DNA from: a bacterium
GTDB lineage: Bacteria; Patescibacteriota; UBA1384; JAGGWG01
Length of the DNA: 36,808 nucleotides
Direction of reading: 5' to 3'
NCBI GenBank assembly: GCA_021157605.1
Contig: JAGGWG010000021.1
Location: 1 to 36,808 of the forward strand
Under the pieces are notes generated by a model that was not told where the DNA came from, ran no database searches, and was given only the letters and a program-made list of their open reading frames with translations. Positions 1 to 36,808 of the stretch are shown in pieces. The translations under genes were made by a program, and so were the position numbers. Position 1 is the first letter of the stretch. Each line of letters opens with the position of its first letter.

Positions 1-135
1 ATCCAGCTTTCTAGTGGGAAATATATCTTAAAGTTTAAAAAACCCGGCTACAAGGCAAATGATATGCCCCTTACCATTCATTCTTTAGCTACCCTAGGAG
101 AAGTAAAGGTGAGGATGGAGAAGGTGGAAGGGTAA
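1..135 (+). CDS. Partial CDS, 3' end of a PEGA-like or carboxypeptidase-regulatory-like domain protein
   Basis: An open frame enters from the left edge in frame 1 and stops at TAA 133-135, leaving 44 residues. The segment LSSGKYILKFKKPGYK resembles the last strands of PEGA or CarboxypepD_reg beta-sandwich domains, where an L-P/S-x-G-x-Y-x-L pattern precedes K-x-G-Y. Such domains are usually found in exported or surface proteins, which would fit the two secreted proteins next door. The 5' part is outside the window, so the full function is unknown. The gene ends just before a hairpin at 145-171 and converges with the minus-strand gene beyond it. Confidence 0.55.
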   Translation: MQLSSGKYILKFKKPGYKANDMPLTIHSLATLGEVKVRMEKVEG

Positions 136-144
136 GAGAAGCAA

Positions 145-171
145 AAAGCTTCTCCATCTTGGAGAAGCTTT
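145..171. terminator. Bidirectional terminator hairpin
   Basis: An 11-bp perfect stem (AAAGCTTCTCC / GGAGAAGCTTT) encloses a 5-nt loop. It lies between the stop codon of the plus-strand partial gene (135) and the stop codon of the convergent propeller gene (187). A short T run follows on each strand, better on the minus strand (TTTTTGC). Position and symmetry suggest it ends both transcripts. Confidence 0.7.
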
Positions 172-186
172 AAGCGTTGAGTTGTT

Positions 187-1359
187 TCATGGTTTCCAGA
201 GGTAAGATTGATTCCGGCTTCGCCACAATACCCAATTATTATTTCCAAAGCAGTATACGCCATAGGGAAGTTTCATATTATCAAGTATCAAGGTTTCCCC
301 ATTGCGCCATAAGATAAGTGGGGTTTGTGTTGCAGAGCCGGTCCATATAGAATTGTACCAAAGCACCCAGCCGTTTTGGTTGAGACAGGGATTGTATCCT
401 GAACCTAGGGTAGTTACTTTCCCATTTTTATACATATAGATTGTACCTTTTTCTGTTCCGAAAATATCGCCTATAGGCCACTCTTTGTGCCATACAACTG
501 TGCCCATCTCATTTATAATAGGATCTGATTCTTCAGATGCTTGGTCGCTGATCTTCATAATTTTGCCTTCATTATAGAGCATTACTGTGTATTGGGCCGG
601 GGTGTTTTGGTTTGGTTTAGTTATTTCTTTGCGTATCCAAACTACCTGTCCCTTGCTGTTTGCTGAATAATTGTGGTTGATAGAAAAGTTTGAAGTGATA
701 TGGTGCCATGCCTCAGTGTTTGGCGTCCAATATACAATCTGTGAAGTCAATTTTTTCCCTGGGTAGGGTTTGCCTATAAGAAGGGTGTTTTCTGAAGATT
801 CAGGTGCGGGCCAATTGCGTTCTTGAAAATCGATCCAATAGATTCTCGTGTTTTGCGAGTTTGTTCCTATCGCTAATGTCGGGGCAGCACCTGGACCGCT
901 ATTTTCGTATTCCCATACACCTCCTGTGGGGGAAACGATAGTGATAGAACAGAATACAGCGAGAGGGGTAGAAGAGTGGACTATAGAAATCCATCCCGAG
1001 TCAGAAAGGGAAAATGATACAATATCGGGGGTGACCGAAAAGACTCTAAACTTTTTTAGTTCTCTTCTGTTCCACACAAAAATATCTTTGTCTATGACTA
1101 GAGCTATTTCTCCTTTGCTGTTAAAATCAACAGCTTTCACATACTGGTTGAGTGTGAGTCTTTGGGGTTGTCCTTCTTTCCAGAGCCAGAGGTCCCTAAG
1201 ATCTACCCCCATTTCAGGGTGGGAGTAGACAGAGTAGACTATTTCTCCTTGTTGGGTGATCCCATAAATCCGAGAAAAGGAGGGGATATTTATTTCTGTT
1301 TTTTCTGCTTCTGAGATTCCGACACAGATGAACACCAAAAAGAGAATGCGGCGCACCAT
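187..1359 (-). CDS. Secreted beta-propeller-like repeat protein (paralog 1)
   Basis: This is a 390-residue protein with an N-terminal signal peptide: MVRR, then a hydrophobic stretch to about residue 16, and a possible cleavage near SEA-EK. The mature part repeats a unit of roughly 45-55 residues built on G-W/x-V-V/L-W followed by I-Y/L-x-W/Y-x-x-G-K, for example QNGWVLWYN and NNNWVLWRS. This pattern is typical of WD/TolB/HAF-type propeller blades. It is homologous to the next gene: both share a D-Q-A-S/T ... P-x-I-N core, an L-G-S/A-G-x-N-P block and a terminal W-K-P. It probably acts outside the membrane, perhaps in binding; no catalytic motif was seen. The start is supported by a perfect AAAGGAGGT site 7 nt upstream, in contrast to the SD-poor ribosomal genes. 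I do not recognise a named family. Confidence 0.8.
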   Translation of the reverse strand: MVRRILFLVFICVGISEAEKTEINIPSFSRIYGITQQGEIVYSVYSHPEMGVDLRDLWLWKEGQPQRLTLNQYVKAVDFNSKGEIALVIDKDIFVWNRRELKKFRVFSVTPDIVSFSLSDSGWISIVHSSTPLAVFCSITIVSPTGGVWEYENSGPGAAPTLAIGTNSQNTRIYWIDFQERNWPAPESSENTLLIGKPYPGKKLTSQIVYWTPNTEAWHHITSNFSINHNYSANSKGQVVWIRKEITKPNQNTPAQYTVMLYNEGKIMKISDQASEESDPIINEMGTVVWHKEWPIGDIFGTEKGTIYMYKNGKVTTLGSGYNPCLNQNGWVLWYNSIWTGSATQTPLILWRNGETLILDNMKLPYGVYCFGNNNWVLWRSRNQSYLWKP

Positions 1360-1366
1360 TTTTTAT

Positions 1367-1375
1367 ACCTCCTTT
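1367..1375 (-). promoter_or_regulatory. Strong Shine-Dalgarno site of propeller paralog 1
   Basis: Read on the minus strand the site is AAAGGAGGT, ending 7 nt before the ATG at 1359. It is nearly fully complementary to the canonical 16S 3' end. It fixes the start codon and implies that this organism keeps a working anti-SD sequence. Confidence 0.85.
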
Positions 1376-1397
1376 GTTAAGGTTCTTTTTAATAATT

Positions 1398-1426
1398 AGT
1401 ATGTTTATTAAATCTTCAGAAGTCAA
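1398..1426 (-). promoter_or_regulatory. Sigma70-type promoter of propeller paralog 1
   Basis: On the minus strand a TTGACT -35 box is separated by 17 nt from a CATACT -10 box. The predicted start is near 1391, giving a leader of about 30 nt that holds the SD. The -35 and flanking bases (AATTGACTT) match the promoter of paralog 2, so the duplication seems to have included the control region. Confidence 0.7.
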
Positions 1427-1467
1427 TTTTTGAAAATATAAAGAAGGACTAAAAATAAAATACTAAA

Positions 1468-1492
1468 AGGCCCCTCTATTTTAGAGAGGCCT
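1468..1492 (-). terminator. Intrinsic terminator of propeller paralog 2
   Basis: On the minus strand AGGCCTCTCT pairs with AGAGGGGCCT around a 5-nt loop, with one G-U wobble, and is followed by TTTAGTATTTTATTTTT. The wobble forms only in the minus-strand RNA, which supports that direction. It lies just past the stop of the gene at 1509-2645, so the two propeller genes are probably transcribed separately. Confidence 0.75.
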
Positions 1493-1508
1493 AAAGAAAT
1501 CAAATTAT

Positions 1509-2645
1509 TTACGGCTTCCAAATGTAAATTTCGGAGTTATCAATACCATTATCCCAGACAATTATGTTTTGGTCATTAATAAAGTATGAATCGGGTTGGC
1601 AGTTGTCAATAACTTTTTTCATTGTTTCGTGCCAGATATAGATTTTTCCGGGGGTGCCGCCATAGTAATCTGTCCATACTACCCAGCCATTATTGTTGAT
1701 AACTGGGTTGCGGCCAGCACCAAGAGGGAGAATTTCCCCTTCCCGATAAAGATAAACTACTCCTTCAGCGGGGTTGTGCCAGACAATTTCTCCGCGGTTG
1801 TTTATTTTTGGTTGGGACCAGCCTGTCGCCTGATCGTTGATTTCTCTTTTTCTTCTCCCGTTCCCGTCCCAAAGCATAATTCGGGCATTGGCAATTTTGA
1901 GATTATAAGGAGAGTAAGGGCCTTCTATCTCTGTCCACACTATCCAGCCGTTGTCATTAATGTCAGGGTGGAGATTGGTTGAGTGGTTTTGGGTGATAAA
2001 TCTCCAACCTTGCTCCTCAAGATCGAGGGTGATGATTTGGGGATAGATCTCAGGTAAGGCTTTAGTTAGAAATAACTGGATTTCAGATGTTTTTTGAGGA
2101 GGTTGGTTTGGGTTAGTAGAAAAAGATGTCCAGACAATGGTGTCGCTTTTTAGAGCAAATCTGTCTTCTCCAGGCTGTTGGTTAACAAAGAAGTATTGTG
2201 TCCCCCGAGGAGAGATAAGACCCATGGTTGAGGTACGCTCTAGAATATTTTCGTCAATCTGCATTGTTTGTGAATATAAAAGATAGACTATCCATCCCGA
2301 AGCGCTTATCGACATATGGGAGACAGGTCCATTTATTGTGATAATAGGTTTCATTTCTGAAGAATCTCGAGAAAATTCTTTAATTATGGTAGAGTTTCCT
2401 TCTATTCTTTCACACCAAAGAATCCGTGGTCTGAAGGGATCAATTTTCCCTAAAAAGATGTGGTCAGATATATGGATTGTTTCTTTATCCAAACCACAGT
2501 ACAAAACCAGGGCTTTGCTCTCGCCTAAATCTTGAATAACAAGAACCTGTTCCTTATTAATATCTTGGAGCGACATCCCTGTTCCGTAGATAACAGGAAG
2601 TTTGGCGAACGAGCCCAGCAAAACAGCAGTCAAAATATAAGACAT
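1509..2645 (-). CDS. Secreted beta-propeller-like repeat protein (paralog 2)
   Basis: This 378-residue protein begins with a signal-peptide-like segment (MSYILTAVLLGSFAKLPVIYG). Propeller-type repeats follow, with units such as NDNGWIVWTE, NNRGEIVWHN and NNNGWVVWTD, each followed by an I/V-Y-L/I-W/Y strand. It is a clear paralog of the gene at 187-1359, and both end in I/L-W-K-P. The number of units suggests six or seven blades, but this was judged by eye only. It has its own promoter, a strong SD and a terminator. It is divergent from tuf, a position often held by str-operon genes in other bacteria, so the pair looks like an accessory insertion next to the ribosomal locus. The function is unknown; a surface or periplasmic binding role is inferred. 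Confidence 0.8.
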   Translation of the reverse strand: MSYILTAVLLGSFAKLPVIYGTGMSLQDINKEQVLVIQDLGESKALVLYCGLDKETIHISDHIFLGKIDPFRPRILWCERIEGNSTIIKEFSRDSSEMKPIITINGPVSHMSISASGWIVYLLYSQTMQIDENILERTSTMGLISPRGTQYFFVNQQPGEDRFALKSDTIVWTSFSTNPNQPPQKTSEIQLFLTKALPEIYPQIITLDLEEQGWRFITQNHSTNLHPDINDNGWIVWTEIEGPYSPYNLKIANARIMLWDGNGRRKREINDQATGWSQPKINNRGEIVWHNPAEGVVYLYREGEILPLGAGRNPVINNNGWVVWTDYYGGTPGKIYIWHETMKKVIDNCQPDSYFINDQNIIVWDNGIDNSEIYIWKP

Positions 2646-2650
2646 TTTCC

Positions 2651-2662
2651 TTCCTCCTTTTT
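2651..2662 (-). promoter_or_regulatory. Strong Shine-Dalgarno site of propeller paralog 2
   Basis: The minus strand reads AAAAAGGAGGAA, with the GGAGG core ending 7 nt before the ATG at 2645. Together with the site at 1367-1375 it shows that canonical SD initiation is used by these exported proteins. Confidence 0.85.
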
Positions 2663-2683
2663 AAGGAACTCAGATCTGTTTTT

Positions 2684-2712
2684 AAAATGGTTTATTTTTT
2701 GCCAAAAGTCAA
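2684..2712 (-). promoter_or_regulatory. Sigma70-type promoter of propeller paralog 2
   Basis: On the minus strand a TTGACT -35 box, a 17-nt spacer and a CATTTT -10 box lie upstream of the SD and ATG. The -35 context (AATTGACTT) matches paralog 1. It is back-to-back with the tuf promoter at 2755-2783. Confidence 0.65.
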
Positions 2713-2754
2713 TTATTGCCTTTTTGTGGGTGAGAACAAAGAATTTTTAAAGGG

Positions 2755-2783
2755 TTGACAGATAGAAAATAAGGCGTTAATAT
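2755..2783 (+). promoter_or_regulatory. Strong promoter of tuf and the ribosomal operon
   Basis: A perfect TTGACA -35 box is followed after exactly 17 nt by TAATAT. The predicted start is near 2790, giving an 85-nt leader to the tuf ATG at 2875. The leader has a small inverted repeat (CTTGC 2792-2796 / GCAAG 2808-2812) and an AAAAACTAA element at 2856-2864, but no SD. Confidence 0.85.
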
Positions 2784-2874
2784 TATTTTTGCTTGCTTTT
2801 TAATCAGGCAAGTGTTAGAGTTATCTTAAATTGGCTTCTGTATTTATTTTTGTTCAAAAACTAAGTTTAAGATT

Positions 2875-4065
2875 ATGGCAGAGAAAAAATTCGAACGGAA
2901 AAAGCCCCACATCAATGTGGGAACTATTGGTCACGTTGACCATGGTAAAACCACTCTTACAGCAGCTATTTTGAAAACTTGTAAGGCTCAAGGGTGGTAT
3001 GCTGAAGAGAGAAGCGTGGATCAAATTGACAATGCTCCTGAGGAAAAAGAAAGAGGAGTGACCATTAATTTGGCTCACGTTGAGTATGAAACTGAAAAAT
3101 ATCACGTTGCCCATATTGATGCTCCGGGTCACGCTGATTACGTTAAAAATATGATTACTGGGGCAGCCCAGATGGATGTAGCTATTTTGGTTGTTTCTGC
3201 TCCTGACGGTCCTATGCCTCAGACTAGAGAACACATTCTTTTAGCCAAACAGGTTGGGGTAAAGAATATGATTGTTTTTCTTAACAAGATTGACCAAGTG
3301 GATGATGAAGAGTTAGTGGGTTTAGTTGAAGAGGAAGTCAAAGATCTTTTGAAAAAATATGAGTATGATCCAGCCAAAATCCCCTTTGTTAGAGGCAGTG
3401 CTCTAAAAGCTTTAGAAGCTGATGGCAAAGGAGACGATGCCAAGCCTATTATTGAGCTTTTGGGCAAAATTGATGAAACCCCTGAACCCAAACGCGATGC
3501 TGATAAGCCATTCTTGATGCCTGTTGAGGATGTTTTCTCTATTTCTGGACGAGGTACTGTTGCTACCGGAAGAGTTGAAAGAGGTAAACTCACCCTTAAT
3601 GAAGAGGTGGAGTTGGTTGGTTTAGGGGAAACCAAGAAGACAGTTATTACTGGAATTGAAATGTTCCGCAAGAGTATGGACGAATGTCAAGCTGGTGATA
3701 ATGTAGGTTTACTACTTAGGGGCGTAGAAAAAGATGAGATAGAAAGAGGTCAGGTTATCGCCAAACCGGGTTCAATTACACCTCACACTGAGTTTGAAGC
3801 TGAAATCTATATTTTGACCAAGGAGGAAGGTGGACGCCATACTCCATTTATGCAAGGGTATAAACCTCAATTTTATATCCGCACTGCTGATGTTACTGGC
3901 GAAATTGAGCTACCTAAAGATGTCGAAATGGTGATGCCCGGAGATACAATAAAGGTGAATGTTAAATTGCAGAAACCCGTAGCTTTAGAAGAGAAGATGC
4001 GCTTTGCCTTACGGGAAGGTGGCAAGACTGTAGGCGCAGGTGTAGTAGTTAAGATCACCAAATAA
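2875..4065 (+). CDS. tuf: Elongation factor Tu
   Basis: EF-Tu is a GTPase that delivers aminoacyl-tRNA to the ribosomal A site. At 396 residues it has normal length. The G domain shows GHVDHGKT (residues 19-26), the switch I segment ending RGVTIN, DAPGH (82-86) and NKID (137-140). Domains 2 and 3 follow, with [13 protein letters not shown] and the C-terminal P-G-D ... [14 protein letters not shown] segment. The start is the ATG giving [12 protein letters not shown]; there is no SD, but AAAAACTAA lies 10 nt upstream. It is the first gene after a strong promoter and precedes rpsJ by 86 nt. The usual rpsL, rpsG and fusA neighbours are absent; two propeller genes are next door instead. Confidence 0.98.
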
Positions 4066-4087
4066 GAAAGAGATGTGGAAAGTATAG

Positions 4088-4112
4088 AGAGCGCCCCATA
4101 AAGGGGCGCTCT
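4088..4112. other. Strong hairpin between tuf and rpsJ
   Basis: A perfect 10-bp stem (AGAGCGCCCC / GGGGCGCTCT) has the 5-nt loop ATAAA. Neither side has a real T run, so it is not a classical terminator. It may stabilise the tuf mRNA 3' end, mark a processing site, or act as a weak attenuator that lets tuf be expressed above rpsJ. A four-codon frame (ATG at 4073, TAG at 4085-4087) ends exactly at the stem base, possibly by chance. Confidence 0.6.
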
Positions 4113-4151
4113 TATAGAACCTTGCTAAGGATGTTTAATTAACAAGCAGAA

Positions 4152-4466
4152 ATGCCCAAGAAAAGCCAACGAATCAGGATCAAGCTTAAAGCATACGATG
4201 CTCGTGTTTTAGACAAAACTGTTGAAACCATCATTAAAACAGCTGAGGAAACAGGCTCTATTGTTGTCGGTCCGATTCCTTTGCCTTGTGAGCGTCGCCT
4301 TTATACGGTTCAGCGTTCAAGCTTTATTAAAAAAGATTCCCGAGAGCAGTTTGAAATGAGAGTTCATAAACGCTTGATTGAGATTAAAAACCCCACAGCC
4401 AAGACACTGGATGCCCTTTCAGGTTTAGAGATTCCTTCAGGGGTAGAAATCGAAATTAAAATGTAA
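4152..4466 (+). CDS. rpsJ: 30S ribosomal protein S10
   Basis: S10 is in the small-subunit head and also acts with NusB in transcription antitermination; nusB is in this window at 32477-32911. It has 104 residues, the usual length. Family features are [15 protein letters not shown] near the N-terminus, the GPIPLP turn, the R-R-x-Y-T-V-x-R-S segment around residues 50-57, and a C-terminal S-G-V-E-I-E-I-K. There is no SD; the start follows CAGAA. It is separated from rplC by a 124-nt region that holds a candidate attenuator, whereas the following genes are nearly contiguous. Confidence 0.97.
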
Positions 4467-4485
4467 ATTTAAATCAAGTTTAAAA

Positions 4486-4524
4486 ATGGAGACAAATAAC
4501 AAAAATTGGAGAGAGATTCCTTGA
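4486..4524 (+). CDS. Candidate leader peptide (12 residues) of the rplC attenuator
   Basis: A short frame starting at ATG 4486 encodes METNNKNWREIP and stops at TGA 4522-4524. It begins 19 nt after the rpsJ stop. The sequence before it, CAAGTTTAAAA, resembles the AAGTTTA part of the tuf and rpoA upstream elements. The stop codon overlaps the 5' arm of the antiterminator (4521-4529), as in leader peptides of translation-coupled attenuators. Three of its 12 codons are Asn. No homology can be judged at this length, so translation is inferred from position only. Confidence 0.4.
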   Translation: METNNKNWREIP

Positions 4525-4559
4525 GGCGGAAAGTATGGTGATTGATTAGGCCGCCTCGA
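4521..4559 (+). promoter_or_regulatory. Candidate antiterminator hairpin upstream of rplC
   Basis: TTGAGGCGG (4521-4529) can pair with CCGCCTCGA (4551-4559): seven perfect pairs plus a G-U and an A-U, with a 21-nt loop. The 3' arm overlaps the 5' arm of the terminator at 4548-4572, so the two structures are mutually exclusive. A ribosome at the leader-ORF stop codon would cover the 5' arm. Confidence 0.6.
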
Positions 4560-4572
4560 GGGCGGCTTTTTT
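4548..4572 (+). terminator. Intrinsic terminator (attenuator) between rpsJ and rplC
   Basis: GCCGCC (4550-4555) pairs with GGCGGC (4561-4566) around TCGAG. The stem can extend by two pairs into the T run, and is followed by six T (4567-4572). It is a textbook intrinsic terminator placed inside a ribosomal-protein operon, 18 nt before the rplC start. No good promoter was found between it and rplC, so readthrough must be allowed and probably controlled. Confidence 0.8.
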
Positions 4573-4590
4573 CAATTATAAGGAAGATTT

Positions 4591-5226
4591 ATGAAATTAG
4601 CAGTTGGAGTCAAAAAAGGGATGACGCAGATTTTGAAGGGGTCGATAGCGATCCCGGTTACGGTAGTGGAGATTTATCCTAATGTGATTGTAGGTATAAG
4701 AGAAAAAGATAAAGATGGCTACAGCGCTATTCAGCTTGCTTATGGTCGACCAAAGGATAAGAAAAAGGTTAAAAAAGCGATTTGGGGACAGGTTAAAAAG
4801 GTTCTTAAAGATAAAATTCAGGATAAAATTAGAGAGTTTAGAGTTGAAATAGCAGAGAAAATAAATCTTAAAGTAGGTGATACTCTAGGTGCAGACGTTT
4901 TTCAAAAAGGAGACAAAGTGGCAGTGCAAGGTTTTAGCAAAGGTGCTGGTTTTCAAGGGGTGATAAAGAGGCATGGTTTTCGTCGCGGTCCTGAAAGTCA
5001 TGGCTCTGGTCATCATCGTAAGCCGGGAGCTATTGGTATGTGTTCTTTCCCTGCCAGAGTATTTAAAGGCAAAAAAATGCCCGGCAGAATGGGATCAAGA
5101 AAGGTAACTATTAAAAATTTAGAAGTAGTAGAGGTCGATAAAGAAAGAAATCTGTTATTTTTGAAAGGAGCAGTCCCGGGAGCCAAAGGCAATTTTATAG
5201 CCATTAAAGGAGAAATAAGAAAGTAA
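4591..5226 (+). CDS. rplC: 50S ribosomal protein L3
   Basis: L3 is an early-assembly protein that reaches toward the peptidyl-transferase centre. It has 211 residues, normal length. It begins with the family pattern G-V-K-K-G-M-T-Q-I, and the central extension carries KGAGFQGVIKRHGFRRGPESHGSGHHR and KMPGRMG. The C-terminal half ends in the expected G-A-V-P-G-A-K-G segment. AAGGA lies 8 nt before the start, a weak SD. It is the first gene after the attenuator and is followed 1 nt later by rplD. Confidence 0.97.
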   Translation: MKLAVGVKKGMTQILKGSIAIPVTVVEIYPNVIVGIREKDKDGYSAIQLAYGRPKDKKKVKKAIWGQVKKVLKDKIQDKIREFRVEIAEKINLKVGDTLGADVFQKGDKVAVQGFSKGAGFQGVIKRHGFRRGPESHGSGHHRKPGAIGMCSFPARVFKGKKMPGRMGSRKVTIKNLEVVEVDKERNLLFLKGAVPGAKGNFIAIKGEIRK

Positions 5227-5227
5227 A

Positions 5228-5884
5228 ATGCCAAAAAAGAAAGTTTTAATTCCTGTTTTAGATAAAAAAGGCAAAAAGATCAGCCAAGTAGATTTGCCTG
5301 ACTTTTTGCTTAGTATTAATGTCAGTCCTATTTTGATTCAACAGGTACTTCAAGCCCAGCTTTCAAATCGCATCAAACCTGCTCACACTAAGGGCAGAGG
5401 TGAAGTTAGGGGTGGAGGCAGAAAGCCTTGGCGGCAGAAAGGGTTAGGTCGAGCCAGACACGGATCAATCCGTTCCCCTATTTGGAAAGGTGGTGGAGTA
5501 GTCTTTGGTCCATTAAAAACAGGCAAGAGACGCAAAAAAGTTAATAAAAAGATGCGCCAGAGGGCAATTTGGCAGGTTTTAAAGGACAAGATAACTGAGT
5601 CTTCGCTATTTTTGGTAGAAAAATTTGATGACACTCAAAAGACTAAAAAAGCCAAAGAAATTATTGAAAAAATGCCAGTAAAAGGTAAAACATTATTAGT
5701 TTTTGCGAACGCTGAAAAAGATTTAAGTCTTGGTTTTAGAAATTTAGCGCACACTAAAGTTATATTAGCTAACAATATAAACCTTTATGATCTGCTCAAG
5801 TATCCTTACGTGATTTTTACAAAAAAGGGTTGGGAGTTTATTCTTCAGTTATGGAGTAGCAAAAAAACTAAAAGTAAAAAATGA
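5228..5884 (+). CDS. rplD: 50S ribosomal protein L4
   Basis: L4 lines the exit tunnel and in some bacteria represses the S10 operon. It has 218 residues. The tunnel-loop region shows the family blocks R-x-x-x-A-H-T-K-G-R-G-E-V, GGRKPWRQKGLGRARHGS and W-x-G-G-G-V-V-F-G-P at about residues 53-100. The tail is rich in lysine. It starts 1 nt after rplC and its TGA overlaps the rplW ATG (ATGA), typical of translational coupling. Its last codons hold the AAAAACTAA element (5863-5871) that precedes rplW. Confidence 0.97.
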   Translation: MPKKKVLIPVLDKKGKKISQVDLPDFLLSINVSPILIQQVLQAQLSNRIKPAHTKGRGEVRGGGRKPWRQKGLGRARHGSIRSPIWKGGGVVFGPLKTGKRRKKVNKKMRQRAIWQVLKDKITESSLFLVEKFDDTQKTKKAKEIIEKMPVKGKTLLVFANAEKDLSLGFRNLAHTKVILANNINLYDLLKYPYVIFTKKGWEFILQLWSSKKTKSKK

Positions 5885-6162
5885 AAGCAGAGGATATTAT
5901 TAAAAAACCTGTTTTAACTGAAAAAAGCCTGCAGTTGGCTGAAAAAGGATGGTTTACTTTTCTTGTAGATAAAAAAGCTTCAAAAGGCCAGATTAAGCAG
6001 GCAATTGAAAATCTCTTTAAGGTTGAAGTAGCAGAGGTGCGGGTTCTTAATGTTTCTGGCAAGCCAAAACGTTGGGGAAGGTTTTTTGGTCGCACCCAAA
6101 ACAAAAGAAAAGCATTAGTAAAGCTTACCAAAGGCAAGATAGATATTTTTAAAGTGAAATAA
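5881..6162 (+). CDS. rplW: 50S ribosomal protein L23
   Basis: L23 sits at the tunnel exit and is the docking site for trigger factor and SRP. It has 93 residues. Typical features are IIKKPVLTEKS near the N-terminus, Y/F-T-F-x-V-D-x-x-A-x-K-x-x-I-K-x-A-I-E, V-x-x-V-R-V-L-N, and a K-R-x-G-R segment followed by a lysine-rich region. It overlaps the end of rplD by 4 nt. There is no SD; AAAAACTAA lies 9 nt upstream of the ATG. Confidence 0.97.
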   Translation: MKAEDIIKKPVLTEKSLQLAEKGWFTFLVDKKASKGQIKQAIENLFKVEVAEVRVLNVSGKPKRWGRFFGRTQNKRKALVKLTKGKIDIFKVK

Positions 6163-6170
6163 ATGTTTTT

Positions 6171-7025
6171 ATGGCTAAAAAGAAAACAGCAGTAAAAAAG
6201 GTGAAAAAGCTGAAGCCCACATCTCCGGGTTTGCGTTTTGCTGAATATGAAGACAGGAGCGATCTTAACAAGGTTAAAACACCCAAAAAATTGCTCAAGC
6301 CGCGAGTAGAAAAAGCAGGGCGGAGTCGGGGCAAAATTTCTGTTAGGCACAGAGGCGGAGGAGTAAAAAGAATGTTGCGTGAAATAGATTTTAAAAGAAC
6401 AAAGTTTTTGGGTCAGGAAGCAGAGGTGGTAGATATCCAGTATGATCCTAATCGCTCTGCTAATATTGCTTTAATAAAATATCCCCAAGGGATTCTTTCT
6501 TTTGTATTGGCTCCCGCAGGTCTTAAAAGAGGAGACAAGATAGTTTGTGATAAAAAGGCAGAGGTTAAAACAGGCAATAGAATGCAGTTAAAAAATATCC
6601 CTTTGGGCACCCAGGTTTACAATATTGAGATAAGACCTGAACAGGGAGGCAAGTTGGTTCGTTCTGCTGGTGCTGTTGCTATAATAGAGGCTAAAGAAGG
6701 TAAGTATGTGCAGTTGAGATTTCCTTCCAAAGAAAGACGCTTGATTTTGGCCTTTTGTTTCGCTACTATAGGTCAGGTTTCCAATCCTGCTCATAAATTG
6801 CTTAAAGTAGGTAAAGCCGGAAGAAAAAGACGCAAAGGCATTCGGCCTACAGTTAGAGGTTCAGCTATGCATCCGGCAGCTCATCCCCATGGTGGCGGTG
6901 AAGGTCGGGCTTCAGTTGGTTTGAAGTATCCAAAAACACCTTGGGGCAAACCAGCTTATGGAGTTAAAACTCGCAAGAAAAAGAAATATTCTGATGGCTT
7001 GATTATAGAGAGAAGGAAAAAATAA
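6171..7025 (+). CDS. rplB: 50S ribosomal protein L2
   Basis: L2 is a primary 23S binding protein that is important for subunit association and peptidyl transfer. It has 284 residues, near the usual 275, with an extra lysine-rich N-terminus of about 15 residues. Core motifs include GRISVRHRGGG-type (here GKISVRHRGGG), R-x-I-D-F-K-R, R-S-A-N-I-A-L-I and the C-terminal P-A-A-H-P-H-G-G-G-E-G-R, which contains the functionally important histidine. It lies 8 nt after rplW and 7 nt before rpsS. Confidence 0.98.
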   Translation: MAKKKTAVKKVKKLKPTSPGLRFAEYEDRSDLNKVKTPKKLLKPRVEKAGRSRGKISVRHRGGGVKRMLREIDFKRTKFLGQEAEVVDIQYDPNRSANIALIKYPQGILSFVLAPAGLKRGDKIVCDKKAEVKTGNRMQLKNIPLGTQVYNIEIRPEQGGKLVRSAGAVAIIEAKEGKYVQLRFPSKERRLILAFCFATIGQVSNPAHKLLKVGKAGRKRRKGIRPTVRGSAMHPAAHPHGGGEGRASVGLKYPKTPWGKPAYGVKTRKKKKYSDGLIIERRKK

Positions 7026-7032
7026 TTAGCTT

Positions 7033-7350
7033 ATGTCGCGATCACTAAAAAAAGGACCTTACGTTAATCAAAAACTGCTCAAAAAAATTAAAGCCCTAAA
7101 AAAGGGTGCTAAAACTGTAATCAAAACTTGGGATAGAAGCTGTATGATAACCCCTGAAATGGTAGGTTTTACTATTGGTGTTCATAATGGAAAAGAGCAT
7201 ATACCAGTATTTATCACTGAAGAGATGGTTGGTCATCGTTTAGGTGAATTTTCGCCTACGCGTAAATTTATTCGTCATGGAGGCAGGATGGCACGCGAAC
7301 AAGAAAAAGCCAGCCAAGCTAAAGCCCAAGCTAAACTTAAGGAAGAATAA
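7033..7350 (+). CDS. rpsS: 30S ribosomal protein S19
   Basis: S19 is in the small-subunit head and forms a complex with S13. It has 105 residues, about 12 longer than usual because of an A/K/E-rich C-terminal tail. It opens with [11 protein letters not shown] and contains D-R-S-x-M-I-x-P-E-M-V-G, [11 protein letters not shown] and [18 protein letters not shown], all diagnostic. It ends 2 nt before rplV. Confidence 0.97.
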
Positions 7351-7352
7351 AT

Positions 7353-7763
7353 ATGGCTAAAGAAGAGAGAGTTGCTAAGGCAGAGTTGAAATTTTTGCGA
7401 GTTTCACCCAAAAAGGTGAGAACGGTTTTGCCTAAATTAAAAGATAAATCTGCTCAAGAGGCATTGCAGTATCTTAAGTTTATACCCAAAAAATTTAGCC
7501 GGGAATTGGCAAAATTAATTCAGTCAGCTATAAGCAATGCTGAGAATAAAGGGTTTGATAAGGAGAAGATGGTGATAAAAGAATTTGTTTGCAATAAAGG
7601 TCCAAGGTTAAAACGATTCCGTCCGGGACATCGGGGTATGGCTTTTCCTTATACCCGCAAGCTTTGTCACCTAAAAGTTGTTTTGGAAGAGGTAAAAGAT
7701 AAAAAAACAGGAGATAAAAAGAGGAGAAAAACTAAAAGTAAAAAGTATGGCCAGAAAAGCTAA
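7353..7763 (+). CDS. rplV: 50S ribosomal protein L22
   Basis: L22 spans the large subunit and its hairpin helps form the exit-tunnel constriction. It has 136 residues. It contains R-V-S-P-K-K-V-R and A-x-x-x-L-x-x-x-P-K-K near the start, A-I-S-N-A-E-N-K, and the loop K-G-P-R-L-K-R-F-R-P ... G-M-A-F-P-Y-x-R near residues 85-108. The C-terminus is a lysine-rich tail that overlaps rpsC by 17 nt; that overlap carries AAAAACTAAAAGTAAAAA, nearly identical to the end of rplD. Confidence 0.96.
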   Translation: MAKEERVAKAELKFLRVSPKKVRTVLPKLKDKSAQEALQYLKFIPKKFSRELAKLIQSAISNAENKGFDKEKMVIKEFVCNKGPRLKRFRPGHRGMAFPYTRKLCHLKVVLEEVKDKKTGDKKRRKTKSKKYGQKS

Positions 7764-8418
7764 TCCAGTGGCAGTAAGATTGGGGTTTAATCGAGATTGG
7801 GAATCTCATTGGTTTGTGTCCAAAAGTGCAGATTATGTTAAATATCTCCATCAGGATTTTAAAATCCGAAGTTTGATTTTTAAGGAATTGCGGCATGCTG
7901 GGGTAGCGAGCGTAGAGATTTTTAGAGACAGGGGGAATGTTTTGGTAGAGATTTATACTTCTCGCCCCGGTGTGGTGATTGGCCGCGGAGGCGAAGGAAC
8001 TAAACGTTTGATTAAGGTTTTGCAAAAGGAGTTGGGAGGTCAAAGGGTAGATTTAGCTATTAAAGAGGTTGCCGAGCCATATACTTGGGCAAAGTTAGTA
8101 GCTGATCAGATAGCTTACCAGTTGGAGAAAAGAATCTCGCATCGGCGGGCAATGCATCAGGCTATAGAAGAAGTTATGAGAAGCAGAAGGGTGAAGGGAA
8201 TAAAAATTAGAGTTTCTGGCAGACTTGGTGGTCAGGAGATAGCACGGAGTGAGTTGCTTTACGAAGGCAGTGTGCCTACAGCTACTATAAAAGCAGATAT
8301 TGATTATGCTTTGGTTGAATCCCAGACAAAATACGGAAAAATAGGAGTTAAAGTCTGGATTAATAGAGGTGAGAAGCGTCGTTTTCGCGTTAAGGTGAGA
8401 AAACAAACTGAGTTTTAA
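7747..8418 (+). CDS. rpsC: 30S ribosomal protein S3
   Basis: S3 is in the head at the mRNA entry site and contributes to helicase activity. It has 223 residues. The N-terminus A-N-P-x-A-x-R-L-G-F is typical. The type II KH domain has the loop VVIGRGGEGTKRL at about residues 75-88, and the C-terminal domain shows G-I-K-I-R-V-S-G-R-L-G-G-Q-E-I-A-R. It starts inside rplV (17-nt overlap) and ends 2 nt before rplP. There is no SD; the start is preceded by AAAAACTAA at 11 nt. Confidence 0.97.
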   Translation: MARKANPVAVRLGFNRDWESHWFVSKSADYVKYLHQDFKIRSLIFKELRHAGVASVEIFRDRGNVLVEIYTSRPGVVIGRGGEGTKRLIKVLQKELGGQRVDLAIKEVAEPYTWAKLVADQIAYQLEKRISHRRAMHQAIEEVMRSRRVKGIKIRVSGRLGGQEIARSELLYEGSVPTATIKADIDYALVESQTKYGKIGVKVWINRGEKRRFRVKVRKQTEF

Positions 8419-8420
8419 TT

Positions 8421-8834
8421 ATGCTTTTGCCTAAAAAGATGAAGTATCGCAAGTACCAAAGAGGAAAGATTAAAAAAGTCGCTCAACGCGGCCATAATTT
8501 AGCTTTTGGTGATTTTGGCTTAAAGGCATTAACTGGGGGATGGGTGACAGCAAGGGAGATTGAAGCGGCCCGGCGGGCGATTACCCGTTATTTTAAGAGA
8601 GGTGGTCAGATTTGGATCCGTGTTTTTCCTGATAAACCTATTACTAAAAAACCTACTGAGGCGAGAATGGGTAAAGGTAAAGGAGATATAGATCATTTTG
8701 TAGCTGTAGTTGAGGCAGGAAGAATTTTGTTTGAAGTAGCTGGGATAGGCAAAAAAGCAGCTTTTGAAGGTTTGCGTTTAGCGCAAGGGAAAATTTCAGT
8801 AAAAACTAAAATTATTGAGAAAAATGAAGCGTAA
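8421..8834 (+). CDS. rplP: 50S ribosomal protein L16
   Basis: L16 positions the A-site tRNA elbow. It has 137 residues, normal length. It begins MLLPKKMKYRKYQRGK and contains the family blocks G-D-F-G-L-x-A-L, W-V-T-A-R-E-I-E-A-A-R-R-A-I-T-R, R-V-F-P-D-K-P-x-T-K-K-P-x-E-x-R-M-G-K-G-K-G and V-E-A-G-R-I-L-F-E-V-A-G. It overlaps rpmC by 11 nt. Confidence 0.97.
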   Translation: MLLPKKMKYRKYQRGKIKKVAQRGHNLAFGDFGLKALTGGWVTAREIEAARRAITRYFKRGGQIWIRVFPDKPITKKPTEARMGKGKGDIDHFVAVVEAGRILFEVAGIGKKAAFEGLRLAQGKISVKTKIIEKNEA

Positions 8835-9069
8835 AGAGCAATTAAAAAAATACCTAAAAATGAGTTTAGTTTCCCTTATCAAAGAAGAGGGCAAATTGAG
8901 GAAAAAGATTTTTGATACCAAAACCAAGTTAGTTTTGGGTAAGCTTAAAAATACTGCCCAGATAAGTATCTTGCGTAAAGAGTTGGCGAGACTAAAAACA
9001 ATAATTAGGCAGAAAGCAGAAGAGGAAGTTAAGGAAAAAAAGAAAAAAGCAAAAAAGGCAACGAAATAA
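8824..9069 (+). CDS. rpmC: 50S ribosomal protein L29
   Basis: L29 is at the tunnel exit next to L23. From the ATG at 8824 it has 81 residues, longer than the usual 65 because of a lysine/glutamate-rich tail. The first helix, with L-x-K-x-L-x-x-L-x-x-E-x-x-K-L-R-K, and the second, with T-A-x-I-x-x-L-R-K-E-L-A-R-L-K-T-I, fit the family. An in-frame TTG at 8815 is possible but less likely. AAAAACTAA lies 14 nt before the ATG, inside rplP. Confidence 0.9.
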   Translation: MKRKEQLKKYLKMSLVSLIKEEGKLRKKIFDTKTKLVLGKLKNTAQISILRKELARLKTIIRQKAEEEVKEKKKKAKKATK

Positions 9070-9085
9070 AAATTAAGCAATAAAT

Positions 9086-9388
9086 ATGGTTAATAAGAAG
9101 AAAGTGGCTGAAAAGAAAACAGAACAAAAAACAACCCAGATCAAAGGAACCCGCATCAGAGGGGTGGTTGTTAGTGATAAAATGGATAAGACGATTGTGG
9201 TTAAGGTGGATAGATTAGTGCGCCATCCTTTATACCAAAAAACATACCGGCGCTCCAAAAAGATAAAAGCTCATGATCCAGAGAACAAAGCCAAGATCGG
9301 TGATTTGGTAGAAATTGTGTCTTCTCGGCCGTTTAGTAAAGAAAAACATTTTTGTTTGTTGAAAATAATTAAAGAAAAACTAAGTTAA
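9086..9388 (+). CDS. rpsQ: 30S ribosomal protein S17
   Basis: S17 is a primary 16S-binding OB-fold protein. It has 100 residues, about 15 more than usual, because of a K/E/T-rich N-terminal extension before the conserved [17 protein letters not shown]. The motifs H-P-L-Y-x-K-x-x-x-R-S-K-K and [12 protein letters not shown] are intact. Its last codons are AAACTAAGT, part of the element upstream of rplN. Confidence 0.96.
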
Positions 9389-9392
9389 ACAT

Positions 9393-9764
9393 ATGATTCA
9401 GCAGTATAGCCGACTTAAGGTAGCAGACAACACAGGAGCTTTAGAATTGCAGGTGATTTCAGTTTTAGGTTTTTCTAAAAAAAGATATGCGCAGATAGGG
9501 GATATTGTTTCAGCTTCAGTAAAAAAGACCACAACTCAAAGTCAAATTAAAAAAGGCAAAGTAGTTAAAGCTTTGATTGTTAGACAGAGTAAGGAGTGGC
9601 GGCGCAAGGACGGCAGTTATGTACGTTTTGATGATAACGCGGCTGTGATTTTAAATGATGAGCTTAAAGACATTAAAGGAACTCGTATTTTTGGGCCTAT
9701 ACCTAGAGAAATTCGCAACACCAAATACAAAAAAATAATTTCATTAGCAAAAGAGATAATTTAG
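9393..9764 (+). CDS. rplN: 50S ribosomal protein L14
   Basis: L14 lies at the subunit interface and forms intersubunit bridges. It has 123 residues, the normal size. It contains [16 protein letters not shown], the V[12 protein letters not shown] pattern, R[14 protein letters not shown] and [13 protein letters not shown]. It starts 4 nt after rpsQ, without an SD; AAAAACTAA ends 9 nt before the ATG. Confidence 0.98.
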
Positions 9765-9768
9765 GCTT

Positions 9769-10107
9769 ATGAAAATCAAAAAAGGTGACAAAGTGGTAGT
9801 CTTAGCCGGCAAGGATAAAGGAAAAACTGGCAATGTTCAAAGGGTTATGCCCAAGAAAGAACAGGCAATTGTAGAGGGAGTTAACCTTTTAAAGAGACAT
9901 ACAAAGCCTTCGCAGAAACATCCTAAAGGTGGGGTTATTACTTTTCCAGCTCCCATTCATTTAAGCAATCTGATGGTTGTTTGCCCGAAATGTGATAAGC
10001 CTACACGAGTAAGCTACCGCTTTAAACAAGTAAAAGGAGAAAAAAGAAAGGAAAGAGTTTGCCGCCGCTGTGGTGCTTCTCTTGATTTGTCAATAGAAAA
10101 GAAGTAG
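9769..10107 (+). CDS. rplX: 50S ribosomal protein L24 with C-terminal zinc ribbon
   Basis: L24 is one of the assembly initiators of the large subunit. It has 112 residues. The KOW motif is K-K-G-D-K-V-V-V-L-A-G-K-D-K-G-K-T-G at the N-terminus, followed by G-V-N-L-L-K-R-H-T-K-P. A two-knuckle zinc ribbon (CPKC ... CRRC, about residues 72-102) follows, as in many zinc-type bacterial L24 proteins. It lies 4 nt after rplN and 16 nt before rplE. Confidence 0.97.
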   Translation: MKIKKGDKVVVLAGKDKGKTGNVQRVMPKKEQAIVEGVNLLKRHTKPSQKHPKGGVITFPAPIHLSNLMVVCPKCDKPTRVSYRFKQVKGEKRKERVCRRCGASLDLSIEKK

Positions 10108-10123
10108 AATAAACCCTGTTTTT

Positions 10124-10813
10124 ATGGAAAAGAAAACATATTTAGAAAAAATGTATGAAAAAATTAAGCCAGAGTTGGTCCAGATTTTAAATATCAAAAA
10201 TTCTTTCCGTCTGCCTCGTTTGCAAAAAGCAGTAGTTAATGTGGGTTTATCTGATAATCGTTTTGAGCCCCAGAAAGTAGAAGAGATAAAAAAGAATATA
10301 AATTTAATTTTAGGTCAGACTCCTGCGGAATCTAAAGCCAAAAAATCAATTGCCGGTTTTAAGGTGAGAGAGGGTCAGGTGGTTGGTTTTTTTGCCACTT
10401 TAAGAGGTAAAAAGATGTATGCTTTTTTGGATAAATTGTTTAACATAGTTTTGCCCCGGCAGAGAGATTTCCGTGGGGTAAGAGAGTCTTGTTTAGACAA
10501 AGAAGGAATACTGCATATAGGGTTAGAGGATTACACTCTTTTTCCTGATATATCACCAGAAGAGGTCAAAACTGCCAGTGGTTTGTCTGTTGATATAGTT
10601 ACCACTGCTGCAAACAGAAAGGAAGCAAAAGTACTTTTTGAAAAGTTGGGTATTGTTTTTGAAAGTGAGGAAGCGCGGCGAATGCGCGAAGAAGCAGCAC
10701 AGAAGGCTAAAGAAGAAGCAAAGATTAGGGCGGAGAAGATAAGAATTTACAAACAGCAAGCTAAAGAGGTAACTGCGGAAGAGGCCAAAGAAGAAAGTAA
10801 AACTGAAGAATAA
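10124..10813 (+). CDS. rplE: 50S ribosomal protein L5 with long charged C-terminal extension
   Basis: L5 is part of the 5S RNP and contacts P-site tRNA. The first 180 residues match the family: V-V-N-V-G-L-S near residue 38, [19 protein letters not shown], and the C-terminal T-A-A-N-R-K-E-A beta-alpha unit. The remaining 50 residues (about 180-229) are an E/K/A/R-rich helix-like tail not found in typical 180-residue L5. The tail has few hydrophobic residues and could be a surface helix. The frame runs straight into TAA 2 nt before rpsZ, so this is not a readthrough artefact. Confidence 0.95.
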
Positions 10814-10815
10814 AT

Positions 10816-11001
10816 ATGGCAAAAAAATCTTGGCGAGTTAAAGCAGAAAAAAAACCTAAGTATAAAACCAGAAAGGTTAATCGTTGCAAACTTTGTGGCC
10901 GTCGACATGGATATATGCGTGATTTTGGTTTGTGCCGAATCTGTTTTAGAGAAAAGGCTGGTCGGGGTGAGATCCCGGGCATAAAAAAAGCTAGTTGGTA
11001 A
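10816..11001 (+). CDS. rpsZ: 30S ribosomal protein S14, zinc-binding short type
   Basis: S14 is in the small-subunit head. At 61 residues it is the short, zinc-type form, with CKLCGR and CRIC (about residues 25-28 and 41-44) and the ending G[10 protein letters not shown]. Zinc-independent S14 is about 100 residues and lacks these cysteines. It lies between rplE and rpsH, the standard spc position. Confidence 0.97.
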
Positions 11002-11013
11002 ATAAAATTTTCT

Positions 11014-11421
11014 ATGGATCCAATTGCTGATTTTTTGACTAAAATTAGAAACGCAATCTTAAGGCACAAACCTGAGGTGCAGGATAGTTATTCTAATATG
11101 AAGTTAGCTATTGCTAAAATTTTGAAAGACAAAGGTTATATTACAAAAGTGAGAAAGTTTTCCAAAGAAGGGAAAGATTTTATAAAGCTTACTTTAGCTT
11201 ATGATGAGGAAGGCAGACCTTTTCTGCATAGCCTAAAGCGGCTTTCTAAGCCGGGACGCAGGCTTTATGTAGGTTGGCGGGAAATTCCTAAAGTTAAACC
11301 ATTGGCAGGATATAAAAAAGAGTTGGGAATTGTTATTCTTTTTACTTCGCGCGGAGTAATGACAGGTGAGGAAGCGCGCAAACGCCATTTAGGCGGAGAG
11401 TTGGTAGCAGAAATTTATTAA
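11014..11421 (+). CDS. rpsH: 30S ribosomal protein S8
   Basis: S8 binds the centre of 16S rRNA and in E. coli represses the spc operon. It has 135 residues. The start D-P-I-A-D-F-L-T-K-I-R-N-A and the C-terminal T-S-R-G-V-M-T-G-E-E-A-R-K-x-x-L-G-G-E-L-V-A-E-I-Y are diagnostic. It starts 12 nt after rpsZ with no SD. Confidence 0.97.
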   Translation: MDPIADFLTKIRNAILRHKPEVQDSYSNMKLAIAKILKDKGYITKVRKFSKEGKDFIKLTLAYDEEGRPFLHSLKRLSKPGRRLYVGWREIPKVKPLAGYKKELGIVILFTSRGVMTGEEARKRHLGGELVAEIY

Positions 11422-11426
11422 AAATT

Positions 11427-11978
11427 ATGTCTAAAATAGGTAGAAGACCAATTGATTTAACAGATCTGCAAGTCGAATTTAAAGACAGAGTTTTAGCTAT
11501 TAAGGGTCCTAAAGGTGATCTTACTTTGGATGTTCCTGCTGAGATAGAAGTTGAAATAGATACAAAAGAGAATGAATTGAGAGTTATAAGAAAAAGTAAT
11601 AGCCGGCAGGCTAAAGCTTTACACGGAACAATTAGGGCTTTAATAAACAATATGGTTAAAGGCGTTAAAGAGGGTTTTAAAAAAGAACTTGTATTTGAAG
11701 GAGTGGGATACAAAGCAGAGGTCAAGGGAGATAAACTTATTTTAGATGTTGGTTATTCCCACGATGTGGAGTTTCCTATCCCTGAAGGTATTCAGATATC
11801 AGTGGATAAAAATAAGATTACTGTAGAAGGGATTGATAAGCAAAAAGTAGGTCAAATTGCTTACAAAATAAGAGATATTCGTTCCCCTGATTCTTATAAA
11901 GGGCAGGGGATTAGATATGCTGATGAAGTATTGTCATTAAAACCGGGCAAAGCAACAGCTAAAGGAACTGAAGAATAA
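11427..11978 (+). CDS. rplF: 50S ribosomal protein L6
   Basis: L6 lies near the factor-binding site. It has 183 residues in two related domains. Typical segments are M-S-K-I-G-R-R-P-I at the start, V-K-G-P-K-G-x-L-type (here IKGPKGDL), the K-E-L-V-F-E-G-V-G-Y-K-A middle and R-x-P-D-S-Y-K-G-Q-G-I-R-Y near residue 155. It is followed 8 nt later by rplR. Confidence 0.97.
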   Translation: MSKIGRRPIDLTDLQVEFKDRVLAIKGPKGDLTLDVPAEIEVEIDTKENELRVIRKSNSRQAKALHGTIRALINNMVKGVKEGFKKELVFEGVGYKAEVKGDKLILDVGYSHDVEFPIPEGIQISVDKNKITVEGIDKQKVGQIAYKIRDIRSPDSYKGQGIRYADEVLSLKPGKATAKGTEE

Positions 11979-11986
11979 ACACCACT

Positions 11987-12352
11987 ATGAAGAGTAAGCT
12001 TTTTATGCGCAACAAAAAGAGGGAGATCAGACGTCGCCGCATTAGAAGTAAGATTAAAGGTTCAATTCAGCGGCCGCGGGTTTGTATTTACAAAAGTCTG
12101 AAGCATATTTATATTCAATTTATTGATGACAAAAAAGGGCATACTTTGCTTGGTCTTTCAGACGGGCATTTGCCTAAAACCAAGAAAAGTTTGCCCAAAT
12201 TAAAAAGAGCAGAACTGTTGGCTAAGTTAGCGGCCCAGAAAGCTAAAAAACTTAAAATTAAGTCAGTAGTTTTTGACCGCTCTGGTTATCCTTATAAAGG
12301 AATAGTAAAAATAATTGCAGAAAGTTTGCGTAAAGAAGGATTAAAACTTTAA
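11987..12352 (+). CDS. rplR: 50S ribosomal protein L18
   Basis: L18 binds 5S rRNA with L5. It has 121 residues. The arginine-rich N-terminus (R-R-R-R-I-R-S-K-I-K-G-S) and the core R-P-R-V-C-I-Y-K-S-L-K-H-I-Y-x-Q-x-I-D-D are typical, as is the C-terminal F-D-R-S-G-Y-x-Y-K-G-x-V-K-x-x-A-E-x-x-R. It ends 1 nt before rpsE. Confidence 0.96.
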   Translation: MKSKLFMRNKKREIRRRRIRSKIKGSIQRPRVCIYKSLKHIYIQFIDDKKGHTLLGLSDGHLPKTKKSLPKLKRAELLAKLAAQKAKKLKIKSVVFDRSGYPYKGIVKIIAESLRKEGLKL

Positions 12353-12353
12353 A

Positions 12354-12857
12354 ATGCCTATGTTTAAGAACCAAAACACAAGACGTAATCAGGAATTTGA
12401 TGAAGAGGTTTTAGAGATCCGCCGAGTGACAAAAGTCACTGAAGGAGGCAAGAATCTTCGTTTTCGAGCCGCACTTGTTTTAGGGGACAGAAAAGGACAA
12501 ATAGGCTTTGGTGTAGCTAAGGCTTTGGAAGTGCCAAAAGCTTTAGAAAAAGCTCGGCTTCAAGCCAAAAAGAATATGATTAAACTTCCTCTCGTGGAAG
12601 ATACTATTCCTTTTGAGGTGGAGGTTGATTATAAGCAGACACGGGTTTTTTTGAAGCCTGCTTCTCCGGGTACAGGTCTGATTGTGGGACGTTTAATCCG
12701 ACCTTTGCTAGAGCTTGCTGGTGTAAGGAATGTTTTATCTAAAGTAAAGGGGTCAAAGAATAAAATTGCCAATGCTTGGGCAGTAATGGAAGCTTATAAG
12801 AAGATTATTGAATATCATCGCAAAATTAAACAATCAAAAAAGGAAGCTAAAAAGTAA
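12354..12857 (+). CDS. rpsE: 30S ribosomal protein S5
   Basis: S5 affects decoding accuracy and mRNA unwinding. It has 167 residues. It contains [10 protein letters not shown]-x-L-R-F-R-A, [14 protein letters not shown] and [12 protein letters not shown] second ATG lies 6 nt downstream and could also serve. rpmD (L30), which normally follows rpsE, is absent; rplO begins 2 nt later. Loss of L30 is a known trait of CPR bacteria and some other lineages. Confidence 0.97.
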
Positions 12858-12859
12858 TT

Positions 12860-13282
12860 ATGGTTAATCTTCATAATCTGCCTAAATTAAAGCAAAAAGG
12901 GCGTAAAAGAGTAGGCCGCGGGGAGTCCTCTGGAAGAGGTAAGACTTCTGGTCGTGGCCACAAAGGACAGAAATCTCGCAGTGGAAAAGGAATTCCTCGT
13001 GGTTTTGAAGGAGGCCAAACTCCGCTCAAACAAAGGTTGCCAAAATTCAAAGGCATTAAGGCGAAAACAAAAAGAAGATTTGCAGTCTTGACCTTGAAAA
13101 AGATAGAAGAAAATTTTAGCGCCAATGAAGTAGTTTCTTTAAATTCTTTAAAGAAAAAGGGGCTTATTGCTGAAGATATTTTAAAAGTAAAGCTTATTGG
13201 TGATAAAATAGGGAAGAAATTAAAGGTTAAGGATTGTCTGCTTTCTGAAGGAGCAAAGAAAGCGCTTACTAAAGTAAAATAG
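12860..13282 (+). CDS. rplO: 50S ribosomal protein L15
   Basis: L15 is a late-assembly protein of the large subunit core. It has 140 residues. The glycine- and arginine-rich N-terminus ([21 protein letters not shown]) and G-F-E-G-G-Q-T-P-L are diagnostic. The C-terminal domain is folded and ends in K-K-A-L-T-K-V-K. It follows rpsE directly because L30 is missing. Confidence 0.97.
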
Positions 13283-13295
13283 GTTGTTTTAATTT

Positions 13296-14585
13296 ATGTG
13301 GGCAACACTTAAAAAGATTATTGCTCACCCAGATTTAAGGGCAAAAATTATTTATACTTTTTTGCTTTTGGTGTTGGTAAGAGTATTGGCTCATATCCCT
13401 TTACCCGGAGTTGATATAGGTACTTTAAAACATTTTTTCTCTCAAAATCAGCTTTTTGGTTTGTTGAATATGTTTTCCGGCGGGACAATGGAAAACTTTT
13501 CTATTGTGTTAATGGGTGTAGGTCCTTATATTACGGCTTCAATTATTATTCAGTTATTGACAATGGTAGTGCCTTCACTTGAGGCTTTGAGCAAAGAAGG
13601 CGAGTACGGTTATCGAAAAATTAATCAATATACCCGTATTTTTACCGTTCCTTTAGCTGCTCTTCAGTCTTTAGGTATGATTTCTATTTTAAAACAGGGC
13701 GTTCAAGGAGTTCAAATTAATATTTCTGGGATGGATCTTTTTTTAGCGATTGTAGTGGTAACCGCTGGTACAATGCTTTTGATGTGGATAGGAGAGTTGA
13801 TTTCTGAAAACGGGATTGGCAACGGCATTTCTCTTATTATTACATTGGGTATTATTGCTGGTATCCCGGGGATGATTAAAAACACTGCTTTGGTTCTTTT
13901 TGGGGAAGGAGCTTGGGATTTTTCTAAAATTATTAGCTTGTTAGTTTTTGTGGCTGTGATTTTAGCTGTTATCTTTATTATTATTTTTTTTCAGGAAGCA
14001 GAAAGGCGCATTCCAGTTACTTATACACGGAGAGTAAGGGGGAGGCGTTTAGTAGGGGGAGTAGATACCTATTTGCCTCTTCGCCCGGCTCAAGCCGGAG
14101 TAATCCCCATTATTTTCGCTCTTTCTATCTTGCTTTTTCCCTCTTCTATTGCCCAGTTTTTACAGACTGCTCGTTCAGAAGCTGTTGCCAATATAGCTGA
14201 AAAAATAAGTGCTTTTTTGGCTAATGATATAACCTATAGCTCCTTGTATTTTCTTTTCACTTTTCTTTTTACCTTTTTCTATACAGGGATAATTTTTAAC
14301 CCCCAACGAATAGCGGAGAATCTACAAAAACAGGGAGGGTATATATTTGGAGTTAGGCCTGGTAAAGAAACCCAGAACTATTTGGCTGATATTATGTATA
14401 AAGTGACTACCATAGGAGCGGTTTTTTTGGCTGTAATTGCGGTTTTGCCTTTTGTTTTAAGAAAAATGACTGGTTTAACCACTATTGCTATAGGAGGTAC
14501 AGGTCTTTTAATTATGGTTTCAGTGGTTCTGGAAACAAGTGAGCAATTTAAAGCTATGCTTTTAATGCGCCAATATGAAGAGTAA
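13296..14585 (+). CDS. secY: Protein translocase subunit SecY
   Basis: SecY is the channel of the Sec translocon in the inner membrane. It has 429 residues with about ten hydrophobic segments. Recognisable family parts are R-V-L-A-H-I-P-L-P-G-V-D in TM1, N-M-F-S-G-G-T in the plug region, I-T-A-S-I-I-I-Q-L-L (TM2b), E-x-G-I-G-N-G-I-S, R-R-I-P-V-T-Y near residue 240, and P-L-R-P-A-Q-A-G-V-I-P-I-I-F-A. It overlaps the next gene by 11 nt. The secreted propeller proteins nearby would be substrates. Confidence 0.97.
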   Translation: MWATLKKIIAHPDLRAKIIYTFLLLVLVRVLAHIPLPGVDIGTLKHFFSQNQLFGLLNMFSGGTMENFSIVLMGVGPYITASIIIQLLTMVVPSLEALSKEGEYGYRKINQYTRIFTVPLAALQSLGMISILKQGVQGVQINISGMDLFLAIVVVTAGTMLLMWIGELISENGIGNGISLIITLGIIAGIPGMIKNTALVLFGEGAWDFSKIISLLVFVAVILAVIFIIIFFQEAERRIPVTYTRRVRGRRLVGGVDTYLPLRPAQAGVIPIIFALSILLFPSSIAQFLQTARSEAVANIAEKISAFLANDITYSSLYFLFTFLFTFFYTGIIFNPQRIAENLQKQGGYIFGVRPGKETQNYLADIMYKVTTIGAVFLAVIAVLPFVLRKMTGLTTIAIGGTGLLIMVSVVLETSEQFKAMLLMRQYEE

Positions 14586-15987
14586 ATTTTTGGCTGTTGG
14601 ACCCAATCCCGGCAAAGATTTAGTGGCCAATGAAGGAGGTGTTTTTTGGGCGCGCTACCCTATAAAATCCCCTCTTATTACTGAAAAAACAGATTTGATA
14701 GCAGTTTTAAAGAAAAAGGCAAAACCATTGTTGAAAAAGGGGGATATACTGGCAATTTCAGAAAAGGTAGTGGCTATTTGGCAAAAGAGATCTTGGCCTT
14801 TGGGCGAGATTGAACCTTCTTTTTGGGCTAGGTTCTTAAGCCGTTTTGTCACTAAAAGCGACAAGGGAATCGGTATTTCTATACCTGAGACTTTTGAGTT
14901 GGCTATTCGCGTAGCTGGTTTGTGGAGGATTATTTTGGCTTCTATCTTTTCGGCTCTAACCAAACCATTAGGTATAAAAGGAGTTTTTTACCGGATTGCC
15001 GGACGCCAAGTTGCGATGATTGACGGTCCGGTAGATTATGCTTTGCCTCCATATAATCGTTATGTTTCTTTGGGTCCCAAAGATCCCAATGCAAGCGCTG
15101 AATCTATCAGCGAAAAATTAGGTTTTCCTTTAGTGGCTATTGTTGATGCTAATGATTATGGGATTGAAGTTGTGGGAATGAGCAAAAATCTTTTGGTTAA
15201 CCGCAGAGTAATGGTTCGTCTGCTTAAGGGTTTACTCAAAGATAATCCAATGGGGCAGACAGATGAGCAGACACCTTTTTTAATTTTGCGGAAAATATCT
15301 CGCTATAAAAAAGAAACACTAAATCTTGTGTTTTTAGGTGATCCCGGGGCCGGAAAAGGAACTCAAGCGGAGATTTTAAAGCAGAAATATGGTTTTAATC
15401 ATTTATCACCCGGTGATCTTTTCCGCAGGGAAATGAAAAAGGGTTCGAAAGTAGGGCAGATAATTGCCAGAAGATATAAAAAAGGCGAGCCTCAGCCTAA
15501 TGAGATAGTCAATCGTTTAGTTTTTAAAAAAGTAGAAGAGATTTTTAAAAAGAACAAACCTAAAGGTATTATTTTTGATATGTATCCCTTTAATCGAGTT
15601 CAGGCTCAAGCATTAAGGGGTATAGAAAAGGAATTCCATTTAAGTTATCCCTTAATTTTTTGGTTTAATGTTGATTCTAAAGAAGTAGTAAGACGGCTCA
15701 GTAAACGTTTAGTTTGTAGTAGTTGTCAAAAGGTTTTTATGGCTAACAAACTTTCTCAAGGTCTAAAGACTAAAAGGTGTCCTATTTGTAAAGGGCGGTT
15801 AGTTCGGCGGGAAGATGATTCTGCAGAAATTATTCGTAAACGAATCGCTTGGTATCAGGATATAAAAAAAGAACTCCGTTCTTTCTATTCTGTCTATCCT
15901 TTCTGGTTTGAGATAGATGCCAATCCTTCAGTTGAAAAGGTGGCGCAGCAGATTGAGCAAAAACTAAAACCTCTTTTAAATGTCTAA
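14575..15987 (+). CDS. CofE-like / adenylate kinase fusion protein
   Basis: This 470-residue protein has two parts. Residues 1-235 resemble F420-0:gamma-glutamyl ligase (CofE) family proteins, with GDILAISEKVVAI (56-68), DGPVDYALPPYNRYVSLGP (150-168) and VAIVDANDYGIEVVG (187-201). Residues 248-470 are adenylate kinase: P-loop GDPGAGKGTQ (255-264), AMP site S-P-G-D-L-F-R, a zinc LID with C381, C384, C402 and C405, and REDDSAEIIRKR. The usual G-F-P-R-T loop reads MYPFNR (336-341), so the arginine that contacts AMP (R88 in E. coli) is Phe339. The gene overlaps secY and map, the standard adk position. The N-terminal domain's substrate is unknown; F420 synthesis is not implied. Confidence 0.85.
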   Translation: MKSKFLAVGPNPGKDLVANEGGVFWARYPIKSPLITEKTDLIAVLKKKAKPLLKKGDILAISEKVVAIWQKRSWPLGEIEPSFWARFLSRFVTKSDKGIGISIPETFELAIRVAGLWRIILASIFSALTKPLGIKGVFYRIAGRQVAMIDGPVDYALPPYNRYVSLGPKDPNASAESISEKLGFPLVAIVDANDYGIEVVGMSKNLLVNRRVMVRLLKGLLKDNPMGQTDEQTPFLILRKISRYKKETLNLVFLGDPGAGKGTQAEILKQKYGFNHLSPGDLFRREMKKGSKVGQIIARRYKKGEPQPNEIVNRLVFKKVEEIFKKNKPKGIIFDMYPFNRVQAQALRGIEKEFHLSYPLIFWFNVDSKEVVRRLSKRLVCSSCQKVFMANKLSQGLKTKRCPICKGRLVRREDDSAEIIRKRIAWYQDIKKELRSFYSVYPFWFEIDANPSVEKVAQQIEQKLKPLLNV

Positions 15988-16738
15988 GCTTAATCCTTCT
16001 GAATCAAAAATTCTACGCCAAGGGGGTAAAATATTGGGCAGAATCTTAAAAAGGCTTTTGTATTTAGCTGCTCAAAAGAAAACAGGAGACGAAATTGAGG
16101 CAGAAGCTGAAAAATTGATTAAAGACGCCGGTGGTTTTCCTGCTTTTAAAGAAGCAAAAAATGCAAAGGGAGAATTTTATCCTGCGGCTATTTGTCTTTC
16201 TCTTAATGAAGAAGTAGTGCACGGGCTTCCTTTTGGTAAAAAAATTTATGCCGGCGATTTGGTTAGTATAGATATAGGTTTGCGCTACAAAGGTTTAGTT
16301 ACAGATATGGCTTGGACTATTTATGTTGAGGGTAAGGATAAAAAAGTTAAAAGAATGCTTAAATTCAACCAGTTAGCTTTAAAAAGAGCTATCCAAAAAG
16401 CGCGTCTGCCTTATTTTGTTGAGGATATATCTTTAGAAATAGAAAGGACAGCTCAGGAAGCAGGAGTGGTTCCTGTAGCTGATTTAACAGGTCATGGTGT
16501 TGGCCATTCCTTGCATGAACCGCCAGCAGTTTTTAATATTTTTCCGGGAAAAAGAAAAATTGTTTTAGAGGAGAATAAGGCTTTGGCAATAGAACCTATA
16601 TTTGCTCTTAAAGAGTATAAGGGGTTGCACACCAAGGGGGGTTGGGGTATAATAGCACCTAAGGGAGTTTTAACTTCCCATTTTGAGGCCACAGTTATAG
16701 TTGGTAAAAAGCCGGAGATTATTACTCCTTTGCCTTGA
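15980..16738 (+). CDS. map: Methionine aminopeptidase, type I
   Basis: This is a metalloenzyme that removes the initiator Met from nascent proteins. It has 252 residues, normal length. The metal ligands are visible: Asp in S-I-D-I-G, Asp in V-T-D-M-A, His in G-H-G-V-G-H, Glu in A-I-E-P-I and Glu in H-F-E-A-T. The substrate-pocket His is in V-V-H-G-L-P. The start overlaps the fusion gene by 8 nt; AAAAACTAA lies 12 nt upstream. Its TGA stop is part of the -35 box of the infA promoter. Confidence 0.97.
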   Translation: MSKLNPSESKILRQGGKILGRILKRLLYLAAQKKTGDEIEAEAEKLIKDAGGFPAFKEAKNAKGEFYPAAICLSLNEEVVHGLPFGKKIYAGDLVSIDIGLRYKGLVTDMAWTIYVEGKDKKVKRMLKFNQLALKRAIQKARLPYFVEDISLEIERTAQEAGVVPVADLTGHGVGHSLHEPPAVFNIFPGKRKIVLEENKALAIEPIFALKEYKGLHTKGGWGIIAPKGVLTSHFEATVIVGKKPEIITPLP

Positions 16739-16763
16739 CGCTTCTTTTTTTATCTGTTAAAAT
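16735..16763 (+). promoter_or_regulatory. Promoter of infA-rpmJ-alpha operon
   Basis: TTGACG (16735-16740) is followed after 17 nt by TAAAAT (16758-16763), with an extended TGT just before it. The -35 box contains the map stop codon. The predicted start is about 9 nt before the infA ATG at 16779, so the leader is too short for a normal SD. Confidence 0.7.
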
Positions 16764-16778
16764 CTTATCGTTTTTGAA

Positions 16779-17006
16779 ATGAACAAAAAAGAAGAAAAAC
16801 TGGTTTTGGAAGGAAAAGTTGTTGAAGCTTTGCCTAATGCTACCTTTAAGGTAGAGATTGAAGGCGGGCAGGTAGTTTTAGCTTATCTTTCCGGAAAATT
16901 GAGAAAATTCCACATTAAAATTTTAAAAGAAGACCGAGTTTTGGTTGAATTTTCCCCTTATGATTTAGCTAAAGGGAGAATTGTTAGACGTCTGGAGAAA
17001 AAATAA
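16779..17006 (+). CDS. infA: Translation initiation factor IF-1
   Basis: IF-1 binds the 30S A site during initiation. It has 75 residues forming a single OB fold. Family segments are [20 protein letters not shown]-x-x-I-x-I-L-x-x-D-x-V-L-V-E-x-S-P-Y-D and G-R-I-V-R-R. It has a separate promoter 15 nt upstream and no SD. It is first in a run with rpmJ, rpsM and rpsK, as in many bacteria. Confidence 0.97.
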
Positions 17007-17015
17007 GCAAAAACA

Positions 17016-17159
17016 ATGAAAGTTCGCGCCAGTGTCAAGAAAATTTGTGCCAAATGTAAAATAATCCGCCGTTCTAAGCGGGGTAAGTTTTCTAAATCCA
17101 AGAAAAAAGTTGTAATGGTAATTTGTCCCAATCCCAAACATAAACAAAGACAAGGTTAA
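17016..17159 (+). CDS. rpmJ: 50S ribosomal protein L36 with an internal insertion
   Basis: L36 is a small zinc protein in the large subunit. It begins [15 protein letters not shown] and ends [11 protein letters not shown], matching the family at both ends, with zinc ligands CxxC (residues 11 and 14), Cys37 and His42. It has 47 residues instead of the usual 37-38 because about ten residues rich in Ser, Lys and Arg (around residues 20-31) lie between the two halves. It starts 9 nt after infA and ends 12 nt before rpsM. The frame is open and intact. Confidence 0.95.
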
Positions 17160-17171
17160 GTAATTATTAAT

Positions 17172-17555
17172 ATGCGTATTGCTGGTAAAGATTTGCCCAA
17201 AGATAAAAGACTAGAGATAGCTTTGACTTTTATCTATGGCATAGGTCCTTCTTTGGCGCGAGAAATTATTCAGAGTGTGCAAGTTGATCCGGGAAAAAAG
17301 ATAAAAGAATTAACCCCAGATGAGGAGAAGAAAATCCGTCATTATATAGAGAAAAATCTAAAAATAGAAGCAGACTTAAAGTTAGAGATAGAAAGAAATC
17401 TACGTCGCCTGAAAGATATTCGTTGTTATCGGGGAATGCGTCATTTAAGAGGATTACCTGTGCGCGGGCAAAAAACTCGTAAAAATGCGCGGACACGAAA
17501 AGGAAAGAAAATTACTGTAGGCAGTGGAAGAAATAAGCCGCCAGCTCCTAAATAG
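17172..17555 (+). CDS. rpsM: 30S ribosomal protein S13
   Basis: S13 bridges the subunit head to the 50S and contacts P-site tRNA. It has 127 residues. The N-terminal [10 protein letters not shown], the helix-hairpin-helix [11 protein letters not shown] and the C-terminal [19 protein letters not shown] are diagnostic. It is the standard neighbour of rpmJ and rpsK. Confidence 0.97.
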
Positions 17556-17573
17556 ATTTAATTAACCGGTACT

Positions 17574-18002
17574 ATGGGTAAAATGAGAGTAAAACAAGCA
17601 AAAAGTGCTAGCGCTGAAGAAAAGCAGTCTCTTTTTGTTAAAAGAATCAAGAAAAAGGTTAATGAAGGCAGTATTTATATCCAAAGTACTTTTAACAACA
17701 CTATTATTACTTTAACCAATAAGAAAGGTGAGGTAGTTTTTTGGTCATCTGCAGGAAGGTGTGGATTTAAAGGCACCAAAAAAGGTACTCCCTATGCTGC
17801 CAGTGTGGTGGCTAATACTGTGGCTGAAGCTGGCAAATCAGTTGGTTTACATAAAGTAAGTATTTTTGTTAAAGGTGTGGGTCAAGGAAGAGATCAGGCA
17901 TTGCGCACCTTGGTAGCTGCAGGTTTTGAGGTAGAGGAAATTAAGGATTTAACACCTGTGCCTCATAATGGGCCCAGAGCCAAAAAACCTAGACGGGTAT
18001 AA
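17574..18002 (+). CDS. rpsK: 30S ribosomal protein S11
   Basis: S11 lies on the platform at the mRNA exit. It has 142 residues with a lysine-rich N-terminus of about 25 residues. The family core is S-T-F-N-N-T-I-I-T-L-T, G-F-K-G-T-K-K-G-T-P-Y-A-A and the C-terminal L-T-P-V-P-H-N-G, followed by a basic tail. It is 18 nt after rpsM and 18 nt before rpsD. Confidence 0.97.
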   Translation: MGKMRVKQAKSASAEEKQSLFVKRIKKKVNEGSIYIQSTFNNTIITLTNKKGEVVFWSSAGRCGFKGTKKGTPYAASVVANTVAEAGKSVGLHKVSIFVKGVGQGRDQALRTLVAAGFEVEEIKDLTPVPHNGPRAKKPRRV

Positions 18003-18020
18003 AAAATCTAATTATAAAAA

Positions 18021-18725
18021 ATGGCAGAAGAAACAACCACAGAAGAAAAAGCAGAAACAACATCAGAAGCTGCTTCCTCTGAAACAAAGGGAGCAGGTTT
18101 AAGGTTTATGAAATCAAAGGGTGTTTGCCGTAAATGTCGACGTTTAGGAGTGAAGCTGTTTTTAAAAGGAGAAAAATGCACTTCTGCCAAGTGCCCCTTG
18201 ATTAAAAGATCTTATGCTCCGGGTCAGCACGGGCAAAAGCAGACAAAAATATCTGATTATGGTCGTCATTTACGCGAAAAACAAAAACTGGTTTTAATCT
18301 ATAGCTTAAAAGATCGTCAGCTTCGACGTTTGATTTGGAAAGCTAGCCGTAAAAAAGAGAATACAGAAGAGGAAATCATTCAGGCTTTAGAGAGAAGGCT
18401 TGATAGCACAATCTATCGCTTAGGTTGGGCACTTTCTCGTCGTCAAGCGCGCAAATTGGTAAATGGAGGTTTTTTCTCTGTTAATGGTCGGCGGATTGAC
18501 AGGCCGGGTTATTTAGTCAACAAAAAAGACAAAATTTCTCTTTCAGAGAGAGCGAAAAACTCCAAGCTTTTTAAAAACATTATTTTGCCTTATGCCAAAG
18601 AGGCAGAAGTACCTGCTTGGCTCAAAAGAAAAGAAACTGAGGCAGAGGTTTTGCGTTTTCCTCAAGCAGAAGAGGCGCAGCTCAATGTTGACCTTTCTTT
18701 GGTAATTGAGTTTTATAAAAGATAA
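18021..18725 (+). CDS. rpsD: 30S ribosomal protein S4, zinc type with N-terminal extension
   Basis: S4 nucleates 16S assembly and takes part in decoding fidelity. It has 234 residues, about 30 more than usual, from an acidic Glu/Thr/Ser-rich N-terminus. A zinc knuckle follows (CRKCRR ... C-T-x-x-K-C, about residues 36-60), then Y-A-P-G-Q-H-G and the S4 RNA-binding domain R-L-D-S-x-x-Y-R-L-G-W ... R-R-Q-A-R-K-L-V-N-G-G-F-F-x-V-N-G. It lies between rpsK and rpoA, as usual. Confidence 0.96.
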   Translation: MAEETTTEEKAETTSEAASSETKGAGLRFMKSKGVCRKCRRLGVKLFLKGEKCTSAKCPLIKRSYAPGQHGQKQTKISDYGRHLREKQKLVLIYSLKDRQLRRLIWKASRKKENTEEEIIQALERRLDSTIYRLGWALSRRQARKLVNGGFFSVNGRRIDRPGYLVNKKDKISLSERAKNSKLFKNIILPYAKEAEVPAWLKRKETEAEVLRFPQAEEAQLNVDLSLVIEFYKR

Positions 18726-18740
18726 AAACTAAGTTTAGTT

Positions 18741-19697
18741 ATGGAAATTTCACTACCTAAAATTGTTCAGGTTAAACAAACTAAAGATTCAGGAGTTTTT
18801 GAAATTGCTCCTTTGTTTCCTGGTTATGGGATAACAGTGGCTAATTCTTTACGAAGAGTTCTTCTTTCTTCTTTGGCTGGAGCCGCAGTTGACAGAGTGA
18901 AGATAAAAGGGGTAGAGCATGAGTTTTCTACTCTCAAAGGGATGAAAGAAGATGTTTTGACATTTCTTCTCAATTTAAAAAATTTGAGAGTAAAGATTGT
19001 TAAAGATGAAGCTGTTTTAACACTTGAAGTTAAGGGGCCCAAAGAAGTCAAGGCTAAAGATATTAAAACTCCAGCAGGGGTAGAGGTAGTTAATCCGGAT
19101 CTTTATCTAGCCACTCTTAACAAAGAGGGCGAACTAAAGGTTTTAATTTATGTGAAGAAAGGCATTGGTTATATTACCCAAGAAGAAAAAACAGAAGAAG
19201 AGAAAGCTAAAGGTGAGAGCCGCGAAATAGGTGTAGTTCTTTTGGATAGTCTTTTTAGTCCAGTGAAAAAAGTTAATTTTGAAATTGAGTATATGCGAGT
19301 AGGGCGTAGAACTGATTTTGAAAAAGTTGTTTTAACTGTTGAGACTGACGGCAGTGTTGCTCCCAAAGAAGCAATAAAACAGGCAGCCAAAATTTTAGCT
19401 GATCATTTTGCTGTTTTGTCAGACATTAAAAAAGAAGAAAAGGTTTCTGTGGAAGTAGAGGTTGATAAGAAGGAGGAGAAAAAGCAAGCCAAAGAAGATG
19501 AAGTAAAAAAGAAGCCTATTGCTGAACTTAATTTTTCTACCCGCACTACCAATGCTCTTTTGGCTAATGGGATAAAGACTGTGGGTGGACTTTTGCGCTA
19601 CTCAGAGGAGAAAATGAAAGAATTGGAAGGATTGGGCAATAAAGGAGTTAAAGAAATTTTATCTAAACTTAAACGCTTAAAATTACTTAAAGATTAA
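18741..19697 (+). CDS. rpoA: RNA polymerase subunit alpha
   Basis: Alpha dimerises to nucleate RNA polymerase assembly, and its C-terminal domain contacts UP elements and activators. It has 318 residues. The N-terminal domain contains F-x-I-x-P-L-x-x-G-x-G-x-T-x-x-N-S-L-R-R-V-L-L-S-S-L near residues 23-47. A K/E-rich linker (about 225-255) leads to the C-terminal domain with R-T-x-N-x-L-x-x-x-G-I-x-T-V-G-G-L and the helix-hairpin-helix G-L-G-N-K-G-V-K-E-I. There is no SD; AAAAACTAA lies 8 nt before the ATG. Confidence 0.97.
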   Translation: MEISLPKIVQVKQTKDSGVFEIAPLFPGYGITVANSLRRVLLSSLAGAAVDRVKIKGVEHEFSTLKGMKEDVLTFLLNLKNLRVKIVKDEAVLTLEVKGPKEVKAKDIKTPAGVEVVNPDLYLATLNKEGELKVLIYVKKGIGYITQEEKTEEEKAKGESREIGVVLLDSLFSPVKKVNFEIEYMRVGRRTDFEKVVLTVETDGSVAPKEAIKQAAKILADHFAVLSDIKKEEKVSVEVEVDKKEEKKQAKEDEVKKKPIAELNFSTRTTNALLANGIKTVGGLLRYSEEKMKELEGLGNKGVKEILSKLKRLKLLKD

Positions 19698-19707
19698 TGA
19701 AGTTGTT

Positions 19708-20193
19708 ATGCGTCACCTAAAGAAAAGGTTGAAGTTTTCCCGTCCAGCTAAGGAATCCAAAAGGCTTTTACGCAACCTTTTGGCTAATTTAATTTTGTAT
19801 GAAAGAATTAAGACTACAGAAGCAAAGGCAAAAAAGGCAAAGGGTTTATTGGATAAGTTAATCAATATCGGCAAAAAGGGTAATCTTTCTGCCTATCGCC
19901 AGCTTTTAAAGTTTTTTTACATCAAGGAGCCGGCTAAAAAAATTATTGAAGATTTAGCCAAAAGATATAAAGATGTAAATTCCGGCTACAGCCGCATTAT
20001 CCGTTTGCAAAGACGGAAAGGAGATGGGGCCGTGGTGGTTATTTGGGAGTTGGTTGAGGCTAAAAAAGAAAAAAAAGTTGCTAAAACCAAAAATAAAACA
20101 GCAACAAAAAAGAAGAAGGAAAAGGAAAAAGATAAAGTGGCTTCTTTGCGATCAACAAAAACAAGCAAGAAAACTTCAGCAAATAAAAAGTAG
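19708..20193 (+). CDS. rplQ: 50S ribosomal protein L17 with lysine-rich tail
   Basis: L17 lies near the tunnel exit. It has 161 residues; the first 115 match the family (M-R-H-L-K-K-R-L-K-F-S-R, L-L-R-N-L-L-A-N-L-I-L-Y-E-R-I-K-T-T, A-K-x-A-K, G-Y-S-R-I-I-R-L). The rest is a K/T/S tail of about 45 residues, probably disordered. It lies 10 nt after rpoA and 3 nt before rplM. Confidence 0.95.
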   Translation: MRHLKKRLKFSRPAKESKRLLRNLLANLILYERIKTTEAKAKKAKGLLDKLINIGKKGNLSAYRQLLKFFYIKEPAKKIIEDLAKRYKDVNSGYSRIIRLQRRKGDGAVVVIWELVEAKKEKKVAKTKNKTATKKKKEKEKDKVASLRSTKTSKKTSANKK

Positions 20194-20196
20194 AAT

Positions 20197-20643
20197 ATGG
20201 TTAAGGAACGTAAAGAAACAAAACATTTTAAAGGTCCAATTGTCAGGAATTGGTATTTGTTTGATGCTTCAGAGTTCTACTTGGGTCGTTTGGCAGCTCA
20301 GATAGCGGTTTTTCTTATGGGTAAACATAAGCCTGTATATTCACCCCATTTAGATTTGGGTGATATTGTAGTGGTTATTAATGCGCAAAAAGTGAAAGTA
20401 AGCGGCAGGAAGATGGAAGAGAAAAAGTATTTTCGCCATACTGGTTATGTCGGCCATTTGAAAGAAATAAATCTCAAAGAATTGCTAAAAAGGAAACCTG
20501 AAGAAGTTATTTTTAGGGCAGTTAAAAATATGTTGCCTAAAAATAGGTTACAGAAGAAAAGATTAAAACGGCTCAAGATTTTTACTTTAGATAACCATCC
20601 TTATAAAGAACAAAAAATAGCTGTAATTAAGCCAGAAAAATAA
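20197..20643 (+). CDS. rplM: 50S ribosomal protein L13
   Basis: L13 is an early-binding large-subunit protein. It has 148 residues. Family features are W-Y-L-F-D-A-S-E-F-Y-L-G-R-L-A, G-K-H-K-P-x-Y-S-P-H-L-D-L-G-D, V-S-G-R-K-x-x-x-K-x-Y-x-R-H-T-G-Y and A-V-x-N-M-L-P-K-N-R-L. It is paired with rpsI, as in most bacteria. Confidence 0.97.
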   Translation: MVKERKETKHFKGPIVRNWYLFDASEFYLGRLAAQIAVFLMGKHKPVYSPHLDLGDIVVVINAQKVKVSGRKMEEKKYFRHTGYVGHLKEINLKELLKRKPEEVIFRAVKNMLPKNRLQKKRLKRLKIFTLDNHPYKEQKIAVIKPEK

Positions 20644-20651
20644 AAAAGATA

Positions 20652-21071
20652 ATGCCTAAAAAAGGGATTAAAGTTACAAAAACTCGTTATGTGGAAGCAA
20701 TAGGCAGACGCAAAGAAGCAACTGCCAGAGTAAGATTTACTAAAGGTAATGGCAGATTTTTGGTAAATTTGCAAAAAGTGGAGAGTTTTTTTAATGATAT
20801 TTTTGCCGCTAAAAATTTGATGCTTGCTCCTTTGGTTTTGGTCAAGATGGAAGATAAATTTGATATCTCTGCTAAAGTCAGAGGCGGAGGTAAAAAAGCC
20901 CAGATTGAGGCTATAAGGCTGGGTATAGCTCGGGCTCTAGTCAAGATTGATGAAAGCTTAAAACCTACTTTACGTAAAGCTGGGTTTTTGACTCGTGATC
21001 CAAGAGAAAAAGAACGCAAAAAATATGGTCTCAAGAGAGCTAGAAGAGCGCCGCAGTGGTCAAAGCGATAG
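20652..21071 (+). CDS. rpsI: 30S ribosomal protein S9
   Basis: S9 sits in the head; its C-terminal arginine touches P-site tRNA. It has 139 residues. It contains A-I-G-R-R-K-E-A-T-A-R-V-R, V-R-G-G-G-K-K-A-Q-x-E-A-I-R-L-G-I-A-R-A-L, R-K-A-G-F-L-T-R-D-P-R and the C-terminal W-S-K-R tail. It starts 8 nt after rplM. Confidence 0.97.
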   Translation: MPKKGIKVTKTRYVEAIGRRKEATARVRFTKGNGRFLVNLQKVESFFNDIFAAKNLMLAPLVLVKMEDKFDISAKVRGGGKKAQIEAIRLGIARALVKIDESLKPTLRKAGFLTRDPREKERKKYGLKRARRAPQWSKR

Positions 21072-21091
21072 AAAAAGATAAATTATTTTTT

Positions 21092-21412
21092 ATGCTTATT
21101 TCTACTTTAGAGAAGATTCCCAACAGGGAAATTGTTGAGGTTTTAGGAATTGTGAAAGGAAATACAGTTAGGGCTCGTTGGTTTGGTGCTGATGTTTGGG
21201 CGGGATTGAAGCAGATTGTGGGAGGAGAGATAGGAAGTTATACTTCAATGATTGATCGGGCTCGGGAGGAGGCTTTAAAAAGAATGGCCAAAAAAGCAGA
21301 AAAATTAGGTGCCGATGCCGTAGTGGGCGTCAGATTTACCACCTCTTCTATAATGAGTGGAGCGGCAGAGATTTTAGTTTATGGCACAGCGGTGAAGTTG
21401 CGGTCCAAATAG
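21092..21412 (+). CDS. YbjQ/UPF0145-like heavy-metal-binding-fold protein
   Basis: From ATG 21092 it has 106 residues. The pattern I-V-E-V-L-G-I-V-x-G-x-x-V-R-A, a GGE-I-G-S-Y-T-x-M-I motif and A-R-E-E-A-x-x-R-M-x-x-x-A-x-x-L-G-A-D-A-V-V-G-V-R-F near residues 63-90 matches the YbjQ (UPF0145) family, whose function is unclear. A GTG at 21056 would extend it and overlap rpsI, but family members start close to the ATG chosen here. It is last in the infA-rpsI run and converges with tmk 16 nt away. Confidence 0.75.
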   Translation: MLISTLEKIPNREIVEVLGIVKGNTVRARWFGADVWAGLKQIVGGEIGSYTSMIDRAREEALKRMAKKAEKLGADAVVGVRFTTSSIMSGAAEILVYGTAVKLRSK

Positions 21413-21428
21413 AATTTTAAGAGTTGTT

Positions 21429-22061
21429 TTAAATAATAGAGCGTTTTTTGAGTTCTTTTAAGACTAACTGATGGATTTTTACAGGTGATTGATGGCCGTT
21501 TAAGACAACGGCTTTTTTGGGGTTCTTTTTTGCCCAGACAAGGTATCCTTTTCTTACTTTTTGATGAAAATGCATATTTCTGCTTTCAAAACGATCCTTT
21601 TTGTCTTTTTTCCGCCTAAAGCCTTCTTTTGGATCAATATCAAGGATAAAGACAATATCTGGTTCTATACCTAATGTGGCAATAGAGTTTATTTTCTCAA
21701 TAGTTTCTGTTTTTATGCCGCCAGCATAACCCTGATAGCACCAAGTAGAAATTGTGTAACGGTCGCTAATAACTAATTTATTGCTTTTTAGAGCAGGAAG
21801 GATTATTTCGGTAATATGCTGGGCCCGGTCAGCGGCAGAAAGCATAAGTTCTGTTATGGTATAAATTTGAAGTTGTTTTTGGTGAAGCAGAATTTTTCTC
21901 AGCCTTTTTCCCAAAGGAGTGTCTCCCGGTTCTTTAGTAAATAAAACCTTTAAGCCTTTTTTAGAAAGGTACTGCTTGAGGAGCTGGATTTGAGTGGTTT
22001 TCCCGCATCCTTCTATTCCCTCAAAAACAATAAATTTCCCCTTATTTTTCTTTTTTGCCAT
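21429..22061 (-). CDS. tmk: Thymidylate kinase
   Basis: It phosphorylates dTMP to dTDP for DNA synthesis. It has 210 residues. It shows the P-loop F-E-G-I-E-G-C-G-K-T-T-Q (about residues 13-24), E-P-G-D-T-P-L-G near residue 46, I-S-D-R-Y (the DRY/DRF motif, about 97-100) and a basic LID segment rich in Lys and Arg around residues 148-158. Its promoter -10 box is 6 nt before the ATG, which predicts a leaderless mRNA. It is divergent from the AbrB-ABC operon. Confidence 0.93.
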   Translation of the reverse strand: MAKKKNKGKFIVFEGIEGCGKTTQIQLLKQYLSKKGLKVLFTKEPGDTPLGKRLRKILLHQKQLQIYTITELMLSAADRAQHITEIILPALKSNKLVISDRYTISTWCYQGYAGGIKTETIEKINSIATLGIEPDIVFILDIDPKEGFRRKKDKKDRFESRNMHFHQKVRKGYLVWAKKNPKKAVVLNGHQSPVKIHQLVLKELKKRSII

Positions 22062-22067
22062 TGTTTA

Positions 22068-22096
22068 AACATAGCAATTTAATCTTTTTTTCTCAA
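22068..22096 (-). promoter_or_regulatory. Promoter of tmk (leaderless arrangement)
   Basis: On the minus strand TTGAGA is followed after 17 nt by TATGTT, with an extended TGC before it. Only six nucleotides (TAAACA) separate the -10 box from the ATG at 22061, so transcription should start at or next to the start codon. Confidence 0.7.
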
Positions 22097-22117
22097 GGAA
22101 GTTTTGGCAATGTTTAC

Positions 22118-22146
22118 TTGACAAAATATTCATGTAAGAGTATTTT
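22118..22146 (+). promoter_or_regulatory. Promoter of the AbrB-ABC operon
   Basis: A perfect TTGACA -35 box is followed after 17 nt by TATTTT. The predicted start is about 25 nt before the ATG at 22178. The transcribed leader holds three 9-nt direct repeats at 22146-22172. Confidence 0.75.
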
Positions 22147-22172
22147 AAGAAAAGTAAGAAAAATAAGAATTA
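22146..22172 (+). repeat. Three tandem 9-nt repeats, possible operator
   Basis: TAAGAAAAG, TAAGAAAAA and TAAGAATTA follow one another directly between the -10 box and the ATG of the AbrB-like gene. Regular spacing and position suggest a binding site, possibly for autoregulation by the AbrB-like protein, but low-complexity A-rich drift could also explain it. Confidence 0.4.
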
Positions 22173-22177
22173 TTAAA

Positions 22178-22423
22178 ATGGCTAAACAAAGCAAGGTGTT
22201 GGCTAAAATTGTCACTTTGAGCGAAAAAGGTCAATTGGTTATCCCTAAAGTGATACAGGAAAAGATGGGGCTAAAAACAGGGGAGCAAATGATAGTAATG
22301 GCTCAATCCAAGGGTTTTTTAATGGTAGCTCCCTTGCGTTTAGCTGAAAAATGGTTGTTAAAGGTTTTAGCAGGAATTTCTGCTTTTAAAAAGATTATCA
22401 AGGAAAATGGAAAAGATAATTGA
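22178..22423 (+). CDS. AbrB/SpoVT-family DNA-binding regulator
   Basis: From ATG 22178 it has 81 residues with one SpoVT-AbrB swapped-hairpin domain (T-L-S-E-K-G-Q-L-V-I-P-K-x-I-Q-E-K-M-G-L-K-T-G-E, about residues 12-36). Such domains are found in global regulators and in antitoxins, but no toxin partner lies next to it. It overlaps the ABC ATPase by 17 nt, so it probably controls the exporter and perhaps itself. An upstream start at 22055 would overlap tmk and the promoter and was rejected. Confidence 0.85.
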   Translation: MAKQSKVLAKIVTLSEKGQLVIPKVIQEKMGLKTGEQMIVMAQSKGFLMVAPLRLAEKWLLKVLAGISAFKKIIKENGKDN

Positions 22424-23225
22424 AGTTAAAAATTTAAGCAAACAGTTCAAAAACTTTAAAGCTGTTAAAAATATCTCCTTTGATGTCAAAAAAGGGGAGA
22501 TATTTGGTTTTTTAGGACCAAATGGAGCTGGAAAATCAACTACTATTAGGGTTCTTACTACTTTGCTTCGTCCTACTTCTGGGACAGTTAAGGTGGGTGG
22601 TTTTTCTGTTGATAAAGAGGCGGATAAAGTAAGAGAAAAAATAGGTTTAGTAGCAGAGAAAATTATTCTTTATGATTTACTGACTGCGAGAGAAAATCTT
22701 CATTTTTTTGGTCGTCTTTACCGTTTGCAAGCAGACGAATTAAATAAGAGAATTGATTTTTGGTTAAAAGAGTTGGGGATGAAGCGTTGGGAAAATAAAT
22801 TAGTAGGTTCATTTTCAACCGGGATGAAGCAGAGAGTTAATTTAGCTCGCGCCCTCCTCACTGAGCCGGATGTTCTTTTTTTAGATGAGCCTACATTGGG
22901 TTTGGATCCGCAAACAACAAGGCACATCAGAGATTTTATCTTGGCTTTAAACAAAAAAGGGAAAACAATAGTTTTGACTACTCACGATATGCATGAAGCA
23001 GAGCTTGTTTGTGATCGGATAGCGATTATAAATAAGGGAGAACTTGTTGCTGTTGATACACTGGAGGGTTTAAAAAAGAGAGTGCCAAAAATTAAAAACC
23101 CTTCCTTAGAAGAGATATTTTTAAATTTAACTGGCAAAGAGGTTAATGATTTGCCCAGAGCTAAAGTTGTGGGTTCTTCCCCTCATTTTAGGGGAGTGGT
23201 TAGAAAACAAAACCGTATAAGATAA
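22407..23225 (+). CDS. ABC exporter ATP-binding protein (DrrA/CcmA type)
   Basis: It is the ATPase of an ABC-2 exporter. It has 272 residues. Motifs are Walker A G-P-N-G-A-G-K-S-T (about residues 38-46), the signature F-S-T-G-M-K-Q-R, Walker B V-L-F-L-D-E-P-T-L-G-L-D and the switch H in T-T-H-D-M-H. The T-G-M-K form of the signature and the order ATPase-permease fit drug or lipid exporters of the DrrAB type. The permease follows 8 nt later. The substrate cannot be told. Confidence 0.95.
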   Translation: MEKIIEVKNLSKQFKNFKAVKNISFDVKKGEIFGFLGPNGAGKSTTIRVLTTLLRPTSGTVKVGGFSVDKEADKVREKIGLVAEKIILYDLLTARENLHFFGRLYRLQADELNKRIDFWLKELGMKRWENKLVGSFSTGMKQRVNLARALLTEPDVLFLDEPTLGLDPQTTRHIRDFILALNKKGKTIVLTTHDMHEAELVCDRIAIINKGELVAVDTLEGLKKRVPKIKNPSLEEIFLNLTGKEVNDLPRAKVVGSSPHFRGVVRKQNRIR

Positions 23226-23233
23226 TTAAAACT

Positions 23234-24472
23234 ATGTTAAAGTTTTGCCGTGAAGTTTTAGAAATCACTAAAAAGGATCTTAAAGAGCTTTTAAGGGACA
23301 GAATACGTCTAATTAGCTTTCTTTTGATGCCTATATTTATGATGACTATTATTGGTTATATATACCCTTCTCAAAATACAGTGCAAGGTATCCCTTTGGC
23401 AGTAGCTGACCAAGATAATTCAGAAATCAGTCAAGAGGTGGTCAATCAAATAAAAGAACTACATAATCCTGATAGTCAGCAACCTGTTTTTGAACTTATT
23501 TTTAAACAAAACAAAGAGGAGGTTAAAGACGCTATTAAAAAAGGAGATGCTAACGGTGGCTTAATAATTCTTGATGGTTTTGAAGACAAGATAAAAAAAG
23601 GAAGCTCAGCGACAATAGTTATAGTCGAGGACGAAGCTAATCCTATAGTCAGCCAAATTGTCTCCCAATTGTTAGATAAGTTTTTGTCCCAGTTGAGTTT
23701 AGGTTTTGCCCAGCAAAGAGTCAAGTTGTTGATTGAAAATGTCAATAAGCAGTTTAATGAGTTGCCGCAACATTCCTCTATAGCGCATTTTGGAACTAAG
23801 AGCTTTTTTGCTGTTCCTGATCTTAAACCTATCAAGGTCAGTTTTGAAGGGATTGTGGGTGAAGAAAGCAATTATTTTGAATTTATGGCGCCGGGTGTAA
23901 TGGCAATGGTAATTTTAACCGCTGTTTTAACTGGTTTGGCTAGCTCAATTTCCAGAGAGGAGGAAACAGGCACTATTGACGGGATTATGGTTGCTCCAGT
24001 AAGCCGTTTTTCTATTATTGTGGGCAAATCCTTTACTCAAGCCTTAAGAGGTATTGTGCAGGGTTTGATAATTCTAGCTTTATCAATGCTTCTTTTTGGT
24101 GTTAAGGTTTATGGCAGCTTTTGGCTTGTTTTGTTTTTAATGTTTTTGGGCATTTTTTCTTTTGTTGGTTTAGGGATTTTGGTTTCAGCTTTTGCCACGC
24201 GGCAGGAGACGGCTACTCAACTACTTTTTATGTTTCAGTTGCCGATGATTCTTTTATCAGGCGTGTTTTTTCCGATTCAGCAAATGCCTAAAATAATGCA
24301 GTATATATCCAAAGGCATACCTTTTACTTATATGGTTAATGCTTTGCGGCAGGTATTGGTTTTAGGCGCTTCTTTAGGTGATGTTAAAGTTGATATTTTT
24401 GTCTTAGCCGGCTTTGGTCTTTTAACTTTATTCATTGCAGTTCCTGTTTTTCGCTGGATAATGACGCGTTAG
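23234..24472 (+). CDS. ABC-2 type permease
   Basis: It is the membrane partner of the preceding ATPase. It has 412 residues with one TM near residues 24-46, a large extracytoplasmic region to about 220, then five or six TM segments. The segment R-E-E-E-T-G-T-I-D-G-I-M-V-A-P-V (about residues 244-259) matches the family E-R-E-x-G-T coupling helix, followed by the typical late G-V-F-F-P-I-Q-Q-M-P. Substrate unknown; an exporter role is inferred from the family. Confidence 0.93.
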   Translation: MLKFCREVLEITKKDLKELLRDRIRLISFLLMPIFMMTIIGYIYPSQNTVQGIPLAVADQDNSEISQEVVNQIKELHNPDSQQPVFELIFKQNKEEVKDAIKKGDANGGLIILDGFEDKIKKGSSATIVIVEDEANPIVSQIVSQLLDKFLSQLSLGFAQQRVKLLIENVNKQFNELPQHSSIAHFGTKSFFAVPDLKPIKVSFEGIVGEESNYFEFMAPGVMAMVILTAVLTGLASSISREEETGTIDGIMVAPVSRFSIIVGKSFTQALRGIVQGLIILALSMLLFGVKVYGSFWLVLFLMFLGIFSFVGLGILVSAFATRQETATQLLFMFQLPMILLSGVFFPIQQMPKIMQYISKGIPFTYMVNALRQVLVLGASLGDVKVDIFVLAGFGLLTLFIAVPVFRWIMTR

Positions 24473-24483
24473 GGTTTTTAGGG

Positions 24484-24511
24484 TTGTGAGTTTTTGATTT
24501 TGCGCTATACT
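24484..24511 (+). promoter_or_regulatory. Promoter of rbfA (leaderless arrangement)
   Basis: TTGTGA is followed after 16 nt by TATACT (24506-24511). The ATG at 24519 is 7 nt after the -10 box, so the transcript should begin at or next to the start codon. This starts the rbfA-pheST group, separate from the ABC operon. Confidence 0.65.
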
Positions 24512-24518
24512 CAGTTTG

Positions 24519-24860
24519 ATGTCTCGTTTGGAAAGAGTTAATTCTACTTTACAGGCTTTAATCAGCAAGTTTTTAGAAGAGGAGAGGGAAGTTTTTTCTC
24601 CTTATTTTTTGACGGTTAAAAAAGTGGAGGCAAGCAAAGATTTAAAAAATGCTAAAGTTTGGATTGCAGTTTTGGGTGATGACTTTTCTGAAGATGAGAT
24701 TTTGACAAAATTAGAGCTTTTGCGCAGTGATTTGCAAAGTTTTGTAGGTAAAAAGATTACTTTTAAGTTTAACCCCCGCCTAAGTTTTAAGATTGATTAT
24801 TCTGGTGAAAAAGCCCAGCGGATTGAAGAGATTTTACGCGGTCTTAAAGAGGAATCTTGA
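24519..24860 (+). CDS. rbfA: Ribosome-binding factor A
   Basis: RbfA is a KH-fold factor for late 30S maturation. From ATG 24519 it has 113 residues. The family pattern is visible: R-L-x-R-V-N-x-x-L at the start, V-x-x-S-K-D-L-K-N-A-K-V-W-I-A-V near residue 39-52, and the C-terminal R-L-S-F-K-I-D-Y-S-G-E-K-A-x-R-I-E-E-I-L. A TTG directly before the ATG is in frame but less likely, since the -10 box ends 7 nt before the ATG. RbfA is often near infB; here it heads a group with pheST. Confidence 0.88.
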   Translation: MSRLERVNSTLQALISKFLEEEREVFSPYFLTVKKVEASKDLKNAKVWIAVLGDDFSEDEILTKLELLRSDLQSFVGKKITFKFNPRLSFKIDYSGEKAQRIEEILRGLKEES

Positions 24861-24866
24861 AGTTTT

Positions 24867-24875
24867 TGTTAAAAT
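24867..24875 (+). promoter_or_regulatory. Extended -10 promoter before the small membrane protein
   Basis: TGTTAAAAT is an extended -10 box, identical to that of infA. No clear -35 box is present. The ATG at 24883 follows 7 nt after the box, another leaderless arrangement. It lies between rbfA and pheS, so it could give a second transcript for pheST. Confidence 0.5.
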
Positions 24876-24882
24876 AGGTTTG

Positions 24883-25236
24883 ATGTCAAAAAGATTAAGT
24901 TTAGGTCTTTTAGCGGTTTGGGGGTTGTCTTTGGTTGTTCTCTTGATTATTTTTTTTCGTGTTAATCCCTATGATCTCAACGAAAAAGAGCTGATATTTG
25001 TTTTATTTTGGGTTTTGCTTTTTCTTTTTCCTTTGGGTACTGGCATCTCGGTGTTGGCTCACAAAAATCTGATGCGCCGTTCTTTTGCCCAATGGTTGGT
25101 TTTGCGTCAAGGTTTTTTCTTTGCTCTTTACTTAACACTGCTCTTGGCTTTACAAATGTTTAGAGCCTTTAGTATATTAGGGGCAGGTATTTTATTGGTT
25201 GTTTTTTTACTTTTGGAACTTTATTTCAAAAATTAA
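24883..25236 (+). CDS. Small integral membrane protein of unknown function
   Basis: From ATG 24883 it has 117 residues with four hydrophobic segments at about residues 7-25, 36-56, 72-92 and 95-115. Short basic stretches (N-L-M-R-R) lie between the middle helices. I do not recognise the family. It starts 22 nt after rbfA and ends 3 nt before pheS, so it is likely co-transcribed with the synthetase genes. A longer frame from 24793 would overlap rbfA and lacks support. Confidence 0.75.
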   Translation: MSKRLSLGLLAVWGLSLVVLLIIFFRVNPYDLNEKELIFVLFWVLLFLFPLGTGISVLAHKNLMRRSFAQWLVLRQGFFFALYLTLLLALQMFRAFSILGAGILLVVFLLLELYFKN

Positions 25237-25239
25237 ACT

Positions 25240-25938
25240 ATGAGCGGTTCACTTCATCCCCTTACTATTTTTTTGCGCCAAGCAATAGCTGTATTTAGAG
25301 ATATGGGTTTTGAGGTTTTGGAAGGGCCTGAGATTGAGAGCGAATGGTACAACTTTGATTCTTTGAGGGTTCCAGAGTGGCACCCGGCAAGAGATGTTCA
25401 GGACACTTTTTATCTTGAGGACGGGCGTCTTTTAAGGACTCATACTTCAGCAATGCAGGTAAGAGCTATGGAAAAAAGAAAACCCCCGGTGCGTATTATT
25501 GTTCCCGGCAGAGTTTTCCGCAATGAAGCTACCGACGCTTCTCATGAGGCAAACTTTTACCAATTAGAGGGTTTTGCTATTGACTCGCATATTCAGATGA
25601 GGCATTTATTTGGAGTTTTGGAAAAATTTGTCAGAGAAATTTTTGGCTCTAAAACAAAGTATCGCTTTGTGCCTGCTTATTTTCCTTTTGTAGAACCCGG
25701 TACAGAAATGTTAATCCAGTTGGGCAAACAGAAAAAATGGCTAGAAGTTTTAGGAGCAGGTATGATACATCCTGAGGTTTTGAAAAATATGGGAGTGGAC
25801 CCAAATAAATTTCAAGGTTTTGCTTTTGGTATGGGGGTAGACAGGTTAGCAATGATTCTTGCTGGTTTTAATGATGTGAGGTTAAGTTATCAAGGGGATT
25901 TAAGGTTTTTAAAGCAGTTTAAGTTTAAAAAATGTTAA
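25240..25938 (+). CDS. pheS: Phenylalanyl-tRNA synthetase alpha subunit, short form
   Basis: PheS is the catalytic class II subunit that charges tRNA-Phe. Motif 2 is seen in G-R-V-F-R-N-E-A-T-D-A-S-H (90-102) followed by F-Y-Q-L-E-G, and motif 3 in G-F-A-F-G-M-G-V-D-R-L-A-M (193-205). At 232 residues it is about 100 shorter than usual: the N-terminal coiled-coil domain that contacts tRNA in well-studied enzymes is absent. The frame begins at an ATG directly after the previous gene and no upstream coding extension is possible. It overlaps pheT by 7 nt. Confidence 0.95.
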   Translation: MSGSLHPLTIFLRQAIAVFRDMGFEVLEGPEIESEWYNFDSLRVPEWHPARDVQDTFYLEDGRLLRTHTSAMQVRAMEKRKPPVRIIVPGRVFRNEATDASHEANFYQLEGFAIDSHIQMRHLFGVLEKFVREIFGSKTKYRFVPAYFPFVEPGTEMLIQLGKQKKWLEVLGAGMIHPEVLKNMGVDPNKFQGFAFGMGVDRLAMILAGFNDVRLSYQGDLRFLKQFKFKKC

Positions 25939-27827
25939 TCTCGCTTTCTTGGCTTAAAGAGTTTGTAGATTTTGAATTGAATGCTGAAGACACAGCCCAA
26001 CTTCTTTGTGGTTTGGGGCTGGAGACAGAGGTAAAGAATGATAATCTTTTGGATATTGAAATTACGCCTAATAGGGGTGATTGTCTTTCTGTTTTAGGAG
26101 TTGCTCGAGAAATAGCCGCTAAATTAGGAAAAAATCTTCATTTACCTAAACCAAAAATTAAAGAAGAGAGTGAAGACCTAGCTTTTGACTTAAGGTTTTC
26201 AGCTAAAGCCAAAGAGCGCACTTTTCGCTATACCTACAGGGTTGTAAGAGATATAAAGGTTCAGGCTTCTCCAAAGTGGATTCAGGACAAACTTATTTCT
26301 TATGGTTTTCGTCCTATTAACAATATCGTTGATATTACTAATTTGGTAATGATTGAGCTGGGTCAACCCTTGCACGCTTTTGATTTTGAAAAATTAGGTG
26401 GGACATTGTTTTTGCGTACCGCTAAAAAGGGAGAGTCTCTTATAACTCTGGATGGCAAAGAGCGCAAGTTAAGCAAAGACATACTTGTGGCCGAAGATAA
26501 AAAAGGACGCCTGACTGATCTCTGCGGGATTATGGGCGGTTTTTACAGTGAAGTCAGTGAGAACACTAAAACAATTATTCTGCAGTCAGCTGTTTTTGAT
26601 CCTATAACTATTCGTTTGGCTTCTAAAAAATTAAGGCACCAGACAGATGCTTCCTATCGATACGAAAGGGCGGTTGATTTTCTTATAACTAAGTTGGCTT
26701 TGGACAGAGCTACAGAATTGATTTTAGCTGCTAGTGGAGGCAGGGCTTTGCCTGCAAAGGATTTGGTTTTTAGAGAGCCGCAAAAAGAAAAGATAGATTT
26801 TTCTCTTCAGCAATTAAATAATCTCTTGGGTAGTTCTTTTTCTGCTAATGAGGTAGGAGAGATTTTGGAAAGATTGAATTTTGTTGTCCAGAAAAATGGG
26901 GTTAATTTTTCTGTGCAGGCTCCCAGTTATCGCTGGTTTGATATTAAGTATTGGCAGGATATAGCCGAAGAAGTGCTGCGAGTTAAAGGATATGATTCTT
27001 TGCCTTCAGAAGCACTTAGCTCAACTACAAAACCAGCTAATCCTGAATTTAGCTTTAAAGAGTTTTTAAAAGACAAATTAGCAGCTTTGGGATTTTCAGA
27101 AACCTTGTCCTGCTCATTTATTTCCCGCCAGGATAAAGACATTTTTTCTTTTTCAAAACCCCTTAAAATCAAAAACCCTCTTTCTATAGAAAATGAATAT
27201 TTTCGTCCTGTTCTTTTAGTAAATCTTTTAAAACAGGTTGCTGGTAATCCTTGGTTTTCAGAAGTAAAGTTTTTTGAAATTGGCCGCGTGGCTGATAAAA
27301 AAGGCGAAGCAGAGCATCTTATTGTTCTAGTAGCTAAAAAGAAGGGTAGGAAAGAGATAGAAAAGGCGCAAAAAGAGCTTAGCTCTTTAGGGATAAAGAC
27401 CAAGATAGAAGAAGTGTCTCAGAGCATTTTGCAAAAATTAAAAATAAAAAAGCCTGTTTTTTATCTTGAAACAGCTCTTGTTCCTGCTAAAAGAAAAAAG
27501 GTAGATTTTATACTGCCTAAAATCATCAAGGTGAAAACCCCTTCTTCTTTTCCGCCGGCCCAAATTGACCTTTCTTTTATAGTTTCTTGTCAAGTTAAGG
27601 CAGAAGAGATAGAAAAAACCCTTGGTTCTCATCCTAGAGTGATTCTGGTGGAGTTATTTGATGAGTTTCAGTCTGAAAAGTTTGGCAAAAACAGAAAAAG
27701 TGTTGCTTTCCATCTTTGGTTGGAACATCCAAAGAGGGCGCTAAAAGAAAAAGAAATTGTAGAGATTATGGAAAGTTTAGCTCAAGATGTAGAAAAGAAG
27801 TTTACTGCCCAGTGGCGAAAAGGATAG
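25932..27827 (+). CDS. pheT: Phenylalanyl-tRNA synthetase beta subunit lacking the EMAP-like B2 domain
   Basis: PheT pairs with PheS in an alpha2-beta2 enzyme. It has 631 residues against about 790 usually. The first 35 residues (S-L-S-W-L-K-E-F-V-D-F) run directly into D-I-E-I-T-P-N-R-G-D-C-L-S-V-L-G (41-56), so the OB-fold tRNA-binding insert B2 that normally separates them is missing. The B3/B4 editing region, the B5 part and the C-terminal ferredoxin-like anticodon-binding domain (from about residue 545) remain. Together with short PheS this is a minimal enzyme. Confidence 0.95.
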   Translation: MLISLSWLKEFVDFELNAEDTAQLLCGLGLETEVKNDNLLDIEITPNRGDCLSVLGVAREIAAKLGKNLHLPKPKIKEESEDLAFDLRFSAKAKERTFRYTYRVVRDIKVQASPKWIQDKLISYGFRPINNIVDITNLVMIELGQPLHAFDFEKLGGTLFLRTAKKGESLITLDGKERKLSKDILVAEDKKGRLTDLCGIMGGFYSEVSENTKTIILQSAVFDPITIRLASKKLRHQTDASYRYERAVDFLITKLALDRATELILAASGGRALPAKDLVFREPQKEKIDFSLQQLNNLLGSSFSANEVGEILERLNFVVQKNGVNFSVQAPSYRWFDIKYWQDIAEEVLRVKGYDSLPSEALSSTTKPANPEFSFKEFLKDKLAALGFSETLSCSFISRQDKDIFSFSKPLKIKNPLSIENEYFRPVLLVNLLKQVAGNPWFSEVKFFEIGRVADKKGEAEHLIVLVAKKKGRKEIEKAQKELSSLGIKTKIEEVSQSILQKLKIKKPVFYLETALVPAKRKKVDFILPKIIKVKTPSSFPPAQIDLSFIVSCQVKAEEIEKTLGSHPRVILVELFDEFQSEKFGKNRKSVAFHLWLEHPKRALKEKEIVEIMESLAQDVEKKFTAQWRKG

Positions 27828-27872
27828 AAAATCTTTTTAACCTCAGGTTTAACTGGAAAAAAGCTGTTAATT

Positions 27873-27881
27873 TGTTAAGAT
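27873..27881 (+). promoter_or_regulatory. Extended -10 promoter of aspS
   Basis: TGTTAAGAT has an extended -10 form. The ATG at 27888 is 6 nt downstream, predicting a leaderless aspS mRNA. No good -35 box lies at 16-18 nt. Confidence 0.5.
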
Positions 27882-27887
27882 AAAAAT

Positions 27888-29276
27888 ATGAAACAATTTT
27901 TTTGTTTAGAAACAAAAGATCTTGGGGGTTCAGAGGTAGAGCTTTTTGGCTGGATAGAGAATCGGCGTGATCACGGCAAAATTATTTTTCTGGATTTAAG
28001 AGATGCTTCAGGGGTTGTCCAGCTGGTGGTTTTACCTGGTTCTAAAGCTTACAAAACAGCTAAAAAATTAGGGCCTGAATTTGTAGTAAGAATTAAGGGT
28101 AGGGTAAACAGAAGGCCGGAAAAGATGGTCAATAAAAAAATTGCTACCGGAAAAGTAGAAGTTGAAGTTTTAGAGCTTGAAATTATATCTAAAGCCAAAA
28201 CCCCTGTTTTTGAGATAGATAAAGATACTCGTAAGGTAAGGGAAGATACTAGACTCTCTTTTAGATATCTGGATTTGCGCAGCCAACGAATGAAGAATAA
28301 TTTAAAAAAACGCCAAGAGCTACAAAATGCTTTTAGAGAACTTCTTTTAGAAAAACATTTTTTTGAGATAGAAACCCCTTATCTTACTAAGGGCACTCCG
28401 GAGGGGGCAAGGGAATTTATAATACCTTCAAGGCTTCAGCCCGGCAAGTTTTATGTTTTACCCCAGTCGCCACAGCAGTTCAAGCAGCTTTTGATGGTGG
28501 CTGGTTTTGAACGTTATTTTCAATTTGCCCGCTGTTTTCGTGATGAAGACCCTCGCGGTGATAGGCAGTTTGAGTTTACCCAGCTTGATATAGAAATGAG
28601 TTTTGTCAGCGAGGAAGATGTTCTTAATGTTGTAGAGGAAATGGTGATTAAAGCTGTTAAAAAGGTTTATCCTAACAAAAAGATTACTTCTCTTCCTTTT
28701 CCTCGTTTAACCTACAAAGAGGCGATGCGTGATTATGGCACTGACAAGCCTGATTTAAGAAAAGACAAGAGTGCTGAAGAATTGGCTTTTGTTTGGATTA
28801 CAGATATGCCCCTATTTGAGTGGTCAGAAAGTGAGCAGAAAATAGTTTCTGTGCACCATCCTTTTACAGCTCCCAAAGAGGAGGATGAAGAAAAAATGGA
28901 GAAATCGCCTGACAAAGTTAGGGCTCAAGCTTATGATTTAGTTCTTAATGGGGTAGAGTTAGGTGGAGGGAGTATTAGGATTCACAAACCTGATTTGCAA
29001 AAAAAAGTTTTTAAGATTTTGGGGTTAACTCCTAAAGAAACAGAAGAGAAATTCGGTCACTTGCTTGAGGCTTTTGGCTACGGTACTCCTCCTCACGGAG
29101 GTATTGCTTTAGGCTTTGATCGTTTAGTGATGCTTTTACAAGGAGAGAAAAGTGTCAGGGAGGTGATTGCCTTTCCTAAAACCGGAGATGGCAGAGATTT
29201 GCTGATGGGAGCTCCGGCTGAAATTCCTGAAAAGCAATTAGGGGAAATTCATATTAAAATCAAAAAGAAAAAATAG
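27888..29276 (+). CDS. aspS: Aspartyl-tRNA synthetase lacking the GAD domain
   Basis: This class II synthetase charges tRNA-Asp. It has 462 residues against about 590 in typical bacteria. The N-terminal OB domain has G-W-I-E-N-R-R-D-H-G (21-30), motif 2 is F-R-D-E-D-P-R-G-D-R-Q (217-227), and motif 3 is G-I-A-L-G-F-D-R-L. The GAD insertion is missing: M-R-D-Y-G-T-D-K-P-D-L-R (280-291) is joined to F-V-W-I-T-D-M-P-L-F-E-W by nine residues. His29 is at the position where His marks non-discriminating and Leu marks discriminating bacterial enzymes, so tRNA-Asn may also be charged with Asp. It is followed 2 nt later by the carboxypeptidase gene. Confidence 0.95.
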   Translation: MKQFFCLETKDLGGSEVELFGWIENRRDHGKIIFLDLRDASGVVQLVVLPGSKAYKTAKKLGPEFVVRIKGRVNRRPEKMVNKKIATGKVEVEVLELEIISKAKTPVFEIDKDTRKVREDTRLSFRYLDLRSQRMKNNLKKRQELQNAFRELLLEKHFFEIETPYLTKGTPEGAREFIIPSRLQPGKFYVLPQSPQQFKQLLMVAGFERYFQFARCFRDEDPRGDRQFEFTQLDIEMSFVSEEDVLNVVEEMVIKAVKKVYPNKKITSLPFPRLTYKEAMRDYGTDKPDLRKDKSAEELAFVWITDMPLFEWSESEQKIVSVHHPFTAPKEEDEEKMEKSPDKVRAQAYDLVLNGVELGGGSIRIHKPDLQKKVFKILGLTPKETEEKFGHLLEAFGYGTPPHGGIALGFDRLVMLLQGEKSVREVIAFPKTGDGRDLLMGAPAEIPEKQLGEIHIKIKKKK

Positions 29277-29278
29277 CT

Positions 29279-30166
29279 GTGTTTTTAACTTGGTTTTTGA
29301 GTTTTGTTTTACTTTTGGCGCCTTGGCTTCCCTCTTCTTGTTCGCAGTGGGCAGAAAATAAGCTTTCTCAAAGATTTAATTTAGAGTATAGAGACGAATT
29401 ATCAGAAATAAAGAGTTTTCCTTTAGTAGAAGGCAGTTTTAATTTTCGCCCCCAGAGTGCGATTGTGGTTGATGTTAATAGCGATTTTGTTGTTTTGGAG
29501 AAAAACGCTGCTCTTAGGCGTCCTATTGCCAGTTTAACCAAGATGATGAGCTCTTTAGTTTTGGTTCAGAATAAAAAACTTGGGGAAGTGATAACTATTA
29601 CTGATAAAACTACTGAAGTAGAGGGTAGCAGGGCTGGATTTAAAGCAGGAGAAAAATTTAAGGTTAAAGAATTAGTTAGGGCTATGCTTGTCCGTTCAGC
29701 CAATGATGCTGCTTATGCCTTACAAGAATATTTTGCTACTGAAGAATTTAATTTAGTAAAAGCAATGAATGAGGAGGCGCAAAGATTGGGGCTGAAAAAT
29801 ACTTATTTCGCAGATGCTATTGGTTTAAGCGAAAAAAACACATCTACAGCATGGGAAGTTTATCTGTTGGCTAAAGAGTTGTTGCAGAACAAGTGGCTGG
29901 CAGATGTTGTTTCTCAAAGCCACCTTGATGTTTGTTCTTTAGATGGGAATTGCTACTCTCTTTGGAATACAAACCGCTTAGTGCGTCAAGGTTTTAAAGG
30001 GATAAAAACCGGTTATACAGAAGAAGCTGGCCATTGTTTGGCAGCATTAAAATATGTTCAAAACCATCCTGTTATTATTGTTGTTTTAGGAGCGGCTGAC
30101 GGCCATATTAGGTTTGAAGATGTAGAGTTGGCAGGAGCTTGGTTAGAACGTTCAGCTCTTTACTGA
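29279..30166 (+). CDS. dacA: D-alanyl-D-alanine carboxypeptidase (PBP5/S11 type)
   Basis: This is a peptidoglycan-trimming enzyme acting outside the membrane. It has 295 residues from a GTG start. It begins with a hydrophobic signal segment (about residues 2-20). Active-site motifs are SLTK (85-88), SAN (140-142) and KTG (243-245). The C-terminal PBP5 beta domain and amphipathic anchor are missing, so it is shorter than E. coli DacA. Its presence indicates a peptidoglycan wall. It converges with the minus-strand microprotein. Confidence 0.92.
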   Translation: MFLTWFLSFVLLLAPWLPSSCSQWAENKLSQRFNLEYRDELSEIKSFPLVEGSFNFRPQSAIVVDVNSDFVVLEKNAALRRPIASLTKMMSSLVLVQNKKLGEVITITDKTTEVEGSRAGFKAGEKFKVKELVRAMLVRSANDAAYALQEYFATEEFNLVKAMNEEAQRLGLKNTYFADAIGLSEKNTSTAWEVYLLAKELLQNKWLADVVSQSHLDVCSLDGNCYSLWNTNRLVRQGFKGIKTGYTEEAGHCLAALKYVQNHPVIIVVLGAADGHIRFEDVELAGAWLERSALY

Positions 30167-30239
30167 TTCCTATTTCGAGAGAAAAAAGCGCAATAAAAAC
30201 CTCTTTTTTAAACTTGGTTCAATTTTGTTTTTCTAAAAT

Positions 30240-30317
30240 TTACTTAGAAGTAGTGATTGCCCACCAGATGAGGGCAATAACTACTACGGCAATAACTACC
30301 CACCAATACCAAGCCAT
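30240..30317 (-). CDS. Trp-rich single-pass membrane microprotein (25 residues)
   Basis: A short frame on the minus strand from ATG 30317 to TAA 30240-30242 encodes 25 residues: MAWYWW, then a hydrophobic V/I/A/L core of about 11 residues, then IWW and a polar tail AITTSK. Tryptophans cluster at both ends of the hydrophobic core, as interface residues do in a single transmembrane helix. It has its own promoter (30340-30368) with perfect spacing. The family is unknown. Its size is too small for a homology call by eye; it could still be a chance frame within a small RNA. Confidence 0.5.
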   Translation of the reverse strand: MAWYWWVVIAVVVIALIWWAITTSK

Positions 30318-30339
30318 AGAAGGTTTAGTTTGTAGCTTT

Positions 30340-30368
30340 ATATTAGCATACTTTTTCTGTCTGCACAA
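30340..30368 (-). promoter_or_regulatory. Promoter upstream of the membrane microprotein
   Basis: On the minus strand TTGTGC is followed after 17 nt by TAATAT with an extended TGC. The predicted start is about 15 nt before the ATG at 30317. The promoter overlaps the last codons of the upstream membrane protein gene. Confidence 0.65.
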
Positions 30369-31389
30369 AAGTGGTTTGTTTTTTCTTTAGAGCCCAAAAG
30401 GCACCCATACCTACAGGAATGGCGAGCCAGAGGGAAATAAAACGGTAGTTAAGTACTGCTAAAGTTAGGAGGGTGCTAAGAGGTAGAAATTTGTAAAGCA
30501 TAAAGATCAAAGATCCTTCTAAAGCTCCGATTCCAGCAGGCAAAAAGCTTATTGATCCCAAAAGGCTGGCTACCGCATAACTGACTATTACGGCGTTTAG
30601 CCCTAAGGTAGCGCCTAAACCCAAGAGCGAGAAGTAGAGAATAAGGGCGTCTAAGCACCAGTATAAGAATGAACTAACAAAGAGCAGCAAGAGTTTCTTT
30701 TTGGGAGAGACTATTTTTTTAATTTCAGAGTAAAGCTCTTGGCTAAGTTTTTCGTAATATTTACTTTCAGCTTTATCCGAGTGATTGCGGATAAAATTAA
30801 AGCTTTTACGAAGATAAAAAAGTATTGGTTTGGCAATATTAGTAAATTTCTTTGGGTGATGGAGCAGGTAGCGTAAATAAAAGGTGCCGCCGATAAGGGC
30901 TGAAAGGATAAAGCCAAAGATTATTTTAATAAGCCAGTTAAAAGAAGGGTGGATTTCTAAAGTAGCCAAAGCAATGGCAGCGAGAAGGAAGAAAGCAAAA
31001 TAGTCAAATATAAGTCGGATTAAAAAAAGAGCCAGAGCAGACATACTTTTTACTCCTCTTTTTCTTAAAAGATAAAAACTAAAGGCGCTTTCGCCAAAGT
31101 TGCCAACCGGGAAAAAGTGGATAGCAAAAACCCCTACCATTGAAAAATAAACTAATTCTAAAAATTTCACTTTGTAGTTTTGTGCTTCTAAGATTGTTTT
31201 GAATTTTAAAGCGTTAATCCCAAAAGTAAGAATCCAAGCTGTGAGTGCTAAACAGAGAAAAACAGGGTTAATTTGGGTAAAGATCTTTTCCACATTTTTA
31301 AGACCAGCAACCTTTCCAATTAAAGAGTAGAAAACTACTGCCAAAACAAAAAATAACAAAAATGAACGGACAAGATTTTTCCTTTTCAT
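30343..31389 (-). CDS. Lysylphosphatidylglycerol-synthase TM/UPF0104-family membrane protein
   Basis: This 348-residue protein has seven to eight hydrophobic segments. The pattern F-L-P-A-G-I-G-A-L-E-G-S-L (about residues 286-298) matches the P-x-G-x-G-x-x-E signature of UPF0104 / LPG_synthase_TM flippase-like proteins. It has only the membrane part; the soluble synthase domain of MprF is absent. It may move a lipid or polyisoprenoid-linked substrate. It overlaps rnc by 4 nt (ATGA type), so it is co-transcribed with it. Confidence 0.85.
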   Translation of the reverse strand: MKRKNLVRSFLLFFVLAVVFYSLIGKVAGLKNVEKIFTQINPVFLCLALTAWILTFGINALKFKTILEAQNYKVKFLELVYFSMVGVFAIHFFPVGNFGESAFSFYLLRKRGVKSMSALALFLIRLIFDYFAFFLLAAIALATLEIHPSFNWLIKIIFGFILSALIGGTFYLRYLLHHPKKFTNIAKPILFYLRKSFNFIRNHSDKAESKYYEKLSQELYSEIKKIVSPKKKLLLLFVSSFLYWCLDALILYFSLLGLGATLGLNAVIVSYAVASLLGSISFLPAGIGALEGSLIFMLYKFLPLSTLLTLAVLNYRFISLWLAIPVGMGAFWALKKKQTTFVQTEKVC

Positions 31390-32072
31390 TCTTCTAATAA
31401 ATTGTGCAGAGCATTTCGAGCTGCTTCTTCTTCAGCTCGTTGTTTTGACGGACCTTCTCCTTTTCCCATAAAGTTTTCGCCAACATAAACTTCAATAACA
31501 AAAGTTTTGCTGTGGTCAGGTCCCTTTTCCTCAACTAATTTATATTTTGGCAGAGCCCGCCATCTTTCTTGGGTTATCTCTTGAAGGTAGGTTTTAGGGT
31601 CAATATATTTTTTGTTTTTAATAATATCTTTCAAATAGGGAAGAAGGAATTTTTTAAAAATCTCTTCGGCTTTTTCAAAACCTTGATCAAGATATACAGC
31701 CCCTAGGAAAGCCTCAAAAAGATCAGCTAAAATTCCCTCTTTTTTTCTGCCGCCAGTTTGTTCTTCGCCTTTAGAAAGAAGGAGGAAGTTATTTAGCCCT
31801 ATTTTCTGGCTGACTACAGCTAAGGTAGAAGTTCTTACTGAAGCCGCCCTTATGGCTGAAAGGTCTCCTTCTTTGTTGGGAAGATTGCGATAAAGATATT
31901 CGGTAGCCAAAAGCTCTAAAACGGCATCTCCTAAAAACTCTAAACGTTCATTGGATTCTTTAAATGGGCTCTCGTTAAGATAAGAACGGTGGACAAAAGC
32001 CTGCTTAAAAATTTTTAAGTTTTTTGGCTCAAGGCCAAGTTTTTTCAGAAAGCTTTTAAGATTTTTTTCCAT
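31386..32072 (-). CDS. rnc: Ribonuclease III
   Basis: RNase III cleaves double-stranded RNA, including rRNA precursors. It has 228 residues. The catalytic signature N-E-R-L-E-F-L-G-D-A-V-L-E-L lies at about residues 40-53, with the second acidic cluster at D-L-F-E-A-F-L-G-A. The C-terminal dsRNA-binding domain begins near residue 155 and ends A-E-E-E-A-A-R-N-A-L. It overlaps the Nudix gene by 17 nt and the membrane gene by 4 nt. Confidence 0.96.
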   Translation of the reverse strand: MEKNLKSFLKKLGLEPKNLKIFKQAFVHRSYLNESPFKESNERLEFLGDAVLELLATEYLYRNLPNKEGDLSAIRAASVRTSTLAVVSQKIGLNNFLLLSKGEEQTGGRKKEGILADLFEAFLGAVYLDQGFEKAEEIFKKFLLPYLKDIIKNKKYIDPKTYLQEITQERWRALPKYKLVEEKGPDHSKTFVIEVYVGENFMGKGEGPSKQRAEEEAARNALHNLLEE

Positions 32073-32502
32073 AAAAAGAGTTGATTATTCGGAGCGCTTT
32101 TTGGGCTAGTGGTTTTAGATTATCATAAGAGAGGATTTTTGTGAATTCTTCTTTTTTGACCCAATAAGCATTTTCAATTTCTTCTTTTTGCGGTTTTGGC
32201 TTCTGTTTAGAGGTTTCAAAGAGAAAATAAACTACCTTTTTAAAAATTAGGTTTTTATTTCTTCGGTAAAAAAAGTTGATTTCTCCTATCTTTTTTACGG
32301 TTTGGAGATTCTTGATCCCGGTTTCTTCGCTTGTTTCTCTTTTGGCGGTTTCAACTAATTTTTCGCCTTTTTCTACCCAGCCTTTAGGTAGACCAACTCG
32401 TCCTTTTTTGTCTTCAATAACTAATATCTTTTTTGTTTGCGGGCAGAAAACAATACCACCGGCAGAGAGTTCAAATTTAGTTTTCTGTTTTTTCTTCCTC
32501 AT
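32056..32502 (-). CDS. Nudix hydrolase
   Basis: It has 148 residues. The Nudix box is intact: G-W-V-E-K-G-E-x7-R-E-T-S-E-E-T-G-I (about residues 41-63), matching G-x5-E-x7-R-E-U-x-E-E-x-G-U with Thr at the first U. The N-terminal A-G-G-I-V-F and L-P-K-G are typical of the family. Substrate unknown; possibilities include diadenosine polyphosphates or damaged nucleotides. It overlaps nusB by 26 nt and rnc by 17 nt, so it belongs to this RNA-processing operon. Confidence 0.93.
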   Translation of the reverse strand: MRKKKQKTKFELSAGGIVFCPQTKKILVIEDKKGRVGLPKGWVEKGEKLVETAKRETSEETGIKNLQTVKKIGEINFFYRRNKNLIFKKVVYFLFETSKQKPKPQKEEIENAYWVKKEEFTKILSYDNLKPLAQKALRIINSFYGKKS

Positions 32503-32911
32503 AACGGGGGCTTTCTCTGTAAATAGTGCCTAGGACTCCGTTGACAAAGCGGTGCGAGCTTTCATTGCCAAATTGTTTGGCTATTTCAACAGCTTCATCA
32601 ATAGCTACTTTGGGTGGTGTTTCTTCAAGGTACAAAAGTTCGCTGACAGCTAAACGTAAAATGGCCAGATCTACTGTATTTATCTTCTTTAAAGGCCATT
32701 CCGGAGCAGCTATTTGGATAATTTTGTCTATTTTTTCTTTATGTTTAGTGTAAGTTTTAAGCAGTTTTTTAGCCAACTCCAAATCCATATTCTCTGCTGG
32801 TTGATTTTTGAGGTCTTTTTTGAGTAATGATAAAGGCTCTTCTTGGGGTTGGAATCGGTAGGCAAAGAGAGCTTGCATTGCCCTAATCCTGGCTAGGTGT
32901 CTGCTCGGCAT
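32477..32911 (-). CDS. nusB: Transcription antitermination factor NusB
   Basis: NusB binds boxA RNA with S10 and supports antitermination in rRNA operons. It has 144 residues. Family features are R-x-x-A-x-Q-A-L-F-A-Y at the start, P-L-K-K-I-N-T-V-D-L-A-I-L-R-L-A-V-S-E-L in the middle, P-P-K-V-A-I-D-E-A-V-E-I-A-K-Q-F-G and F-V-N-G-V-L-G. It overlaps rpmF by 29 nt and the Nudix gene by 26 nt. Confidence 0.95.
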   Translation of the reverse strand: MPSRHLARIRAMQALFAYRFQPQEEPLSLLKKDLKNQPAENMDLELAKKLLKTYTKHKEKIDKIIQIAAPEWPLKKINTVDLAILRLAVSELLYLEETPPKVAIDEAVEIAKQFGNESSHRFVNGVLGTIYRESPRYEEEKTEN

Positions 32912-33110
32912 CTTTAATCTTTGTTTTAACCTTTGTTTCTAATTCTAATACTTTTTTGTTTTTAAAATAGCCACAGTTTGGGCATACTTGGTGGGGAGGG
33001 ATTAGTTCATGACAATGCGTGCACTCTACTAATTGAGGCAAGACAAAGTTTTGTTTTCCTCTTCGCAAACGAGAAGCGGTGTGCGATTTTCTTTTTTTGG
33101 GTTCTGCCAT
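32883..33110 (-). CDS. rpmF: 50S ribosomal protein L32
   Basis: L32 is a small zinc protein of the large subunit. It has 75 residues; normal ones have about 57-60. The N-terminal P-K-K-R-K-S-H-T-A-S-R-L-R-R and the zinc-finger cysteines C-T-H-C ... C-P-N-C-G-Y (about residues 31-48) are diagnostic. The extra C-terminal residues come from the region that overlaps nusB by 29 nt. It follows yceD, a common pairing. It has its own promoter at 33139-33167. Confidence 0.95.
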   Translation of the reverse strand: MAEPKKRKSHTASRLRRGKQNFVLPQLVECTHCHELIPPHQVCPNCGYFKNKKVLELETKVKTKIKDAEQTPSQD

Positions 33111-33138
33111 ATATTTCTTTAGTGGTTTAGCATCTTAT

Positions 33139-33167
33139 AGGATAAGGGGGAATCTACTTAAAGTCAA
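33139..33167 (-). promoter_or_regulatory. Promoter of rpmF-nusB-nudix-rnc operon
   Basis: On the minus strand TTGACT is followed after 17 nt by TATCCT. It lies between yceD and rpmF and would drive rpmF through the UPF0104 gene, all overlapping. A TATAAG 5 nt further is an alternative -10 box with poor spacing. Confidence 0.55.
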
Positions 33168-33185
33168 TAAGAGATTTTAATCTAG

Positions 33186-33713
33186 TTAGTTGCTTTTGTT
33201 TTTTAACTGTTTTTTTAATTTTTCAAAAGGAGATGGTTGTTTTTTTAGTTTTGTTTTCTTTTTGTGCGGGCAGCTTTTTTCATTCCAGTTTGTTCCGCAA
33301 ATGGGGCAGATGCCTTGGCAGTTGGGATGGCAGAGAATTCTCGAAGGTATTTTTAAAATTAATTCCTGCCAAATAGGTTCAAAGACTTCTATTTTTTTGT
33401 TCGGGAGCAATTTAATCTCATCTTCTTTGGCGTGAGATCTGATCACTCTTTTGAACTTTAACTTCAGCTTTTTTTCAATGGGTTTGAGACAGCGGTCGCA
33501 GTGGAATGTGATTTGGGTGCCTATAGAAAAACAAGCAATTAAAGTATTGTTTTGAGTTTTTTGGATAGTAATTTTGCCCTTAAGGGGTTTTCTAAGAGTA
33601 AAGCGGTGATCTTGGAAAAGGAATTTCTTTTTAATGTTGAATTCGGCTTGGTTTCCATTTTTAGCGTCAACAAAAGAGGAAAGATCGAGCCAAATTTTAG
33701 GTAATTCTTCCAT
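33186..33713 (-). CDS. YceD/DUF177-family 23S rRNA accumulation protein
   Basis: It has 175 residues. The pattern C-D-R-C-L-K-P (about residues 73-79) and the distal C-H-P-N-C-Q-G-I-C-P-I-C-G cluster match YceD/DUF177 proteins, which are linked to 23S rRNA accumulation and often precede rpmF, as here. The start ATG follows AACTTAAAAATAAGTT, a small inverted repeat, rather than an SD. Confidence 0.88.
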   Translation of the reverse strand: MEELPKIWLDLSSFVDAKNGNQAEFNIKKKFLFQDHRFTLRKPLKGKITIQKTQNNTLIACFSIGTQITFHCDRCLKPIEKKLKLKFKRVIRSHAKEDEIKLLPNKKIEVFEPIWQELILKIPSRILCHPNCQGICPICGTNWNEKSCPHKKKTKLKKQPSPFEKLKKQLKNKSN

Positions 33714-33776
33714 AACTTATTTTTAAGTTCCAATGTTCTTAAGAATATGAGAGTATTTTTTGGTTGCTGCTGTGAG

Positions 33777-36197
33777 TTAGTTGCTACCCTGTATTATATT
33801 AAAGATAGCAATTGGTTTTTTGGGGGTGCGGACAAAAATCTGCTTTTTGCTCTCTTTTAGCAGGGGAGAGAACTTGCTTTTTTGAATTATTTCTAAAGCT
33901 GTTTTTTGGTTACAAGAAAAAGGAGCTTTTAAGGATCCTTTGGTTTTGCCATTAGCTTGGATTATAATGGTGATCTCTTTTTCTTGGGCTATTTTTTGGC
34001 TGTATTTAGGCCAGTCTGATTCAAAAATTGAAGGTTGGTTTCCTAATAACAGCCAAAGCTCTTCTGCTATATGGGGAGCAAAAGGAGCGAGCAGTTTGAG
34101 AAAAGTTTCTTTTTCTTTTTTTGTAAGTCCTTCTTTTTCAGCTAAATGTACAAACTCCATCATTTTGGCGATAGCAGTATTAAACTCAAAGCTCTCCAAT
34201 TCTTGAGAAACTACTTTAATTAGTTGGTGGAGCTTTTGTTCTATTTGTTTGTTTTCTTTTTTTCGCTCCTTATTTTTTATTAAGCGCCAGACTTTATCCA
34301 AAAATCTTTTGGTGCCGACAATCCCTTTTGGGTCCCAGCTGCTTGATTGCCTAAAAGGACCAATAAAAGCCTCATAGAGGCGGAAAGCGTCAGCCCCGTA
34401 TTTTTTGATAAGGCTATCAGGATTGATTACATTGCCCAGTGATTTGGACATCTTTCTGCCATCAGGGGCGAGAATAATGCCAACATTAATAAGTTTTTGA
34501 AACGGTTCTTTGGTAGAGACTGCGCCAATATCATAAAGAAACTTATGCCAAAAACGTGCATAAAGAAGATGTAAAACTGCGTGTTCAGCTCCGCCGACAT
34601 AAAGATCTACAGGCATAAAGTATTTTTCTTTATTTTTAGCTACAAGCTGTTTATTGTTTTTGGGATCAATGTAGCACAAATAATACCAAGAGCTTCCTGC
34701 CCATTGGGGCATTGTGTTTGTTTCTCTTTTGGCTTTAGCGCCGCATTTAGGACAGGTGGTATTTACCCAATCTTTAATTTTAACTAAAGGCGATTCTCCT
34801 GTGCCTGAGGGTTCGTAATGTTTGACATAAGGCAGTTTTAAGGGCAAGTCTTTTTCTTTTAAAGGCACTGTGCCGCATTTTGGGCAGTGAATAACAGGGA
34901 TGGGTTCTCCCCAATATCTTTGGCGGGAAAAAATCCAGTCCCTTAATTTATAAGTAATAGTTTTTTGGGCTAAATTTTTGCTGGCTAGCCATTTGACAAT
35001 TTCTTTTTTTGCTTTTTCTGAAGGCATTTGGGAAAATTTGCCTGAATTTATAAGTATGCCTTTTTTTTCGTATGCCTTTTTAAGGCTACTTGGTTTATTA
35101 TTTTTAGCTATCACTTGGATTATGGGTAAATCATATTTTTTAGCAAAGTCAAAATCTCTTTGGTCGTGGGCCGGGACGCACATTATAGCTCCAGTAGCAT
35201 AGTGAGCTAGTACATAATCCGCTATCCAAATCGGGATAGGTTTGTTATTCACAGGGTTAATAGCATAACTGCCGGTAAAAACCCCTGTTTTCTCTTTTGA
35301 GAGCTCTGTTCTTTCCAGTTCTGTTTTTTGTTCGGATTCGTGTATGTATTTTTTTACTTTTTCTTTGTATTCAGGGGTGGCTAATTTGAGTGAAAGGGGG
35401 TGTTCAGGAGCCAAAACAACATAAGTAGCGCCAAATAATGTGTCTGGTCTAGTAGTAAAAACCTCTATTTCTAAAGAGGAATTTTTAACTTTGAATTTAA
35501 TAGTTGCTCCTTCGCTTTTGCCAATCCAATTTTTCTGCATCTCTTTGATATATTCTGGCCAATCCAAATCGTCTAAATCTTTTAGGAGCCGTTCAGCATA
35601 AGCAGTGATTTTTAGCAGCCATTGGCGCAGTTTTTTACGGATTACTTTAGTTTGGCATCTTTCACAACGGCCATTAACCACCTCTTCATTGGCTAAGCCA
35701 GTGCCGCAGGAAGGGCAAAAATTAATAGGTGTTTCTGCTTGGTAGGCTAAGCCGTGTTTGAAAAGCTGTAAAAATATCCACTGGGTCCAGCGATAGTAGC
35801 CAGGGTCAGTTGTATTTATTTCGCGGTCCCAGTCGTAAGCAAAACCAAAACTAATCAGCTGTTTTTTGAATCTCTGAATATTTTTGGCAGTGATTTTTTC
35901 AGGGTGAATTTTGTGTTTTAGGGCGTAGTTTTCTGCTGGCAGGCCAAAGGCATCCCACCCCATTGGGTGGAGGACATTGAATCCTTGCATTTTTTTCATT
36001 CTGGAGACAATATCTGTGGCTGTATAACCACGTGGATGTCCTACATGCAAGCCAGCCCCAGAGGGATAAGGGAACATATCTAAAACATAGAATTTAGGTT
36101 TTTTGCTTTTGTCAGGAACAAGAGCTTTGAAAGTTTTGTTTTTAAGCCAAAACTCTTGCCACTTGGGTTCGATTTCTTGAGAGCAATATTCTTTCAT
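33777..36197 (-). CDS. leuS: Leucyl-tRNA synthetase
   Basis: This class I synthetase charges tRNA-Leu and edits mischarged tRNA. It has 806 residues, close to bacterial size. The HIGH motif is HVGH (51-54), KMSKS is at 582-586, and the editing domain contains T-T-R-P-D-T-L-F-G-A (248-257) and A-H-D-Q-R-D-F-D-F (343-351). Zinc-type cysteine pairs are CPSC (161-164) and CERC, and later CPKC pairs. In contrast to PheST and AspRS it has not lost its major accessory domains. Its promoter is at 36222-36250. Confidence 0.97.
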   Translation of the reverse strand: MKEYCSQEIEPKWQEFWLKNKTFKALVPDKSKKPKFYVLDMFPYPSGAGLHVGHPRGYTATDIVSRMKKMQGFNVLHPMGWDAFGLPAENYALKHKIHPEKITAKNIQRFKKQLISFGFAYDWDREINTTDPGYYRWTQWIFLQLFKHGLAYQAETPINFCPSCGTGLANEEVVNGRCERCQTKVIRKKLRQWLLKITAYAERLLKDLDDLDWPEYIKEMQKNWIGKSEGATIKFKVKNSSLEIEVFTTRPDTLFGATYVVLAPEHPLSLKLATPEYKEKVKKYIHESEQKTELERTELSKEKTGVFTGSYAINPVNNKPIPIWIADYVLAHYATGAIMCVPAHDQRDFDFAKKYDLPIIQVIAKNNKPSSLKKAYEKKGILINSGKFSQMPSEKAKKEIVKWLASKNLAQKTITYKLRDWIFSRQRYWGEPIPVIHCPKCGTVPLKEKDLPLKLPYVKHYEPSGTGESPLVKIKDWVNTTCPKCGAKAKRETNTMPQWAGSSWYYLCYIDPKNNKQLVAKNKEKYFMPVDLYVGGAEHAVLHLLYARFWHKFLYDIGAVSTKEPFQKLINVGIILAPDGRKMSKSLGNVINPDSLIKKYGADAFRLYEAFIGPFRQSSSWDPKGIVGTKRFLDKVWRLIKNKERKKENKQIEQKLHQLIKVVSQELESFEFNTAIAKMMEFVHLAEKEGLTKKEKETFLKLLAPFAPHIAEELWLLLGNQPSIFESDWPKYSQKIAQEKEITIIIQANGKTKGSLKAPFSCNQKTALEIIQKSKFSPLLKESKKQIFVRTPKKPIAIFNIIQGSN

Positions 36198-36221
36198 AAG
36201 AACAGTTTACTTTTTCTTGTT

Positions 36222-36250
36222 AATTTAGCAGGTAAAGTTGCTTTTGACAA
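36222..36250 (-). promoter_or_regulatory. Promoter of leuS
   Basis: On the minus strand TTGTCA is followed after 17 nt by TAAATT, with an extended TGC. The predicted start is about 18 nt before the ATG at 36197. No SD is visible in the leader. Confidence 0.65.
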
Positions 36251-36279
36251 CCTGGATTTAAAAGCTGTTTTGGATTGTT

Positions 36280-36307
36280 AGGCTTTTTCGACCACAACAA
36301 AAAGCCT
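36280..36307. other. Inverted repeat between leuS and tRNA-Val
   Basis: AGGCTTTTT pairs with AAAAAGCCT around a 10-nt loop in the gap between the divergent leuS and tRNA promoters. The right arm abuts the tRNA promoter -35 box. It has no T run after it, so it is not a terminator; it may be an operator or a relic. Confidence 0.4.
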
Positions 36308-36335
36308 TGAGAAAAGGAGTAAAGTTGATTAATAT
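36307..36335 (+). promoter_or_regulatory. Promoter of tRNA-Val
   Basis: TTGAGA is followed after 17 nt by TAATAT. The predicted start is near 36342, about 17 nt before the mature tRNA 5' end. Confidence 0.65.
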
Positions 36336-36358
36336 AAAAAACACACAGATTTTAACTT

Positions 36359-36433
36359 GGGCGGTTAGCTCAATGGTAGAGCGTCTGCTTGACGTGCAGA
36401 AGGTTAGAGGTTCGAGTCCTCTACCGCCCACCA
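36359..36433 (+). tRNA. tRNA-Val (anticodon GAC)
   Basis: A full cloverleaf can be folded: acceptor GGGCGGT / ACCGCCC, D stem GCTC / GAGC, anticodon stem TCTGC / GCAGA with loop TTGACGT, T stem AGAGG / CCTCT with TTCGAGT, discriminator A and encoded CCA. The anticodon GAC (36391-36393) reads valine GUC and GUU. Confidence 0.97.
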
Positions 36434-36704
36434 AATGATTTTCTTAAAGCTCAAAAGTTTCTTTTTGGTGTAGTTTTATACAACTCTACTTTCCCTTATT
36501 TTATCAAAAATTCTTAAGAAAGAGAAAAAGTTTGCTGCTCTTCTGCACCTTATCTAACCCAAGGACCCAGCCCCGCTAGCGTGGGATAATAAACAAGGAA
36601 AGCAAAAAAAGGAGAGCGTGTCATCCTCGCCAGATTTTTTTGCCCGCTTGCTTCATTTTAATGACAAGTCAAAAAATTTGAGAAAATAATCTATTGTAAT
36701 AAGG
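36434..36704. other. Non-coding stretch with a GC-rich island after tRNA-Val
   Basis: Stop codons fill all frames and no gene was recognised. Most of it is AT-rich, but 36545-36660 is richer in G+C and contains GCTAGC inside a CCCCGC/GCG.GGG-like imperfect hairpin near 36571-36585. This could be a structured RNA; it does not match the conserved cores of RNase P RNA, tmRNA or SRP RNA that I know. Confidence 0.5.
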
Positions 36705-36728
36705 TTTTACTCTCACTTGACAGTAAAA
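36705..36728 (+). repeat. Operator-like inverted repeat over the right-edge promoter
   Basis: TTTTACT and AGTAAAA form a perfect 7-bp inverted repeat with a 10-nt centre. It overlaps the -35 box at 36717-36722, the normal place for a repressor site. Low G+C content makes a chance match possible. Confidence 0.4.
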
Positions 36729-36745
36729 TTAAAAGGAGATAATAT
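36717..36745 (+). promoter_or_regulatory. Strong promoter pointing out of the window
   Basis: TTGACA is followed after exactly 17 nt by TAATAT, the same boxes and spacing as the tuf promoter. The transcript would run beyond the right edge. No start codon of a clear gene is visible before 36808. Confidence 0.7.
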
Positions 36746-36808
36746 CTTCCACGAAGATTGATTGAATTTTTTTATAAAACCAAGTTATTTTAAAGATAAA
36801 TTCAAAAG

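Follow-up and report, generated by a model that had tools for sequence, protein, structure and literature searches.

How does a bacterium match the making of ribosomes to the number of ribosomes it already has? The question is an old one, and the usual answers are ppGpp, NTP levels and feedback by ribosomal proteins. A 124-nt gap inside a ribosomal-protein operon of one patescibacterial genome raises it again. The gap, between rpsJ and rplC, holds a short reading frame, an antiterminator and an intrinsic terminator. Could these elements together report the state of translation to the genes that follow?

Results

A terminator and an antiterminator between rpsJ and rplC

The gap occupies positions 4467–4590 of the window, the whole stretch of 36,808 nucleotides that was analysed. 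It comes from contig C21 of the patescibacterial genome G000 (575 kb, 96% complete). Genes on the contig run tuf, rpsJ, rplC, rplD, rplW, rplB and, further on, secY, adk and map; reading the ORFs bears out the rplC-to-map order given by the initial annotation. Upstream lies rpsJ (S10; 4152–4466, forward strand), a 104-aa ORF whose product matches itself at 100% and the S10 proteins of relatives at about 53–64% identity. The first gene 3' of the gap element is rplC (L3; 4591–5226, forward strand, 211 aa), which has relatives in 57 of 61 genomes. Its Shine–Dalgarno sequence, AAGGAAG (4580–4586, forward strand, read directly), lies outside both the terminator and the antiterminator.

The surrounding DNA has features of its own. 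The tuf–rpsJ gap contains a strong 10-bp hairpin at 4088–4112 (AGAGCGCCCC/GGGGCGCTCT) without a good U-tract. At 14575–15987, a 470-aa protein carries its adenylate kinase domain as the C-terminal half; by eye, the N-terminal half is a candidate coenzyme F420-0 ligase (CofE-like).

The competing structures of the gap are real. Both reading and folding confirm the intrinsic terminator that had been annotated in the 124 nt (GCCGCC-TCGAG-GGCGGC and six T; 4550–4572, forward strand), with its hairpin at 4550–4566 and its T run at 4567–4572. In isolation the hairpin folds at −16.1 kcal/mol (z −3.7). The antiterminator had been described as a pairing of 4521–4529 with 4551–4559, which is its correct core, but the actual pairing is larger and takes in the U-tract. 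On folding, it consists of two 12-bp helices on the forward strand. The inner one joins a 5' arm at 4518–4529 (UCCUUGAGGCGG) to 4551–4562, and so overlaps the 5' arm and loop of the terminator. The outer one joins 4504–4515 to 4566–4577, a 3' arm that contains the U-tract (4567–4572) and thus sequesters it.

Such overlap between the arms of an intrinsic terminator and an antiterminator is the mark of trp-type attenuators, and shuffled sequences rarely reproduce it here. With the terminator fixed, the antiterminator pairing had p 0.002 over 500 dinucleotide shuffles of the upstream part. The minimum free energy of the whole gap is −33.2 kcal/mol (z −3.9), a value equalled by 0 of 200 shuffles. 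A first scan of the genome placed the site 4th among 84 terminator-like sites. Scanning the window gap, the rplC leaders and the 23S leaders against Rfam gave no match at gathering score, and elsewhere only tRNA and LSU rRNA.

A candidate leader ORF that ends in the antiterminator arm

The 12-codon frame of the initial annotation is present in the window (METNNKNWREIP; 4486–4524, forward strand, direct reading): ATG GAG ACA AAT AAC AAA AAT TGG AGA GAG ATT CCT TGA. Its stop codon, at 4522–4524, falls within the antiterminator 5' arm. An SD-like GGAG lies inside the frame at 4508–4511 (forward strand, direct reading), 10 nt 5' of that stop. As lone evidence the frame is weak. An ATG frame of 8–18 codons ends there in 10.5% of shuffles, so that the ORF by itself is not significant, and the window sequence has no Shine–Dalgarno element before the ATG at 4486. 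The ATG does lie only 19 nt past the rpsJ stop codon, which makes reinitiation after rpsJ possible. Unlike the 23S leaders described below, the ORF has no promoter-like site just upstream and is internal to the tuf-rpsJ-rplC unit.

Two other frames were considered as leaders and dropped, neither being conserved. They are a TTG frame at 4506–4541 (LERDSLRRKVW) and a mini-ORF, ATG GTG ATT GAT TAG, at 4535–4549.

Compensatory changes before rplC in two relatives

We read 55 rplC upstream regions, including that of the window; the class was represented by 55 genomes. A search for L3 across genome contigs returned mostly Firmicutes and other phyla, and only L032, which is the contig of G004, added anything. 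The rpsJ/rplC region is missing from G001, the only same-family genome compared.

Among the 55 regions, a terminator with a significant antiterminator stands before rplC in G000, G004 (L003, also L032) and G018 (L004) only (antiterminator p 0.002, 0.04–0.05 and 0.002, respectively). The terminator of L003 and L004 has the same position as that of the window. The three genomes differ in arm sequence, and the best partner of each 5' arm is the terminator arm of the same genome. The compensatory changes that the initial annotation proposed to look for in this gap are thus found in the two nearest relatives that have the locus, and these relatives keep the antiterminator as well as the terminator.

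At the arm, all three leaders also carry an SD-like element followed by a stop codon, namely GGAG...TGA in the window, GGAGGUGUU-TAG and GGGAGGUG-TGA in the relatives. Conservation does not extend cleanly to the start of the ORF, although the terminator, the antiterminator and the stop codon in the arm are all kept. The start codon is ATG in the window and TTG in G004 (LEFIKDGGV), and the G018 frame has no ATG, GTG or TTG. Because of these differences, and of the roughly 10% chance of such a frame, translation of the 12-codon window frame remains putative.

Many members of the class carry another hairpin before rplC, with conserved internal-loop strands GGAUAAC (5') and GGUUCC (3'); examples are L005, L009, L013, L014, L018, L021, L028, L113, L114, L119 and L126, among others. 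MAFFT with RNAalifold found no consensus for it because its loops vary, and a permutation test on the basal stem was used instead. The stem covaries (self-pairing −8.2 vs −5.7 kcal/mol; 0 of 20,000 permutations) among 23 sequences that were picked by eye. The hairpin has no Rfam match and, by inspection, is absent from the window gap at 4467–4590. It resembles a ribosomal-protein leader and may be regarded as a candidate for one.

The same layout precedes 23S rRNA

A scan of the whole G000 genome ranked one site just above that of the window. This site, C16:40271, is flanked by a TTGACA-17-TAGAAT promoter on one side and by the 23S rRNA gene on the other; scanning and reading delimit the attenuator layout to contig C16:40198-40320 (L169:398-520). 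The leader ORF reads ATG ATA AAA GTA AAA TTT AAG GAG GCC ACT TAG (MIKVKFKEAT), with its stop at the edge of the antiterminator 5' arm. In this genome 16S and 23S are unlinked, about 10 kb apart.

Relatives repeat the arrangement. In the 23S leaders that we read (among L234-L253, L274-L293 and L301-L362) the recurrent order is promoter, mini-ORF, stop codon in the antiterminator arm, terminator, 23S. Nearly all of the 28 leader ORFs have 10–14 codons, a length with which the 12 codons of the window ORF agree, and most begin no more than about 12 nt from where a strong sigma-70-like promoter (TTGACA/TATAAT) is predicted to start transcription, and are thus near-leaderless. As at 23S, the window has its SD-like element and its stop codon by the antiterminator arm, ahead of the terminator (GGAG at 4508, TGA at 4522, arm 4518–4529). 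The peptides are mixed and have no amino acid in common, G, K and E being the commonest. Within the class they include MVINRKLEGEAT (G018), MDILQKFEGEEAT (G004), MLEKINSVWEGS (G017), MYGNYNLGEGACG (G030) and MLRKTQGGAG (G043), and outside it MRKNHILGFKDIGN (G068) and MRNTQTIEGAPQS (G182), each closed by a stop codon.

With a permissive pattern, boxA-like boxes are found 3' of the terminator and before 23S in 29 of 29 leaders, and in 14 also before the terminator. From the boxes on the 3' side it would follow that polymerase reaches the terminator before rRNA antitermination loads.

The same automated test gave no significant attenuator in 16S leaders, which mostly lack the layout. By eye, near-leaderless mini-ORFs and pairing arms in the 16S leaders L256 (G002) and L264 (G017) resemble the 23S attenuator; they were not significant in the automated test. 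The 16S leader of G000 has a peculiarity of its own. In L168:9594-9743 (contig C16:29494-29643), a second copy of the initial 31 nt of 16S rRNA (97% identity) lies 149 nt upstream, and after it come a G+C-rich hairpin and a run of five T (GGCTGGCGGTCGCCGCCAGCGCCTTTTT). The repeat may be a decoy of the 16S 5' end, a duplication or an assembly artefact.

ORF placement and arm pairing at 23S exceed chance

We scored a terminator in 36 of 63 regions upstream of 23S. Antiterminator pairing reached p 0.05 or better against dinucleotide shuffles in 20 of these 36 (9 at the floor; median z −2.2). An ATG ORF of 8–18 codons ends in the arm in 16 of the 20 leaders with a significant antiterminator. Windows slid along the same sequences gave a mean of 1.8 and a maximum of 5 in 2000 trials, and shuffles gave 2.3–2.9. 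Repeating the analysis with looser limits returned 16 of 20 again (null 1.85), and in the 2000–3000 trials of the two analyses the null never exceeded 5. Of the 40 leaders in which the repeat scored a terminator, half had a non-significant antiterminator.

The pattern holds in genomes outside the class. A hold-out of 40 further Patescibacteria, run at nearly the same settings with distance limits of 40–340 instead of 60–330, gave 13 terminators, 7 of them with a significant antiterminator. An ORF was present in 5 of the 7 (null 0.67, maximum 3 in 3000 trials, p<0.001), and two of these five, G109 and G134, are congeneric, with leader peptides that are identical.

The arms at 23S also covary. 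On average, a 5' arm pairs with its own terminator arm at −15.4 kcal/mol and with those of other genomes at −11.4 kcal/mol (0 of 20,000 permutations), a result that also holds with one genome per family. The ORF set used for anatomy, covariation and footprint folding was chosen partly by eye; the counts of 16/20 and 5/7 were not.

Within G000 itself, 9 terminators have a significant antiterminator. Requiring an ORF, under limits relaxed to ATG, GTG or TTG starts and 8–25 codons, kept only the 23S site, the window site (via its TTG frame) and one 8-codon frame.

A leader of another kind lies at L151:1840-1990 (contig C15), in the gap from hisS to a 151-aa ORF. A leucine-rich frame ending in a stop codon (MSRLRTEILLLLLLVSPGEVSF) stands there with an antiterminator and a terminator. 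It looks like a classical leucine attenuator; no obvious leucine gene lies directly 3' of it.

A ribosome at the stop codon is predicted to favour the terminator

What would a ribosome do to these structures? We masked the footprint that a ribosome would have with its A site on the stop codon and computed the probability of the terminator, P(terminator), from equilibrium folds, not kinetics. In the window, a footprint at the stop raised P(terminator) from 0.00 to 0.81. Across 27 leaders at 23S the mean rose from 0.26 to 0.81, with an increase in 26 and one of more than 0.3 in 18. The footprint had little effect in the 23S leaders of G000, G023, G033, G038, G074, G095 and G052b; in that of G000 the rise was slight, from 0.84 to 0.92, since the terminator is the preferred equilibrium fold there even without a ribosome.

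Position matters. A footprint at the start codon leaves P(terminator) low (0.22 at 23S, 0.0 in the window). In the window it stays near 0 for a ribosome over any of the first six codons and switches once the ribosome is past codon 7.

Discussion

A probable translation-coupled attenuator

The element in the window is probably a transcription attenuator coupled to translation, by which free translation capacity is signalled to ribosome production. It would work as follows. RNA polymerase exits rpsJ and transcribes the leader that carries the mini-ORF. A ribosome that reaches the mini-ORF stop would mask the antiterminator 5' arm at 4518–4529; the terminator at 4550–4572 would then form and cut off the rplC operon. 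Were the mini-ORF left untranslated, or the ribosome held near its start, the antiterminator would engage the U-tract and the 5' arm of the terminator, letting transcription go on into rplC and the genes beyond. The net effect would be negative feedback from translation capacity on 23S rRNA and, in the lineage of G000, on the large ribosomal-protein operon. Since the same layout precedes 23S in G000 and in many Patescibacteria, 23S rRNA and the rplC operon may come under one kind of feedback.

A ribosome terminating at the leader stop was already the mechanism favoured in the initial annotation. The anatomy, the footprint folding, the compensatory changes in G004 and G018 and, above all, the layout at 23S support it; translation of the window frame itself is putative. 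It is before 23S rRNA that the layout mainly occurs, outside the single locus that the initial annotation covered. Sequence and statistics show both structures, their mutual exclusivity and their covariation, and at 23S also the ORF, the placement of its stop, the promoter and the internal SD-like element. That the mini-ORF is translated, which way the effect runs and what signal is sensed, we infer. At its own locus the window finding is moderately supported.

Alternative explanations

Could the leader sense small subunits directly? A free 30S might bind the SD-like stretch and block the antiterminator 5' arm, the mini-ORF being incidental or merely holding the terminating ribosome. We give this a small but real chance. 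The stretch adjoins or forms the arm (GGAG at 4508, GGAGGUG in the relatives, GGAGG in many 23S leaders), and SD-like sequence is commoner towards the ends of the 23S leader ORFs than in shuffles (Wilcoxon p 1.8e-5). The GGAGGUG in the arm of the G004 and G018 rplC leaders is moreover the exact complement of CACCUCC, and the G018 frame lacks a start codon. However, ATG ORFs of narrow length end in the arm far more often than chance allows, and the promoter spacing of the 23S leaders puts the ATG almost at the 5' end of the RNA. The leaders of family f20, and several from other classes, keep the ORF without any such SD-like element.

Autoregulation, in which L4, L3 or another ribosomal protein binds the leader and tips the balance between antiterminator and terminator, would suit an element located in a ribosomal-protein operon, the more so as most relatives carry the GGAUAAC/GGUUCC hairpin, so like a ribosomal-protein leader, before rplC. 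We consider it improbable here. The rplC leaders of G000, G004 and G018 share no conserved sequence or internal loop, inspection of the window gap finds no GGAUAA motif, Rfam offers no match, and the same layout at 23S would be left unexplained.

Terminators within operons are common, and that of the window might be a constitutive, partial one that fixes how many tuf-rpsJ transcripts are made relative to rplC-map transcripts, with the antiterminator a by-product of repeated G+C-rich arms. This is very improbable, given an antiterminator pairing that beats shuffles and is kept by compensatory change, and stop codons that are placed non-randomly at 23S. Scarcely credible, finally, is trp-like stalling, a variant raised by the initial annotation in which a ribosome stalled at Asn codons 4, 5 and 7 would free the arm and turn the operon on: there are three Asn in 12 codons, and a footprint on them leaves the antiterminator largely intact, but Asn runs are not conserved, the mixed 23S leader peptides point to no single amino acid and the operon has no biosynthetic target.

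Relation to known attenuators and leaders

The attenuator reading, to which we return, has its closest model in the trp-type attenuators (the trp, his, leu and phe leaders). The element shares with them overlapping antiterminator and intrinsic-terminator arms, and has a short leader ORF, a candidate in the window but strongly supported at 23S, whose stop is placed so that a terminating ribosome would mask the antiterminator 5' arm. The likeness that had been claimed therefore holds for the overlapping arms and the ribosome-at-stop logic, but not for control codons or superattenuation. No codon run serves one amino acid, and the targets are 23S rRNA and a ribosomal-protein operon rather than biosynthetic genes. 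The predicted input is initiation or ribosome supply, not tRNA charging. Without translation, the antiterminator is the fold in most cases and superattenuation is lacking. A protector hairpin is likewise not indicated, P(terminator) without a ribosome being 0.00 in the window and averaging 0.26 at 23S.

In E. coli, according to Zengel and Lindahl as cited in PMC7186457, the S10-operon leader precedes rpsJ and mediates attenuation through L4. The window element would likewise attenuate an S10 ribosomal-protein operon through a terminator hairpin in leader RNA. Unlike the E. coli leader, it lies 3' of rpsJ and combines a candidate leader ORF with an antiterminator that competes with the terminator; no L4 site is evident in it. 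The toiL uORF of the E. coli topAI-yjhQ operon, which acts on topAI translation and Rho-dependent termination and senses stalled ribosomes (PMC12121999), offers another parallel: a short uORF that senses the state of translation via RNA structure and not via one amino acid. Here, in contrast to toiL, the terminator is intrinsic and the predicted signal is completed translation. Ribosomal-protein leaders, of which PMC7247131 gives 20 candidates and Rfam holds families, are also cis-acting RNAs before ribosomal-protein genes that feed back on ribosome components. They bind a ribosomal protein, often by rRNA mimicry, whereas the window element has no such motif and matches none of the Rfam families.

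Implications

Taken together, the 23S and rplC leaders seem to put translation-coupled attenuation to a widespread and so far undescribed use, the control of ribosome production. The searchable literature, with incomplete coverage, contains no earlier report of leader-ORF attenuation of rRNA, so that novelty is provisional. The attenuator is not tied to the loss of RelA/SpoT. No RelA/SpoT domain was detected in G000 (96% complete) or in eight genomes of family f15. Such a domain is present in 32 of 55 class genomes. Many other genomes with the attenuator have it, so its absence is not a condition for the attenuator.

We lean towards the view that in many Patescibacteria a leader mini-ORF controls 23S rRNA transcription, and in some the rplC operon too, by testing ribosome availability: translated, it would mean stop; untranslated, it would call for more ribosomes. 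If true, this would be a cis-acting sensor of ribosome abundance that needs neither ppGpp nor a ribosomal protein. Placed before rRNA, a leader ORF would be a direct gauge of translation capacity, with a cis effect on the transcription of rRNA. The prediction covers a very large bacterial branch whose members have small genomes and are for the most part uncultivated.
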